64,000 nucleotides of DNA, taken from NCBI GenBank assembly GCA_008802785.1, contig VUYT01000002.1, positions 310,001 to 374,000 of the forward strand, in the 5' to 3' direction. The notes under the pieces are model-generated. The model did no database searches, was not told where the DNA came from, and was given only the letters and a program-made list of their open reading frames with translations. The stretch's first letter is position 1. The number at the start of each line of letters is the position of its first letter. Both the position numbers and the translations under genes were made by a program. Source of the DNA: Symmetrospora coprosmae. Its lineage: Eukaryota; Basidiomycota; Cystobasidiomycetes; Symmetrosporaceae. Positions 1-64,000 of this stretch are shown here, piece after piece.

Positions 1-849
1 GAACTAGCCGTCCGGACTGACGTTCTCCTCGTCGACAGTCAATCTTGTCCAAGCATTTGGCCTGGCGACCGATCCGTCCGCGCGCAACCGCGGCGTCATG
101 ATTGCGCTGAATGACCGCATTGGCTCGGCCTTCTACACGACAAAGGTCTCGGCCAATCGAATGGACACTTTCCGAGCGATTGAGCAGGGCCAGCTGGGCA
201 TCTTCAACAACTACACCCCCTACTTCTTCTTTCCCCCCGCCAGGCCGACTCACTGGCAACACTTCGATGTCAGCGGGCTCAAAGAGCTGCCCAAAGTCGA
301 CAATTTCTACCTGTACACAGACGTTGACGCGAGCGACTTCGATCACTTCATTGGGAAGCCTGGATTGCAAGGAATCGGCATTGCTGGCTTTGGCGCGGTA
401 TGTCTGCGAAACCTTAGTACTATCCGACGATCGAAGTGAAGCGCTTAGATGGGCGCTCTCGACAGGCGGATGCAGCCGGATTCGCCGACAGGCTTGTCGA
501 GCTTGGAGCAAGTGGATTCCCGATTGTTCGCACTTCGGTGCACGCTGATTCGTGCGTCAATACTTTTGCATGGATGTCCCAGAGCGGTGCTGAAACCTCG
601 GCTGCACAGGTACATTGCGGCTGGTCCTCGCTTCGAGCATCATGTGGCAGCTGGGCACCTCGGACCAGCAAAGAGCAAGATCTTGCTGCAGGTCGTGCGT
701 CGTGACGTGCTCCGCTGGCTTCTGCGCTGGAACTGCGATTGCTGACATCGCTTGCAACTCCCTAGGCCATAGCAAAGTACGGCTGCGACATCACCCAGAT
801 CCGCAAGGCGTTTGGCACAGTCAGAGAGCCCAGAACGCTCACACACTAG
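1..849 (+). CDS. L-asparaginase (5'-truncated by window edge)
   Basis: Hydrolyses L-asparagine to aspartate and ammonia. The last four exons are visible: about 39-397, 466-551, 610-691 and 766-849, with all three internal junctions in phase. The encoded protein has typical asparaginase segments in order: NRGVMIALNDRIGSAFY, NNYTPYFFFPP, GLQGIGIAGFGA, GFPIVRTS and AAGHLGPAKSKILLQ, ending AIAKYGCDITQIRKAFG. The first visible exon probably begins after the acceptor CGACAG near position 38, preceded by a CTGAC branch-like site. The N-terminal half, with the catalytic threonines and any signal peptide, lies outside the window, so localisation cannot be judged. It converges on the glyoxal oxidase gene, 129 bp away. 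The family call is firm; the type (I or II) is not. Confidence 0.85.
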
Positions 850-978
850 TGACTCCGGACTCAGTGTCGACTGATGACTTAGTGACTGGCAGGCTACTTT
901 CAGAGCTTGCATTACGGCCTCATTGCGGGGCGAGGGTATCGTCTAGATTTGCGTTAGGAAGAGCTGCGGTCGAGCACC

Positions 979-3790
979 CTACCGGCGTCGAAGTACACGC
1001 TTCATGCGGTTATCTGCCACCTTGTTCTGCTTTTTCGGCTTTGGGTCTTTGGCCAGTGTCTGCGTGCTAGCGAGCATGTTGTCGATGGCCGCCTGGTCGA
1101 CGGGCGGGCTTGCTCGGTCCCCAACCATGACCTTTCTGCCCTCGCTTGGGACGCCGCTGACGAGGACGTAAAGCCATCCTGGACCTGGCGGGTAGATTTG
1201 CGGAGTGGGCGGACCGATAATGGTCAAGGTCTTGCTATCTGGCGAGAGGGCCGAGGGCTTCAGGCCGACGAGGCGCGTGTTCATGTGGACGGAGTGCGTC
1301 ACGAAGCCCAGATCGATGAGTGAGACTGTCCGGTGGGCGAAGGCGTCAGTGTGCGCACGGACTAGCCGCGCGAGAAGACCGTATTCACTCACCTTTCACA
1401 TCTTTGAGCTTGGTCCCGGACGGCAGCTCGACCGAGACCTGGAAGGGCTTCCCATAGAGCATGCGATCCGGAACCTCTGCCAATGTTGGCCGATCTTGGT
1501 GCACGTACGGAGGCGCAAGCGTCTCCACCCGGTACTCGCTACAGGGCATGTAAAGCAATACATCAGCGAAGTCATCCCCAGACGCTGTGCAGCGCCGACT
1601 GACGTAGGGAAGGACGCTGTTGTCCGGTCCAGATTGGGATTGCTTCCAGCAAGCAGGACCTCGCCAGACGGCAAGAGACTAGCGACCGAGTGATACATGC
1701 GCGCAATCTTGCTGGTGGGCATACCCTCGCTCGAGAAGGAGGATGTGGACGGGTCGTAGAGGACGGGCGTGTAGGCTGGGTTATCTGCGTTAGACTGCCC
1801 CGCCTGATCCTTGACATTGCCGTATCCCGCGACGCCGGTCTCTGCGCCGTTGACAATGAGAATCTCTGTCGCAGATGAAAGCAGAGACCCGTCAGCGCTG
1901 ATCTTGTCGATGGCTCGACGGCTAGTGCCGGCACTCACCTCCGCCTGGCAGGAGCACCAGATCCGGCATGATTCTCGCCTGCGGCATATGCTCCACCTGC
2001 CAGCCGCGCTCAATCCCCGCCCGATCGAGGACCATGCGGATGCACTGATCTGAAGCAGGCTCCTGCGAGCTGATTTCGTCCGCTGGGCGTGTGTCGTCGA
2101 CATTTGAGCCGCCGCAAATAAGGACTTCGGGCGTATAGCCATTCTCCGGCGTAAGCGGCAACAGAGCAGACCCCGCTGTCATAGGGTACGTGATTCGGAT
2201 GCCGTTCGGAATACCAGGAAGCTCTTGCTCTGTATTGTCTCGCCACGAGTAGATCATCGCGCGCCTGTTCGCAGCGACGAAGAGGCGGTCGTCAGGCAGG
2301 GCGAAGATGATCGGAAAGAGGTTCGCATTGAGCGTTTCAGCGAGGAAGGAAGAGTGGATGGGCAGGCCGTTGGACCCATGAATGGCTTTGGGCGGGAAGA
2401 ACTCGATAGACGGATTGTTTGTGGTCCTGAGCACGAGGGGACGAGCATGAGCTTCTGCAATTGTTTCCGGCGACACCAAGGAGCAAGCACACAGCCAGAC
2501 GACTCACTGATTATTGATCCAGCCGCCCTTGGTGGATCCACCCATGATGAGCGCCGAGCCATCCGAGAGTCTGGCAACGCTCGCATACCATCTTGCGCCG
2601 GCCATCCGGACCCTCTTTGGCTCTTCGAACATCGTGCATCCGTCTCCGTCCCGCTGGCACTGATCGGGCTCAAACAGGCGGACCGCCTGTAAGCCATTGA
2701 CGTCGCCGAAGTCCGCCGCGCCCGTGTGGTCGCTTGCGACTGGGTTTCCGCCGACATTGACGAGCGTGCCGTTTCCAAGCCAGCTCCCACCAGCGCAGAA
2801 CGAGTTGCTTGCCAGGTCGAGCGGGGCCGTGACGCGGTGCGAGGCAAAGTCATAGATGGCGCCCCAGGCGGGGTGCCCGTTCACGGAAAGCAGATTGTGC
2901 TCGACCTTGTCGATGACGATGGCCTGCGTATCGCTGATGACGGCGAACTGCATGGCGTTGATGCCAGTGGTACCGCGCTCGACTAGACGGGTTGCCCCAG
3001 ACCATGCGCGCCGCTCTGGTGGTGTGTTAGCGGGAGGGAGGCGGCGGACTCGCTGCATCCGCTGGCGATCCGTTGTGGTCATTCGATCCTGGCTGAGAGG
3101 TCTGGGACGAACAGCCACAGGCAAGGGTGTGCGCCTATTCTTCCTCGCTCGCGAAGCGCTTTTCTGTGCGCCTGTGCCCTGTACGACGAAAGCGTCGACG
3201 TTGAGATGGCGTCGCTGTTTTCCGTTGCCAGCATCGAGCGCTACAATCCTGATGGCGTGTTCTGCATGAGCAGAGTCGGCATTGTCGTCTTCGTCCGTAG
3301 GTGTAGGCAGCCGGTCGGTGTAGAAGAGCATCTGCTGGTGGACCTCGGTCTCCGCGTACAAGTCGACCGTCTCTGGCTTACGACCGTCGAGGGAGACGTC
3401 GGCCAGGCCGTATGTCGGACCCTTGCTGCCGTACCACTCTATACCCGTGCCAGTGAAGCGGTACTCGAGCTGTGCGCCGGGCGTGTCTGTCGTGTGAGCG
3501 CCGGGGCCAATGTAGCCGGACCCGTGCTTGACTGACCAGGCATCGGCGGGCGAGTAGGCGATGGTGGGAGAATCGTCGTCGATGCTCGTAGAGCCGAAGG
3601 GAACCCAGTAAGGGGTGAACGGCACACGATTGGACTGGGTCGTATCGCTGCCTGGAGTGACCTGGCCGTGCCAGGCGGGAGCTTCCGTGATGGTCGCACG
3701 TGTGTACGTTGTGGAAAGGAGGGATGTGAAGAAGAAGAGTGAGCGAAGGTATGCCGTGTGACGGCTGGCAGTGCGCGATGATCCCGTCAT
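979..3790 (-). CDS. Glyoxal oxidase (copper radical oxidase) with N-terminal beta-sandwich-like domain
   Basis: Secreted copper-radical oxidase (AA5_1-like) that would oxidise aldehydes to acids and release H2O2. Exons: 3790-2508, 2426-1939, 1865-1604, 1538-1393, 1325-979, about 841 aa. The start was chosen at 3790 because it gives a hydrophobic signal segment (AYLRSLFFFTSLLSTTYTRA); an upstream in-frame ATG at 3904 does not. Residues ~60-215 (IDDDSPTIAYSPADAW ... YRFTGTGIEWYGSKG ... VSLDGR) resemble the jelly-roll/galactose-binding-like domain of fungal surface proteins. The oxidase domain follows with its copper and radical residues in place: Cys ~332 (SFCAGGSW), Tyr ~402 (RWYAS), Tyr-His ~648-649 (MYHS), His ~737 (FVTHSVHMN). 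A short basic linker (RARKNRRTPLP) separates the two domains. Its 5' end faces the LAMTOR1-like gene. Confidence 0.85.
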
Positions 3791-4737
3791 GGCCAGCAGA
3801 GCGGGGATTTCCAGGGAGTTCCGATGTAAATGTGTTCCAGGGGTGAAGTGGGGCTGCAGAGACAAGGCGGAGTGTCGACGACCGCTTGGCTCAAAGATGA
3901 GCATTAGCTGCCGGGGATCACAACAGCGGCCTTGCTAGCGTCCAAGCCTTGCGTCCGGCATTTGCTGCCATCCTCGAGCTGGTTCCAGCGGCGCGAACCG
4001 AGCCCGGGAACGGCATGCCGGCTCGGGATAGGGACAAAACAGCAGCAGAGCTGCAGATACTGAGGTGAGTAGTCATGGTACCATCAGTACAGCAGTATTA
4101 CTGCTGCTTCTGCTGTGTTAGATGCGGCTGCCGACCCAATGGCTGAAGCGCCTCTCGCTCGCGTGCAACTGTCTGAACGAAGCTACGAGCAGCGGGCGAC
4201 GGCACTACTCCCATTTCATGTATGTGCGGCATTCGTACCGTACCGTAGTAGAGCACCGTCAGACGCCGTCAGATCTCCCCTCTCGCGGCCCTATCCGCGT
4301 CTGCTTCTATTCTTCGCCCCTCTTGCCCGCTGGAGCGCTGTCTCTCGTGGGGGCCCAGGCCAGTGTGCCCGCTCGAGTCAAGATAAGCCGGGAGATGGGT
4401 CGCGGGCAGATAAGAACAGGCAGTCTGGATGGATTGGGTGGCTGCACATCATTATTTCTGCTGCTGCGGCAACTGCTCCTCCGTTGCTCTCTCACGGACT
4501 GACCGAAGGAAGAGCCGCCCGCCGTCCCCTCTCCCCGACCGGCACACTGTGCCCACCTCCGTCTGGCCTCTGCCCTTCCCCCTTTCCGCCTTTGTGCCTT
4601 TGTGCCTTGGCCGCCATCGACAGATTACCGGTGCCAGCTCGGAGAGACGACGACAGCGACGACAGTCATCAGCAAGACAGCAGAACACGCACCCAAGCGG
4701 GCTCTCTCTGTAGCCATCAGCAGTAGCCAGAGACCCA
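3791..4737. other. Divergent intergenic region, glyoxal oxidase / LAMTOR1-like
   Basis: 947 bp between divergent genes, presumably holding both promoters. Several ORFs cross it in different frames, but none has protein-like composition or credible splice partners. An odd palindrome, CAGCAGTA-T-TACTGCTG, lies at 4090-4106. No RNA gene was seen. Confidence 0.5.
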
Positions 4738-5985
4738 ATGTGGGCCTTTGCCAGCTGCTGTGGCCTGCGGGGCGGCAGCCGGAAAGATGCCGCTCGGAAC
4801 GAGGTGGGCCATGGTACGCTCCTCACAGCAGGGGCACGCAGACGAGCTCACGCATCGTGCTGTCCACCAGTCCTCGCGGCCGACCGAGCGTACACCTCTG
4901 CTCGACGCAGACGACCTTCCCTTGTGAGTTGGCGGGGGACCAGTGGCCAGCAGGAGTGACGTGATGGACCGGCCTCGCTGGACGCTGACGGCCGCCTGCC
5001 CGGCTCGACACGACGCAGCGTGCCCGAAACGCCAGCAAGGGTCGTCGATGATGCCGCATTAGCTCGCTACCAAGCACGGATAGACAAGATCATCGAGGAA
5101 GCCTCAGAGTGGGTCGTCCTCCAGTCGACCTCAGCCTCAGCTGTGGCCATTCCAAGCCGGTCATCCGCATGCACTCCCATTCACTGACCCACGGACCCGT
5201 GCACCCCGCACCCTCCGCAGAAAGATTGTCAGTATCAACTCTGCAAGCAACAGTGTTCCCCCTTCAGGACACCGCCATGCCGCTTCAGCCTCGGACCACT
5301 CTGGCGGGTCGACGTCCACGAGCAGCCGGCACGCAAGCAAGGACAGCAAGCACCGGGACGGAGATGCAGACCGTAGTCGGGACATGGACAGGGACACACT
5401 CTGGCGCGCAGAGAAGAAGGAGAAGCGCGCGGATGGGTCCGTGTACTCGATGAAGAAGGTCCAGGCGAGCAAAGGTGGCAAGAAGGGCAAATCAAGGGCG
5501 TCAGACGGAGAGGCAGACGCTGCCCGCACACGGTTGGGCGGGACAGCCGAGGAGGTTGAGACTGAGCATGCCGAAGAGAATGCGGCGGCCGCCGATGACG
5601 AAGACCGGTATGGCACCGTCGCAAGCTACCGCACGGCCGCAGAGGCAGATGCCGAGGACGGGCTTAGCGATGTCGACGAGCAAAAGGGCAACGGAGCTCT
5701 CTCGCCGGAAGACGAAGACGACTCTGGGCACGAGACGCCCACGGGTCCGGCAATCAGCAGTAGGAAGCGAGTCCAGAACATCTGGCCGTCGAGCCCTGGA
5801 GGCGAAGCGCGTCGAGGGCGAAAACAGGTGAGTGTGCTCGGGACGGCGAATGGCGTCGCAAAGAGAGAAGAGACCACTCACTTTGGCTGCTCCAAAACGC
5901 GCAGCCATCAAAAGCGCAGACGGATCTCGACAAGACCCTCTCTCTGTCGCACAAGGATTTTGCGCGGCTACTCACTGAGGGGTAG
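4738..5985 (+). CDS. LAMTOR1/Meh1-like lysosomal (vacuolar) adaptor, with acidic extension
   Basis: Probable membrane anchor of a Ragulator/EGO-type complex on the vacuole. Exons: 4738-4803, 4871-4923, 5019-5108, 5221-5827, 5920-5985; about 293 aa, all junctions in phase. Evidence: an N-terminal CC pair (MWAFASCCGLR) suitable for palmitoylation, then TERTPLLDADDLP, the acidic dileucine-like block seen near the N terminus of many such adaptors. The helix LARYQARIDKIIEEASEKIV follows and resembles the LAMTOR core. There is no Gly2, so N-myristoylation is not expected. Odd: about 190 further residues follow, Ser/Lys/Asp/Glu-rich and probably disordered, ending TDLDKTLSLSHKDFARLLTEG. The call rests on short motifs; a different small palmitoylated protein is possible. 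Confidence 0.55.
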
Positions 5986-6427
5986 ACCGTGGCGGTCCGT
6001 TCGAAGCCATCAGTACGCAGCAGAGTATACGCTGCAGCAGCAGTCGACAAAGGAGCAAAATGGCAGCAGTTGTGTGATAGGTGAAAACAACGTTGTTGTA
6101 TCTTTCGAAGCTAGGTGACGCTCCGGCTCAGACAGAGCCAAGCCATGCCGTAACCCAGCTCATTCACTCCAGCGGGCCCGGCAATGCGAAGTGAGGACAT
6201 CATGTACTCGGCGATGTACCTGCTGGAACGGGCAGAGAGGGAGACACGTTTGATCTGGATGCTGTGTCATTGCCCGGCAAGACGCTGACCCCCTATCTGA
6301 TCGGCACGTCACGGCGAGCCGAGCAGGAGAGGCACACCCGAAGAAGTGTCGAGAGCAGCTCTTCTGCAAATACCGCCTCGTCCTCCCATATAGCGCATAC
6401 AGACGTTTCCTGCGTCATTTGTTACCC

Positions 6428-7420
6428 ATGTCGACCTCTGCGAGTACCAGCACAACGGCTCCTCCCGGGGCGGCGACGAGCCCGACGACAGCCGGGATGC
6501 TCAACAGCGTCATCAGTGTCAAGGACCAGGTGCTCGAAGGCGACGTCGACACGACAGAGACATCGGCGCGGTACCTCGGTCTGCTTGGTCGTATCAGGCC
6601 CGTCCTGCTCCCTGCAGCGCGCTACCTCGCCTACACCTCGTGAGTCCGGCGAGCATGAGCAGCACGGCCCGGCACCTTGGCTAGTCGCGCGTGTAATGGC
6701 GGCTGACTGTGTGGTGTGTGGGTGTGTGCGCGCCCTTCGCGATGGCCAGCGACATTGGGGAGGCTTTCCGCCCAGTCGTCAACCGCCGCCTCGTCACGGC
6801 CTCGTACGGCATCTCGGTTGCGTACGTCGTGGGAGACATCGGCTACGAAGGGTACCGCGCGACGCTGGACCGGAAAGACCGGCTGCAAGCGGGCGGGAGC
6901 GAGCAGCCCGGTGCGGGCGTTGAAGTTGGACTGCGCGTGGCACGGCGGACAGGTGGGCTGCTTCCTCCCGACGCCTCCCTCATGCTACTGCAGGGCCCGT
7001 GCTGAACCCACAATGTGACGCGGCCCCGCAGTCTTCCAAGGCCTGGCATCCATCATCCTTCCAGCGTTCACCATCCACTCGGCCGTCAAGTACTCTGCTC
7101 CTCTCTTCCTAAAGAGCTCAAACCCGCGGATAAAAGGCTGGGGTCCGACTGTGTGGGTTGATCTCGGCGCTCCGCTCGCCTGGTCTTCACCTCGTATTGA
7201 CGCTCCCATCCCACCGATCGTCTCCGCCAGCGTCGGCCTTGCCATCGTCCCCGCCCTGCCCGTGATGTTTGACCACCCAGTCGAGACGGCGACGGACACC
7301 GTCTTCGACTGGGTAGAGGAGAATTGGGTGGGATCTGCAGACGCGACACGGGCCGCGCGGCGGCACCATCATGGCGGAGCAGCACAAGAGAAGCCGACCA
7401 GCGGCAAGAGCGAGCTATGA
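6428..7420 (+). CDS. Mitochondrial fission process protein 1 (MTP18/MTFP1 family)
   Basis: Inner-membrane protein of the MTP18 family, linked in animals to mitochondrial division. Exons: 6428-6639, 6750-6952, 7032-7152, 7231-7420; about 241 aa. Conserved blocks: ARYLAYTSDIGEAFRPV, VTASYGISVAYVVGDIGYEGY, FQGLASIILPAFTIHSAVKY and GPTVVGLAIVPALPVMFDHPVE. The last intron (7153-7230) is 78 nt and has no in-frame stop, so an unspliced read would add 26 residues. Removing it restores GPTVVGLAIVPALP, which fits the family. The C-terminal tail is His/Ala/Lys-rich and variable. Its 3' end is 110 bp from that of the convergent Yfh7-like gene. Confidence 0.9.
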
Positions 7421-7530
7421 CATTCTGCAGCAGCACATCGTTGCTCAATTGTAAAAATACGTAGATACACGCTTACTGTAAAGCCGGAAGAAGCACTAGC
7501 CATCTATCGTCCCAAGGCCAGGAATTGGCG

Positions 7531-8857
7531 TCAGTGACGCGACATCTTTTCCTCTACGGCCTTTACGTATTCCATGTCCAGCACCGAGCGGACTGTGCAT
7601 GTCGGTTCGATCAGGTGCTCGCGGATGTAGTCCCCATTGAGCATGTCCGAGCCGTCAACTGCGCGATGGCAGAACACAGGCGCAGTTCAGCTCCCGTGAC
7701 TAAGGAGAGACAGGGGTATGTACCCACCTCGCCATTCAGCCGCCTCCCTGTCCGGCTCGATGCCCGTCTGCAAGTGCCTTGCTACAAGCCTGCCACGCGC
7801 AATGGCCGGCTCGCACTCGACCCATATCCGCTCATCGAGCAGCTGTGCCGCCTCCCGCCAGGGCGGGGTATCGAGGAGAACGTACAGCCCTTCTATGACG
7901 ACGATGCGGTGCCGCGGCTCGATGAGGAAGGGACCCGGCTCGGGATCCTTCTTGGCGTGGTCGAACGTTCGGAAGGCAATGCCTTGTGAGCTCTCTAGTG
8001 CGGGAGATGGCCTACGCAGAGCGCGCACGAAGGCAACGTAGTCGTCGGCATCAAAGGTGAATGCCGCGCCCTGATACGCGCGCATTCAGTGAGCCCATAG
8101 AGCGGTCAGATGGAAGTGCCTTCGCGCGACGCATGTACGTAGGCCTGCACCCACTCTTCTGCGTCGAGCCTCCGCCGGGTCCTTCCAACACCCACATCAG
8201 TCTAGCCAGCTCGGTTCTAAGCAGCGCACGTCTGAGCCTTCTTACAGGCATCTGGTCCAAGTCAGCCCGCGTTGTGTGCCAGCCGTCCAGCGAAACCGAG
8301 ATGGCAGTCCGCTGGGACGCCGCGACGAAGCCGTTACTCTTGGACCCTTCAGGCGATACGAGACCCTGCTCTTTGTTGACGTTGAAGTGCTCGGATGCGG
8401 GAAAGCCAAGGAGCTCGTTGATGAGCTCCGTTAGGGGGAAGGCAAGGGTGGACTTGCCGGAGCCCGGCACCCTGGGAAGCATCAATGCGCGTCATGAAGG
8501 GAAGGAAGATGCAAGGGTGAGTGGTAGAGATGCGGCACGGAGCGCGTAGCGTAAGGGCAGAGGAGAGGGTAGGACGAGCGGAGACAGCATTCAGCTGGGA
8601 AGATGGGCCTGCCAGAGCTACGAGTCGACTGACCCAGCTACGCCCACAAGGATGCGTTCGCCTTCTCTCAGGCTGTATGAGCAATGCCGGGTCATTCGTA
8701 GTCATGCGCGCGTCAGCATTATAGTCTTGCTGAAGGTCCGAGTCGTTCGGGACGCGGTCCGTGCGTCATCGTCCTCCAGAAGAGACCATTCGAGCAGGAA
8801 TCACCTCTTGTAGCGTTCGAAGATCCGGTGTGCGAGATCTGTGACTGCTTTCTCCAT
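7531..8857 (-). CDS. P-loop kinase of the Yfh7 / uridine kinase-like family
   Basis: Small P-loop nucleotide kinase, substrate unknown; yeast Yfh7 is the closest named relative by layout. Exons: 8857-8805, 8672-8634, 8471-8246, 8181-8155, 8070-7728, 7658-7531; about 271 aa. The N-terminal helix MEKAVTDLAHRIFERYKS leads into ERILVGVAGVPGSGKST, whose Walker A loop is split by an intron between GVAG and VPGSGKST. Then come VSLDGWHTTRADLDQMP, DPAEARRRRGAAFTFD, RIVVIEGLYVLLDTPPW and a Yfh7-like ending WRVDGSDMLNGDYI. The fourth exon is only 27 nt (DPAEARRRR). All six exons join in phase. Shares a 230-bp divergent promoter with the Byr4-like gene. Confidence 0.85.
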
Positions 8858-9087
8858 CGTGTGCTGGTCGCTGCCACGCTAGGTAGCTCGTGCGACTGCG
8901 TGGCGGACGGCTGCTGACATGTCAGAGTACCTTCTGTGGCTCCCAGCTGGAGCTGGCGGCCACTGCGCGCGTCTCGACCCTGCTCCCACCGGCACACGCA
9001 CAGACAAAAGCCATCGACGCGACCAGCATACAGACGGACAGATGGCACACTCTGCTTCTTGACAGCATATCCTCATTCCCCGCAAAC

Positions 9088-12000
9088 ATGGCATCGCACA
9101 TCCAGAAGTGGGCAGAGCACACGCACCGCACAACGACAAAGCGGGCCCGCGTGCTGCAGCCTGTCCACAGGAGGAAAGGGGGTGTGCGAGCCAGCGATGG
9201 CGACAACGACCACAGCGAGGAGGAGGAGGAGGACTTTGAGGCGGGGCTCATCATCCCTGACGATGGCCATCTGAGTCTGCACCTCAGCCGCCATTCCCGC
9301 TCAGCGTCGGGCCACGAGACGGCAATGTCAACGTCGGGCGCATCGTCGACAACCGGCAGCGGAGCCCTCCTCTTCTCGTCAGACAGCGAACAGCAGCCGC
9401 CAGAGGCAGACACAGATGCAGATGGGGACAGGAGCAGGAGCGCCAGTGTCAATGCGGGTGCCGCAGGTGGCGCGAATGAAGATGAGGACGCCGAAGATGA
9501 GCGGGGCAGCACGCTCAAGGCCAACCAGCTCCCGGCGTCATTCGCCACTCAGCTCGCTTTAGCAAAGGCTCAGGCAGCCCTTGCGAAGGTAGACGCAGCG
9601 ACAGCTGCAGGTGTCGCTGTGGCAACAGTGACGGCGTCCTCTGCAGTTCTGGCAAGCGCTGATACGCCGGGACAGGTCAGAAACCTAGGCCGAATCGTCA
9701 CAAAGACCTCCCCGCAGCAGGCCATGGACTGGGAGGAGGACATCGAAGGTCTGCGAGCAGCCAACCTGGCAGTCCGCAGACCCATCGTGAAGCAGGCGTC
9801 CTTCACAAGCCACATCAGCGACTCGGGCGATGAGGATGAAGGGGTTCCTGCTGGCAGCAGCGGCAAGTCCAAGATGGAGCAGGCGCGCTCAACCGCATAC
9901 AAGGCGCCAGTCAAAGCCGTAGACGACGATGACGACATTGAGAGCGACTTTGATCTGCCTGAAGCGGTGCAGCAGGTCAAGCTGTCCACCTCCAATCGCC
10001 GCGAACCCTCAACTGCCTCGTCGTTCTTCGCACAGGGGTCCTCGACGGCCGCTAGCAGCTTGCGGCGCCTGGATGCCAACAATAGAGGGCCGAAGTCAAG
10101 GCAGGCTTCCTCCACAGATGATGCCGAATTCTTCGACGACATCGTACTTCCTACGTATCTCGGCGGCCCAGCGGTCGCTGCTGGACCAAGCCAAGCGGGC
10201 AAATCGAGCGCAAAGATCGATCTACAAGCCTTGTTAAATTTAAAATTGCAGCGAAAGATCGAGTCACCCGCAGACAGCGGTAGTCCCTCGCTCTCGCCGC
10301 CCCGAAATCAGTTCCCGTCGCGCTCAAGCCTGGGCTCGGGCATCAGAGCTGGCACCACCGGCTCGTTGAGAAGCAGATATCGCGAGGCGCCTAGCGAGGA
10401 CTTTGAGGACGGTCTCGTCCTCGATGAACCTGCGGGCGGCCTCGGCGAAAGCACCGTGGCGCACCATGGCAGTCCTGTTCGCCGAGGTGGTTCAGGATTC
10501 CAGCCACGAGGTATTCAAGCGCAACGAACGACCTCAAGCCGTGGAGATCACCTCGCACCCCTTGGCATTCCGACCTCCAGCCGGACAGCCAGGACTTCTA
10601 CGCGATCGCGCAGCAACGATGGTACGGCTCTACCTGCCAGGCCGCGGTCACCATCAGGCCTGCCACTCTCTGGTCAGTCCTCCCAGCAGCAGCATGATCG
10701 TGCTCCTGGCCTGCGATCCCGTCCGTCCCTCTCCAATTTGTCGACGCGGAGCGCATCTCCAGCACCAGCTCCTCCTCTCGGACGGAAGAAGAGCATCCCT
10801 TTCCTGTCTGCTGCAGCCGCCGATTCTGCACGGCCTGCTTCACCCCAGATTCCCGCTCGCTACGCTCAGCCAACTCGATCTTTCCTCGCGCGTGCGCATT
10901 CGCTCGAGCCTTCCAGCTCGTATGGCTCTCTGACCGGCGTCGCGCAAGCGACCATGTCGCACCAGTCGCACATCCGCTCAACCCTCTCGGCACAGAGCGG
11001 AAGTGGGTACCGTCCGGCGTCACCGCAGGTCGTGACTGCGAATGCGACTGCCAGTGCCTTGCCCTCCTCGAGCAGTTTCTCCCGCCTGAACCAGCCAACA
11101 GCGTCATCGCGCGCCAAGAGCCGGGTCGCACAAGGGCAGGCAACTCCGACAGGTGCCGACCCTTCTGGACGTTCCTCAGCATCGCTTGGCCGGCCGCTGC
11201 CCTCTTCATACAGTCATAGCCAAGGTGCCCACGTGGGTCCTCTGCCGTTAGCCCGGGAGCTCAGGCGGCCGGTTCCGCCTCCTCGCGCACGAACCCGAAG
11301 CGGCCTCTCGCACGAGCACCTCGCAGGCTTTGGCGACGGGACGGAGCTTGACGGGTTTGACGATCTGCCCATCAATCAGGAGAAGGAGAAGCGCTTTCTT
11401 CGAGCTCCGCGACGACGCGAGAGCAGTGGCGGGACGGACATTACCACTGTCGCTGCGTCCCCAGGGACTGGCGCGGTGTTGCGAGGCGGGAGAAAGGGTG
11501 CTGTACAGCCGCAGCAGCAGAAACAGCTGCGAGAGCGCATGGAGTCCGCGCCAGACAAGCTGCAGAGCAACGCGTTGCGCAGACGTCTGGCGAACGCATC
11601 GGGCGGCTCAGCGCATAGCGAGACATCGAGCGGTGCTAGTCAGATCCAGACACTCTCGCGACGAGATACGACTGGATCATCTGCTAAGACGGCCTCGGTT
11701 GAGGCGAGGCGGCCTCGTCTACAGCTCATCAAAGGTCTGAACGCGGCGGGCTTGTCGAAAGGTAAGTGGAGCTTGGATCTCGAGGAGAAGGCCAGTCCGC
11801 TGACACTCGCGTCGCGAAATTACCCTTTCTACGATATGACAGTCAAGGGCGAGATGAAGTGGAACCCGATCCTGATGAAGTGGGAAGGGAATGAGACGTC
11901 GCTCCGCGAGTTTGACAACGTCATGGCCTCTTCTTCCAGGCCAGCCTTGATCTCACCCGTCTTTGGCCCGATGTCACCCCGTCACACGTACAGTCGCTCC

Positions 12001-12666
12001 CCGCTGTCCACGCCGCCCGCAGGCACCGCGGACAGTAAGGCGAGCATTGATGGTCCATCTGCAAATGTCTCCAATGAACTACAAGGCGCCACCCCCCAGC
12101 TAGGCGGCGTCAGAGTGGTGGGCGACATGATCTTCGACCCCGTGCGCATGTCGTGGTTTACGACGTCTGCAAGTGGGGAGGAAGAGCTCGACTTTGGCTC
12201 GGATGAAGGTGGCGATGCTTCTGGGACTGGCAACACGTCCGTCTCGACTGCCGCCACGAGCCTGAGCGGCTCAGCAGCATCCGCCGGCGCTTCGAGGAGC
12301 GGGGCACCTGTTGACGCTTGGGAGGGAGGCGAGAATATGCGCCTCAGGACGAGAAGGAGCTTTGCCCACGATTGGGGCAGCAACGCCTCGGAAAGCGGTG
12401 CGGATGGGGCACAGGACGACGCTGAGCCCGAGTGGGACGCTGCGGCTTTCAAGGAGGCCACGCTCGCTGCGGCCGCCAGGCACGAGAAAGGGATGGAAGC
12501 TTGGAGGAACCTCAAGAGCAGGAGTGCTGTCTCGGCGAAGGATTCCGACGCCAGTCGGCGAGGTCACCTCTGGAGTATCAGAGACGTGAGTGGCTGGCCC
12601 ACTTTGGACCGTACGGACTGTTCACTGACGGCTGCTTACTCTGCATGACAGATCGTCGAAGAGTAG
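9088..12666 (+). CDS. Byr4/Bfa1-like regulator of mitotic exit (two-component GAP scaffold)
   Basis: Probable Byr4/Bfa1 homologue, the spindle-pole scaffold that with Bub2/Cdc16 restrains the Tem1/Spg1 GTPase. Exons: 9088-12585 and a 15-nt last exon 12652-12666 (IVEE, stop); about 1170 aa. The ATG at 9088 is used because the longer reading frame upstream has no ATG. Evidence: acidic 'DF' motifs near the N terminus (EEEDFEAGLIIPDDG, SDFDLPEAVQQ, EFFDDIVLPTYLG, SEDFEDGLVLDEP) and a conserved C-terminal block: LQLIKGLNAAGLSKGKWSL, SRNYPFYDMTVKGEMKWNP, VVGDMIFDPVRMSWF, then WSIRDIVEE. The middle is long, Ser/Arg-rich and probably disordered. Identification is from motif order and spacing. Confidence 0.75.
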
Positions 12667-12963
12667 ATGGAGGTATGCAAGTCTCTTTCTTGAATGCACA
12701 GAAGACGGTTGCAGTCTGTCAGTATCGTTCAGCAGGCAGTGTCGTGGAAGCAGCTTTGTGTGCCCTTTGTCGAGGTTTGATGTTGTCCTTTAGACTGCGA
12801 CGCGTGTCTCCAACTCCGAGCTCGACCACCCTCGTGCATCTACCGCCTGTGCTCTTCTCTACCTGCCGCTCTGCCTGTTGGTGTGCGACACCGCTTAGCG
12901 CAGGTCAAACAGGAATATGGGCAGTGAAGTCGGCCTCGGCTGACCCCCGATGTTCTTGCCTTC

Positions 12964-15002
12964 ATGACACTCCTCCGAGCAGTCTCGCACATATCGCTTC
13001 GCAGAGCACTGAGCACATCGACGATCGCTATGGCTAAGCGTTCCGCGTCCCCACTAGCCACCGCGTCTGCATCATCCCCGCCTGCAAAGAAGCGGGCGCG
13101 AAAGGCATCCAGTCCGGCAGCCTCATCGTCGTCCTCATCGAGCGATGACGGAGTGCCAGTGCTCGGCAAGTGCAAATGGAGAGACTGGCCTGCCCCATCT
13201 GACGCAATGGAGCGCGCTCGAGAGTTCATACGCGAATGGTAGGTGCGCTTCCAGGTGTCCAGAAAGTGTATGACGTCAGGTTAAGTCGCGAGCATTTGCA
13301 GCGCGTCTGGACAGCACCTAACAATCATTGTACCGGACAAGGATGCGGATGGCCGTGCGTAGCTACAATCACCGCTGGTGCAGCCACAAGCTGATGCGAC
13401 TACACCCGCACGGCCCAGTCTCATCGTGCATGGTCACTTATCGGACTCTGACGGCACTTGGGCTGTCGAAGGACCTAATCAAAGTGCACCTGCTGCAGAA
13501 GGCGACGAGCATATTCAAGCCGATCGAGCAGGAGCGGCTGGAGAGCATCATCAACGACAGCCTGTCCGACTTGGCTAGTGACGCCACCACCACCGGGTCT
13601 CTGTCGCGAGAGGCGCGTGTCATCGTATTGGATCAAGGCTCGCGTCCCGGTCCTGCCTTGGTTCGCACAAGTCACACCACGGCGTCGGCTGTTCGCACGC
13701 TCATTGTCGACCACCATATGTCGGACGCCTTTTCAGAGGGCGCCGAGGTACTCAGCGCGTGCCACTCTCCGCCCATCTCGACAACTTCCCTCCTCATCTA
13801 CCTAACTTGCTCGCCCTTGCATCCGAGTCTGCCCGCTCAGACAGCCTGGTACTGCCTGTTGGGAATTTTCGGAGACCTCGGCCAGAGCGAGATCAACTGG
13901 ACGGCAAAGGGGGACAAGACGGAATGGCCTGTCACGGCCTCACAGATGGCCTTTCTCGGCGAGGAGGCCAAGCGCGTCGGCAAGAGTGCATTGGCCAAAG
14001 CGGTCAGTGCTCTCAACGCGCCGCGTCGGACGTCCGACTATGATGTGCCGGGAGCGTGGAAGGTCCTCTTTGAAGCCGAGCGGCCGGAGGATATCAGCGC
14101 CAGCTCGTTCCTGAACGATGCGCGAGACAGAGTCGCGAAAGAGATCGAGAGATGCACTCATACGGCACCCAAGTTCAGCAAGGACGGGCGATGCGCGTTG
14201 CTCCGCATCAATAGCGGCTTCCAAGGTGGGTGCTTCTCGCTACTCCAGCTGCGGCGCCCCTGTTACTGATCGCGGTCTGCTGGCCTACAGTGCACCCTGT
14301 AATCGCGACGCGATGGGCCGGAACGCTAAAGGTAGGCCAGCACATTACAAGAGTGGATCTCATCAGTGTAGTTGAGACCGTTGGCCGAATCCCGCAGGGC
14401 GCCAAGAAGCTCCAGATGATCATGGTCGAGAATGAGGGGCACAACCCGGATCCTGATTATACCTCCTTCTCGTGTCGGATACCCAACACGCTGCGCAAGC
14501 TACCAGAGTCTGAGCGGCCGAACCTCATAGCCCTGCTGAAGGAATACGGCGAGATCGTGAGTGGTGACCGTCACATCTCATCTCACTCAGCCCAGCCGGT
14601 GCTGATAATACCGTGACCGCTTGGAAGACTGGTGACGGATTCCTCGAGCGAGTCGGCGAAGACTTTGCTCGCGGCCACAAGGAAGCGACGGGCGGCATCA
14701 TCCGCAAATCCGACTTCGAGCTGTTCGCGTCTGTTGGCATGGAGATTGGTGTTAAGGACCCGAACGCCCCGCTGACCAAGAAGGAGAAGGCAGAGAAGGA
14801 AGCCAAAAGCAATGGCAGCCTGAAGAGCTTCTTTAGCGTCACGCCGACCAAGAAGGTAAAGGAGAAGAAGGAAGAAGAGGATGCAGACGCTGAGGCAGTC
14901 AGCAAGACAGCTCCATCGAGCGCGCGGAAGACCGCAGAGAAGTCTCCAGGCGCGAAAGCTGCAAAACTAGAGAAACGGGAAGCTGAGGCCGTGTCTGCCT
15001 AG
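12964..15002 (+). CDS. DHH-family phosphoesterase (RecJ-like)
   Basis: Metal-dependent phosphoesterase of the DHH superfamily; substrate not deducible. Exons: 12964 (or 13030)-13238, 13302-13354, 13419-14225, 14291-14331, 14398-14556, 14628-15002. Motifs: TIIVPDKDADGLSS (first Asp cluster), VIVLDQGSRPG and LIVDHHMSDAF (the DHH triad), then a DHHA1-like C-terminal half (VHPVIATRWAGTLKGAKK, TGDGFLERVGEDFARGH). Two in-frame starts exist. The first (12964) adds MTLLRAVSHISLRRALSTST, which looks like a mitochondrial presequence. The second (13030) begins MAKRSASPL, shortly before a basic NLS-like PPAKKRARK. This gives 569 or 547 aa. The tail is Lys/Glu-rich (KKVKEKKEEEDADAE). Confidence 0.85.
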
Positions 15003-15284
15003 CGACGATCGGAGATTGGCAGCTGTATGTGCATGTTGTTGTCTGCAGAACAACTTCACATCGAGGCTTCACATCGAGAGAACGCTCTGCTCCGAACAAG
15101 CGGCGAGAGCTATCAACAAGACTAAGAAAAACAAGGACAACCTTGCTTTGTACTGCTGAAAGACAGAGAACAAGCTGCTATGCCTGTTTTGGTATACCCT
15201 TCCGGTCTCAGCCATGAGTATCCTTCCGTGACCTAACGGATGGCGCAAATCACCGATTCCGAGACCCAAGCAGCTGAGGCGGTA

Positions 15285-17169
15285 TCACGCAGTCTGCGCA
15301 GCACTGTGAGAGCCCCTCTCGAGAGCCAGAGTGGCGCGGGTGCTACCGGAGCTCGCTGTAGACCCGGCGGTGGATGCTGGCCGCGTCAGAGGCGTGCGGG
15401 GCCTTCCAGTCGCGTAATCGGGCGTTCCATTCATTGAGCGGACGTCTGTGCGGTCTCCGATACCGATAGTTAATCGGTAGTCGGTAGTTGAGCCGTAGTT
15501 AAAGACGAGGTCTGCGGTCATGCGACGAAAGCCAGGGTCAATCCGCCTGTAACCTGGACCAGGCTGAATGCAAACACGTACAGTGGTTCTTGATGAAGAT
15601 GTCACCGAGGATGGTGTACTGGCTCGAGCCGCCCTGAATACCCGATACGCACAGGCCATCATTCTTCCCGCTAGGCCTGAATGCCAGGTCCTCCTTTGGG
15701 ATGCCGAACCTCCTGGTGCCAATCTCGACAAAGACATCCTTGAAGGGCGACGTGTCGCACGGAACGTACCACGCGCCATCATTCACGTTGCGCTGAGCAC
15801 CCGTGATCTGCTTGTGCAGATTCTGGCAGGCGGTGTCGGACGTGTAGATGAGGGTGGTGGCCGTGTCGACGATGCACCGGCGTGCATCTGCGGCTCCCAT
15901 CAATGCGCTAAAGCCGATATTGGTGCCGTAGTAAATCTCCTTCATGTCGACGCCCCAGTAGTAGGCACTTGTGACATTCGAGTACGTGATTCCCGCCTCG
16001 CCGCCAACGACATACGTAGGGTTGATGCCGCCCCAGCGGTACTCCCCTCCACCATTTCCTGTGCCCGCAGGCTTGCTCTTGTCCTCCTTGACTAGGGCGA
16101 CGCCGACTAGGGGTCGGGCGAGCTTGCCGGCCTTGATGACGTTGCTGAGCGGCGTGATGTTGCCTTCGACGAAGCTGAGCTGGTCCGGTCCGAGGCCGAG
16201 GATGCCGTCCCAGCGACTTGCCGATACGCCCGCTTTCTTCGCCGTGATGAGCGCGAGGACCTGATTGTCCGCTGCGAGTGAGCTTGAGGAAGCCGAAGCC
16301 GGGGCGAGTGTGACGGAATCGTAGCCGAGCACGCCGCGCATCTGCGTGCCATCACCGTACGCCGTGTCGAACGGGATCGTTGTGGCCTTGTATGTCCGGG
16401 AGGCGGCCGTGTCAAATGCAGTGTGGTTGTTGAGCTGGCACGTCGTGCAGTTTTTGCTGTACATGACGGTGTCTGCCGACCCGGTGTCGAGCGCCATGGT
16501 GAGTGTTTGTGCAGGGGTCCCGAAGCTGATCTGTCCGAACCACTGCAATGTAGAGCAAGAACGAATCAGCATAGGGCGAGTATGGTTCCGTGTCTCGCGC
16601 CAGACACCCACGGCATTATCACTCTGCGAGTTGGTCACTGTCGTGGTAGGAGCCCCGCCCCATCCATCATCAACGACTCTTCCAGTGCCAAGATGCACGC
16701 CAACGTCTACGTCCACCGACAGTAGCCTGTCGACCAGTCCGCCGATGGACAGGTCAACTTTGCCGGCGGTTTTGGCCGGTCCACCGAGAAGGCCGTCCAG
16801 CCCAAGGTCCAGGTTGAGCCCGAGCAGGCGCTTCTCGCGGTGCGTGGTCGGCTTCTTCTGCGTCGATGAGGAAATAAGAGCAGCGAGGTCTAGGCCAAGA
16901 GCAATGTTGGCGACGGTGAGGTCGAGCTTGGTCCTCAGCAGAGGGTAGCTTGCTGCGTCCTTGCCCTGGCCAAACAGGCCGAACTTGAGGATCCCATCCG
17001 TCAGAAGCTGGACAGCTGTAGGGTTGTACTGTGCATTGAACTTGAGAGGGATGGCGATCTCTGTGTCCTTTACTTTAGCTGGTGTGGAAGCCTTTGCTGC
17101 TGCGCCGGAAGCGGGCAGAAGGAGAGCGGCGAGGGCGGCAGTCAGGACCTCCAACGGCAGCAGCACCAT
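15285..17169 (-). CDS. Secreted aspartyl protease (pepsin-like, A1 family)
   Basis: Pepsin-like protease. Exons: 17169-16612, 16542-15582, 15511-15285; about 581 aa. Signal peptide MVLLPLEVLTAALAALLLPASG, then a ~180-residue pro-region rich in Leu/Asp/Gly repeats (GLNLDLGLDGLLGG). Catalytic motifs: WFGQISFGTPAQTLTMALDTG (first Asp) and RRCIVDTATTLIYT (second Asp), with the flap region FDTAYGDGTQMRG. The third exon gives NHYLVFNYGST, the usual strand after the ILGD motif (YTILGDIFIKNH). The second triad is DTA rather than DTG/DSG. The C-terminal tail is Thr/Ser/Pro-rich, possibly a wall-linked or O-glycosylated stalk; no GPI signal is obvious. The first intron (16543-16611, 69 nt) has no in-frame stop. 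Confidence 0.88.
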
Positions 17170-17977
17170 GACGATGTGCTGAGCCGGGTTGAAAAGAGCG
17201 TGGTGAGCGGTGAGCGGGAAGAAAGCTAAGAACTGCCAATCAGTGCAAGACGAAGAAGCTCAAGCGCTGCTGAGCGTCCAGGAAGGTCCGCCATGGGACC
17301 CCTTTGCGAACCGAGGAAAGGAGGCGTTGTAAAGGAACCTCGACCCTCCGAGACGGAAGCGGTTCGAGCGATGCGAATACTCAGTCGGGACCGAGCCAAG
17401 AATGTCGCGTCTTTGCTTTCGAGCGACTTCTCTCGAGCTCGCACGTAGTGCGCAGGGTCCCTTCAATGTGCATCGGAGAGCGTGCTGGCGCGTCGGAACG
17501 TATCCACAGCGGCCGGCCTGGAAGATGTTCATGATCAGGCTTCTCGTTGCACGGCCGGAGCACTCGGAAGCTCCGACTCTGGACTTCCGGACATTTCTTG
17601 CCTGGTGGTCGTGTCGACCCTATGGCACCGTGTCGAAGCCATCATCGTGCAGCTGCTGCTCTGCTGCCTGCGCTGTCGAAGCTGTCTCCTCTCGCTTGCC
17701 TCCAGCCGCGGTTAGCTGTCGCAGCCGGCTTGATCAGATAGTGATCGGCCGGAGCTCAGCCGCGCCCAAGTCGCGAGAAGCGATCCCTCCGAATGAGGTC
17801 AAGCCCGTCGAGATTCACATCATTCGATGCGGATGTGCCCGCGTATCCTACATAATGGACGCATCCTCTAGTTCTCCCTCTTCGCTCCTCCTATCCTCCT
17901 CTCTTCTTCGTCTTAGCATCATTAGACTGACCCAACTCGCGTAAAGAGCTTCCCCACCCAGCTACTCAAGACCCATC
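17170..17977. other. Divergent intergenic region, aspartyl protease / alpha-beta hydrolase
   Basis: 808 bp between two divergent secreted-protein genes. One 180-codon plus-strand ORF (17402-17944) crosses it but has no domain-like features and ends in a Ser/Leu run made by a CT-rich tract just before the hydrolase start. I treat the region as promoters and 5' UTRs. The CT-rich tract (~17865-17925) is typical of fungal transcription start regions. Confidence 0.5.
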
Positions 17978-19570
17978 ATGCGCACGTCTACTATCGCCGG
18001 ACTGCTGTCTGCAGCTGCTCTTGTTGCAGCTTCTCCACTCACGGAGAGGAACAATGACGGCAAGAGCTCCAGGAACCAAGCTGGCTACAAGCCTCGGGTT
18101 GGGCCATCCAACGCGAACTGCAGGAGAGAGACTTATGAGATCACGGTCACCTCGGAGAACACCGTCTTCCAGAATGTCAACCCGGATGCCAACCAGGTGC
18201 GTGGCCCAGACATTGAACAAGCGAAGGAGTAGTTTGCTAACCCAGGTCGTTCATGCGCAATAGACCGTCCAGACGCTCCAACTGTCGGAGTTTGTCGCGG
18301 GTCTCACGTCCATGACCTCGAACTTCACCGACACGTACACTGAGCCACAGAAGCGCAACGTCACTGGGACGTACTCGATTTCCGGTACACTCTGCACACC
18401 CAAGTCTGGCGATCCTGGAAATGGCAAGATTCAGCTCCTTGTTCACGGTATTGGCTTCGATTCGAGTGGGTGGTCTCGCAGATAAGTCAGTTGCCCCGCA
18501 CGAGCTGAGCCAGTTGCGTGTGAGCAGGCTACTGGGACTTTGCTTCGTCCGAGAAGGGAGAGGACTACTACTCCTACGTCGCGGCCGCCGCCGATGCCGG
18601 TCACTCCACCTTCCGATACGACAGACTCGGCACAGGTTTGTCGGAGCACCCGGCCGACACTTTTAACGTAGTTCAAGCTTCGTGAGTCCACGTCGTCTGT
18701 CCGTGTGAGACGATACGGCGCTCACACTGCCCTTTTCGCCACAGCACCGATGTTGCCATCCTTACGGAGATTGTCAAAATGCTCAAGGCTGGTAAGGTCG
18801 GTGGAAAGGCATATAACAGTATCGCCGCCATCGGTCACAGCTACGGCAGTGTCCAAACTCAGACGATCACTCAGGTGAGCTGGGATCCGTCACCTCGACG
18901 AAGATCATATCTGTCCATTGCTAACCATACATGCTCGTCCGTTGCAGCGCGTACCAGACGCCTTCGATACCGTCATCCTGACTGGCTTCTCGACGTACAC
19001 GGACTACGTTCCGCTCTATCTCACCTCGACCGCCTATTCCCCGGCAACCTCAGTTGCCCCCGAGCGCTTCCCAGAGGGCACCTTCCCCTACGACAACAGC
19101 TACCTCATCACTGCCACTCCTTACACCAACCAGCTCAACTTCGCTTACTTCCCCTATTTCACGAACGCCGCCGTCAATGCCGCGCGTGCTAGTGAGCAGC
19201 CGGTCACACGCGGTGTGCTCTACACTGTGAGCATCGTTCATGCCTCTGGCAGCTTTCATGTGTGTCTCGCTGATAACCTGTCAATGAACACAAGTTCGGA
19301 TCTTTCCCTGGGCCCGCGCCCGCATACACCGGCAACGTGCACGTCGTGACCGGCGACCGCGACTGGATCTTCTGCGGCCTGCAGTGCTTCGCGAATGCTC
19401 CGGCGGGACAGACGTCCATCCCAGCAGGTGTCACGGCACTCTACCCCGCCGCAGCTAGCTTCTCGGCGTACGTCCCGCTCGACGTTGGTCACGGCATCAA
19501 CTTCCATGTTCAGGCGCCCCAGGTCTACGCAGAGACGCTCGCTTACCTCGACCGGGTCTTCTACAACTAG
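17978..19570 (+). CDS. Secreted alpha/beta hydrolase
   Basis: Exons: 17978-18196, 18264-18465, 18528-18681, 18745-18874, 18948-19226, 19295-19570; about 419 aa, every junction in phase. Signal peptide MRTSTIAGLLSAAALVAASP. Hydrolase landmarks: LVHGIGFDSSYWDFA (oxyanion-loop strand), STFRYDRLGTGLSEHP, the nucleophile elbow AAIGHSYGSVQTQ (Ser at ~260), VHVVTGDRDWIFCG (probable acid) and PLDVGHGINFH (catalytic His). Asn-X-Ser/Thr sites (NFTDT, RNVTG) fit a secreted glycoprotein. This resembles the large fungal family of secreted serine hydrolases of unknown substrate. It lies between an aspartyl protease and a cysteine-rich secreted protein, so it may take part in extracellular degradation or host interaction (inference). 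Confidence 0.85.
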
Positions 19571-20453
19571 GCCTGCACAGAGCAATGGCCTCATCCCAGG
19601 AAAAGGACACTGCATAGCGTGTATAGCTTGATCTGTCTTTACGATCAGGCCGTTGCTGCCTTCTGCTCTTCTGCTTCGTCCCGTTGCCGCATTTCCTGGC
19701 CCTTCAAGCTTCTTCTACGTGTCCGTTTCGATTAACTCCAAGCTCACCGCAGCACACTGTATCATATTAGCTGCTCTCGCGCTCGCAACAAGTACCTGCT
19801 CTCAAACGAGTTGACCTCTGGCCTTGTCTCTTAACAGGCCTCTGTGCGTCTGTGCGCGTGTTCTGGTCTTTCCCGACCCGAGATAGGGGGTGGCGAACTC
19901 CAGGTAGACCCGATCAATCAACACGACCTGATTGCTTGCATGATGGAAACGGACAAGCACAAACGGAGGGCGGCCTTGCTTCCTCTCCCTCCTCCCACCA
20001 GCTCAACGTCGATATATTCACTTATATCGGCCTGCACGCACACGCTCTCCCCACGCTCACACGCTCGCACCCGCTGCACGCGCCCATCCACCCCGCACGG
20101 AGTTCTTCATTGATCTTCAACACCGCATCCCTCCCCTACAACTAACTAATATCGACACGCGAACCGATCACATCATCATGGCGAGGAGTCTTTCAGTAGT
20201 CTACCCGCCCGTTTGCACGTCGACCGAGAGGAGGACATGCGACCCGATAACAGGTAAAAGTATCGGATGCGGCAGCAGCAGCAGAGCAGAGCAGGAGCAG
20301 AAGTGCTTAAGAGCTGGAAAGGAGATGGAAGGGAGGCAGGAAGCGGCGAGCTCTTTGTTGAGCACTCGGCGCAGTGGGAAACAGGTCGGAGCGGCACCGT
20401 CCAGGAAGAGACGCGCTGCTACGACCGCCTCCCGCCACCTTCCGACGCCAACA
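19571..20453. other. Intergenic region before the cysteine-rich gene
   Basis: 883 bp. It holds a CT/CA-rich tract at ~20034-20110 and an inverted repeat, CGATATA-N6-TATATCG, at 20010-20029 that may be part of the downstream promoter. An ATG at 20178 opens a longer frame in phase with the next gene, but the added residues have no signal peptide and look like translated leader. Nothing else is recognisable. Confidence 0.5.
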
Positions 20454-21489
20454 ATGTCATACAGCTCCCTGGTGGTGCTTTCCATCACTCTCGTGGCGCT
20501 GTCGACGTTGGTCACGCCCGCAGCTGCAGGTCTTTCCTGTACCGTGAGTCAGGTAATTCCCATCTGCCGCCCGTGGTTCGAAAGCTGACAAGGGCTTCCT
20601 TCATGCAGACGGATGCGGACTGCTCTGTCAAGGGCAAAGGACACTGCAAGGAGCAGGCCAACGGGCATGCCACCTGTGGTGAGTTGCGAGGCCCGGCCTG
20701 GCCCTGCGAGTGAGGCTAATCATCCGTCCTCGTCGCCGCAGTCTATACCTCCTGCGCAGCCGGCTTCTGGGGTGCAGGCAACACGTACGCAGACTGCTTC
20801 GAATGCCCGGCCGAGATGACATCAATGGCTGGAAAGGCCTTTTACAACACCGACTGCTTCATCCCTTGCGGAGAGGTGGGTCGCTTGCCTGCGAGCTGCT
20901 GTACTGCGAAGCCGTGCTGAGGACTTTCGTTGGCGCCTATAGAGCCGGTGCTACATCCCTGAGGACGGCTACACAGAGTGCGGGATTGAGGCGTCCACAG
21001 CCAAGCATGCCTGTTTCTCGACGTGCAACCGGGACGGGTGAGCGGCGACCTCAGATTCAGTTTACAGGCCGCTGACATTGTCTTTTGCCTCGTAGGTTCG
21101 TCGTCGTCAATCCGGACCGCGCGTACGCGAGCTGCATCCCAGATCACCAGATCGTCGGATCGCCTGGGAGCGCAGGGAACAGGACCATCGTCAACCAGTC
21201 GTACCAGAGTCGAGGCAAGGCCGTGCTCTTGGCAGCCAACGCTGGCAAGGCTGATTCGGCTCCGCGTGCGGTCGAAGAAGTGGACGGGGAGGAGGAAGTC
21301 CCGCAGGTGTCAAGCAGAGCAGCGGCGAACCCCAAGCGGCAACTCCTGACGCGCATGCGCCGGTTCGAGAAGCGTAACGTCGGGCGCAGACTCAAGAAAG
21401 GTACCGATCTCTCCGCTCCAGGCCACGGACCGGCAGCCGCGATGCTCGAGCACGCAGGGGAGGACCCGCTTGCACTCGTGTCGAAGTGA
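20454..21489 (+). CDS. Small secreted cysteine-rich protein with basic C-terminal region
   Basis: I do not recognise the family. Exons: 20454-20543, 20609-20678, 20742-20875, 20943-21037, 21096-21489; about 260 aa, all junctions in phase. The start at 20454 gives a clean signal peptide, MSYSSLVVLSITLVALSTLV. The mature part (~27-140) has about 14 cysteines (LSCTTDADC, GHCKEQANGHATC, YADCFEC, NTDCFIPC, CNRDG), enough for seven disulfides. The C-terminal half is Cys-free and carries dibasic sites (PKRQ, EKRN, LKKG), which a Kex2-type protease could cut. This architecture is common among fungal effectors, but that role is inference. Third of three adjacent secreted-protein genes. Confidence 0.75.
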
Positions 21490-21954
21490 CGGGGATTGGG
21501 GAGCATATACTGCGCGGGAACGGGTCCAATCGGAGCATGGACATTCACTACTGACGAAATAGCTGATTACGTGTTGCTGAGCTGATCGGGTTCGTTTAGA
21601 GCAGACCCGCCGTTCGGGGCGTGGCCAGTGTACATACGAGCTTGCTAGCTTCTTCGATGCGGAAAGCGCTCTTCTCATGCTTGTCGGTGACTCTCCGCTC
21701 GAAGGGCGATGTGAAGCGAGCTTGCGTCTGTCCTCGAGCTTCGGTCAAAGCAGGATTGAGTGCGCCACGTCTGGGCCCGACAGCGATGCTGCAACGAAGA
21801 CTTGCGTATATCATCACGGAAGGGAGCTGTTGGTACAATACAACACGGAACCTGGAGATGGGGTCGAGCGATGGTGTCAGGGACAGGACATTCTCCTTCC
21901 CTGCAGGGACAGAAGCCAGACACTCACTGCAAAGGGTAGCGCAAAGAGGATAGC
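21490..21954. other. Convergent intergenic region
   Basis: 465 bp between the 3' ends of the cysteine-rich gene and the bS16m gene; presumably 3' UTRs. No ORF with protein-like composition and no RNA gene seen. Confidence 0.4.
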
Positions 21955-22600
21955 TTAAGCGGACGTGGCTGATGAGCTCAACGCTGCATCGCTCTCCGAA
22001 ATTGGTGCCGCTGTGGAAGCACTGCCCTCTGCTGCCGTCTTTCCTGATGCTTCCGAGGCGCTTCCTGCGGACGTGAGCGCCGCCTTGGGAGGGCCTTTGT
22101 AGCCATGGAAAGTGCGGCCAGGCGGGACTGCGAGCCATGTCAGAAGCGTCAGTTGGGGGTTCCTGTCGTACTGCGCCTGGTCTGGCTGGGCGGACGACTG
22201 ACTGAGATTCTCCTGCAGGCGTGACCAGCGGCGGAACGACACCGTCAGCTCTTCGCTCGGCAGCAAGCGCAGTACCGAAGCGAGTACTGCACACCTTTGC
22301 AAGCAACCACGCCATTCTCCGTGTAGGCTGTGCGCCCGTGCCTATCCAGTACTTCACGCGCTCCCTGTCCCATTCGATGCGCTTGATGAACCGCGTCTCT
22401 ACGGGCTTTCCCTCGTCGAGCAGGCTGCGCTCGCTCGGCCGCGTCACTGGCACATGCGTGGGCACAGCATCGTACACGCCTAGTGTCTCAATGGGCGCCT
22501 TGTCCCTCCCCTTTGGCGCGCTGATGGCGACGATGTGGTACACCTTTTGCCGTGACGAGGGAGTCAGGCGGTGAGGCGAGAGTCGCAGCCGGACCACCAT
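21955..22600 (-). CDS. Mitochondrial small-subunit ribosomal protein bS16m
   Basis: Component of the mitochondrial ribosome small subunit. Exons: 22600-22295 and 22212-21955; about 187 aa. The N-terminal ~100 residues are clearly bS16: MVVRLRLSPHR, KVYHIVAISAPKGRD, PIETLGVYDAVP, KRIEWDRERVKYWIGTGAQP and RRMAWLLAK. The intron falls right after LLAK; exon 2 continues ENLSQSSAQPDQ and ends in a Ser/Ala/Glu-rich extension as in other fungal mitoribosomal proteins. No cleavable presequence is obvious, which fits bS16m in fungi. Start at 22600 is the first ATG. Confidence 0.9.
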
Positions 22601-22924
22601 GCTATACTATTGGTGGACGCGGTGGGTGCGATAGATGAGTGGATGAGTGTAGACAAGCTTTTAGCGCTTGCGTGTAGGATTGAATGTTGGCAAAGCGAAG
22701 CGAAGCCAGCTAGCGAGCTTCTCGGACTCGTGACGGGGTATGTGGCGGCCGAACTATACCTCAGGAGACATACGAGCGCCGAAAGAGGATAATCGACACT
22801 AGTTTCCTAGGATGCACAACGATGTGGGGAGTCAAGCAGACTGCTACAGGAAGGGAGAGCGAGAAAGAATGAGGCCCGCGCCGATGAGCGAAAGATCGCC
22901 CGCCAGGACTACAAGCCGAGAAAG
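22601..22924. other. Intergenic, bS16m promoter / fumarate reductase 3' end
   Basis: 324 bp upstream of bS16m and downstream of the fumarate reductase, both on the minus strand. No gene or repeat seen. Confidence 0.4.
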
Positions 22925-25662
<2,738 letters not shown>

Positions 25663-26355
25663 GATTGATGATGACTGTTGGCTGTGAAGATGGTAAATTG
25701 ACTGGGTTGAGGTGCTGCAAGACAACTGAGTCTGACTTTGTCGAATTGAAGTACAAGTCGAGAGGTCGAGCGACAAGAAGGGGCCCCGCCCTTGCTCCAA
25801 TGGTGGCGCCCCGCTGCTGCAGCTGACCCCCGCAAAGCGCGCCCTCCGAGCCAATCGGACGCCGGCTGGATGAGCTTGCCGGTGCGGGAAGTCGGTGGCG
25901 CAGCCTGGCGACCTGTTTCAGCGTGAAAGTGTTAGGCTGTCTGCCCGAGAGGCGGTCTTGCTCGTCTTGCAAAGGTGCTCAGAGTACGAGAGACGTGCAC
26001 ACGAGTATGTAGTGATGCGACAGCCCTCTTATCGCGTCTCATGCCAGGGGCAGCTGAGCGTGCATTCGTTCGACGAGCCAGCGAGATGTGGGGACGCCGT
26101 CCGCACAGTGGTCCGGGCTACTCAAGGTGGCAGCAAAGCTAGTAAAGGCATCACACAATCAGACGTCCGCACTCTTCTTTTGCGACGTGTACGCTTCACC
26201 TGAACCTCACATACTGGCACTGCTTTGAAGTTTCCAGATCCTCCAGCTCTGCCGCGGCACGTGCCACGTCAGGTACGCGTAGTACAGTTGCGAACCGCTC
26301 GACACTCGGAGAGGGCCTCTCTTCTGCACAACCTTGTCTCCCGCGTACATCCAGA
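25663..26355. other. Divergent intergenic region, fumarate reductase / SelW-like
   Basis: 693 bp, presumably both promoters. Overlapping ORFs in several frames have no credible domain or splice partner. No RNA gene seen. Confidence 0.4.
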
Positions 26356-27187
26356 ATGGCTGCTGCATCAGAAGACACTACGAAATGTGAAGTTTGTGCA
26401 CCGTCTATCGAAACTCCGAGACCAGAAGAAGACGTCATGGATCCGAAGACCTTCATCAAGCCGGACCTCCTGCGCGAAGTGCGCGTCGTCATCGAGTATT
26501 GCAACCGCTGGTAAGGTGTGTTTACTTGTGCGTGCTTGTGTCGAAAGCTGACGCTTCTGCGCCACTACAGTCGCTGGTGAGCTCTTGTGTCCACACGCGG
26601 GCTTGACGAGTGCCTGACTAGGAGGGATCCTGCTGGACTGCTCCCTATGACAGGAGCGCCCGGGCCACCTGGTGAGTGACAGTTTGGAACTGTCTCATAA
26701 TTGCCAATGACTCAATTCTGATGCCGTGACCTAGGGTGCAGACAGAGCTTTTGGCAACCTTCTCGCCCTCTGGTGACTCAGCCGACAAGATGGATGAAAG
26801 CCCGTCGACTCTGTCTGCCGTAACAATCATGCCGCGGAGCAACCCGGGTACATGCGCTACAAGTACCTTGAGTGTTGGTATGCGACTGACACTGATAGGG
26901 CGATTCGCCTGTCTCACACAGAAACCGCCGGACGCTTTAGGGTCTGGCTGTACAAAGCTGGAGATGCGGAGCCTCACCTCATCCACGACCGCAAAACCGA
27001 AGGTGGCTTCGCAGAGATGAAGATCATAGTGAGGGTCCTCCTGTCCTGCAAAATTTTCCACACCGGGGACGGTCCGCTGAAGACGGTTCTCGATGCTCAA
27101 CAGAAGCAACGGATACGCGAGATTATCGATCCGAAGAGGGAGCTCGGGCACAGCGATAAGCCCGGAAAGGCGGCTACAGCAGTATAG
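26356..27187 (+). CDS. SelW/Rdx-family thioredoxin-like protein (Cys form)
   Basis: Small redox protein of the Rdx (SelT/SelW/SelH) family with Cys in place of selenocysteine. Exons: 26356-26510, 26571-26576, 26654-26671, 26735-26847, 26922-27028, 27104-27187; about 160 aa. The spliced protein reads VRVVIEYCNRC, RWSARATWVQTELLATF, ETAGRFRVWLYKAG, LIHDRKTEGGFAEMKI and KQRIREIIDPKRELGHSDK, all typical of the fold. The CxxC motif (YCNRC) depends on exon 2, which is only 6 nt: it completes the second Cys codon and adds Arg. Exon 3 is 18 nt. Both tiny exons have good GTRRG/GTGAG donors and CAG acceptors, and all phases agree. Confidence 0.85.
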
Positions 27188-27696
27188 ACGAATCTGCAAG
27201 GTGACCTGTGCCGCCGTGGCAGTCAGAGCTTCATAGGATGGCACCCGCGTCTGTCACTGCTCCTTGCGCGTAGGAACGGTGGTTGGCAGCTGGTCAGCAG
27301 CTACTTGGCTTCGAGCAGCACACGTAAATATAAGGAGAATGAGGCTTGACCGCGCTGGGCCAGTTGTAGACCGCCTTCTTGTAGCCCTATCGCCTGGTAC
27401 AGGGGACATCCCGTGCTCTCTCGGCAGAGGTCGATCGGGAGCTCAAGGGTGCGCACAGCTTAGATACCGCCAACACGCTCATTGGTACCGTGGAACGGCA
27501 CAGGCTAATATCCGTTCGTCGTCGAGCATCACTCCCTCAATATCCTTTGGCTCATCGCTCTGCTCTAAACGCCCCGCAAGGCCCGCTTCTGCGCTGGCAC
27601 GCCGTCATCACCCCTGCCAGCGAAGGGACACGTCGAGCGACAACAACAGCAGCAGTAGTCACTGCCTGGATTCAGAGAAAACCACCTCTCTTCACC
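27188..27696. other. Intergenic region upstream of the DUF4870 gene
   Basis: 509 bp between two plus-strand genes. A long open frame runs through it into the next gene, but no ATG with protein-like sequence precedes 27697. Nothing else recognisable. Confidence 0.4.
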
Positions 27697-28484
27697 ATGT
27701 CACTCAACTTCGCCCCATATTCCTCCCCTCCCTCCTCTCCCCGCGCTTCTACCTCGCGCCTACCACCAAGCTCGAGCAGCACGAGCCGTCCTAAAGCGAA
27801 AGCGCCTTGGTTTGGCGGCGGGTCCTACTCGTACCAGAGCGGGTCCCGCCCAGCGGATGCCAGTAGTGCCGGCGCGGGCGCAACGGGCTTTGGCTCGTCC
27901 GGCGACGGGTACGGATACGAGAGCGCGCCGAGCGGGGACGTCCTCTGGGACGCAGAGGCCGGCGCGGCGCCTCAGGCGGCACGATCGTCCTCAGGAGCGG
28001 GGCCGAGTGCGGGACATGACGCGTACGAGACGACGTACGGGTGGAGGGTCGACATCGAAGCGGGGGCGGCGTACGTCCTAGGCCCGGTGCTCGGGATCAT
28101 TCTCCTTATGCTCGAGCACAAGAATGACTATGTGTGCGTGTATGGACACACGCTCACTTGCTGTCTACGAAGGCTGAACGCGCATTGCAAAATACAGGCG
28201 CTTCCACGCGTGGCAGTCCCTCCTCCTCGGTTGCTTCCTGGCGATCCTACATATCCTCTTCCTGTGGTCGAGGTTCTTCTCGTGGATCATCTTCCTCGCC
28301 GACATTGCGATATATGGGCAATTGACGTGAGTTAGCATGGGGAGGTGGAGCAGGTCGATCCCCAGGAGCTGATCACAGCGACGCCGGTGGTAGGTATCGC
28401 GCTTTTGTCAACGGCAACACTCTGGAGAGATACTACTTGCCGAGGATAGGAGAGCTAGCAACGCAATGGGTGGACGAGGAATGA
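27697..28484 (+). CDS. UPF0132/DUF4870-type membrane protein
   Basis: Small integral membrane protein of unknown function. Exons: 27697-28133, 28198-28326, 28394-28484; about 218 aa. The N-terminal ~115 residues are Ser/Gly/Tyr-rich and likely cytosolic and disordered. The DUF4870-like core follows: AAYVLGPVLGIILLMLEHKN, DYVRFHAWQSLLLGCF, LAILHILFLWSRFFSWIIF, then TYRAFVNGNTLERYYLPRIG. That makes about three hydrophobic segments. The pairing of a membrane segment with HKNDYVRFHAWQS is diagnostic. Start at 27697 is the first ATG after an open, non-coding-like leader. Confidence 0.8.
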
Positions 28485-28938
28485 CATATGTTCTCGTATA
28501 GCCAGTAGAAGTAATCTTAGTGACGGAGCGGACGCAATCTAGACGCTTCATCCCGAGCAGGCGCGCACCTGACTTAGAAAGCGCAGTTAAGGATGTGAGA
28601 CGCAGAGCCGTCAAGTCAATACGTCAGGCGGCACAATGCTACTCTTATACGGCTGTTATCGTAGGCGAATGGCTCGACATATGCAACAGACCTCGGCGAG
28701 GAGGGCAGAGAGCATTCATCGCGACGAAATGGGATTGCATCTCGGTGAGGCAAAGCCAATACAACGCATGTCCAGCACTCGCTGCGATATCGCCCCAGCA
28801 CAGATACGACTCCACATCCAGACAGCCCGCTGTACCTCGTGCGCGAGGTCGGACAACGCGCAGGAGGGCGGGCGACAGGGGCGCAGGGGAGATAGCATGT
28901 TCGAAGACGATGCCAGCAACGAGGCGGGCACGGCGCGC
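28485..28938. other. Convergent intergenic region
   Basis: 454 bp between the stop codons of the DUF4870 gene and eL15. Antisense ORFs continue in from eL15 but have no independent support. No repeat or RNA gene seen. Confidence 0.4.
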
Positions 28939-30144
28939 TCATCGGTATCGGCGGAGGGAGAGGGTGTTGTGCTTCTTCCAGGTCGAGTACTGGGGAGAGT
29001 GGTTGTGGCGGTGACCCTTGCCAATGCCTCGGGACTGCGGTGCGGAAGCACGAGGGCATCGTCAGTACTCGAAGCAGAGAGCAATGCACGACGGAAATAG
29101 CAGTGACTGACCTTCTTGCCGGCAGCGGTGAGGCCGCGGGTCTCCCTGCGCTTGTGGACGGCGTTGGCGATCCAGTTGATCTTGGCGTCGCGGCGAATGG
29201 CCTTGTGGGCGGGGTCGACGAGGATGACCTCGAAGTACTTGTACACACCGTCCTCGTTGATCCAGTACGACTGTTAAAGGCAACAGGTGTTAGCTGACGA
29301 TGTTCAGGCCAGTCTCGTGTGCCGGCCGACAGGGTCGGTACGGTAGGGTGGCGGGCTGGGCGGGCTGAGCGATCGCGCAGCAGGACGTTGCGAAGCATCC
29401 TGGCAGTGCAGCTGACTGCATGGGGATTGCGTCCGGCAGAAATGTCGGACGTCCCGCCAGCCGCGCATTGCTTCAAAAGGCGGAGCGCATAGACGCTTCC
29501 GCTGTTCCGAGCGCTTCCCTTTGCGATGCCCTCAACAGTGCACGGAGACGTCCTGCTTGCCGTGCTTGCCGTGTTGGCTGTACTCCCTGGCCCAGCCCGC
29601 AAGTCCCGTCCGTCCACCCAGCGCCAAAAGCGCAGACTCACGTTGAGAACTCGAAGACCGCCGCACCTCCTCGCGACACGCTCCTCTGCGACGGATCGGA
29701 GGGACCTCTGGAACTTGAGCTGGTTGACACCCTGGTTAGTGGGCTTTCCGAAGGTGGCACCCTTGGCGGCCTGCTTTTTCCTGCCGCCTCGGCGGACACG
29801 GACGCGGTAGACGACGTAGCCCTGCTTTGCCTTGTACCCCAGTCGGCGGGCCTTGTCAGGGCGCGACGGGCGGGTGGCGCGGTGGATGACGTTCAGCTGG
29901 CGGTACTCCCAGCATCGCACGCGCTGGAGGAATCGTGCGAGGTCGGACTGCTTCTTGGTGCTGAGGGCAGCGAGGTAGGCCTGGGCACCCCTGCGGATTG
30001 GCGGATTGCAGCGGGAGCGCAGCAGCGACAGCGACACCGAGGGCGGATCAATCAGCAAGTGCTCCTTCTTCCGCTGTACAAGCTGCTGCTGCTGCTACTG
30101 CTCCTGTCCTTGCAGCGTCACTGCAGCCCAGCACATGCTCACAT
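28939..30144 (-). CDS. RPL15: 60S ribosomal protein eL15
   Basis: Large-subunit cytosolic ribosomal protein. Exons: 30144-30143, 29990-29642, 29270-29112, 29034-28939; 201 aa, near the family length. The ATG is split by the first intron (AT at 30144-30143, G at 29990). The protein then reads [112 protein letters not shown], ending LSLRRYR. Introns of 152 nt (at the start codon) and 371 nt (after VLN) are longer than any other in the window, as is common in fungal ribosomal-protein genes. I found no box C/D snoRNA signature in the 371-nt intron. Confidence 0.95.
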
Positions 30145-31206
30145 TTTGGAGGACTGCGGGTGGGATGACAGCAGGTCAGCTATCGACTCCGGTGAAATCG
30201 GGAGCAGGAGCAGCAGCACACGTCTGCACACTGCAGTACAGTAACTCACAAGGAACTGATAAAGGTGAAGGGGGAATTAGCTGTAGTATTCGAGGCGGAC
30301 GGGGGAGAAGGGGGGCCAACCGCGCACGAGGCTGACGGCAGGGAAGCCTCAAATTTCGATAAGGGGGCCAGCCCCGGGCAGGGCAGGACTTCGGCAGGCC
30401 TAACCCCCGACTCGCAAGCTGCACCAAAGGAGCAATGCGCGGAAGCGAGAAGCACGGGTCTGACAAGCACATCGACCTGCTCATAGTCTGACTCACCTTT
30501 GCCATTTTCTCTGACTGCGCTCGGACTTCTGCTGTCGGGCCAGCAGCGCTCCAGGTACATATATGTACGCCAGCATCGACAATAAAACGATGCTGCCTAA
30601 CCTTTCCAAATCCCACTTCTACCCTGTCCTCCCCCCTGACGTCTTGTTCCGATATCGCGGCTGCTCCAGTTCCGCCTAGAACGTGGCCGATTTGAGCTCA
30701 CACCCCTTCGCGCTTGCCGCCAGTGCCCTCGACCTCATCGGCACGTTAGCGATGCACTAGCTGCCTATATGTAGGACGCTCATGCCAAGGGCAAGAAGGC
30801 GTATCGCTGTTCTGCCTCCGGGAGCGCATCGCAAGCGCCCTGCTGAGCCACCAGACAGCGAGCAGTCTGCCAGATGTACCGGCTCCATGATCACGCCGAG
30901 AAGACAATCTCTTGCAGAGGCACGTCAGGTTCGATGCGGCGTTGCAGCCAGTCCCGACCCTCAGCAGGGATATAGGCATTAGTAGGGTCCGGCAGCAGAC
31001 TTGACGATAACGCCTGTGGACGTATGCATGCTACCTTAGGCTACGTATTTCGGAAGACAGGGCCTGGCACCAGAAGGGCGAACGCACACACTGACGAAAG
31101 GAATGCAGAAAACGGAGTGATGACGAAAAGCCGACAAGCAACGAAGACGCAGCATCGCATGCGAAATGCCAAAGCAGTGGGAGAAGATAGCGCCGGTCCA
31201 ACCTGA
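30145..31206. other. Long intergenic region upstream of eL15
   Basis: 1062 bp between the eL15 start and the 3' end of the next minus-strand gene. It holds a perfect 14-bp palindrome GTACATATATGTAC at 30555-30568, about 410 bp upstream of the eL15 start codon, possibly part of its promoter. Short ORFs in all frames look random. No RNA gene or mobile-element signature seen. Confidence 0.45.
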
Positions 31207-32979
31207 TCAGGCAAAGTAGAGCGGGCGAGGCACTACAGCAACCGGTAAGACCTGCGCCGAGCCCTTCCGGTTCAGCACATCGCTCGCCTGGAATCAAGCT
31301 CGCCCTGCAGCTCCAGACTCACCCAGGTCGCGGCGAGGACGACACCTCTTCCCTTATTCTGCTGCTGAATGGCCTTCCACTCCATGTCGATATACATGGA
31401 AAGGTACCGGATGAACTGCGGAATCGCAGCAGCGGTATCAGCCAATTCTGCCTTCCGCTATGTTGATCAAGCGAGTCTAACGTACGGGAACGAGCTCTGG
31501 AACACCCCCGCCAGCAGCCAGAGCCTGAAGGAAGGTGAAAGCCGTGCCGGCTACGCTATTGACGCTGGCCAGATATGCGATTGTAGGCGGCGGGAGGATA
31601 ATCTCGTAGCCCCACCTGCGGCCATTGTCGCATTCGCCACATCAGAGAGAAGCACGGACAATGTTCGGACCGACTTGCAAACGCACCAGTACACGAGCAC
31701 GCTCAGTCTATCGTGCGGCGGCTTGAGCGCACCGTCATGCGCGCCAGACGAGTCGATGAGCCGGCCCGTCACTCCCGCCAAAGCGTCAAAAGCGCCAGAG
31801 GACGTTGCAATCTGGCCGAGTATTTTACCCGGTGTAGGCAGGCCGTTGGCTCCCGCAAGCACCCCAAACTTGCCGCCTAGCAGCGTCGATGCCGTGCCCT
31901 CAGCTTTGCCCTCGGACACAGAGACGCTTGGGCGGCGTGGCAGAGGCGGCGGAGGCGGCTTCTCTTTCGAGGGCGACAAGTTTGCAGGAGACGCAACAGC
32001 GAGAGCCGAGGCGTGCTCGTGCTTGGGAAGCACCTCTGCATCGGGGCAGTCCAGGCAGACACCCTTGGCAGCGGGGTGAGCGAGGACCGCAGCGGGTCCC
32101 GTTGTCACCAGGGCAGTGGTCGATAGAGGCGCCTCAACGGCCGGAGACGGGAGCCTCTTCAGCTCGTCTATGATTCTGTTGGCTTCTGTCGGCTTGCCGA
32201 GCGCGGCTGTGAGCAGCGAATGTCGTTCCAGAAGTCAGCTCAGCCTGCAACAGAATGGGTGCTCAAGTTTAGTGCAAAGGGCGCTCACATTTGAGCTCCT
32301 TGAGCTGCTTGGACGACATTTGTGCGCCTACTGTACTGCCCGTGTCCTGCTGGGCGGACTGTGGCGACGTGCCTGAAATCAAGGTGAGGACTGCCTCGGC
32401 CTGCCTGGCCGCCTTCCCGCCAGCTCCCTTGCTCCTGCTCTGAGCCAGGCGAGCAGCAGGCGACAGGGCATGCTTGCTCTCCTTGATCACCTCTGCTTTC
32501 GCCGGCCTGGCCTTCATGTTGTGCTGATTCGGTGACAGCTTGGCCAAAGCAGCACGTGCCGCCCCGCCGTGATGCGATGACGACGGCGAGAGCAGGGAGA
32601 AGTCCATCGAGAAGCCGCGCTTGACTGGCTTGGACGGCAGTCTTTCATCGCTCCTGTCTTCGCTGGCTTCAAGCAGTGACTGCTGCAACTGCGGCACCTC
32701 GTCATCCACCTGGGCCGGCTCCATCGCGCTGTCCGACGGCGAAAAGGAGACCGTCTTGCCAGCCTTGCTGACGCTCTTCGTGTTCCCTCTCCCGCTGCCA
32801 GGACGGACGACAGGCACGGGGATCTCTGTGCGTCGTGTCTGCACTGGACTGAGGTCCGGCGACGTGATGCTGGCGCGTCCCTCAGGCTCGAGCTCGGGCT
32901 GCAGCAGGTTCGCGTACGCCCCTTTCTCCTTTGTCCCAGTCTGTCGCGGCCGACGCCATTCTGGCAGGTGGAGGGGCAT
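31207..32979 (-). CDS. Conserved fungal protein of unknown function (YWWGYEI..PPPT domain)
   Basis: I cannot name the family. Exons: 32979-32289, 32206-31687, 31615-31486, 31415-31323, 31251-31207; about 492 aa, all junctions in phase. The N-terminal 350 residues are Ser/Pro/Lys-rich and probably disordered, with proline runs (EKPPPPPLPRRPSVSV). The last ~100 residues form a compact conserved-looking block: VLVYWWGYEIILPPPTIAYL, VNSVAGTAFTFLQALAAGGG, ELVPFIRYLSMYIDMEWKAI, then NKGRGVVLAATWVLPVAVVP and a final RPLYFA. The block is hydrophobic and aromatic; it could associate with membranes, though no segment is a clear transmembrane helix. The splice structure spans the block in four exons, which supports a real gene. 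Confidence 0.7.
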
Positions 32980-33223
32980 TATGCAGTTGGAGCAGAGCAG
33001 ACATTGTGGATGGATTGTGCTCTGATGGATAGGAGGCCATCATCGGCCGAGCGGGCGGGCGGAATGGAAGAGACCCGAGCGCGGGTGTCGCGACTGCTCG
33101 GACCGGTCGAGCGACGCAGGTCGGACCGAGACGAGGATGCGATGCACCATTCCAATCGCACGACGACATGATGCTGCGCGAGCATGCACGCTGAATTGCC
33201 TAAGTTATAACACGCCCGCACAA

Positions 33224-36200
33224 TCAATGCAGGAACACATCGAGCCTTGCCAGCTGCGCGTACGTCTCCCCAGACAGGCGGTATCGGAGCATCCCCGCAT
33301 ACATCATGAGAGCGCGTGCCTTCTTCCTGACGTCCGTCATCTTCTGCTGGCGGCTTGCATCGCCGTAAGGCGACTCTTTGAGGGTGGCATGGATGCGGAA
33401 GAGGATGTTCATGGTGTTGAGGAGGACCGTGTCAAAGTTCCGGAGGATGCTCTCGTCGAGCTCTTTGAACTCTTCTGCTCGCCGGATGATGGTGACGAGG
33501 TCCCCGTCGAGTGGGATGACGTTGAGCGACTCGATGATGCCCAGCGCATCCTCAAGGCGGCTCGTGCTGGCGCCCGCGCCCGACGATGATTGCTCGTACA
33601 GGGCAAACGCCTCTTTGAGCCGGAGCAGGATGTTGCACGTCTCGCGCGCTTTTTTGCTGATGCGGTGCAGCACAATGGCGCTCCGATCGTAGTGGTCTAA
33701 AATGCCCCTTGCGCTCGACGTGAGGTCATCCGCCATGCCAAACGACACGCTCCGCCCGGCCTGTGCGCTCTCCGAGCTGGCCTGCCCCGACGGCTGCGAG
33801 AGGGACGCGCCCAGCGCGGCATTGAGCACCTGCACGACGGCATCGTACTCTTCCGCGAGGTTGTACAGCAGGATGGTGTCTGCAAAGCGCTTCTCCTGGT
33901 CTGCGCGCTGCGCCGCCGTCTTCACTATGCTCGTCAGGTACTCGCGGTCGTTCTTCAGGTGAATCAGGGGCAGGTCCCGCTCAATCGCCCCTGGGATCTT
34001 GGTCCCGTCGTTCCTGACATCGCCGAGCAGCTCGGCGTACGCCCGCGTCTCCATGACGAGCTCGCGGATGTAGTCATGGCACTTCTTGACCTGCTCGTCG
34101 CCGGCAGCACCTGGTGCGTCGGCGTTCAGGCAGACGAGGTATATGTACTGCAGCGCTTCCACGGGGTCCGAGTGCGCAAACACGCGGTAGTACCGGTAGA
34201 GCATCCTGGAGAAATTAACGTAGGCGACCTCGTAAGGCTGGGTCTCGCTCAAAGAGGCCGTGACTGCAGGGCATGATTGTGTCAGCAGAGCGCACACGCA
34301 GAACTGGACGTGGTGGAGAGGCACGCACGAATGTCGACATCCGAAGTCTCGTCCCGCGTCGGCACGCGCAGGAGGCCATAATAGGCGAGCGCGATGCCAA
34401 AGTGCACAGCGTCGGTCTGGTACTGCGAGTTGCCATAGAGGAATGCGACGGCCTTGGAAGCAAGATGAGGTCCCGCACAATGTCAGTCTTGATGGCTAAC
34501 CTTCTTCGGACCTTCTCGGCCGACGCTGCCTTCCGACTCACCCGCTCGAACTGCCCGCTGAGGAGGAGGACCTGAAAGTACAGCAGCGGCCGCTGGCCCT
34601 TTGGGTCAAAGTGGTTCTCTCCGAACTTGACCAGCACTTTTGCGAGATCCCGGAGCGTAAATTTGTCGAAACCGGGCTCGTTGGCCGCGGCGCTGTCTCC
34701 GCCGCCACTGCCGCTCGACTCGCGGACGAGCATGAGCTGCACCCAGAGCCAGTCCTCGGTCGTGTTGGTCACGCCGGGCACATTGCGCCGCGAGATCTCG
34801 GTCCGTCCGATGAGCTTGTACAGCGCGTGCTTGAACGGGTCCCCGGAGCTGTCGGTCAGGTACCGGATGCGCTGGTTGTACTCGCTCAGGAAGCGGTCGC
34901 GCAGCTGCTTCGGGAGTCTGCAGCGACACCGGAAATGGACATGAGACATAAGCACGCTTATCGATGAGCTGTCAGGCAGGCAGCACAGCCAGAGAGGCAA
35001 GGGACGCACCGCTTGTCTGGACTGTCAAGCCATGCTTTAAAGTACGAGAGGAAGCCGCGCTCGAGCTTCTGCAGGTACTGCTCGTTGTCCGTCGCAAAGT
35101 TGAGCGCTTCTTCTGGGTGTCCCGCGCGTAGGAGGAGGAAGATCCGGGCCCAGATGGGCGTGTTATTGGCCATCTGTGGCACCGGTGCCACGCAGACCAC
35201 ATCAGCAAGCGTACTGGGCGAGAACCAGCGCCGTCTCACGCCCAGAAAGAGACGTCTCGCCCACCTCGAGATTCGTCGCTGTCCATTGCCCCATCTTTGA
35301 GAACTTGACATTGACGTATGCTCGTATCTTGTTCTGAATGGAAGGCACGCCACCGAGGTTCGCCTCTGTGGGTCTGGCGAGCAGGGTCTTTTCAACGTGC
35401 TTCATGAATCTGCGGGCAGGGCAGAGACAGACATGTCAGCGACAATCTCGACGTTCTATTCCAAGGTGGGCACCACGCACTGCTCCTCGAGGTGCTGGAG
35501 ACCTCCAGAGACAATCATGCTCCTGATTTCCCTCGCATCGCTCGTTTCCTGGTTGCTCGAGAGGTACGCCTGGGCGTACTGTCGCTCCGACAGCGCCTCT
35601 CGCTGGAACTCGCCGTTGACAACGTCCTTCTCCTTGACGATCTGAGCGAGCAGGCGCCACGTGTCTGCGAGCTGTGCCGAGCGCTGTGTGTTTGCGCGCG
35701 CGCCGCGCTAACCTTGGTCAGCTCCGCCCCCTCCTCTCATCCAGCCTATACGAGTCCCCGACTCACACTGTCGCTAGCAGAGCCGGACCCGCCCAAGCTC
35801 GCCTCCGAGTAGGCGTTGACAATGGCGAGCGGGATCCCCTGCTTGCGGTACTCGTTGAGCTTGCGCGTCGTCCGGTCGTAGCGCATCATGCGGGTGTGCA
35901 TCTGCAGCTGCGAGCCGGCGCTCTGTCCCTGAGGCAGGGTGCCATTCTGCCGAGCAGGGGACGACGTCTCTCCAAACCCGGCGTCTCTCCCGCCGAGGCT
36001 GCGGCGCCCACTCCCACTCCCGCTCCCGCTGGCTCCACCTGTGCCGCCAATGCCGGACGACGACGACGTCGATGCGACGAGCGCTCCACCTGCATTTGAC
36101 GACGACGATGACGACGACGGGGCGTGCCTGCCGAGCTCCTCAAACACGGCCTCCTTCTGCCTCTCCCAGTCCTTGCGCATGCTGAGCTCGAGCGTCTTGT

Positions 36201-36707
36201 AGAAGTTGCGCACGGTAGCGCGGCGCCCTTCCTCGATGGCCGAGATGATGGTCTGCTCGTGAGCGTGGCGCAGGTGTCCTTCGATGTCGCTGTCGTGCAA
36301 GGGCTGCAAGGGTGCGAAAGCCGAGGCTGGGTCGAGTGTGTTGAGAGCGCGCGAGACCATGGGGAAGTCGATGTTGCCGTGCGAGAGGAGGTAGTGTCTG
36401 TGCGAGGGGGGGGTAATGAACGTGTTCAGCGTTACGAGCTCCGCGCTCCGTGCTAGGACGTGTGGTGCACCCACGCTCCCTCGGCCGTCCCATCGACGGC
36501 CATTGTCCTGGACCCGCTGCCATGCGCTACTCCGAGCGCACTCGCGCCATAGCCCTGGTTGGGTACGCCGCCCAGTCTCCTGGATGCGCTCTCTATCTGG
36601 TCGAGCCCGAGCTCTACATGGGGGATGTCGCGGTTGCTCTGGAGGGTGCTCGTCAGCTGGCGTGACTGCTCGAGGAGCGAGGCCAGGCTGGGTGCTGTGG
36701 CTGCCAT
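33224..36707 (-). CDS. NIC96: Nucleoporin NIC96 (Nup93 family)
   Basis: Inner-ring scaffold nucleoporin linking Nup62-type channel proteins to the pore. Exons: 36707-36475, 36397-35767, 35683-35481, 35409-35265, 35173-35010, 34917-34542, 34452-34329, 34263-33224; about 971 aa, every phase consistent. N-terminal region: MAATAPSLASLLEQSRQLTS, then the helical solenoid: HYLLSHGNIDFPMVSRALN, QLADTWRLLAQIVKEKDVV, FMKHVEKTLLARP, IWARIFLLLRAGHPEEALNF, LPKQLRDRFLSEYNQRIR, RDLAKVLVKFGENHF, AVAFLYGNSQYQTDAVHFGI. Odd: a Ser/Gly-rich insert of ~100 residues (APSSSSSSSNAGG) in exon 2. Shares a 261-bp divergent promoter with the M16 protease gene. Confidence 0.92.
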
Positions 36708-36968
36708 GGCTGTGGCTGTTACTGTGATGCACCCTGTCTGCTATGTTGGTGTGGTATAGTGCCTGCTTGGGATGTATGTAGTTGGAGGCGAGCAGGAGCA
36801 GGAGCAAGAGGCGGATGGAGGAGGAGGAAGAAGAGGAGCGCACTGTCCCCTCTGTATCCGACCGACAAGGGGCAGTCAGACGCCACATAGAGCACATTAC
36901 AGAGACAGGCCACAGCACACGCATCCCTGCTGCTGCTGCCTCTGCTGCTGCCTTCCCACTGCCGTTGG

Positions 36969-39900
36969 ATGCTCGCTGCTGCCCGCTCTCTGCGCAGCCT
37001 CGCCGTCAGATATCCGAAGAGGGCAGCACTCCGAGTCGCCGCCACCACCACCACCACCACATACTCTGACACACACACATACGCAACCATGGCATCCACA
37101 TCCACATCGTATGCAATCCCAGACAAGTACGGCAACTTTAGACGCTCGGCCGGGCCAGTCAACCTCAAAGAGTCGTACAACCAGCCCATCAACGTCACAA
37201 AGTGGACATCCGACAAGACGGGACTGCGCGTCGTCCACGTCGACGTGGAAGGACCGCTGTGCAACCTCTATGCGAGCGTGGCCACAGAAATCTTCAACGA
37301 CTCGGGCTGCCCACACACGCTTGAGCAGTGGGTCCCGATCTGGACCGGAGCCCTAAATGACATTCTAACCCTGTCCTCGCCCACAGCCTCGTCTTCCTGG
37401 GCTCGGAAAAGTACCCTTTCAAGGTGGGACACAGGGCTGCAGTAGGGTCGTCTGACTGACGAGGAGCAGTGAAGCTAATGCCCACGCCGCTTGACGCAGG
37501 GCGTCCTCGACTCCCTCGCCAACCGTGCATTCGCATCGGGGACGAACGCCTGGACAGACACGACAAATACAACGTACACTGTCACCACAGCTGGCGAGGA
37601 AGGCTTCCTCAGGATCTTGCCGAGTGGGTGCTTTGTGGCCGGTCTGCCTGGAGCTGCAGAAGCTGACCATGGATGCCACCGATCTCTTCTTGCCCCGCTA
37701 AAGTCTACATGGATCACATCCTCTACCCGTAAGTGCTCACGGAAGTAAGGCCGAAGTCACCCTCATAACATTAGACTGACCTGCCTCCGGCTCTATCAGG
37801 ACCATCACCGACGCCGGCTTCACCACCGAGGTGTACCACATCAACGGCAAAGCAGAGGACGGCGGTGTCGTCTACAGCGAGATGCAGGGTCGAGAGAATG
37901 CCTCATTCTCCGTCATGGGTCTCGCACAGCAGCGTGCACTGTACCCCGACGGCAGCGCATACCGCAGCGAGACGGGCGGCCTGATGTCTGCGCTCCGCGT
38001 GCTGACGGCCGACCAGATCAGGCAGTACCACGGCAGCTACTACCTCCCGCACAACCTGTGTCTCTTTGCGACGGGCAAGATCGATCCCACCAAGCTGCTG
38101 CAAGTGCTCTCGGAGCAGGTCGAGCCGTCCATCGAGGCGCACCAGCAGGCGCGCGGGCCGAAACCCGACGGCTGGAAGCGGCCCTTCATGGACACGCCGA
38201 GCCGCGCCGCGCCCACGCTCAGCGGGGACAAAGTGGAAACTGTCGAGTTCCCGGAGAAGGACGAGTCCATGGGCGAGGTGTGCATCTCGTGGGTCGGCGT
38301 CGAGAACACAGACTACCTTACCGACAAGGCCATCGACATCCTCAACGCGTACCTCAGCGACTCGGCCATCTCGCCCTTGCAGAAGGAGCTCGTAGAGGTC
38401 GACGACCCGCTCGCGACGGAGATCGCGTTCGACACACTCGACCAGACCACCACCATCATCAACCTCAACATGAGCAGCGTGCCCACCGAAAAGCTCGACG
38501 GAGCGGCTGAGCAGGCAAAGGACGTCCTCCGCAAAGTCCTAAAAGAGGGTATCGATCTCGACAGAATGACCATGGTGCTGCACCGGGAGCAGAGGAAGGT
38601 GGGTCAAGTGCCGTCACAAACAAAGCTTCGACCAGTTATGCTCACTAGTCGTCCTCGTGTGTCTCTCCAGCTCCTCAACACTCTTGAGAAGGATGCGGCC
38701 GACGCACTCACCTACTCCCTGCTGTCAGACTTCCTCTTTGGGGCTGAAGACAGCTCGGACCTACCGAAATCACTCGACGACATCAAGCGCTTCAAGGAGC
38801 TACTCAGCTGGGACGCCAAGAAGTGGGGAGATTTGCTTGAAAAGTGGGTTTCCGTCCAAACAACCGCATTCCGAACGAGGTATCACAGGCTTATGCGCAG
38901 TGCGCCCTCTCCAGGTACTATCTGGACGCAAGCTCGCTCACCGTTATTGGAAAGCCGTCGGCATCCCTCGCTGACCGTCTTGAAGCCGAGACAAAGGCGC
39001 GCGAAGAGAAGCGGCAGACCGAGCTCGGCGAGGCGGGACTCAAGAAGCTCGCGGACAAAATCGAGGAGGCGCAGAAGGAGAACGACCGCGATATTCCACC
39101 AGAGATGCTCAAGGACTTTAGGATCCCCGATGTTGCTGGTATCCGATGGATCGACGTGACGAGCGCTGGTGCAGGCACCAACAAGGGCTCATTCGGCGAC
39201 AACGACGTTCAAAAGCACCTAGAGAAGGACACCACCGACCTACCCTACTTCATCCAGTTTGAGCGTGAGTCTGCCTGCGGGCGTCGGTCTGTCTTGTCCG
39301 TTCCGGAGTTACGTCAGGCTGAGAGACCCAAATGGCGCTCTCAGACGTCCAATCCAACTTTATCGAGGTCTCGATCTTCCTCGAGGCGGCCAACCTGCCC
39401 GCCAAACGGGAGCTGCTGAACTTGTACATGAACACGTTCCACTCGCTTCCAATTGAGCGTGATGGTCGCACCCTGCCGTTCGAGGAGGTTGTGAAGCTGC
39501 TCGACACCGAGACGGTCGACTACGACATTTCGTTCGGGAGCGGACTGAGCGAGCAGATTGAGGTCAGCATCCGGGTCGAAAAGGACAAGTACACGACGGC
39601 CATCTCGTGGCTGCGCGACCTGCTCTTTGGCTCGCAGTTCGACGAGTCCCGCCTCAAGATTGTCGCCAAGAAGCTCGCGCAGAACCTGCCCAGCGAGAAG
39701 CGGGAGGGCCTCTCGGTCGCCACTGGGGTGTTCCGCGAGCTCACGCAAGATGCCTCCGCAAGTGCTGGACTGGCCATGGGCCTGATCGCACGCCTGAAGA
39801 GCAGTCCGGCCATTGTCGAGAGGCTCAAGACAGAGCCGCAGGCAGTCGTCAAGGATATGGAGGAGCTCAGGCAGGCCTGTGAGTATTGCGAGGGGTGTCT

Positions 39901-41004
39901 AGCAACGCGACGGTCGCTGACGGATCATGCATGCGTACCTATTGTCGCACAGTGACCTCGCCAATGGGCATGCGCATAGCCGTGTCTGGTGACATTCTTG
40001 CCCTGACGGACGCAAAGGCCGCATGGGCAAAGCACTTCCATGCCGTAAAGGTGAGGGCTTGTGCGGGAGAGCAGCTGCGACACCGCGATCCTATAGGGGC
40101 CGAATTGACTTTGATGATGTTCGCACCGCTTGTTAGCCCGCCAAGCTCAGCCCGGTTGTCTTTGGCAAGGATTGCCTATCGCCGCTGGGCAAGAACCCCG
40201 CCAACAAGGCCACTGTCGTTCCACTGCCGAGCATCGAGTCCTCCTTCAGCTATCACATTGCGAAAGGGTGGGTGTTGCGTTACTGCTGTCTCGACGGACA
40301 CGAGCTTACCCCTGTTTCTTGCCAGCCCGAACACATACGATCACCCGGATCTTCCGGCTCTTATGGTTGCACGAACCGTTCTCAATGCGCTCGAGGGGCT
40401 GCTCTGGAAGAGCATCCGCGGGGCTGGGCTCGCATACGGCGCCAACATCGTCTCGGACGTCGAGCGGGGATTCACATACTTCCGCGTGTACCGCTCGCCA
40501 GACTGCTCAAAGGCCTACGTGGCCGCGCGTAAGGCAATGCAGTCGATGCTCGACGGGAGCTACATGCCACTTGACGACCTCATGATCGAGGCCGCCAAGT
40601 CCGAGCTGGCCTTCTTCACGGCCAACGCCCAGTCCACGCTGTCGTCTGCGGCCGAGAACGCCTTCGTCAACGAGGTGCTCCGCGGCGTGCCGCAGAGCTA
40701 CCAGCGCGACTTGCTCGAGAAGGCTGGCCGCGTCTCGAAGGATGAGGTCGCGGATGCCATCGAGAAATGGCTCATGCCCATCTTTGACCCAAAGACCAGC
40801 ATCGCAGCCGTCGCGACTGCAAAGAGCAAGTCCGACGACGTGCAGAAGCAGCTTCGAGAGATCAATTTCGACGTCACTGTGCTTGATATCGTTGGGGAGG
40901 GCGAGCAGGACGGAGACGGTGAGGGAGAGAGCGGGAGCGAATCTGGGGATAGCGATGAGAGCTGGAGCGAGGTCGAGAAAGGCAGTCAGCCAGAGACAAA
41001 GTGA
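36969..41004 (+). CDS. M16-family zinc metalloprotease (YOL098C-like)
   Basis: Large inverzincin-type protease. Exons: 36969 (or 37089)-37327, 37387-37423, 37500-37623, 37704-37728, 37800-38598, 38671-38843, 38915-39264, 39345-39878, 39953-40050, 40137-40267, 40326-41004; 1102 or 1062 aa. The zinc motif HxxEH reads GCPHTLEHLVFLGS and is split between exons 1 and 2. It is followed by NAWTDTTNTTYTVTTAG and ILPIYMDHILYPT, as in this family. Exon 4 is 25 nt. The outer start adds MLAAARSLRSLAVRYPKRAA, a mitochondrial-like presequence, then a Thr/Ala run coded by an ACC/AC-rich tract, before the second ATG (MASTSTSYAIPDKYGNF). The C-terminal tail is acidic (EGEQDGDGEGESGSESGD). Confidence 0.9.
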
Positions 41005-41371
41005 GGATGGCAACTTGTGAGCTGAAGAAGTCGGTGCGAGTGTAGCAGAATCTTGGGGGCAAAACAGGCATGTGAAGATGAGACGAGGCAAGCCGAGGTG
41101 CTTGCTCAGGTTGAAAATCGGCTTCCAGGCAAGTCGAAAACGGACCCGCAGGCGACGGGTATGCAGGGTGGCAGAGGGAGCTCTAACATAGAAGGAGGGA
41201 GTACGTAGAGGATACACGTCGGGCAACGGATGCCAATGCTGGCTGCAACTGAAAGATTAGCTGAACTATTGACAGGGTATCTGGCACGCCGGAGATGGCA
41301 TTTGTGGCTCAAAATCGGGACTAGCAGTGTATCGTCCTCTCGTCTTGGCCATCCATCCATGCTCACAAATT
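41005..41371. other. Convergent intergenic region
   Basis: 367 bp between the M16 protease and histidine kinase 3' ends. No feature recognised. Confidence 0.4.
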
Positions 41372-44300
41372 CTACAGCGCCCGCGTACCTTTCCAGACGA
41401 GGCATTCGGTGATGGCCGCCTCGAGAGCAGAAGCACGGACTGGTTTGGGGAGATACATGTCGAAGTTGAGGGCGAGGAAACGCTCCTTGTCTCCGCTCAT
41501 GCTGTTTGCCGTCAGGGCAATGACTTTTGTCCCGCGGGCTGATGATCGCGGATGTTGACGGATAGCGGCCACCGCGCTGCCAGAACCTCATCGGAAGCAA
41601 CCAGTCAGCCATGGCATCGGAGCGCCCGGATCCCTCGTTTGCAGGAGACTCACGCTGGCCCATTCATGCGCGGCATCTCAACATCCTGCAGAATCGCAAA
41701 GAGTGATCAAGGTTAGCTTGATCGGCCTGAAGATGCACAGGACCTAGATAGTTCACCATGAGTATAACGTCAAAGTCGGCCTTGTCGACCTGATCCACTG
41801 CGTGTTGGCCATCATCGGCGACGGTGACCCTTGTAAAGCCCATCTTCCGAAGCAAGGCGGCATAGACCTCCTGCAGAAGGCTGTCGACCAGAGCCACACC
41901 GCAAGTCCGGGCGTGACGCGGCACAATCAGTCAAGACACCCCCTTGCGGCCAGTGAGTGCGCATGAACGCAGTACTGCTCACGCGTTGTCTTCGGCAATC
42001 AGGATTGAGCAACGATCCCGTGCAATTTGCGCCTTTTCGCTACTTGCAACCTGATCGGGCACGGACAATCTTGGATCGGCCAGAGGAACCTTCGCGAGGG
42101 GTATCCGCACATGGACGCTAGAGCCGACTCCAAGGGCAGATTGCAACGAGACAGTCCCGCCCATGAGCTCAATCAGCTGCGTAGGCGATCGTATCAGCAC
42201 TCTTGGCATGGCCGATCACATTCAGAGGAGAGAGAAGGCGACTGACCTGCTTTGCTATCGTAAGGCCAAGCCCGGATCCTCCGTAGTGTCTTGCTGTGCT
42301 GACACTCGCTTGGTGGAATGGCTGGAAGAGTTGAGGCAGCGTCTCGCCGTCAATTCCAATTCCTGTATCAACGATTTTGCAGTCCAGCATGATGGCCTCG
42401 CCGTGATCCTCGTGGCCGACAGAGAGTGTCACACCACCAGTCGTGGTGAACTTGACGGCGTTGGACACAAAGTTGGACAAGACCTGGGCAAGGCGCAGCC
42501 GATCGCCAAGAAGCGGACCAGCGTATGCACTCGTGGCTTCTCTGTTGAAGTACAGCAGCTTTGCCTCTGCCATGCTGCCAAATATGTCCATGTCGCGCAG
42601 GAGGTCGACGAGGAGGAATGGCGTCCGCTCGATTTCCAGCTTGTTCGCTTCCATCTTGCCAATGTCGAGGACCATCGAGACGAGCTGGAGAAGGAGCTCT
42701 CCGGCCTGAAGCTGCTTGCTCACGAGGCTGCGTTGGCGCTCGCCGAGAGATGCGTCTGCCAGGAGCAGCTCGCTGATGCCGAGCATCCCGCTGATTGGGG
42801 TGCGAATCTCGTGGGATAGGCTCGAGACAAAGACCGACTTCATCCGCGACGCCTCCTTTGCCGCCGTCTCGCTCGCGAGAAGTGCCTCGCGCTCAATCTG
42901 GCTCTGCTGCAGCGCAACCTCGGCCTGCTTCATGGCCGTGACATCTGTGCACACGATGGCGATGCCGGAGAAGTCGCCGGTGCCCACGACACCGCCTGTG
43001 CCCAGTGTCGTTGCTGTGTCCGAGCCAGCCCCGCTCTGCATGTTGGCCAGGTCGTGGTCCCGCTCCGTGAGCTCGCGGAGCGGTGTCAGGCGGTACCGAA
43101 AATTGCATGCGCCCACGGTGCTCTGGAAATCGCGCTCGGTAGGCAGACCGTTTGTCCGCGCGTGCTGATCGAGCATCTCGCGCACTTGCACGATAAGCAG
43201 CGGATCGCCCCACACTGTCGAATCGAGCAGCTTGCCCGCCGTGGCGTCTCGGTCGCCCATCCCAAGGGTTGACGAGACGTGTCCGTCGAAGAGCGTGATC
43301 CGCCGTGCGGGGTCGACGACGATGAGGGCGATGGCGGCTGCGCGCAACACCGTAGAGACATAATGCCGGGCCTGGACCGCTTCCTGCCGCGCATTTATGA
43401 GGTCTTGCCCATCTGTGAGCGTAGACACAAAGCCCGTAACGCTCCCAGAGGGGTCCTTTGTTGGCCGGCCCCGCGCAATCATCCACCGGTACTGACCATT
43501 TTTGTTCTTGACGCGGTAGTTGAGGTGGATGTCCTGTCCTGTGCGAATGGAGTCGCCATACATTTCCACTGCTTGCTGAACGTCGGCAGGGTGGAAGCTG
43601 CCGGGTGCACGAGCGTTGAGTCAGCTCCCATTCTCGACCATGATGAGCATTCCAAGATCTTCAACCCACACATCCGCCCACAGTTCTGAGTTGGGCAATT
43701 CGGGATTCCAGCCTGTGAAGTCGTACCACTGGGTACTACGTGTGCGTGTGGTTCAGCTCCTGGACAGACGTCAACTCCGAAAGCTTCGACTCAACTCACT
43801 TGAGATATGTCACTACGCCATCCTTGGCACTGGTGAACAGGATCTGCGGCATCGATTCTATCGCGATCTATGCAATAGATAGGCATGCAGGAGATGCGCG
43901 TCAACCATATTGTACCGGAACAGCGAGGCGCTGATCTCGGCCGCACCTTGTAGAACTCGACAGGTACCCTCCGGCCATCGAGCGTGCTCTCGTCCACGCA
44001 TTCCTCGATGGTAGCCGGCGCTTTCACAGGTTCGGATTTCTTCCTGCTGAGCATGGGTCGTGTGAGCGGCTCGGTGGGCGAGATGTTCTCTGGAAGAATG
44101 ACGGGCGGGCGTTCAGGCGCCGTTTGTGGCGAGACGAGGAGCACGGCAAAATAGTACGATCTCTCGTTCGACGAGGCAAAGGAGGAGATGGACGCGTGCC
44201 ACCAGCGACTCGCGACGAGGTCGTCGACGAGAGTGAGGCACGATTGCACCTCTGTGGCCGGACTGGCCGAGTCGTCCCAATCCTCGGGGTCGTCGTAGCC

Positions 44301-45086
44301 ATTGTGGCCGCTGCGCCCAGTGCCACTGCCACTATCGGGAGCATGCGCGCCAGCGCCAGCCGCCGGGACATGGGCGTTGGCGTATGCTACGCCATTGCCT
44401 TTGCGATCGCTAAGTATCCGAGCCAGAGTGAAATTCGTCCCGCTGCGGTTCAGACGCGCGAGGTGGAACCCGAGCTTGTCGGTCGCGGACTCGCGGAAGA
44501 TCTCGCTGCTGTGCTGGCCGTACTCTTGCTGCAGAAGCGTGGCAGGCGGAGCAGCTGGCGATGGTATTGGCGGTGGGGTGTCGATGGTGCGCGGAGTGCC
44601 GGAGACGGACCGCATGATGGAATCGTTCCCTGTGGCTGGAAGGGGCGAGATGGTGGGTCGACTAGCAGTGGAGAGCCCCTGTGAGAGAGCCGTCTGCATC
44701 GTGGTGTCTCCGCTCCCGATATTGGTCCGACTCGCTGAAGACGGTTCTCCGCTTGCATGAGTGCTCCGGGCCTGCGATTTTGCCACCGCGGAGGTTGCTG
44801 CGAAGAAGCCAGACGAGGATGCGGGCGCTGCAGGGGCGGCTACTGCTCCCATGGCGGATGATGGCGGTGGTGGTGAGAAGACGGATGATCTGCGAGCGGC
44901 AGACCCAGCGGTACGGCTTGAACCGTGGCGTGAGAGGACGGGGACCACTTTGCGCGCTGCCTCGTTGGCAAAGACGAGGAGCTCTCCAGAGTCAAAGAGG
45001 AGGAAAGGCAGGCCGAGGCGGGCCAGAGCATGCTGTACGAGGTCTGGTGGGAGACCCCCCATGTCGGGTCCGGCGGTGGATGCCAT
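41372..45086 (-). CDS. PAS-domain hybrid histidine kinase with C-terminal receiver
   Basis: Sensor kinase for a fungal multistep phosphorelay. Exons: 45086-43947, 43843-43800, 43735-43670, 43597-42247, 42176-41983, 41880-41757, 41685-41654, 41576-41372; about 1051 aa. N terminus: PAS-like ARLGLPFLLFDSGELLVFAN, then ~300 disordered residues. A second PAS region follows (ILFTSAKDGVVTYLN, TQWYDFTGWNPELPN, then FHPADVQQAVEMYGD and LNYRVKNKNGQYRWMIARG), then a third (ALIVVDPARRITLFDG). Kinase: H-box SSLSHEIRTPISGMLG, N-box SNFVSNAVKFTTTGG, G1 KIVDTGIGID, G2 YGGSGLGLTIAKQ. Receiver: SILIAEDNA, phospho-acceptor Asp in ILMDVEMPRMNGP, Lys in YLPKPV. The acceptor Asp codon begins a 32-nt exon. No transmembrane segment, so probably a cytosolic sensor. 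Confidence 0.92.
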
Positions 45087-45465
45087 CCCGCGGCCGTTGC
45101 TCTCCCTCCTTCTCCTCCTCCCTCCCTTCGTTCGTTCGTTCGCCCCGAGGGAAGGTGGAGTGCGATGCGAGGATGCGACGTACTACTGCCGTACTACTGC
45201 CGTATCACTGAATGGACGATGTATGCAGAGGCGAGCAGAACTGTCGAGTGTCGGAAAGAAGCTCGGCCCGTCCTCCTGCCCTTCTGCCTGCCCTTTGTCG
45301 GATGACTGTAGCCGAGGCTAAGGCTGGCTCCGAGACCACCGACATCATACAGTATTGCACTCGTAGAGGTACTGCTGCCGCGGAGGTGTATCATGGGCAT
45401 AGCATAGCACGTACCGGATATCGGCATTGGACACGAGCGCATACATACGCACGCTGGACGCAGCC
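45087..45465. other. Divergent intergenic region, histidine kinase / DHHC
   Basis: 379 bp containing both promoters. A short (TTCG)4 microsatellite lies at 45127-45142 and an imperfect duplication of TACTACTGCCG near 45180-45202. No gene. Confidence 0.5.
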
Positions 45466-47604
45466 ATGCCGCAGACGGCTCAGGAGCAGCACGGCGGAGA
45501 GAGCCAAGGCCACACAGCAGCAAAGGCAAAGCAGCAGCAGCAGCAGCAGCGGCAGCCAGCATCATGGTGGGCAAGACAGCAGGAGCGAATGAGAGAGGAC
45601 CAGAAGAAGCGGATGGCCAAGCCAGATCCTTGGATCGCGCTCAGGCTCGCAGGTGGGCGCTACACCGCGCCGCGCGCACGAGTCTCATCATGCGCGACGC
45701 AACCGAAAGACTGACGGCTTGCATCCTCCCCCCAAATGGACAGTCGGGATATGTGTCGCACTCCTCATCTACTGCTACTACGTCTACGTGGGCCGCGTGT
45801 GCTACCCTATGCTCCGCCAGCTCGACGGCGCTCGGGGCTCCAGGACACAGGGCATCGTCTACCTCGTCCTCTTCAACATCCTCTGGCTCCTCCTGTGCTA
45901 CACGTACGCTCTCATCGTTCTCACTTCGCCGGGACTCGCAAAGGATGTGCGTGCCGTTCGCATTCCGTACCTTTTTCGGGAGCGCGGTGCTGACGCTGTG
46001 TACACCGCTCGATGGGCAGTATGTGCCAAAGGGACCGTGCCCTGAGCCACCGTTCCATCTACCATCCACAACGACCCAGCAAAGGCTGCCGACGGGCCCA
46101 GCGCTTGCCTTGACGCGCAATCAACCCCCTCGGCAACTGGCTGGCCATGCGTCTGCTGGACCCGTAAACGTCCAGCATCAGCCGGTCTCGCAGGAGGGAG
46201 ATGCGCCTGACCCGGACCGCTCGACGGACGCTGCAGGCGGACAGACCGCTCTAGCTCGCCCGCACACGACCGGCTCAGAAGGGTCCGACACGCTAGCCCC
46301 ACCGAACACCGCAGGGATCGCGCGGTACTCGACAGTCTCGCACCAGACTGCTGTGCCCGTTACCGATCAAGCGGGCTTCACGCCAGCGCCAGGCGTGGAA
46401 CTGCCCGAGCAGGCGATTGCTAACGAGGACAGCCAGAAGGCAGCTTTCGGGCCTGGCTTGGCGCAAGCTGCGCGGAAACTGGCTGGAACCGAGACCAGCC
46501 GAAACCCGGCTGGGTCACCCGCGCACACGCCGTCAGAAGATACGCCTGGGCTTGTGGCGCCAGCAACCGAAGCTGGGAAGAAGCAGACCGCCGAGCCTCG
46601 CCGATCCGTGGCTGCGAGCGTGCGATCTTGGTTCAATTCCGACGGACCGTTACCTGCGAGCAGCAGTTCGCCTGCAAAAGGCGAGGCGCGCGATCTCCAG
46701 GAGACCGAGAAGGTCAGCGAGAAAGGCGTCTGGCGGACGAGCAGGCCTTGGGGCACGGCCGGCAGAGGCGACGATGAGACCAATGGCAAGGCCAAACCTC
46801 CCCTTGTCCGGGAGGTCCCCCTGTCCGGCCCGCTTCACCCATACCTCCGCTACTGCAACAAGTGCGAGATCGTCAAGCCATACCGTACCCATCACTGCCG
46901 GCACTGCGGGACGTGCATTTTGAATATGGACCACCATTGTCCATGGATCGGACAGTGTGTGGGTGCGCACAATCACATCTACTTTGTGACCTTCTGCTTC
47001 TGGGCTTGCGTGAGTTGGGCTCGTTGCTGCACTTTGACGATACAAGCTCGCGAGCTCACTGTGCCGCTGTACGGTGCGACCTGTCTATCTGCCGCAGATA
47101 TCCCTCGGCTACGTCTTTATCGCGCTGCTGGTCGCCCTGCTCGCGCCCAATGTGACTCCTCGACCCAGCATTGACGCGCAGACGACCGTCATCTGCGCGA
47201 TTGCAGCCGTCTTCTCCCTGTTCACGGGGAGCATGGCCGTGTCGCACTGGGTGCTGATCCTGCAGGGGCAGAGCACGATTGAGAGCATGGCGATTGCCGA
47301 CATGAAGCACTGGGAGAGCACCAAGCTGAACAGCGCTCACGGGATGCTCGGGCTGCGCGCCAAGCGCGAGACAAAGGCGGCGTGGGACAGGGAGTGGGGC
47401 CCGCTCGACACCGAGGGGAACCTCTGGTACCGTGACAGCCGCAAACAGAACTGGACGGCCGTCATGGGTACCCGCGTGTTGGCGTGGCTCATACCCCCAC
47501 CCAAGTACAGACCGGACGACGGGCTGTCGTACCTGCCGAATCCGCGCAGAGGTCCAGACGGCAAGTGGATACGACGCTCGGAGTGGCCCGAGGAGCTGAG
47601 GTGA
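45466..47604 (+). CDS. DHHC-type protein S-palmitoyltransferase
   Basis: Membrane-bound protein acyltransferase. Exons: 45466-45652, 45744-45946, 46020-47009, 47098-47604; about 628 aa. N terminus is Gln-rich ([16 protein letters not shown]) and cytosolic. Two membrane spans follow: [17 protein letters not shown] and [20 protein letters not shown]. Then comes an unusually long, Ala/Pro/Thr-rich insert (~285 residues), then the zinc-binding [43 protein letters not shown], with the catalytic Cys in DHHC. Spans 3-4: [18 protein letters not shown] and [20 protein letters not shown]. The tail holds a TTXE-like element ([12 protein letters not shown]). The layout resembles Pfa3-like enzymes; the exact orthologue is unsure. 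Confidence 0.9.
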
Positions 47605-47621
47605 TGCGGTTCGTAGACGGA

Positions 47622-47660
47622 CAGTCAGTCAGTCAGTCAGTCAGTCAGTCAGTCAGTCAG
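47622..47660. repeat. (CAGT)n microsatellite
   Basis: About 9.75 uninterrupted copies of CAGT, 18 bp after the DHHC stop codon, so probably in its 3' UTR. Confidence 0.95.
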
Positions 47661-47831
47661 AAGCAGTAGAAGTATATCTTGTTGTTGCGACTCGTGTCAC
47701 CCTGTAAGTCGAGGTCGCTGCCAGATCGCCACCACTTTGCGTTGCCCTGTCCGACGACTCCAGGCCACGGCTCTTTCTCTCGCTGTACCCTATTCGCAAC
47801 ACCCATCAGGCACGCAGCCCACCGTCAAGCA

Positions 47832-48669
47832 ATGCAGCGCACACTCGGTACCGCATCTAAGACTCTCAGAGCTCTGCGCAGCTCGTCAGCTCTCCGCGCG
47901 CCGGCTGTCCTCGCGCGGCCGCTCTCCCTCGCCGCCGGCGCCAGCGCCGCCCGCCCCGCTTCTCGCATCACCAGCGCCGCCTTCCAGCAGCCCGCACCTG
48001 CAGTCAACGGCCGGCGCTTCCTGCAGAATGCCAGCGGATTCAAGCAGAACAAGGACGTCAGCTACGACGAGATCAAGGCGCTTGCCTCGCAGCCGACCGA
48101 GGTGCGTGCGGCGTCCTCCTGTCCGAGACGCCTGGGCCTGCTGCGATCGCGGGGACGCATGCGCGCTCGAGCTGTGCTGACGCTGTCCCTCCGCTATGCG
48201 TTGCGCCTGAGCAGGACGTGTACTTGATTGGTGAGTTCTGCGCTATAATCCGAGTGTCAATGCAGAACCCGAAGCTGACCGCTCAGTCTCCCCCTGCAGA
48301 CGTCCGCGAGCCGGATGAGGTCATGCTGGGAAGCATCCCTTCGAGCGTCAACCTGCCCCTGTCGAGCTTTGAGCAGGCGCTCTCGCTCGACGAGTCCGAC
48401 TTTACGCGCGCGTACGGCTTCCGCAAACCAAAGAAGAGCACGCCCATGATCTTCTTCTGCAAAGCTGGCATCAGGAGCGCGTCCGCCACGTCGCTCGCAA
48501 AGAGCAAAGGCTTCTCGCAGGTCCGGAACTACCCTGGCTCGTATGCGGATGTGCGTTGCTTGCTCCACTTTATCATGTATTGCCAGCTCTGACGCTGACG
48601 CTGCCCTCACCCCTTCGTGCCCCGTATCGCCCGCAGTGGGAGGCTCACCAGTCAAAGAGCGACGACTGA
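47832..48669 (+). CDS. Single-domain rhodanese, probably mitochondrial
   Basis: Sulfurtransferase. Exons: 47832-48101, 48215-48230, 48300-48550, 48637-48669; about 189 aa, all phases agree. The first ~60 residues are a classic mitochondrial presequence rich in Arg/Ser/Ala with no acids (MQRTLGTASKTLRALRSSSA). The domain follows: VSYDEIKALASQPTE, DVYLIDVREPDEVMLGSIPS, SVNLPLSS and the active-site loop MIFFCKAGIRSASATSLAKS with catalytic Cys. It ends YPGSYADWEAHQ, the usual rhodanese finish. Exon 2 is just 16 nt and supplies DVYLI and the first base of the conserved Asp; without it the core strand is lost. Confidence 0.92.
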
Positions 48670-48904
48670 AGCGGCGTCCGTGTTGCCTGCAAGACTATGT
48701 AGCTAGTAGCGAAAAGACCAATGCGAGACATCTCTCCCTCGACAAGGCTTTCTGGCTCGGCCGGCCTGCCAACCTTATCGCTTGCGGCAATGTGCAACAG
48801 TGTTTCGTACAACGACAATGGGATGGATGGCGAAGAAGCGAGACGAAATACGGAGAGCGGAAGGAAGGGGAGCGTGGCTGGCCCTGCAGCACGCCTGCGA
48901 GCGA

Positions 48905-49562
48905 CTACTGCGCCACCTTTTTGCTCCGGCCGAGTCGCTTCTTCATGCGCTGCAGGCGCTTTGCCGACATCTGCAGGCAGCGATGGCGAGAGGCAGATGT
49001 CAATGAGTGTGCCAAGACGCGACGGGGGCAGCAGCCTGTCCTTGCACTCACGCGCTGAGCTGCTTCCTCGAGTCTGCGCTTCTCCTCGAGTGCTTCCCGC
49101 CGTTCTTTCGTGATGGCGCGGCGTCTGCATGATCGCGGGACAGGGCGATGTCAGTCCTGGGGCACACGCGAAAAGGCTGACCGCGAACGAAGGAGAAGAT
49201 TGACCCACTTCTCGATGTCTGCCGCCTTCTCCTGCTTGAGCTCTCTGTAAAAGCGCAATTGCCGAGGTGGTCCAGAGCAGACATGTCAGCCGGCACAGCG
49301 CAAAGTCGTCTGTCTGCACTTGCTTCGAAGGCGCAGCGCACCGCTCCATCTTCTTGACGCCCTCATCGCGCAGCCGCTCGCTCATGCGCGTCTCCCAGTT
49401 CTTGCCGAGCTTCTTGCTCTTCTGCGTGTTTGCCGTCGACCCTCCCGTCTTCGTAGCCTTCCATGGGCGCACGCGGTTCGCGGCGGCTTCGGTAGAGAGT
49501 GTCGGTGGAGCTGCTGCGCTCTCAACAGGCGTGGTCGTTGCAGATGTTCCCTCGTTGCTCAT
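48905..49562 (-). CDS. CGR1: rRNA-processing protein Cgr1
   Basis: Nucleolar factor for 60S pre-rRNA processing. Exons: 49562-49342, 49244-49209, 49124-49052, 48970-48905; about 131 aa. After a Thr/Ala-rich start comes the Cgr1 core: NRVRPWKATKTGGSTANTQK, SKKLGKNWETRMSERLRDEG, VKKMERELKQEKAADIEKRR, AITKERREALEEKRRLEEAA, then MSAKRLQRMKKRLGRSKK. The Lys/Arg/Glu coiled-coil and the MSAK..RMKKR basic tail are typical. Size matches the family. Exon 2 is 36 nt. Divergent from RPB8 (389-bp gap), so two genes tied to RNA polymerase or ribosome production may share a promoter. Confidence 0.9.
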
Positions 49563-49951
49563 CGTGGCTGTTGCAGCTCGAGTGTGATGCAGATGCAGAT
49601 GAGCATGAAGCAGAGAGATGGGATGCGCTCCAAGCGACGCTCGTGACTTTTCCTCGGAGAGGCGGACCGCGACACGGCTCTCCTTTCAAGCCTTCAGAGC
49701 CATCAAGGAGCCTGCATACTACCGCGACACACGATCGCCATCAGTGAGCAGCTCATCCTCACCTTTCGCGCGCGTAGCTGCTTCCCGCTCATGCGCTGAC
49801 TGGGACCTCGCTTGCCCTGCCGCTGCAGTGGCTTCATCCGGCTCGTGAGCTTCTTTTGGCTGGCCTGCAGGCACGGCGAGGCACGGTTAGGCAGCACAGG
49901 GCTGACACACTAACGGTTTGCTCCTGCGTCCATACCATCTCGCCCAGGAAC
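49563..49951. other. Divergent intergenic region, CGR1 / RPB8
   Basis: 389 bp. It may also hide a small 5' exon of RPB8, since the acceptor-like CGCCCAG lies just before its ATG; I could not identify a matching upstream coding exon. Confidence 0.4.
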
Positions 49952-50625
49952 ATGCTGTTCGACGACATCTTTAAGGTCGCCACCGTCGACCGGGATGGCA
50001 AGAAGTTCGACAAGGGTATGGCGCGGCTCCGCACATCGTTGTGCAATCTGACACTGCGTGAGCTAACGTATCAGTGCGAACCATCGCTAGTCTCGCGCAT
50101 AACAGCAAAGAGCGACAACCACGAGATGGAGCTCAGCCTGGATGTGCGTTGCGCGTCCGCGTGTCCGTCGATTGTGTCCGTCTGCACGAGCGCTCAAGCT
50201 TTCTATACAGATCAACACGGATCTATGGCCGCTACGGACCGACGAGACCTTCACCTTTGTCCTCGCGAGCTCGCTGTCGACGTCGGACGGCGCGGACGGC
50301 GCCAACGGCGTCGAGGGCGAGAACAAGGATCAGGCGCCATCATGGAGGCTCGATGCTGGCAAGAGCATGGGCCTAGCAGACGAATACGACTACGTGATGT
50401 ATGGGAAAGTCTACAAATTTGACGGCGCGGCGGCAGAAAGAGTGTGGGTCGGCCAACCCCCGCTGTCCTGCCCGTAAACGCGTGCTGAACGCTCCATCTC
50501 GTCTCCTCGCTCGTAGCACAGCGTATGCTTCTTACGGAGGCCTCCTCATGGCCTTGACAGGAGCCTACCGCCACCTTTCAAACATTACCGTCGGCGACAA
50601 TATCTACCTCCTTGCGCGGAAATAA
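49952..50625 (+). CDS. RPB8: RNA polymerases I/II/III shared subunit RPB8 (ABC14.5-like)
   Basis: Common subunit of the three nuclear RNA polymerases. Exons: 49952-50015, 50091-50143, 50211-50443, 50517-50625; about 152 aa. Blocks: MLFDDIFKVATVDRDGKKFD, KVSRITAKSDNHEMELSLD, INTDLWPLRTDETFTFVLAS, EYDYVMYGKVYKFDG, VTAYASYGGLLMALTGAYRH and LSNITVGDNIYLLARK. Length and ending match the family. The start at 49952 puts Met directly before LFDDIF. Relatives usually have a few more residues, so a tiny upstream exon is possible. The loop after LSTSDG is extended and acidic, as in other fungi. Confidence 0.92.
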
Positions 50626-50922
50626 GAGGCATCAATAGCGGAGCATCAGGACGGACGGGCGGTAACGTGTTGTCTCTATTAATCTCACGCGAGGAGTTGC
50701 GCTTCTTGCATCGCTGCTTCAAAGCTTACGGCTTCGGCTGAAGCTCGTTCATACGGAGGGCCTGGGATGACAATGGCTGCTATCGGGGATACGCTTGTGC
50801 GATTCTAATACACTAACACAGTACAATACTAACGTGCTGCAGGAAGATGCAGGTCACCAAACACACACGGCCATTCTCGGCCAATTGCGGACTGTGCCCC
50901 AAGCTCTCGCTCCTCCGTCTAT

Positions 50923-52168
50923 TCACGCACCGGCCCATGCCGGGTAGAATGGCTTCGACGAAGCAACATCGATCTGCTGTACGGTGATATCGATAAACAT
51001 CTCGGCGCCGGAAAGTACAGCTGCATCCCTAGCCTCCTCGAGAAGAGCCATCATGTCACTCTGGAACATGGAGAGAGCGCTGCTCATCTCCGAAGGATTT
51101 GCTTGTCCCTTCTGCACTGGCACTCCTATACTGATCCTGCGGAGCATCGGCAGCCAGTCGCCCGTAGCTGCGTGCTGCTGCTGTATCTCCTTGCGTGGCG
51201 CGAACAGGAGCGGACGAAGGAATCGACCCAGCCGTGAGGAGTACTCTCTGCAGTGCGGCGGATCGTACAGCGTCAAGTTTTTCGCCAGAACGAGGACCAG
51301 GTGCTCGAGATTGGGTTGGGGTCCGAGAAGATGCAAGACGTAAGCATCGGAAGATGGCATATCCACGTGATACGCCCACGGGAAGGAGAGATGGATCTCG
51401 GCGGGCTGGCCACGGTACCAGGTCGCGACGGACATGCCCACAGACGGCACGCTCCGATCGTCCCACCGGGCCAAAACCTCCAGTCGCAGGACTGGGACAG
51501 CCTCGAAGAGGCTTGATACTCGCACGAGGCGTGGCACGGTGTATGCCTGCAGCTCTAGGGAAAAGGGCGATTCCATCGGCAGCGAGAGCGAGTGCAAAGC
51601 GGTGAAATGCTGCGGTCCGATCAGGCGCAGCATTCGTGCCATCTCGACCATGCCGGTCGAGATAGCGGTGATGTGCTTAACGAATCGAGCACTGCGACGG
51701 AAGAAGGCGATCTCGCTCTCGGCGATTGGAGCATCCATGGCTGCAGTGTCAAGGCATACGGCTGCTTCAGCTCGCTGCGTCGAAGTCCAGGTAATCTCCA
51801 ACAAACCTACCAGCCTGACTGGAGCTCCTCCGGAACGTGGTCTGCTGTACTTGTCTGTTGTGTCGTATCCATGCGGAAATCAGAGCAAACGACGTCCCGT
51901 CCATGTGGGCAACGAGTCGCGCCTCTGCCGCTACATTCAACAGCTTGCTCGTCGAAACCCAGGCAATTAGCGTCTGCCGGGCGCAGTGTGCGATGACGTG
52001 AAGCAGAACATCGTGCGGAAGACCGACGTGTGGTCTTTGACTGGAGACAGGCTCAGCTTGACGGTCGACTGCGGCGTCGTTGTGTAGCGACGTCCGCGGG
52101 GACAGTGAAGCCTTGACCTGCTCGCGCCATGTTTTGAAGTACGAGATGCACGCAGTTAGCGGCAGCAT
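50923..52168 (-). CDS. F-box-like protein of unknown target
   Basis: Exons: 52168-51811 and 51740-50923; about 391 aa. Near the N terminus (residues ~48-85) an F-box-like stretch reads GLPHDVLLHVIAHCARQTLI, AWVSTSKLLNVAAEARLVAH. The rest shows regularly spaced Leu-rich strands (ARFVKHITAIST, LPMLRRISIGVPVQ, NLEHLVLVLAKNLTLY) like those of fungal F-box proteins with degenerate LRRs. If so, it would be a substrate receptor of an SCF ubiquitin ligase. No recognisable substrate domain. The junction (SSQA then AMDAPIAESE) is in phase; a longer unspliced frame exists but uses a non-ATG start. Confidence 0.55.
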
Positions 52169-52535
52169 GACTGGAAGCTTAATGCGCTGCGACGATGTGC
52201 AATACCGAACAATGTGAAGGAGAGGGGCGCAGGTGGGAATCGCCGTTTTGAGGTCACAAGGTGCACAGCAGCGGCAGCTGTATACGGCGTCGGACAGCAG
52301 CTACGGCCCACTCGCGGTACCGCGAGACAAACTGACTGACGGGACGGCGAGACAGACCGACTGACAGGACGACAATGACAATCGCAATGAAGATTGCCTG
52401 CGTGTTGCGGACTGGCGGACGGAAAATGGCAGGAAGGGACTGTCCCGCTTGTACTACGGTTGGATGATTGGCTTCCGCATGCATCGAAAAAGGGGGTATG
52501 GAACGATCTGCATCGGTTCTGGAGCCTTCCTGCTC
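52169..52535. other. Intergenic region upstream of the F-box gene
   Basis: 367 bp, probably the F-box gene promoter and the 3' UTR of the next minus-strand ORF. It contains short GACNGAC-like repeats (~52333-52371: actgactgacgggacgg ... gaccgactgacagg). No gene. Confidence 0.4.
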
Positions 52536-53015
52536 TCAGTTCGGTTGGGCTTTCGCATGTGGTACGCAGCATCTTCCGTATGAGGCGGCACCCTGCTCGC
52601 CTTTCATCGATCGCCTGGTATCCTGAAGCATCGGATTTTGCGCTTGTTTCTCACTTCTCCGGACAGTGACCTTCAGCCAGTCACTCTCGAGCATAGCCTT
52701 CCACTTTTCAGCAGGTCTCCGACGTCTACTCTCCTCCCTGCCTTTCACGAACGCGAGAACCGCATCGCTCCTGCCGGGGACGAGCTCCGCCTCGTCGATG
52801 TAGTACGTGCCGGTGTAGTCGTAGAATGAAGCATGATGCCGTGTCCATAGTGTGCGAGATGCTTCCGAGTCCGAGTGATGAAAGAGTGGCAGAAGCATGC
52901 CCCTCTGTGCACGGATGGCAGCGAAGTTGTGCCGTGTCCAGAGCTGAAAAGTCGCGGGAGCGCCGGGGTGAGGTGGATTGGCATCTCGATGGTAGCAGAT
53001 GGCGACGCTGTACAT
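52536..53015 (-). CDS. Hypothetical protein (possible C-terminal part of a longer gene)
   Basis: A 159-residue ORF from the ATG at 53015, with codon use like neighbouring genes (GC-rich third positions). Visible: PPHPGAPATFQLWTRHNFAA, RGMLLPLFHHSDSEASRTLW, then FYDYTGTYYIDEAELVPGRS and a basic helix EESRRRRPAEKWKAMLESDW. The pattern 'PG.P...' then a W/Y-rich strand and a following 'W' helix loosely resembles a basidiomycete domain of unknown function found in DUF6697-type proteins, but I cannot confirm this. Another minus-strand frame just upstream (53251-53039, IRIYPGPGEYSSSQIARQLG) also looks protein-like and may be a preceding exon; I could not find an in-phase junction joining them. Confidence 0.4.
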   Translation of the reverse strand: MYSVAICYHRDANPPHPGAPATFQLWTRHNFAAIRAQRGMLLPLFHHSDSEASRTLWTRHHASFYDYTGTYYIDEAELVPGRSDAVLAFVKGREESRRRRPAEKWKAMLESDWLKVTVRRSEKQAQNPMLQDTRRSMKGEQGAASYGRCCVPHAKAQPN

Positions 53016-53370
53016 GCGAGCGAGCGACTTAGCACCGCTCAACGGCCTCTTCGCAGCCCTGTGTAAACGGACATGGTTTCTGGGCGGGCATTCATGGCAT
53101 CGTCAAAGCTGTCGCGGACCAGAAAAGAATGCGCTGCGGTTCCGCCGAGCTGCCGGGCAATCTGTGAAGAGCTATACTCGCCGGGACCTGGATAGATCCG
53201 AATCTGGCTTCGCCTGAGATACATCATAGCCGTTGTGGCGGAAGAACACAAGATCAGCTTTGCGTGTGGGGTTCTGGAGCGGATCAGAATTGCACAGACT
53301 TCAGCGTTGGCGAGAACTCGCTGTCAAATGACTATTTGCAGCCGTATGCTTCGCTTTGTTCCTCCGGGGT

Positions 53371-53379
53371 AACTTTGTA
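53371..53379. repeat. Target-site duplication, left copy
   Basis: AACTTTGTA immediately outside the left TIR; identical to 54205-54213. Confidence 0.85.
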
Positions 53380-54204
53380 GGCTAATACTATTTAGAGCCC
53401 CGGGTGCTTCGCGTTGCCTAGAGCCCGGGCGCCATACAGTAATACTATTTGACGCCTCACCGCGATTTCCCCGCATTCTGCCCAGCACAAAGTGTGCTAC
53501 TAGAATTACTGTAAGGCAGGAGCGCCGCCGTACTTGGTTATTATCTTCTTGCATCTATATCCACACGATGTCATCGCAGGAACCAAGCGTGTTGAATATT
53601 CGGGGATTTGCGAGCCTCCCGGATCGGCGTTTGTGCGGTCTCGCCCTCATGAAGTACAACCTGGTCATTGGCAACACCCAGCCCACCCCGGTGGCCGTCT
53701 GTCGCTTGACTGCCTTCTGGTCGGTGCGCAATTCCTGGCTCTCGGGCGTCGCCATGTTCTGCCTCCGATGCGGGCGTGCAGGTATGGCTCCGATACGTCG
53801 TTGGGCTATGGGCTTCGCGAATGCGTTCAGCAGCCTTTCATAGCCACACGTATCATGCTCCTTGCAGGTCTCTTGTCGGATTGCGGGCGTGCTTTGCACT
53901 GCTGTAGCTCTAGAGGAAAAGGGCGGTCAATACGTCCATAGTCAGCTTATCGGCGCTGCTGGGCCAGCCTGTCTAGACGATGCTGCTCAGGATTGTCAGT
54001 AGGCCAGACCAAAGCAGACTCGAGCTGCATTGATTGCTCGCCAGAAAGATTCATCAGCTCTGAAGCAGACTTGGGATACGGTTGATGAAAGGGACACCCC
54101 GCGGAGACGGCGGAGGGGCGCAGACTAACACGGATCACTATACAGCGCACCATGGGGGGGCTTCGAATAAGAACAGAGCCCCGGTGCTCCAAATAGTATT
54201 AGCC
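53380..54204. mobile_element. Non-autonomous DNA transposon with TIRs and 9-bp target duplication (Mutator-like)
   Basis: 825 bp. Both ends read inward as GGCTAATACTATTT, followed by RGAGCMCCGGG; about 24 of the outer 26 bases match. The element is flanked by an identical 9-bp direct repeat, AACTTTGTA (53371-53379 and 54205-54213). Nine-base duplications are typical of Mutator-like elements; hAT makes 8, Tc1/mariner makes TA. Internal ORFs (longest 114 codons) show no transposase motif, so the element is non-autonomous. Near the left end TAATACTATTT recurs at 53440-53450 and a TAGAGCCC(C)GGG block also repeats, giving nested subterminal repeats. Intact ends and an exact target duplication suggest recent insertion. 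Confidence 0.85.
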
Positions 54205-54480
54205 AACTTTGTATGCCTCCACGGGATCGTCGCGGAAATCGATGAGGCGGCCCGCAGGCTGACCATAATCAGGAGTTGGCTGCCACATAGCGTTACGGCC
54301 TCTTAGAGGCCCTTTGAAGAGCACGCCGTCTGGATCATTGCTCGCTGATCATCTCGGTCTCGCGAGGAGTTGGAGGGAGATCAAACAATTTCCAAGAACG
54401 CCGGGATTGTGAACGGCAGAAACCCAAGGCGGCGGGCACTTAGTCCGATCTGCTGTCTGCGCGTGGCTGTTCGCCGTCAT
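54199..54480 (-). pseudogene. Small host ORF whose 3' end was interrupted by the transposon
   Basis: Tentative. Exons 54480-54387 and 54344-54205 would encode MTANSHAQTADRTKCPPPWV... then DPDGVLFKGPLRGRNAMWQP, TPDYGQPAGRLIDFRDDPVE and AYKV. At that point the TIR supplies Gly and a stop (54204-54199). On the other side of the element, after the second target copy, the same frame resumes as TPEEQSEAYGCK and a stop at 53334-53332. So the insertion replaced the last 12 residues with one Gly, and the present product would be 79 aa. Weak points: the 42-nt intron has a poor donor (GTTTGA), and the ATG lies only 29 bp after the VPS18 stop on the same strand. I do not recognise the protein. It could still be expressed. 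Confidence 0.35.
54205..54213. repeat. Target-site duplication, right copy
   Basis: AACTTTGTA immediately outside the right TIR. In the minus-strand reading it encodes Tyr-Lys-Val at the end of the interrupted ORF. Confidence 0.85.
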
Positions 54481-54509
54481 TGTACACTACCGCACTGTGA
54501 TCCACTGCC

Positions 54510-57500
54510 CTACATCTCATCCTCCCCATCGGCGAGGAAGGGTCTATCGAGGCTCACAACAGCAGTCTCGCAGTACACACAGCTGCTAGCCAGCAAGTCG
54601 TCCAACTCCTGCCTCATCCGCTCCTCCTTGCTGCGCGTCGTGGAGTTTGTCGGCTCCCTCTTTGCGCCCACTGCAGTCTGTGCAGGCGTGCCCGCTGCGT
54701 CCCGACCAACAGCGCCCATGATGCCGCCGCCAATGACCGTGACGAGTGCATCGGGAATGACGAGCTTCCGAAGCTGGTCTAGTCCCTGCACGCTCGCTTG
54801 TGCAAGCTTCCGGCCAGACACCAAGCCAAGTGCGTCTAAGCTGCTCGACTCGGCACTGGCGTTGCTGCCCAGGATCTGCTGCGCCTTTGCGTCGTCGCCT
54901 TTTGCCGCGCGGGCGATCTGATTCTGTAGGTCCAGTATCCGACGGAGCGTATGCGGCGGCAGATGCTGCGTGACCTGATTGCAGTGCCAGCAGAATCGTT
55001 ATTCAGCGGACTGATCTACCGTAGCAGCGCAAGATAGGGGACAGGCGGAACTCACCTCCTTGATGAGGCAGTCCGCATGGAATGCGTGCTGGCATGGGAA
55101 TACGTAGAACTGCCTCGCCAGAAGCTGCGCAGTGCAGACATCACACTTGGCTGCTGCATCAACGACTACGAATCGGTTCTGCAGCTCGGCAATGTCGCGT
55201 CGGATCGCATCGGCCGCCTCTGTAGCGGTGTTCATCTCCTCCTTGAGCCGCTCGATCTGGCCCGAATAGCCTTCAAGCGCTTCGCAGATGTCCTCCTTGA
55301 AGTCGTCAATGGTAATGAAGTCTGGGAAGAAGGGCAGTATGTCTTCAATCTTGAGGAGAGAGGTGTTCTCCAGAAATTGCATAGCTCTGGCGGGGGCAAA
55401 GCCGGCGTCTTTCAGCAAGTGCAACGGTGCGGATATCACAGCATGCAGCACCTACGTCTTCAGATCGTTCTTCTCTCTGACGACGTGCTTTGCGATCTTC
55501 AGCCACAGCTTCTTCCGCAAGAGATCGTCATCTCTTGGCATTTCTGCGTTGATTTTTGCGAGCTCGAGGTCCCCGCTCTGCAGAGCGAGGTCGACACTGC
55601 TCTCGTACAGGCCCATCTTGCTGTAAATTTCGACGCAGCTCTGGATCTTGCTGTGTGCCCTGCATATCCGCAAGGCATAGTCGAGATCGTAGTACGGCTT
55701 GCTTGTATCTTCGTCCAATGGCGCGGTCTGGAGGAAGTGAAGGAGCTCGTTCTCATCCTCTCCTGATGTAGCGTACAGGCTGAGAAGTGTGTTGTGCACA
55801 GCGGGATCTGTGCTATGTCGGGAGAAGATGCAGTACTCGAGATATCGAATGGCTTGCGGCACCATGGTGGAGCGTGACTGTCCAATCTGATGCAGAGAAG
55901 GTATCAGGCGACGAGGCGAAAGTGCCGACTGACGCATGAAGGCATTGACTGTCTCTCTCGGAACGTGCTTCATGAGAACAGGCGCGTAGCGGTAGTATGG
56001 CTCTGTCGAGTCCTGCCGCGCCAGCGCGAGGAGGGCAGCCTGCCAATCCTCCTCCCCAATCCAGTGTGCGACGATGCGCTCGTAGTCTCCGACAACGGTG
56101 GCGTAGTGCAGCAGCATCTCCGAGCGGCCGTGACTCGCGATGAGCTCAAAGACGGTCCTCGTATCCAGACTGTCCTTGTATTGCTGGAGGAACTGCTTGA
56201 AATCGTCCTCGATGATGCTTTTCTCGATGTGATAGTTCTCGACGTCATCTGAAGCCGACTCTGACGCGGCGATGTCCTCGAGCTGATTGATCTTGCTCAG
56301 GTAGACCTCGACGAGCCAAGTTGCCAGCATCATACGCTGGGTGAGGTCCTGCGATCGCGAACGAGCAGTCAGCGCCGACTCTCCGGAGCGGGAGCCGATG
56401 CTCGCTCACATTCTTCTTCAGCCTCTCCAGGCACCGGACTAGGTAGTACCGCAGTGCGTCTCTCTCCTCCTTCTCGATGAACCGCAAAACAACCTCCTCG
56501 AATGGCTTGCTGCTCTGTGCAAAAGCCTCGGCAGACTGGATGTACCTGCCCTGGCTGAAATAGGCGTCCGCCTGCGCTGCGTACACAGCGTTGCGGTCCT
56601 TGGGCGACTTGGCGAACTTCAGGGCAGAGTCGAACGATTGCTTGTCGAGGTACACTTGCCACAGATCCTGGTCCTCATCGGTGATTGTGAACTCGAAGAT
56701 GGACGAGTCTGTGTACAGCCAATACGTCTTGCGCATAATGTCTGTAGTGAATGCTCGGACTTGCTCGTTCGGGCGCTATTGAGTGAGGGCACAAGCTTCA
56801 GATCAGTCTGAACCTCCTTCAAGGCAGATAGGAAACCTACGAGATCCAGCTGCTCCTCGAAGACAACACGGTCGTCCAGCATCCGCACGACTCGTACGCG
56901 ATCTCGGTAGAGAAGAAGGAAATGATGCGCTGTGAGAGCCATGCTGATCGGATATTCGGGAGGCGGGGTGGCGGCTCCAGGAGTGCGAGCTGGATAAGGC
57001 GAGTCCATGTCTCCCTTGTCGAAACGGGAACCGGCTGAAGGATACGGCAGAAGCTGCGCGGAGTCGATGACACCATCGCCAGCTTCCTGCGAAGAATACG
57101 AGATGGAACCGTGGTATATGCCGGGCCCGGTCATCCATCCTACACTCTTCGGCTGTTCCAGAACGTTGCTACCGTCCTTTGTCACTTGCCAGAAGTGTAG
57201 CTCGCTTGACTTGACGTCGCCAGGCAGGTCGAGCGATTCTGACCATTGCCATGCATTGCAACCATGAGGAGAGAATCAGCAAATGCACCGGGCTTTGGAT
57301 ACGTGGAGTTCAGCTCACTCGGTGTGGAATCGCGATAGACCTTGAACAGGTCATCATACATGCCTCCTTCGTCCCGCTCAGCGATAGAGACGTTGGCTGC
57401 ACTGGCCGGTACGCTCGCAACGAACTGATAAATGCGCGTCGCAGTTGTTGCCACTACTACGGCCTTTCGCTTCTGCTGCTGCTGTTGTCCGGCACCTGCG

Positions 57501-58588
57501 CCTGCCCAAATCTCGGAGCGCAGGCCCGTGATGGCGTAGGTCTCGGAGGGGCCGCTTGTGGCATTGCGCAAGGAGTTCGACTTGTCTACAAGCGAGTATA
57601 CGAGCTTGAAGTGTCGCTCCAGGTTCCCTCCCCTGCCGAACGGGCGCAAGGCAGTGGCTGCCACGCTCCCTTCCTCGCCGCCCACGCCTGCATCGATGAC
57701 ACACTCGTAGATGTTGCCCTTGGTGTCACCAAGCAGTATCTCTTTCGTGCTCGTCGTGGTCTGTGCGACTTGCGAGCTCGACTGTGCTAAGGGCGAGTTC
57801 CACGAGACGGCATTGATGACGATCCCACGGAGCTTGGGCAGGGTCCGTGCGCGCTTGACGGTTCCCTCCCAGCCCGAGAAGAAGTAGTAGCTTTCGCCAG
57901 CGGCAGTAGATACGATGACGTGCCGGCCAGAAGGGTCGAGGAACAGCCGGTGTATGGAAGTCGGGTCCTGTCGCCCCGCGGTCTGGTTGCCCCGCTGCCC
58001 GGACGAGGTCGTGCCAGTGGCGGCGCTGCCCTCCTTGGAAGGTGCCGACGATCCAGACGAAGAAGCAGAAGAGGATGCAGTGACGGCGTAGAGGTCGACG
58101 GTGCGCTCCTTGTCTGGATCATTGAGGTCTATCCGGACTATGCGGGGAGGAGTCGCGGGCAGGGAGGATGACGGCGGAGTGAGGCTCCCCGCGAGGACGA
58201 GGACGAGGATGTTGGAAGAGCACGCCAGAGCGAGGAGTGGGGATGTGAGAGCATACTGAATGGGATGAGGGAGGATGCGCACACGCACCGCAGCATCAGC
58301 TCGCCAGCTCCCTTGTATGCTGGCCCCATCCACGCCACGCTTGGCCGGGCCTGCACGCGTACCTGGACCCTCCCAATCGAGAAGGGTGGTTCCTTCTGGA
58401 CCAGCTGGATGACGTGAGCGTAGCGGCAGCGGCATGGATCAGCAGCAGCTCTGACAGTATGCGACCCTGAGGATGGCGATGCCCCTCACCTCCTCTAGGC
58501 CGTATGAGCGGCCGCCGTGTCCAGGCTCGAAGCCCAGCGCACGACCACCTCCCGGTCCATCGCCGCCAGCTGCATACTCGCTCAGCAT
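54510..58588 (-). CDS. VPS18: Vacuolar sorting protein VPS18 (Pep3), HOPS/CORVET core subunit
   Basis: Tethering-complex subunit for vacuole and endosome fusion. Exons: 58588-58490, 58404-58363, 58255-57319, 57238-56841, 56775-56410, 56348-55456, 55386-55056, 54974-54510; about 1176 aa, all in phase. Exon 1 gives MLSEYAAGGDGPGGGRALGF; the 42-nt exon 2 gives LVQKEPPFSIGRVQ, which joins YALTSPLLALACSSNILVLV to start the beta-propeller. An ATG at 58435 opens a longer unspliced frame but breaks this strand. Later: KSVGWMTGPGIYHGSISYSS, RPNEQVRAFTTDIMRKTYWL, a clathrin-like helical repeat region, then DLLKIEDILPFFPDFITIDD-type sequence. The RING reads CDVCTAQLL, FPCQHAFHADC and, ~130 residues later, a final CVYC. 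Confidence 0.92.
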
Positions 58589-59364
58589 CAGCGCCCGAGG
58601 ATGGACGCCTGCGAGATCCTTGCTCTGCGGATGCTCAGTCGAACGTTCTTGGACAAAGATCTTCGTGGTGAAGCTAGTCGAAGCACAACCGGTGATGGAT
58701 CCGCTCGACTGAAGACGATGCGCACGAATGGCCGAATCAACTTGTACGAAGAGGTCCGGAATGCCCAAGCTTCCATACATTTTCGGCAGCGTCTGTCACT
58801 CTATGCACATCCGCTATGCCGATGCCTCCCTCATGGACACGAAAGGGAATATCGGCCTTGCGCCCTCTGTGATCCGTTCATCAGACACCCCGGACCGCTG
58901 TCAAGAGCCGCTGCACTTACGTCTCTTTCCATTTTCAGCCATCGACCCTTTGATCCTCCCTCCCCGAGGCGACCCATCCATGGGGTTGCATCGCCCGTAC
59001 GTAAGGGTCGGCCGGGGGGCGAAGCGCACCTGCTTGCAGCTGACAGGTTCGGCAGACGCAAATTGAGCACCGGCTCTTTGTCGAATGGCAGCAGTGCCAT
59101 CTCCATGCGTTTCGAACAAGATACAGCCTTGACTGACCCAGGACAAGGGACTAGCTGCAATGTCATCGAACTGCCGGCAGCTGCTGTGACACAAATGCTT
59201 GTCGATGTCGCTGTCATCAGGTCTATAAAAGCTGCTCGAGACTGCGTCATCTCCTCTCTCTTTCTGCTTCATCCCAATCACCACAGCTCAACTCTTACAC
59301 CGAGTCTTCACAATACACGCACCTCCACTTTGCCCCGTAGCCTTAGCCCCGCACCTCAGTCACG
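58589..59364. other. Intergenic region between VPS18 and the tandem gene family
   Basis: 776 bp, divergent: VPS18 promoter on the left, copy 1 promoter on the right. It includes a TATA box (59224-59231) and a CT-rich leader just before copy 1. ORFs crossing it look random. Confidence 0.5.
59224..59231 (+). promoter_or_regulatory. TATA box of tandem copy 1
   Basis: TATAAAAG, 141 bp before the copy 1 ATG and followed by a CT-rich leader. The same octamer sits 140 bp before the copy 3 ATG. Confidence 0.7.
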
Positions 59365-60018
59365 ATGAACGATCTCGTCAAGAAGCTCGTGGCTAGAGCC
59401 AGCAAGTCAAACCTGCGGGAGCAGCAGCAGGGTGCCGCTAACTCGCCTGGCCCTTCTGGCACGGCTCCACCCCGCAACCCTTCGGGAGGGGGCCCGAGCA
59501 AGGTGTCTAGAGTTCTCGGCGAGGAGTGAGTATCTGCTTCTATGACAAGCTGGTCGACTGCGGGTGAATGCAGTGTCAACAACGCTAATTCTCGGATATC
59601 CCGCTTGACGAGTAGTGCCATCGAGCAGGTCAGGGGTCGGCGAGCAGAGAGTGAGGAGCGACCTCGCACGCCATCTCTTGAGCGTCAGCAACGGGCGTTC
59701 CGCCAGAGCCAATTCGTACCACCTCCTGCTTGGCCGCCCGTGCAGAGGGTCCCGGCACGAGGCGTGGCCCTCGAGCAAGGCCAGCTTGCTAGGATGCAAG
59801 ATCCCGTTTACGCTCTGGGTATCGATGAAGCGCGAAGGGCGCAGGAGCGTCCCACATCGTTCATCAGGCGATCCTCCCCTGCTCCGGGGCAGCAGACAAC
59901 AAACTTCAGCTACCCCATCCGCCGCCGAACGAGCGCCTCGCCGGCCCTTGCCGTTCGCCGAACGAGCGTCTCGCCGAGCCCTGCCCCCCGAACCCCGAGC
60001 CCTACCAAGCGCGGATAG
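59365..60018 (+). CDS. Tandem family copy 1: small basic disordered protein, unknown
   Basis: Not recognised. Exons 59365-59525 and 59613-60018; 188 aa. Layout shared with the two genes downstream: a short amphipathic basic start (MNDLVKKLVARASKSNLRE), a Gly/Pro linker (PRNPSGGGP), SKVSRVLGEE at the end of exon 1, then in exon 2 EQVRGRRAES, AFRQSQFVPPP, LARMQDPVYA, SPAPGQQTTNFSYPI and a C-terminal SPTKRG. Rich in Arg, Ser, Pro and Gln; no signal peptide, membrane segment or cysteine. Copy 1 has an added Arg/Thr/Ser-Pro repeat near the end (RRRTSASPALAVRRTSVSPS). Splice position and phase (phase 2, inside the codon after LGE) match those of copies 2 and 3. Confidence 0.75.
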
Positions 60019-60939
60019 GTCACTTAGCATGGCTTAGAGCACTTCCCCTTCCAATCGCCAGCCACTCTACATGTCCCATTCCTGCTACAACCCCCTCCTC
60101 TTGCCTCGATACTTGCCTGCTGCACCACATGACCGTTCCTTGCAGAGAGGATGCCACGGACATTTGGACTGACTGTCATGGAAGTGATACCCGCTGACAG
60201 TGACTGAAGCTCCGTATAACTCGGTACAACCTCAAACGACTGCAGCTGCCCGCTCGTCTTGAGCACAGGTGGACAAGCATGAGAACAAGGATCAGGACGA
60301 ATACGACGCAGGGCAGTGTAGCACAGTGCCCACAGCGACGGGTGAGCGATCGTCGACGTTCACGAGGAACGCAGCTAATCCCGTCCCCGCTCTGCAGAAC
60401 CCCATCTCGGTAGGCAGGAGTCAGACCCTGAGTCCGACATGTGTTCGGATCAGTACCGGTGCCATCGGGAGATGGTCAGGTGCTTGCGTCTCCACTATGC
60501 ACTCCCTGTCTTGGGCACCGGATGCGTCCCCACACGGTCTGCTGTCGTCGCCCTTTCATTCGGGAGAAGAGAGTCCGCATGAGTGGGCCCTCGGCGGCTC
60601 GCGCCGAGTGCTCGATCCCTTTCGTGAGTCGGAGTTCTTTGTCCGTCTGTGGGGACATCACGCAAGCGCTCATGTGCCTTGTAGAGCTGACGTGCTCAAC
60701 CTATTCTTGGCGTGCATCGCGCAGACTGGCTCGGTTGGCTGGCAACGCCTCGACAGCTCGAGGGCATCACGCTGGGGACCCTCCACCGTGCTGTGCTGGC
60801 AGCTCCCTCCTCTGAGTAGAAAGCGTTGGACTGCTCAACGATCTCTCTCTCTCTTTCCTCACTCGCATTCCACTTCCACTCCACTGCTCCTCCTCTACCC
60901 ACACCTCCCTCCACTACTACACCCCACATCAACACCGTA
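60019..60939. other. Spacer between tandem copies 1 and 2
   Basis: 921 bp. Its first part is homologous to the spacer after copy 2 (see the repeat features). A 223-codon open frame (60269-60940) has no ATG start and looks like leader sequence. A CT-rich tract precedes copy 2; no clear TATA box. Confidence 0.5.
60055..60213 (+). repeat. Duplicated spacer block, copy 1 downstream
   Basis: Homologous to 61495-61648. Shared words include GTCCCATTCC, ACATGACCGTTCCTTGCAGA, CTGACTG, CCGCTGACA and TGACTGA in the same order and spacing. Confidence 0.8.
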
Positions 60940-61455
60940 ATGAACACACTCAGGAAGAAGCTCAGCAGAAAGGATATGCAGCAGCAAAACCCCGCTGGAC
61001 CCACCCAGACTGCACCCAATAACCCTTCCGGCGGCGTAGGCAAGGCTTCCAAGGTACTTGGCGAGAAGTACGTCTCTCAGCAGACGCAGCAAAGCGATTG
61101 CGGTGCCATCAAACCGACTCCTGCTGATCTGTTTTCCACGACTCGCAGTGTGGAGGGTCAAGTTGTCCGCAGCAGTGTAACCGGAAATGCCAATTTCCGC
61201 GCGAGCCAGTTCATCCCTCCTACTCAGGGTGGCGTCGTCCAGACTCTTCCCGGACCTGGCGAGACCCTATCTGCCAGTCAGCTTGCGAGGATGAGGGCTG
61301 ACCCGAAGTACGCCGCTGCCGTCAATGCAGCTTGGGAGAGGCAGGAGCGGGGGCCAGCTCAGCCTAGGCGGTCCTCCCCTGCTGCGGGCCAGCAGACGCG
61401 AAACTTCAGCTACCCTATCCAGTCCCGAACTCAGAGCCCTGGTAAGCGCGGATAG
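60940..61455 (+). CDS. Tandem family copy 2: small basic disordered protein, unknown
   Basis: Not recognised. Exons 60940-61067 and 61149-61455; 144 aa, the shortest copy. MNTLRKKLSRKDMQQQ start, NNPSGGVGKASKVLGE at the end of exon 1, then VEGQVVRSS, NFRASQFIPP, TLPGPGETLSASQLARMRAD, PKYAAAVNAAWERQERG, RRSSPAAGQQTRNFSYPI and SPGKRG. The 81-nt intron has no stop, so the unspliced frame is also open; splicing is inferred from the identical position and phase in copies 1 and 3. Pairwise similarity to copy 1 is highest at both termini and in the QQT.NFSYPI block. Confidence 0.75.
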   Translation: MNTLRKKLSRKDMQQQNPAGPTQTAPNNPSGGVGKASKVLGEKYVSQQTQQSDCGAIKPTPADLFSTTRSVEGQVVRSSVTGNANFRASQFIPPTQGGVVQTLPGPGETLSASQLARMRADPKYAAAVNAAWERQERGPAQPRRSSPAAGQQTRNFSYPIQSRTQSPGKRG

Positions 61456-61494
61456 GCCACGCGACACTATGGAGATCACCTTAGTATCCACTCG

Positions 61495-61648
61495 CTAGCC
61501 ACTTGGCGTGTCCCATTCCTCTTCCAGCCCTCTTCTCCTGCCTCTCGATACTAGCCTGTTGCGTTACATGACCGTTCCTTGCAGAGACGATAGCGCGGAG
61601 CTTTAGACTGACTGCCATTCGAGTGGTGTCCGCTGACAATGACTGAGG
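61495..61648 (+). repeat. Duplicated spacer block, copy 2 downstream
   Basis: Homologous to 60055-60213, showing that gene plus 3' flank was duplicated as a unit. Confidence 0.8.
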
Positions 61649-62152
61649 GTCTACATGGCTCGACATCGGATTCACGAGTTGACGACAGCTTGCTCACGTA
61701 GAGTCTCAGCGGGACCGGCGATGCCATAGAAAGCGCCTTGGCGACGGAGTGAGCAATCTCCGATCTCAACAAGGGGAACACGGTCCTCTCGCATGGAGAT
61801 GGTTGTCCGACCCCACTGATCCACTCCTTTGAGGCGGCCCCTCCCTGCTCATCGGAGCTCGTCCATCCGCACTACACGTGGTCTCGGATGTCGAGCGACT
61901 CCGCTGTCGTGCAACTCGTTCGGAGAACGGTTTCCGCCTCTCGCGTTCCCACGCTCCCTTTCTCCGTATTCACTCGGTGGCAAGATGCAGCGGCTCAAAG
62001 GGCAGGGATGCGCGCAAGCGCAAGCTGGCTGATCGCACTCTGGCAGTTGGCTCGAGTGCACTGCACCGACGGTGAGGGTGTGCCACACGCAATCCAGCTG
62101 ATGCAAGAGCCTACTCTGCTAGGCATGCAGTGCAGAGAGGTCTCTGGCGGCC

Positions 62153-62160
62153 TATAAAAG
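62153..62160 (+). promoter_or_regulatory. TATA box of tandem copy 3
   Basis: TATAAAAG, 140 bp before the copy 3 ATG and followed by a CTCTCTCC-rich leader like that of copy 1. Confidence 0.7.
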
Positions 62161-62292
62161 TCCGGCAGGATGTGTCTCTCTCCTCTCTCTTTCCTCCTCA
62201 TCGAAACAAAGCGACCACTCCCTTCCTCTCTTCTCTACACCCAATCTATCCACTCACGCTCGCCGACCCAGCCCTCGTACTCAGTTATCGCC

Positions 62293-63182
62293 ATGGACCC
62301 CGTCAAGGATGCGCTCAGCAAGCTGAACCTCAAAGGCCAACGAAGCCGGGACAAACTGCAGACGGCTAGCTCTGCTACTGCTCGCAGCGGTACGCCTACG
62401 AATGCTTCTGGTGGTGGTCCTGCGAAATTGGAGCAAATATTCGGCCAACCGTAGGCCCGCATTGCATTCGTCAGGAGGTCGTTGAAGTTAGGCTAAGATC
62501 TTCGTACTACTGGTGCCCGCAGGGTAGCGCAGAGTCCCAGAATACCGCCGATCGGCAATGTGAGCAGGGGTGACCCGAGCCCAAGGACCTCTATCGGCGA
62601 TATGCGGACGCCCTCGGCTAAGGCTGCTCAACTTTTGGGCGTAGAGTGAGTCAGCAGTCTTGATCCACGTTGACAAGCGCATCTCGCGCTGAAGCAGCTT
62701 CTGTAACTTCACACACACGCAGCCCAGACGAGGTGCGAGGCAGACAAGCAGCACAAGGATTCATCCGCACGCCCTCTTCATCGCCCAGGAAGACGGGTTC
62801 AAAATTCCGCCAGAGCAAGTTCTACCCGCCTACTGCCGGCGATGCCACTTCGCGCCTTCCGGGGCGTGGTGAAACCCTAACGGACGCTGAGTTGAACAGG
62901 ATGAAGGTCGATCCTGCTTTTGCCAACAGAGTCGATGAGACCCGTAAGAGGCAAGAGGAAGCTGCCGCGAAAATGGATTTGCACACCGTCCATCCGCGAT
63001 CGTCGAGCAGCTTCAGCCAACCCAGAGCCCCGACTACTACTACTGGGCCACGACTTGCTCCCGCAGAGAGCATCAATTTCAGTCGTCCACGACCGGGAAC
63101 CCCGACAGCAGCACAGGGCGCCGGAGCCGCGGCTGCGGGCAAGACTAGCCGCTCACGCTCTCGAAGCCCCGTGAAAACTTAA
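62293..63182 (+). CDS. Tandem family copy 3: longest paralogue, with repeated first-exon motif
   Basis: Not recognised. Exons 62293-62450, 62523-62645 and 62723-63182; 246 aa, all phases agree. Exon 1 ends GGGPAKLEQIFGQP and the extra exon 2 ends TPSAKAAQLLGV; both match the single SKVSRVLGEE element of copies 1 and 2, so this motif exon appears duplicated here. Exon 3: DPDEVRGRQAAQ, SKFRQSKFYPP, LPGRGETLTDAELNRMKVDP, AFANRVDETRKRQEEAA, then SINFSRPRPG in place of TNFSYPI and a final SRSRSRSPVKT. No localisation signal is clear; the SR/SP-K tail could be nuclear (inference). Confidence 0.75.
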
Positions 63183-64000
63183 AGGCCGATGGCACAAATT
63201 TATGTGCTGCCGAACCAAAAACTCACCTATGAGTGCCAATCCTTCTGAGCTGAACGAACATACTCTGTACCTCCTGACCGACCCTGCTGCAATCGAATCT
63301 GCGTCTGTCCTGCCGCTAAGAGCCTGCGGAAGTGAGACCGCAAAGTCGACGAGAAGAATGTACGGACTGGGAGAAGACACTGTATTACGCTCCGGCTTCC
63401 TACTGTGCTACAGAACTGCGGGGGCCGAGGGCGCTAGAACGGCTGATCTGTTGGTGCGATTACGGTGAGGCTGGAGGTAAACAGCTACATTAAACTAAGG
63501 TCGGAAGGTTGACTTGTTAAGAAGGATCAAATTGGTGACGAGCTGGGTAAGAGCCATCGGCGTTGTAAGTGGAGCCACTGATCGGAAAGGGGGCTGAGGA
63601 TAGTGCGGCGAGTTGTGGCATTGTGACAAGGTACTGCACTTGCCGAGATGAAGAGCCATCACGCCCTCTGGCAAGAGAGTCCTTGCTGCTGTGATAGATT
63701 AGGGGAGTATCGGAAACCGGTTCGCGTGTATGGACGGTATCTGGGGTGGACTGTACGATCAAATCTGTTGGTGCGAGTGGAGGAGATGTCTTCATGCGGT
63801 CGAGCAAGAGGTGTCCTAGATACGGCAACTACGAGGGACACTTCGCACCAGGCGAGTCCCCCAGGCGCAGTGGACAGCTAGACGTGATCTTCGGACGCGA
63901 TGCTTGCTGATGATTGAATGATCTCTGGTTTGGTGCTGCTAGAGCCGCGACCTAATTCTCCTGGCATCTGGGTCCGCACAGATGCTTGTGAAGGATAAAG
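63183..64000. other. Right-end region without a confident gene
   Basis: 818 bp. A short minus-strand ORF ending at 63517 (FPISGSTYNADGSYPARHQF near its end) has slightly protein-like composition and might be the last exon of a gene beyond the window, but no splice acceptor or partner can be checked. No fourth family copy, no RNA gene. Confidence 0.4.

Follow-up and report, generated by a model that had tools for sequence, protein, structure and literature searches.

Three neighbouring genes on the + strand of the 64-kb window (the whole stretch of DNA that was analysed), here called g1, g2 and g3, form a tandem family of paralogues that are homologous far beyond chance. They evolve as coding sequence with constraint on their proteins, share an ordered set of motifs and fall outside the named protein families searched.

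Gene structures, homology and coding evolution

The window spans bases 310001-374000 of contig 22 (C22) in a genome assembly of 20.05 Mb and 77 contigs. The gene models were obtained by reading and splicing the sequence of the window (Table 1). The first-pass annotation had described three consecutive same-strand genes with a common intron phase and a common exon structure. All three genes were recovered at the coordinates it had given, and all four introns run from GT to AG in phase 2. The common exon structure holds for g1 and g2, which have two exons each, whereas g3 has three. TATAAA stands at nearly the same distance from the start codons of g1 and g3, and it was absent upstream of g2 at the aligned position. 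The upstream neighbour, on the opposite strand, encodes Vps18/Pep3 (Pfam E 1.5e-33). The downstream neighbour lies beyond the window end, is convergent with g3 and encodes a protein kinase according to Pfam; a cullin gene comes after it.

Table 1. Features of the three-gene locus, in window positions
Feature	Position	Strand	Details and source
g1	59365..60018	+	201 aa; exons 59365-59525, 59574-60018; spliced reading
g1 intron	59526-59573	+	48 nt, phase 2
g2	60940..61455	+	144 aa; exons 60940-61067, 61149-61455; spliced reading
g2 intron	61068-61148	+	81 nt, phase 2, in frame, stop-free
g3	62293..63182	+	246 aa; exons 62293-62450, 62523-62645, 62723-63182; C-terminal RS tract
g3 introns	62451-62522, 62646-62722	+	both phase 2
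TATAAA	59224..59229	+	141 nt 5' of g1 start codon; direct reading
TATAAA	62153..62158	+	140 nt 5' of g3 start codon; direct reading
g1 last codons and 3' flank	59987..60207	+	common with g2 61424-61646; blastn
g2 last codons and 3' flank	61424..61646	+	common with g1 59987-60207; blastn
Non-coding DNA upstream of g2	60470..60829	+	kept in P0002 (entire) and P0004 (60555-60823); one genome match
Predicted kinked helix codons, g3	62883..62981	+	last-exon residues 54-62, 64-86; AlphaFold2

That the three genes are tandem paralogues, as had been proposed, was borne out by pairwise local alignment, which gave scores of 242, 218 and 139, the highest shuffled scores being 73, 86 and 68 (500 shuffles per pair, all exceeded; z = 27.5, 20.2 and 13.5). 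A six-frame search of the 20.05-Mb assembly with g3 recovered g1 and g2, with E-values of 6.8e-13 and 1.9e-9, respectively. Genome-wide searches for further copies used g3 and g2 as queries and found none in the assembly: the five matches to g3 at E ≤ 10 and the four matches to g2 all lie inside g1-g3. A five-member profile likewise gave no extra copy, either in the window or in C22:366000-395700, a 29.7-kb stretch that extends 21.7 kb beyond it; the best other match had E = 0.079.

The pN/pS ratios of the three pairs were 0.55, 0.62 and 0.68, and none of 2000 bootstraps per pair reached 1; these ratios are biased downwards because protein similarity guided the alignments, and a control with random codon pairing gave means of 0.97-1.02 and minima of 0.80-0.86. 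The ratios are not near 1, the dN/dS value that the first-pass annotation, in combination with a lack of transcripts, had named as speaking against the family. Jukes-Cantor dN/dS values were 0.36, 0.23 and 0.39, with dS saturated or nearly so in the pairs with g3. Between g1 and g2, agreement at first, second and third codon positions was 0.62, 0.71 and 0.50, respectively.

Strong expression was unsupported by codon usage. The codon scores of g1-g3 (0.49-0.53) resemble those of six intergenic frames (0.47-0.52) and fall below five of eight neighbouring stretches (0.55-0.66); two of the remaining three stretches held 4 and 12 stop codons, indicating that they were misframed. The yardstick gene for these scores is mitochondrial EF-G-like, so the scale has no highly expressed reference; an EF2 reading of its frame was dropped, since the frame reads like mitochondrial EF-G.

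Database searches and relatives

The earlier description of g1-g3 as an unassigned family stood, as the match to a characterised domain that it had named as counter-evidence was found in none of Pfam, NCBIfam and PDB. No Pfam family matched g1-g3 at E ≤ 1, and at E ≤ 10 the five members matched two families, with one member each and best E-values of 1.7 and 3.4. NCBIfam and PDB sequences gave no match at E ≤ 1. A text search of the literature for the motif strings of the family returned no match, and no work on such a gene cluster was found among the matches listed, judged by title and start of abstract.

A profile search of the protein database returned four relatives at E ≤ 1 among 7991 scored proteins, all from ENA contigs of 1445-3624 bp. 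P0001 is g1-like (80% over 78% of the query; 81% over 158 translated residues), P0002 is g2-like (163/171 residues, with the g2 intron read through) and P0003 is g3-like (58% over 154 aligned columns); P0001 and P0003 are partial, and P0001 includes some intron-derived residues. P0004 carries a g2-like first exon and scored E = 0.66 in this search and 2.7e-4 in a second one. As each gene of the window has its own closest relative, the triplication is probably older than the split from these relatives. P0030 corresponds, in a different frame, to the region where Vps18 begins, and both it and P0002 come from 3624-bp contigs; if the equal lengths mean one and the same contig, the Vps18-g2 order would be kept in a relative. 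No g1-like protein on a 3624-bp contig was listed among the relatives.

Of the 7995 proteins scored in the second profile search, three reached E ≤ 10 and none was a new relative. Because it missed P0001, a member of its own query, absence from the protein database is weak evidence. As a control, an exon of the neighbouring Vps18 gene gave 26 matches, 25 of them with the Vps18 Pfam domain, including one at 99% (P0005) and 12 at 54-67%, indicating that kin of this genome are present in the database; Vps18 is a longer and presumably slower-changing protein than g1-g3. These searches suggest that the family is restricted to a clade, and they do no more than suggest it because a protein search can miss members.

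Shared motifs and predicted protein structure

The first-pass annotation had listed an ordered motif set for the three copies. FR.S.F.PP, NFS(Y/R)P and the C-terminal SP.K were confirmed in all three. K..(K/R)VLGE at the first splice junction was found in g1 and g2, whereas g3 has K..QIFGQ there. A look-alike at the second junction of g3, AKAAQLLG, was insignificant, its score being reached by 107 of 2000 shuffles, and an exon duplication within g3 was therefore rejected. The longer block LPG.GE.L....L.RM..DP.(Y/F)A is exact in g2 and g3; g1 has VPARGVALEQGQLARMQDPVYA, in which one residue is deleted, and among the relatives P0003 also deviates, having lost several block residues. (T/I)NFS fits g1 and g3 but not g2, which has RNFS. 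Invariant columns across five aligned members include F-R-x-S-x-F-x-P-P, L, R-M, A, Q-E, F-S-x-P and T.

S-P-x-K lies within eight residues of the end in g1, g2, g3, P0001, P0002 and P0003. The pattern [ST]P.[KR] in the last eight residues thus occurs in 6/6 members that have a C-terminus (P0004 stops before this region), each at a chance of 1.0-2.3% by shuffling, although the six are kin and hence not independent. The g3 protein ends in an RS run, TSRSRSRSPVKT, as does P0003, HSRSRSRSRSPVKSK; no such run is present in g1, g2 or P0001.

Pro, Ser, Ala and Arg are abundant in all three proteins, which are basic (pI 11.3-11.9) and contain 14-17% order-promoting residues, with GRAVY values of -0.85 to -0.93. 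On the charge-hydropathy measure, g1-g3, P0001 and P0003 all fall on the disordered side, and by composition g1-g3 are predicted to be mostly disordered. AlphaFold2 was run on the last exons only of g3 and g2, with the same five-sequence set. For g3 the block means over residues 51-80 were 87, 89 and 85, against a whole-model mean of 62.7 and a pTM of 0.30; the g2 model (whole-model mean 61.8) had a matching helix pair. Each model contained one confident element, a 9-residue helix followed by a second one of 23 (g3) or 15 (g2) residues, with the D of the DP step parting the two helices; confidence outside the pair was low in both models. The LPG.GE block is thus predicted to form a kinked helix, a prediction drawn from five related sequences of which two are partial. 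The loss of several block residues in P0003 indicates that the helix sequence is not strictly kept. Of the earlier proposal of selection on short linear motifs in disordered proteins, disorder is supported by composition and protein constraint by pN/pS below 1, but the block named as a linear motif is predicted to be a kinked helix.

Flanking DNA

The likeness of g1 and g2 runs past their stop codons: their 3' parts agree at 74% over 226 columns, of which about 190 are non-coding (blastn E 2e-35), and 147 of 191 positions are identical in the 3' flank. A genome search found this flank after g1 and g2 only (78% over about 160 bp); the significance of the likeness rests on blastn and on this search. 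At conserved residues, third codon positions of g1 and g2 agreed in 31/55 cases in the first three coding segments and in 18/23 in the two C-terminal ones (raw counts), so that the DNA itself seems alike there. Motif persistence despite divergence, which the first-pass annotation had stressed, would therefore be partly a DNA-level effect in this region, since the C-terminal likeness of g1 and g2 also covers synonymous positions and continues through some 190 bp of non-coding DNA on the 3' side. It would be explained by gene conversion, by recent shared origin or a younger partial duplication, or by a functional 3' DNA or RNA element.

Conservation was also seen upstream of g2. This region matched P0002 in 117/120 translated residues of a non-coding frame, and P0004 in 28/30 residues in one frame and then 51/60 in another, the frame change indicating a small indel within well-kept DNA. 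The coding start of P0004 agreed with g2 in 33/50 residues. Judged from the translated residues of the relatives, the DNA upstream of g2 appears better kept in P0004 than the protein N-terminus. An RNA element in the flanks was unsupported: Rfam gave no family (two matches at E ≤ 1, both elsewhere and far below gathering scores), and no stable RNA fold better than shuffles was found (z 0.39 and 0.70).

Possible functions of the family

Our tentative preference is for g1-g3 as phosphorylation-regulated disordered adaptors or scaffolds that carry a docking helix and, at the C-terminus, an S-P-x-K site. On this view they would be tandem copies in a small family whose proteins are intracellular, basic and intrinsically disordered. 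The short kinked helix around L.RM..DP.YA, preceded by the FR.S.F.PP patch, would probably be where a partner docks. S-P-x-K matches the consensus for CDK sites, and the C-terminal one would be a candidate phosphosite for a proline-directed (CDK/MAPK-type) kinase that could place the adaptor or scaffold role under phosphorylation control. Between the copies, linkers would have come to differ in length, S/T-P and RS sites in number and promoters in type, and regulation would also act at the promoter.

Disorder and extra copies might instead point to stress protectants of the hydrophilin/LEA kind, which buffer water loss and whose dose would rise with copy number. A TATA box is linked with inducible genes, and those before g1 and g3 would fit. 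The hydrophilicity index was taken as minus GRAVY. Hydrophilins resemble g1-g3 in disorder, hydrophilic character and glycine above 6% (6.5, 10.4 and 8.5% in g1, g2 and g3), but their limit of an index above 1.0, as given in the available text of PMC11277543, lies above the 0.93, 0.91 and 0.85 of g1, g2 and g3. The partial relatives are mixed, P0001 exceeding both limits (7.6% glycine, index 1.03, some of its residues being intron-derived) and P0003 only the second (5.8%, 1.07). An ordered, specific motif set with a predicted helix would be needless in a bulk protectant and no LEA family was among the Pfam matches, leaving this role rather unlikely. It is also unlikely that the proteins are nuclear, RS-type substrates of an SR-protein kinase acting in RNA processing. 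The RS runs of g3 and P0003 and the adjoining convergent kinase gene recall the SR protein/SRPK system, as SR-protein kinases account for all 12 PDB matches of the kinase N-lobe piece (best E 2e-9). However, over a matched stretch of 60 residues the other piece, presumed to belong to the same gene, is best matched by GSK3 and PRP4 kinases, and the best 60 of 179 matches include no SRPK. Moreover, g1 and g2 have no RS run, the RNA-recognition domain of SR proteins has no Pfam counterpart in g1-g3, nor does any RNA-binding domain, and the kinase may be adjacent by chance.

Small, diverged tandem genes with no known domains could encode secreted effectors. The first 30 residues of g1-g3, though, contained no hydrophobic stretch on a Kyte-Doolittle scale, used here in place of a dedicated signal peptide predictor (best 9-mer means starting there 0.81, -0.26 and 0.30 for g1, g2 and g3), giving no sign of a secretion signal, and g1 and g2 begin rich in lysine and arginine, which makes secretion very improbable. 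Finally, the DNA may be what matters, as conserved regulatory or RNA elements around weakly constrained genes. P0004 is better matched upstream of g2 than at its coding start, and the g1/g2 3' flank is better kept than third positions in the first three coding segments. On the other hand, neither Rfam nor folding lends support, pN/pS indicates protein constraint, gene conversion accounts equally well for the 3' likeness, and the coding part of P0002 is kept nearly as well as its upstream DNA; we regard this explanation as doubtful. The adaptor reading might be combined with the flanking conservation, giving a clade-specific family of disordered adaptors switched by phosphorylation in which the promoter (60470-60829) and the 3' flanks would be constrained more strongly than the proteins. 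The conserved trait would then be the precise timing or amount of expression, and the protein would need just its helix and C-terminal kinase site. This fuller version is improbable as it stands.

Significance

Short disordered proteins that belong to no named family are numerous in fungal genomes, and tandem, apparently clade-restricted families of such proteins are of an ordinary kind. The septal pore plugging (SPP) genes are clade-restricted fungal proteins of the same general kind, likened to g1-g3 by kind and not by sequence; they differ in being specific to Pezizomycotina, according to the available text of PMC10023807. The g1-g3 cluster, which combines three diverged copies with motifs in a set order and one predicted helix, provides a profile for finding further members and points to residues for testing. 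Should DNA from more species confirm it, the good conservation of the flanking DNA would be a rarer pattern than tandem duplication itself, and the conserved flanks are the part of the g1-g3 locus most worth following.

Features in the window and immediately beyond its end
Feature	Position	Strand	Remarks
Eukaryotic aspartyl protease	window 15538-17259	(-)	573-aa frame
Histidine kinase piece	window 42169-43620	(-)	PAS + HisKA + HATPase
g2 intron	window 61068-61148		81 nt, in frame, without stops
Protein kinase gene, two pieces presumed to form one gene	L014:8398-9900 + L015:1194-1889 (stretches beyond the window end)	(-)	immediately beyond window end

Sequence comparison showed that the N-lobe piece of the protein kinase gene matches SR-protein kinases. 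This gene and g3, the third tandem paralogue, are convergent neighbors, and g3 carries an RS run at its C-terminal end.

Upstream of the second paralogue, g2, non-coding DNA (window 60644-60760) shared 39 of 39 translated residues with P0004, a database relative holding a g2-like first exon. In the translated comparison, P0002, a relative resembling g2, carried residues identical to the read-through of the g2 intron. If this intron is retained, g2 would encode a 171-aa protein.
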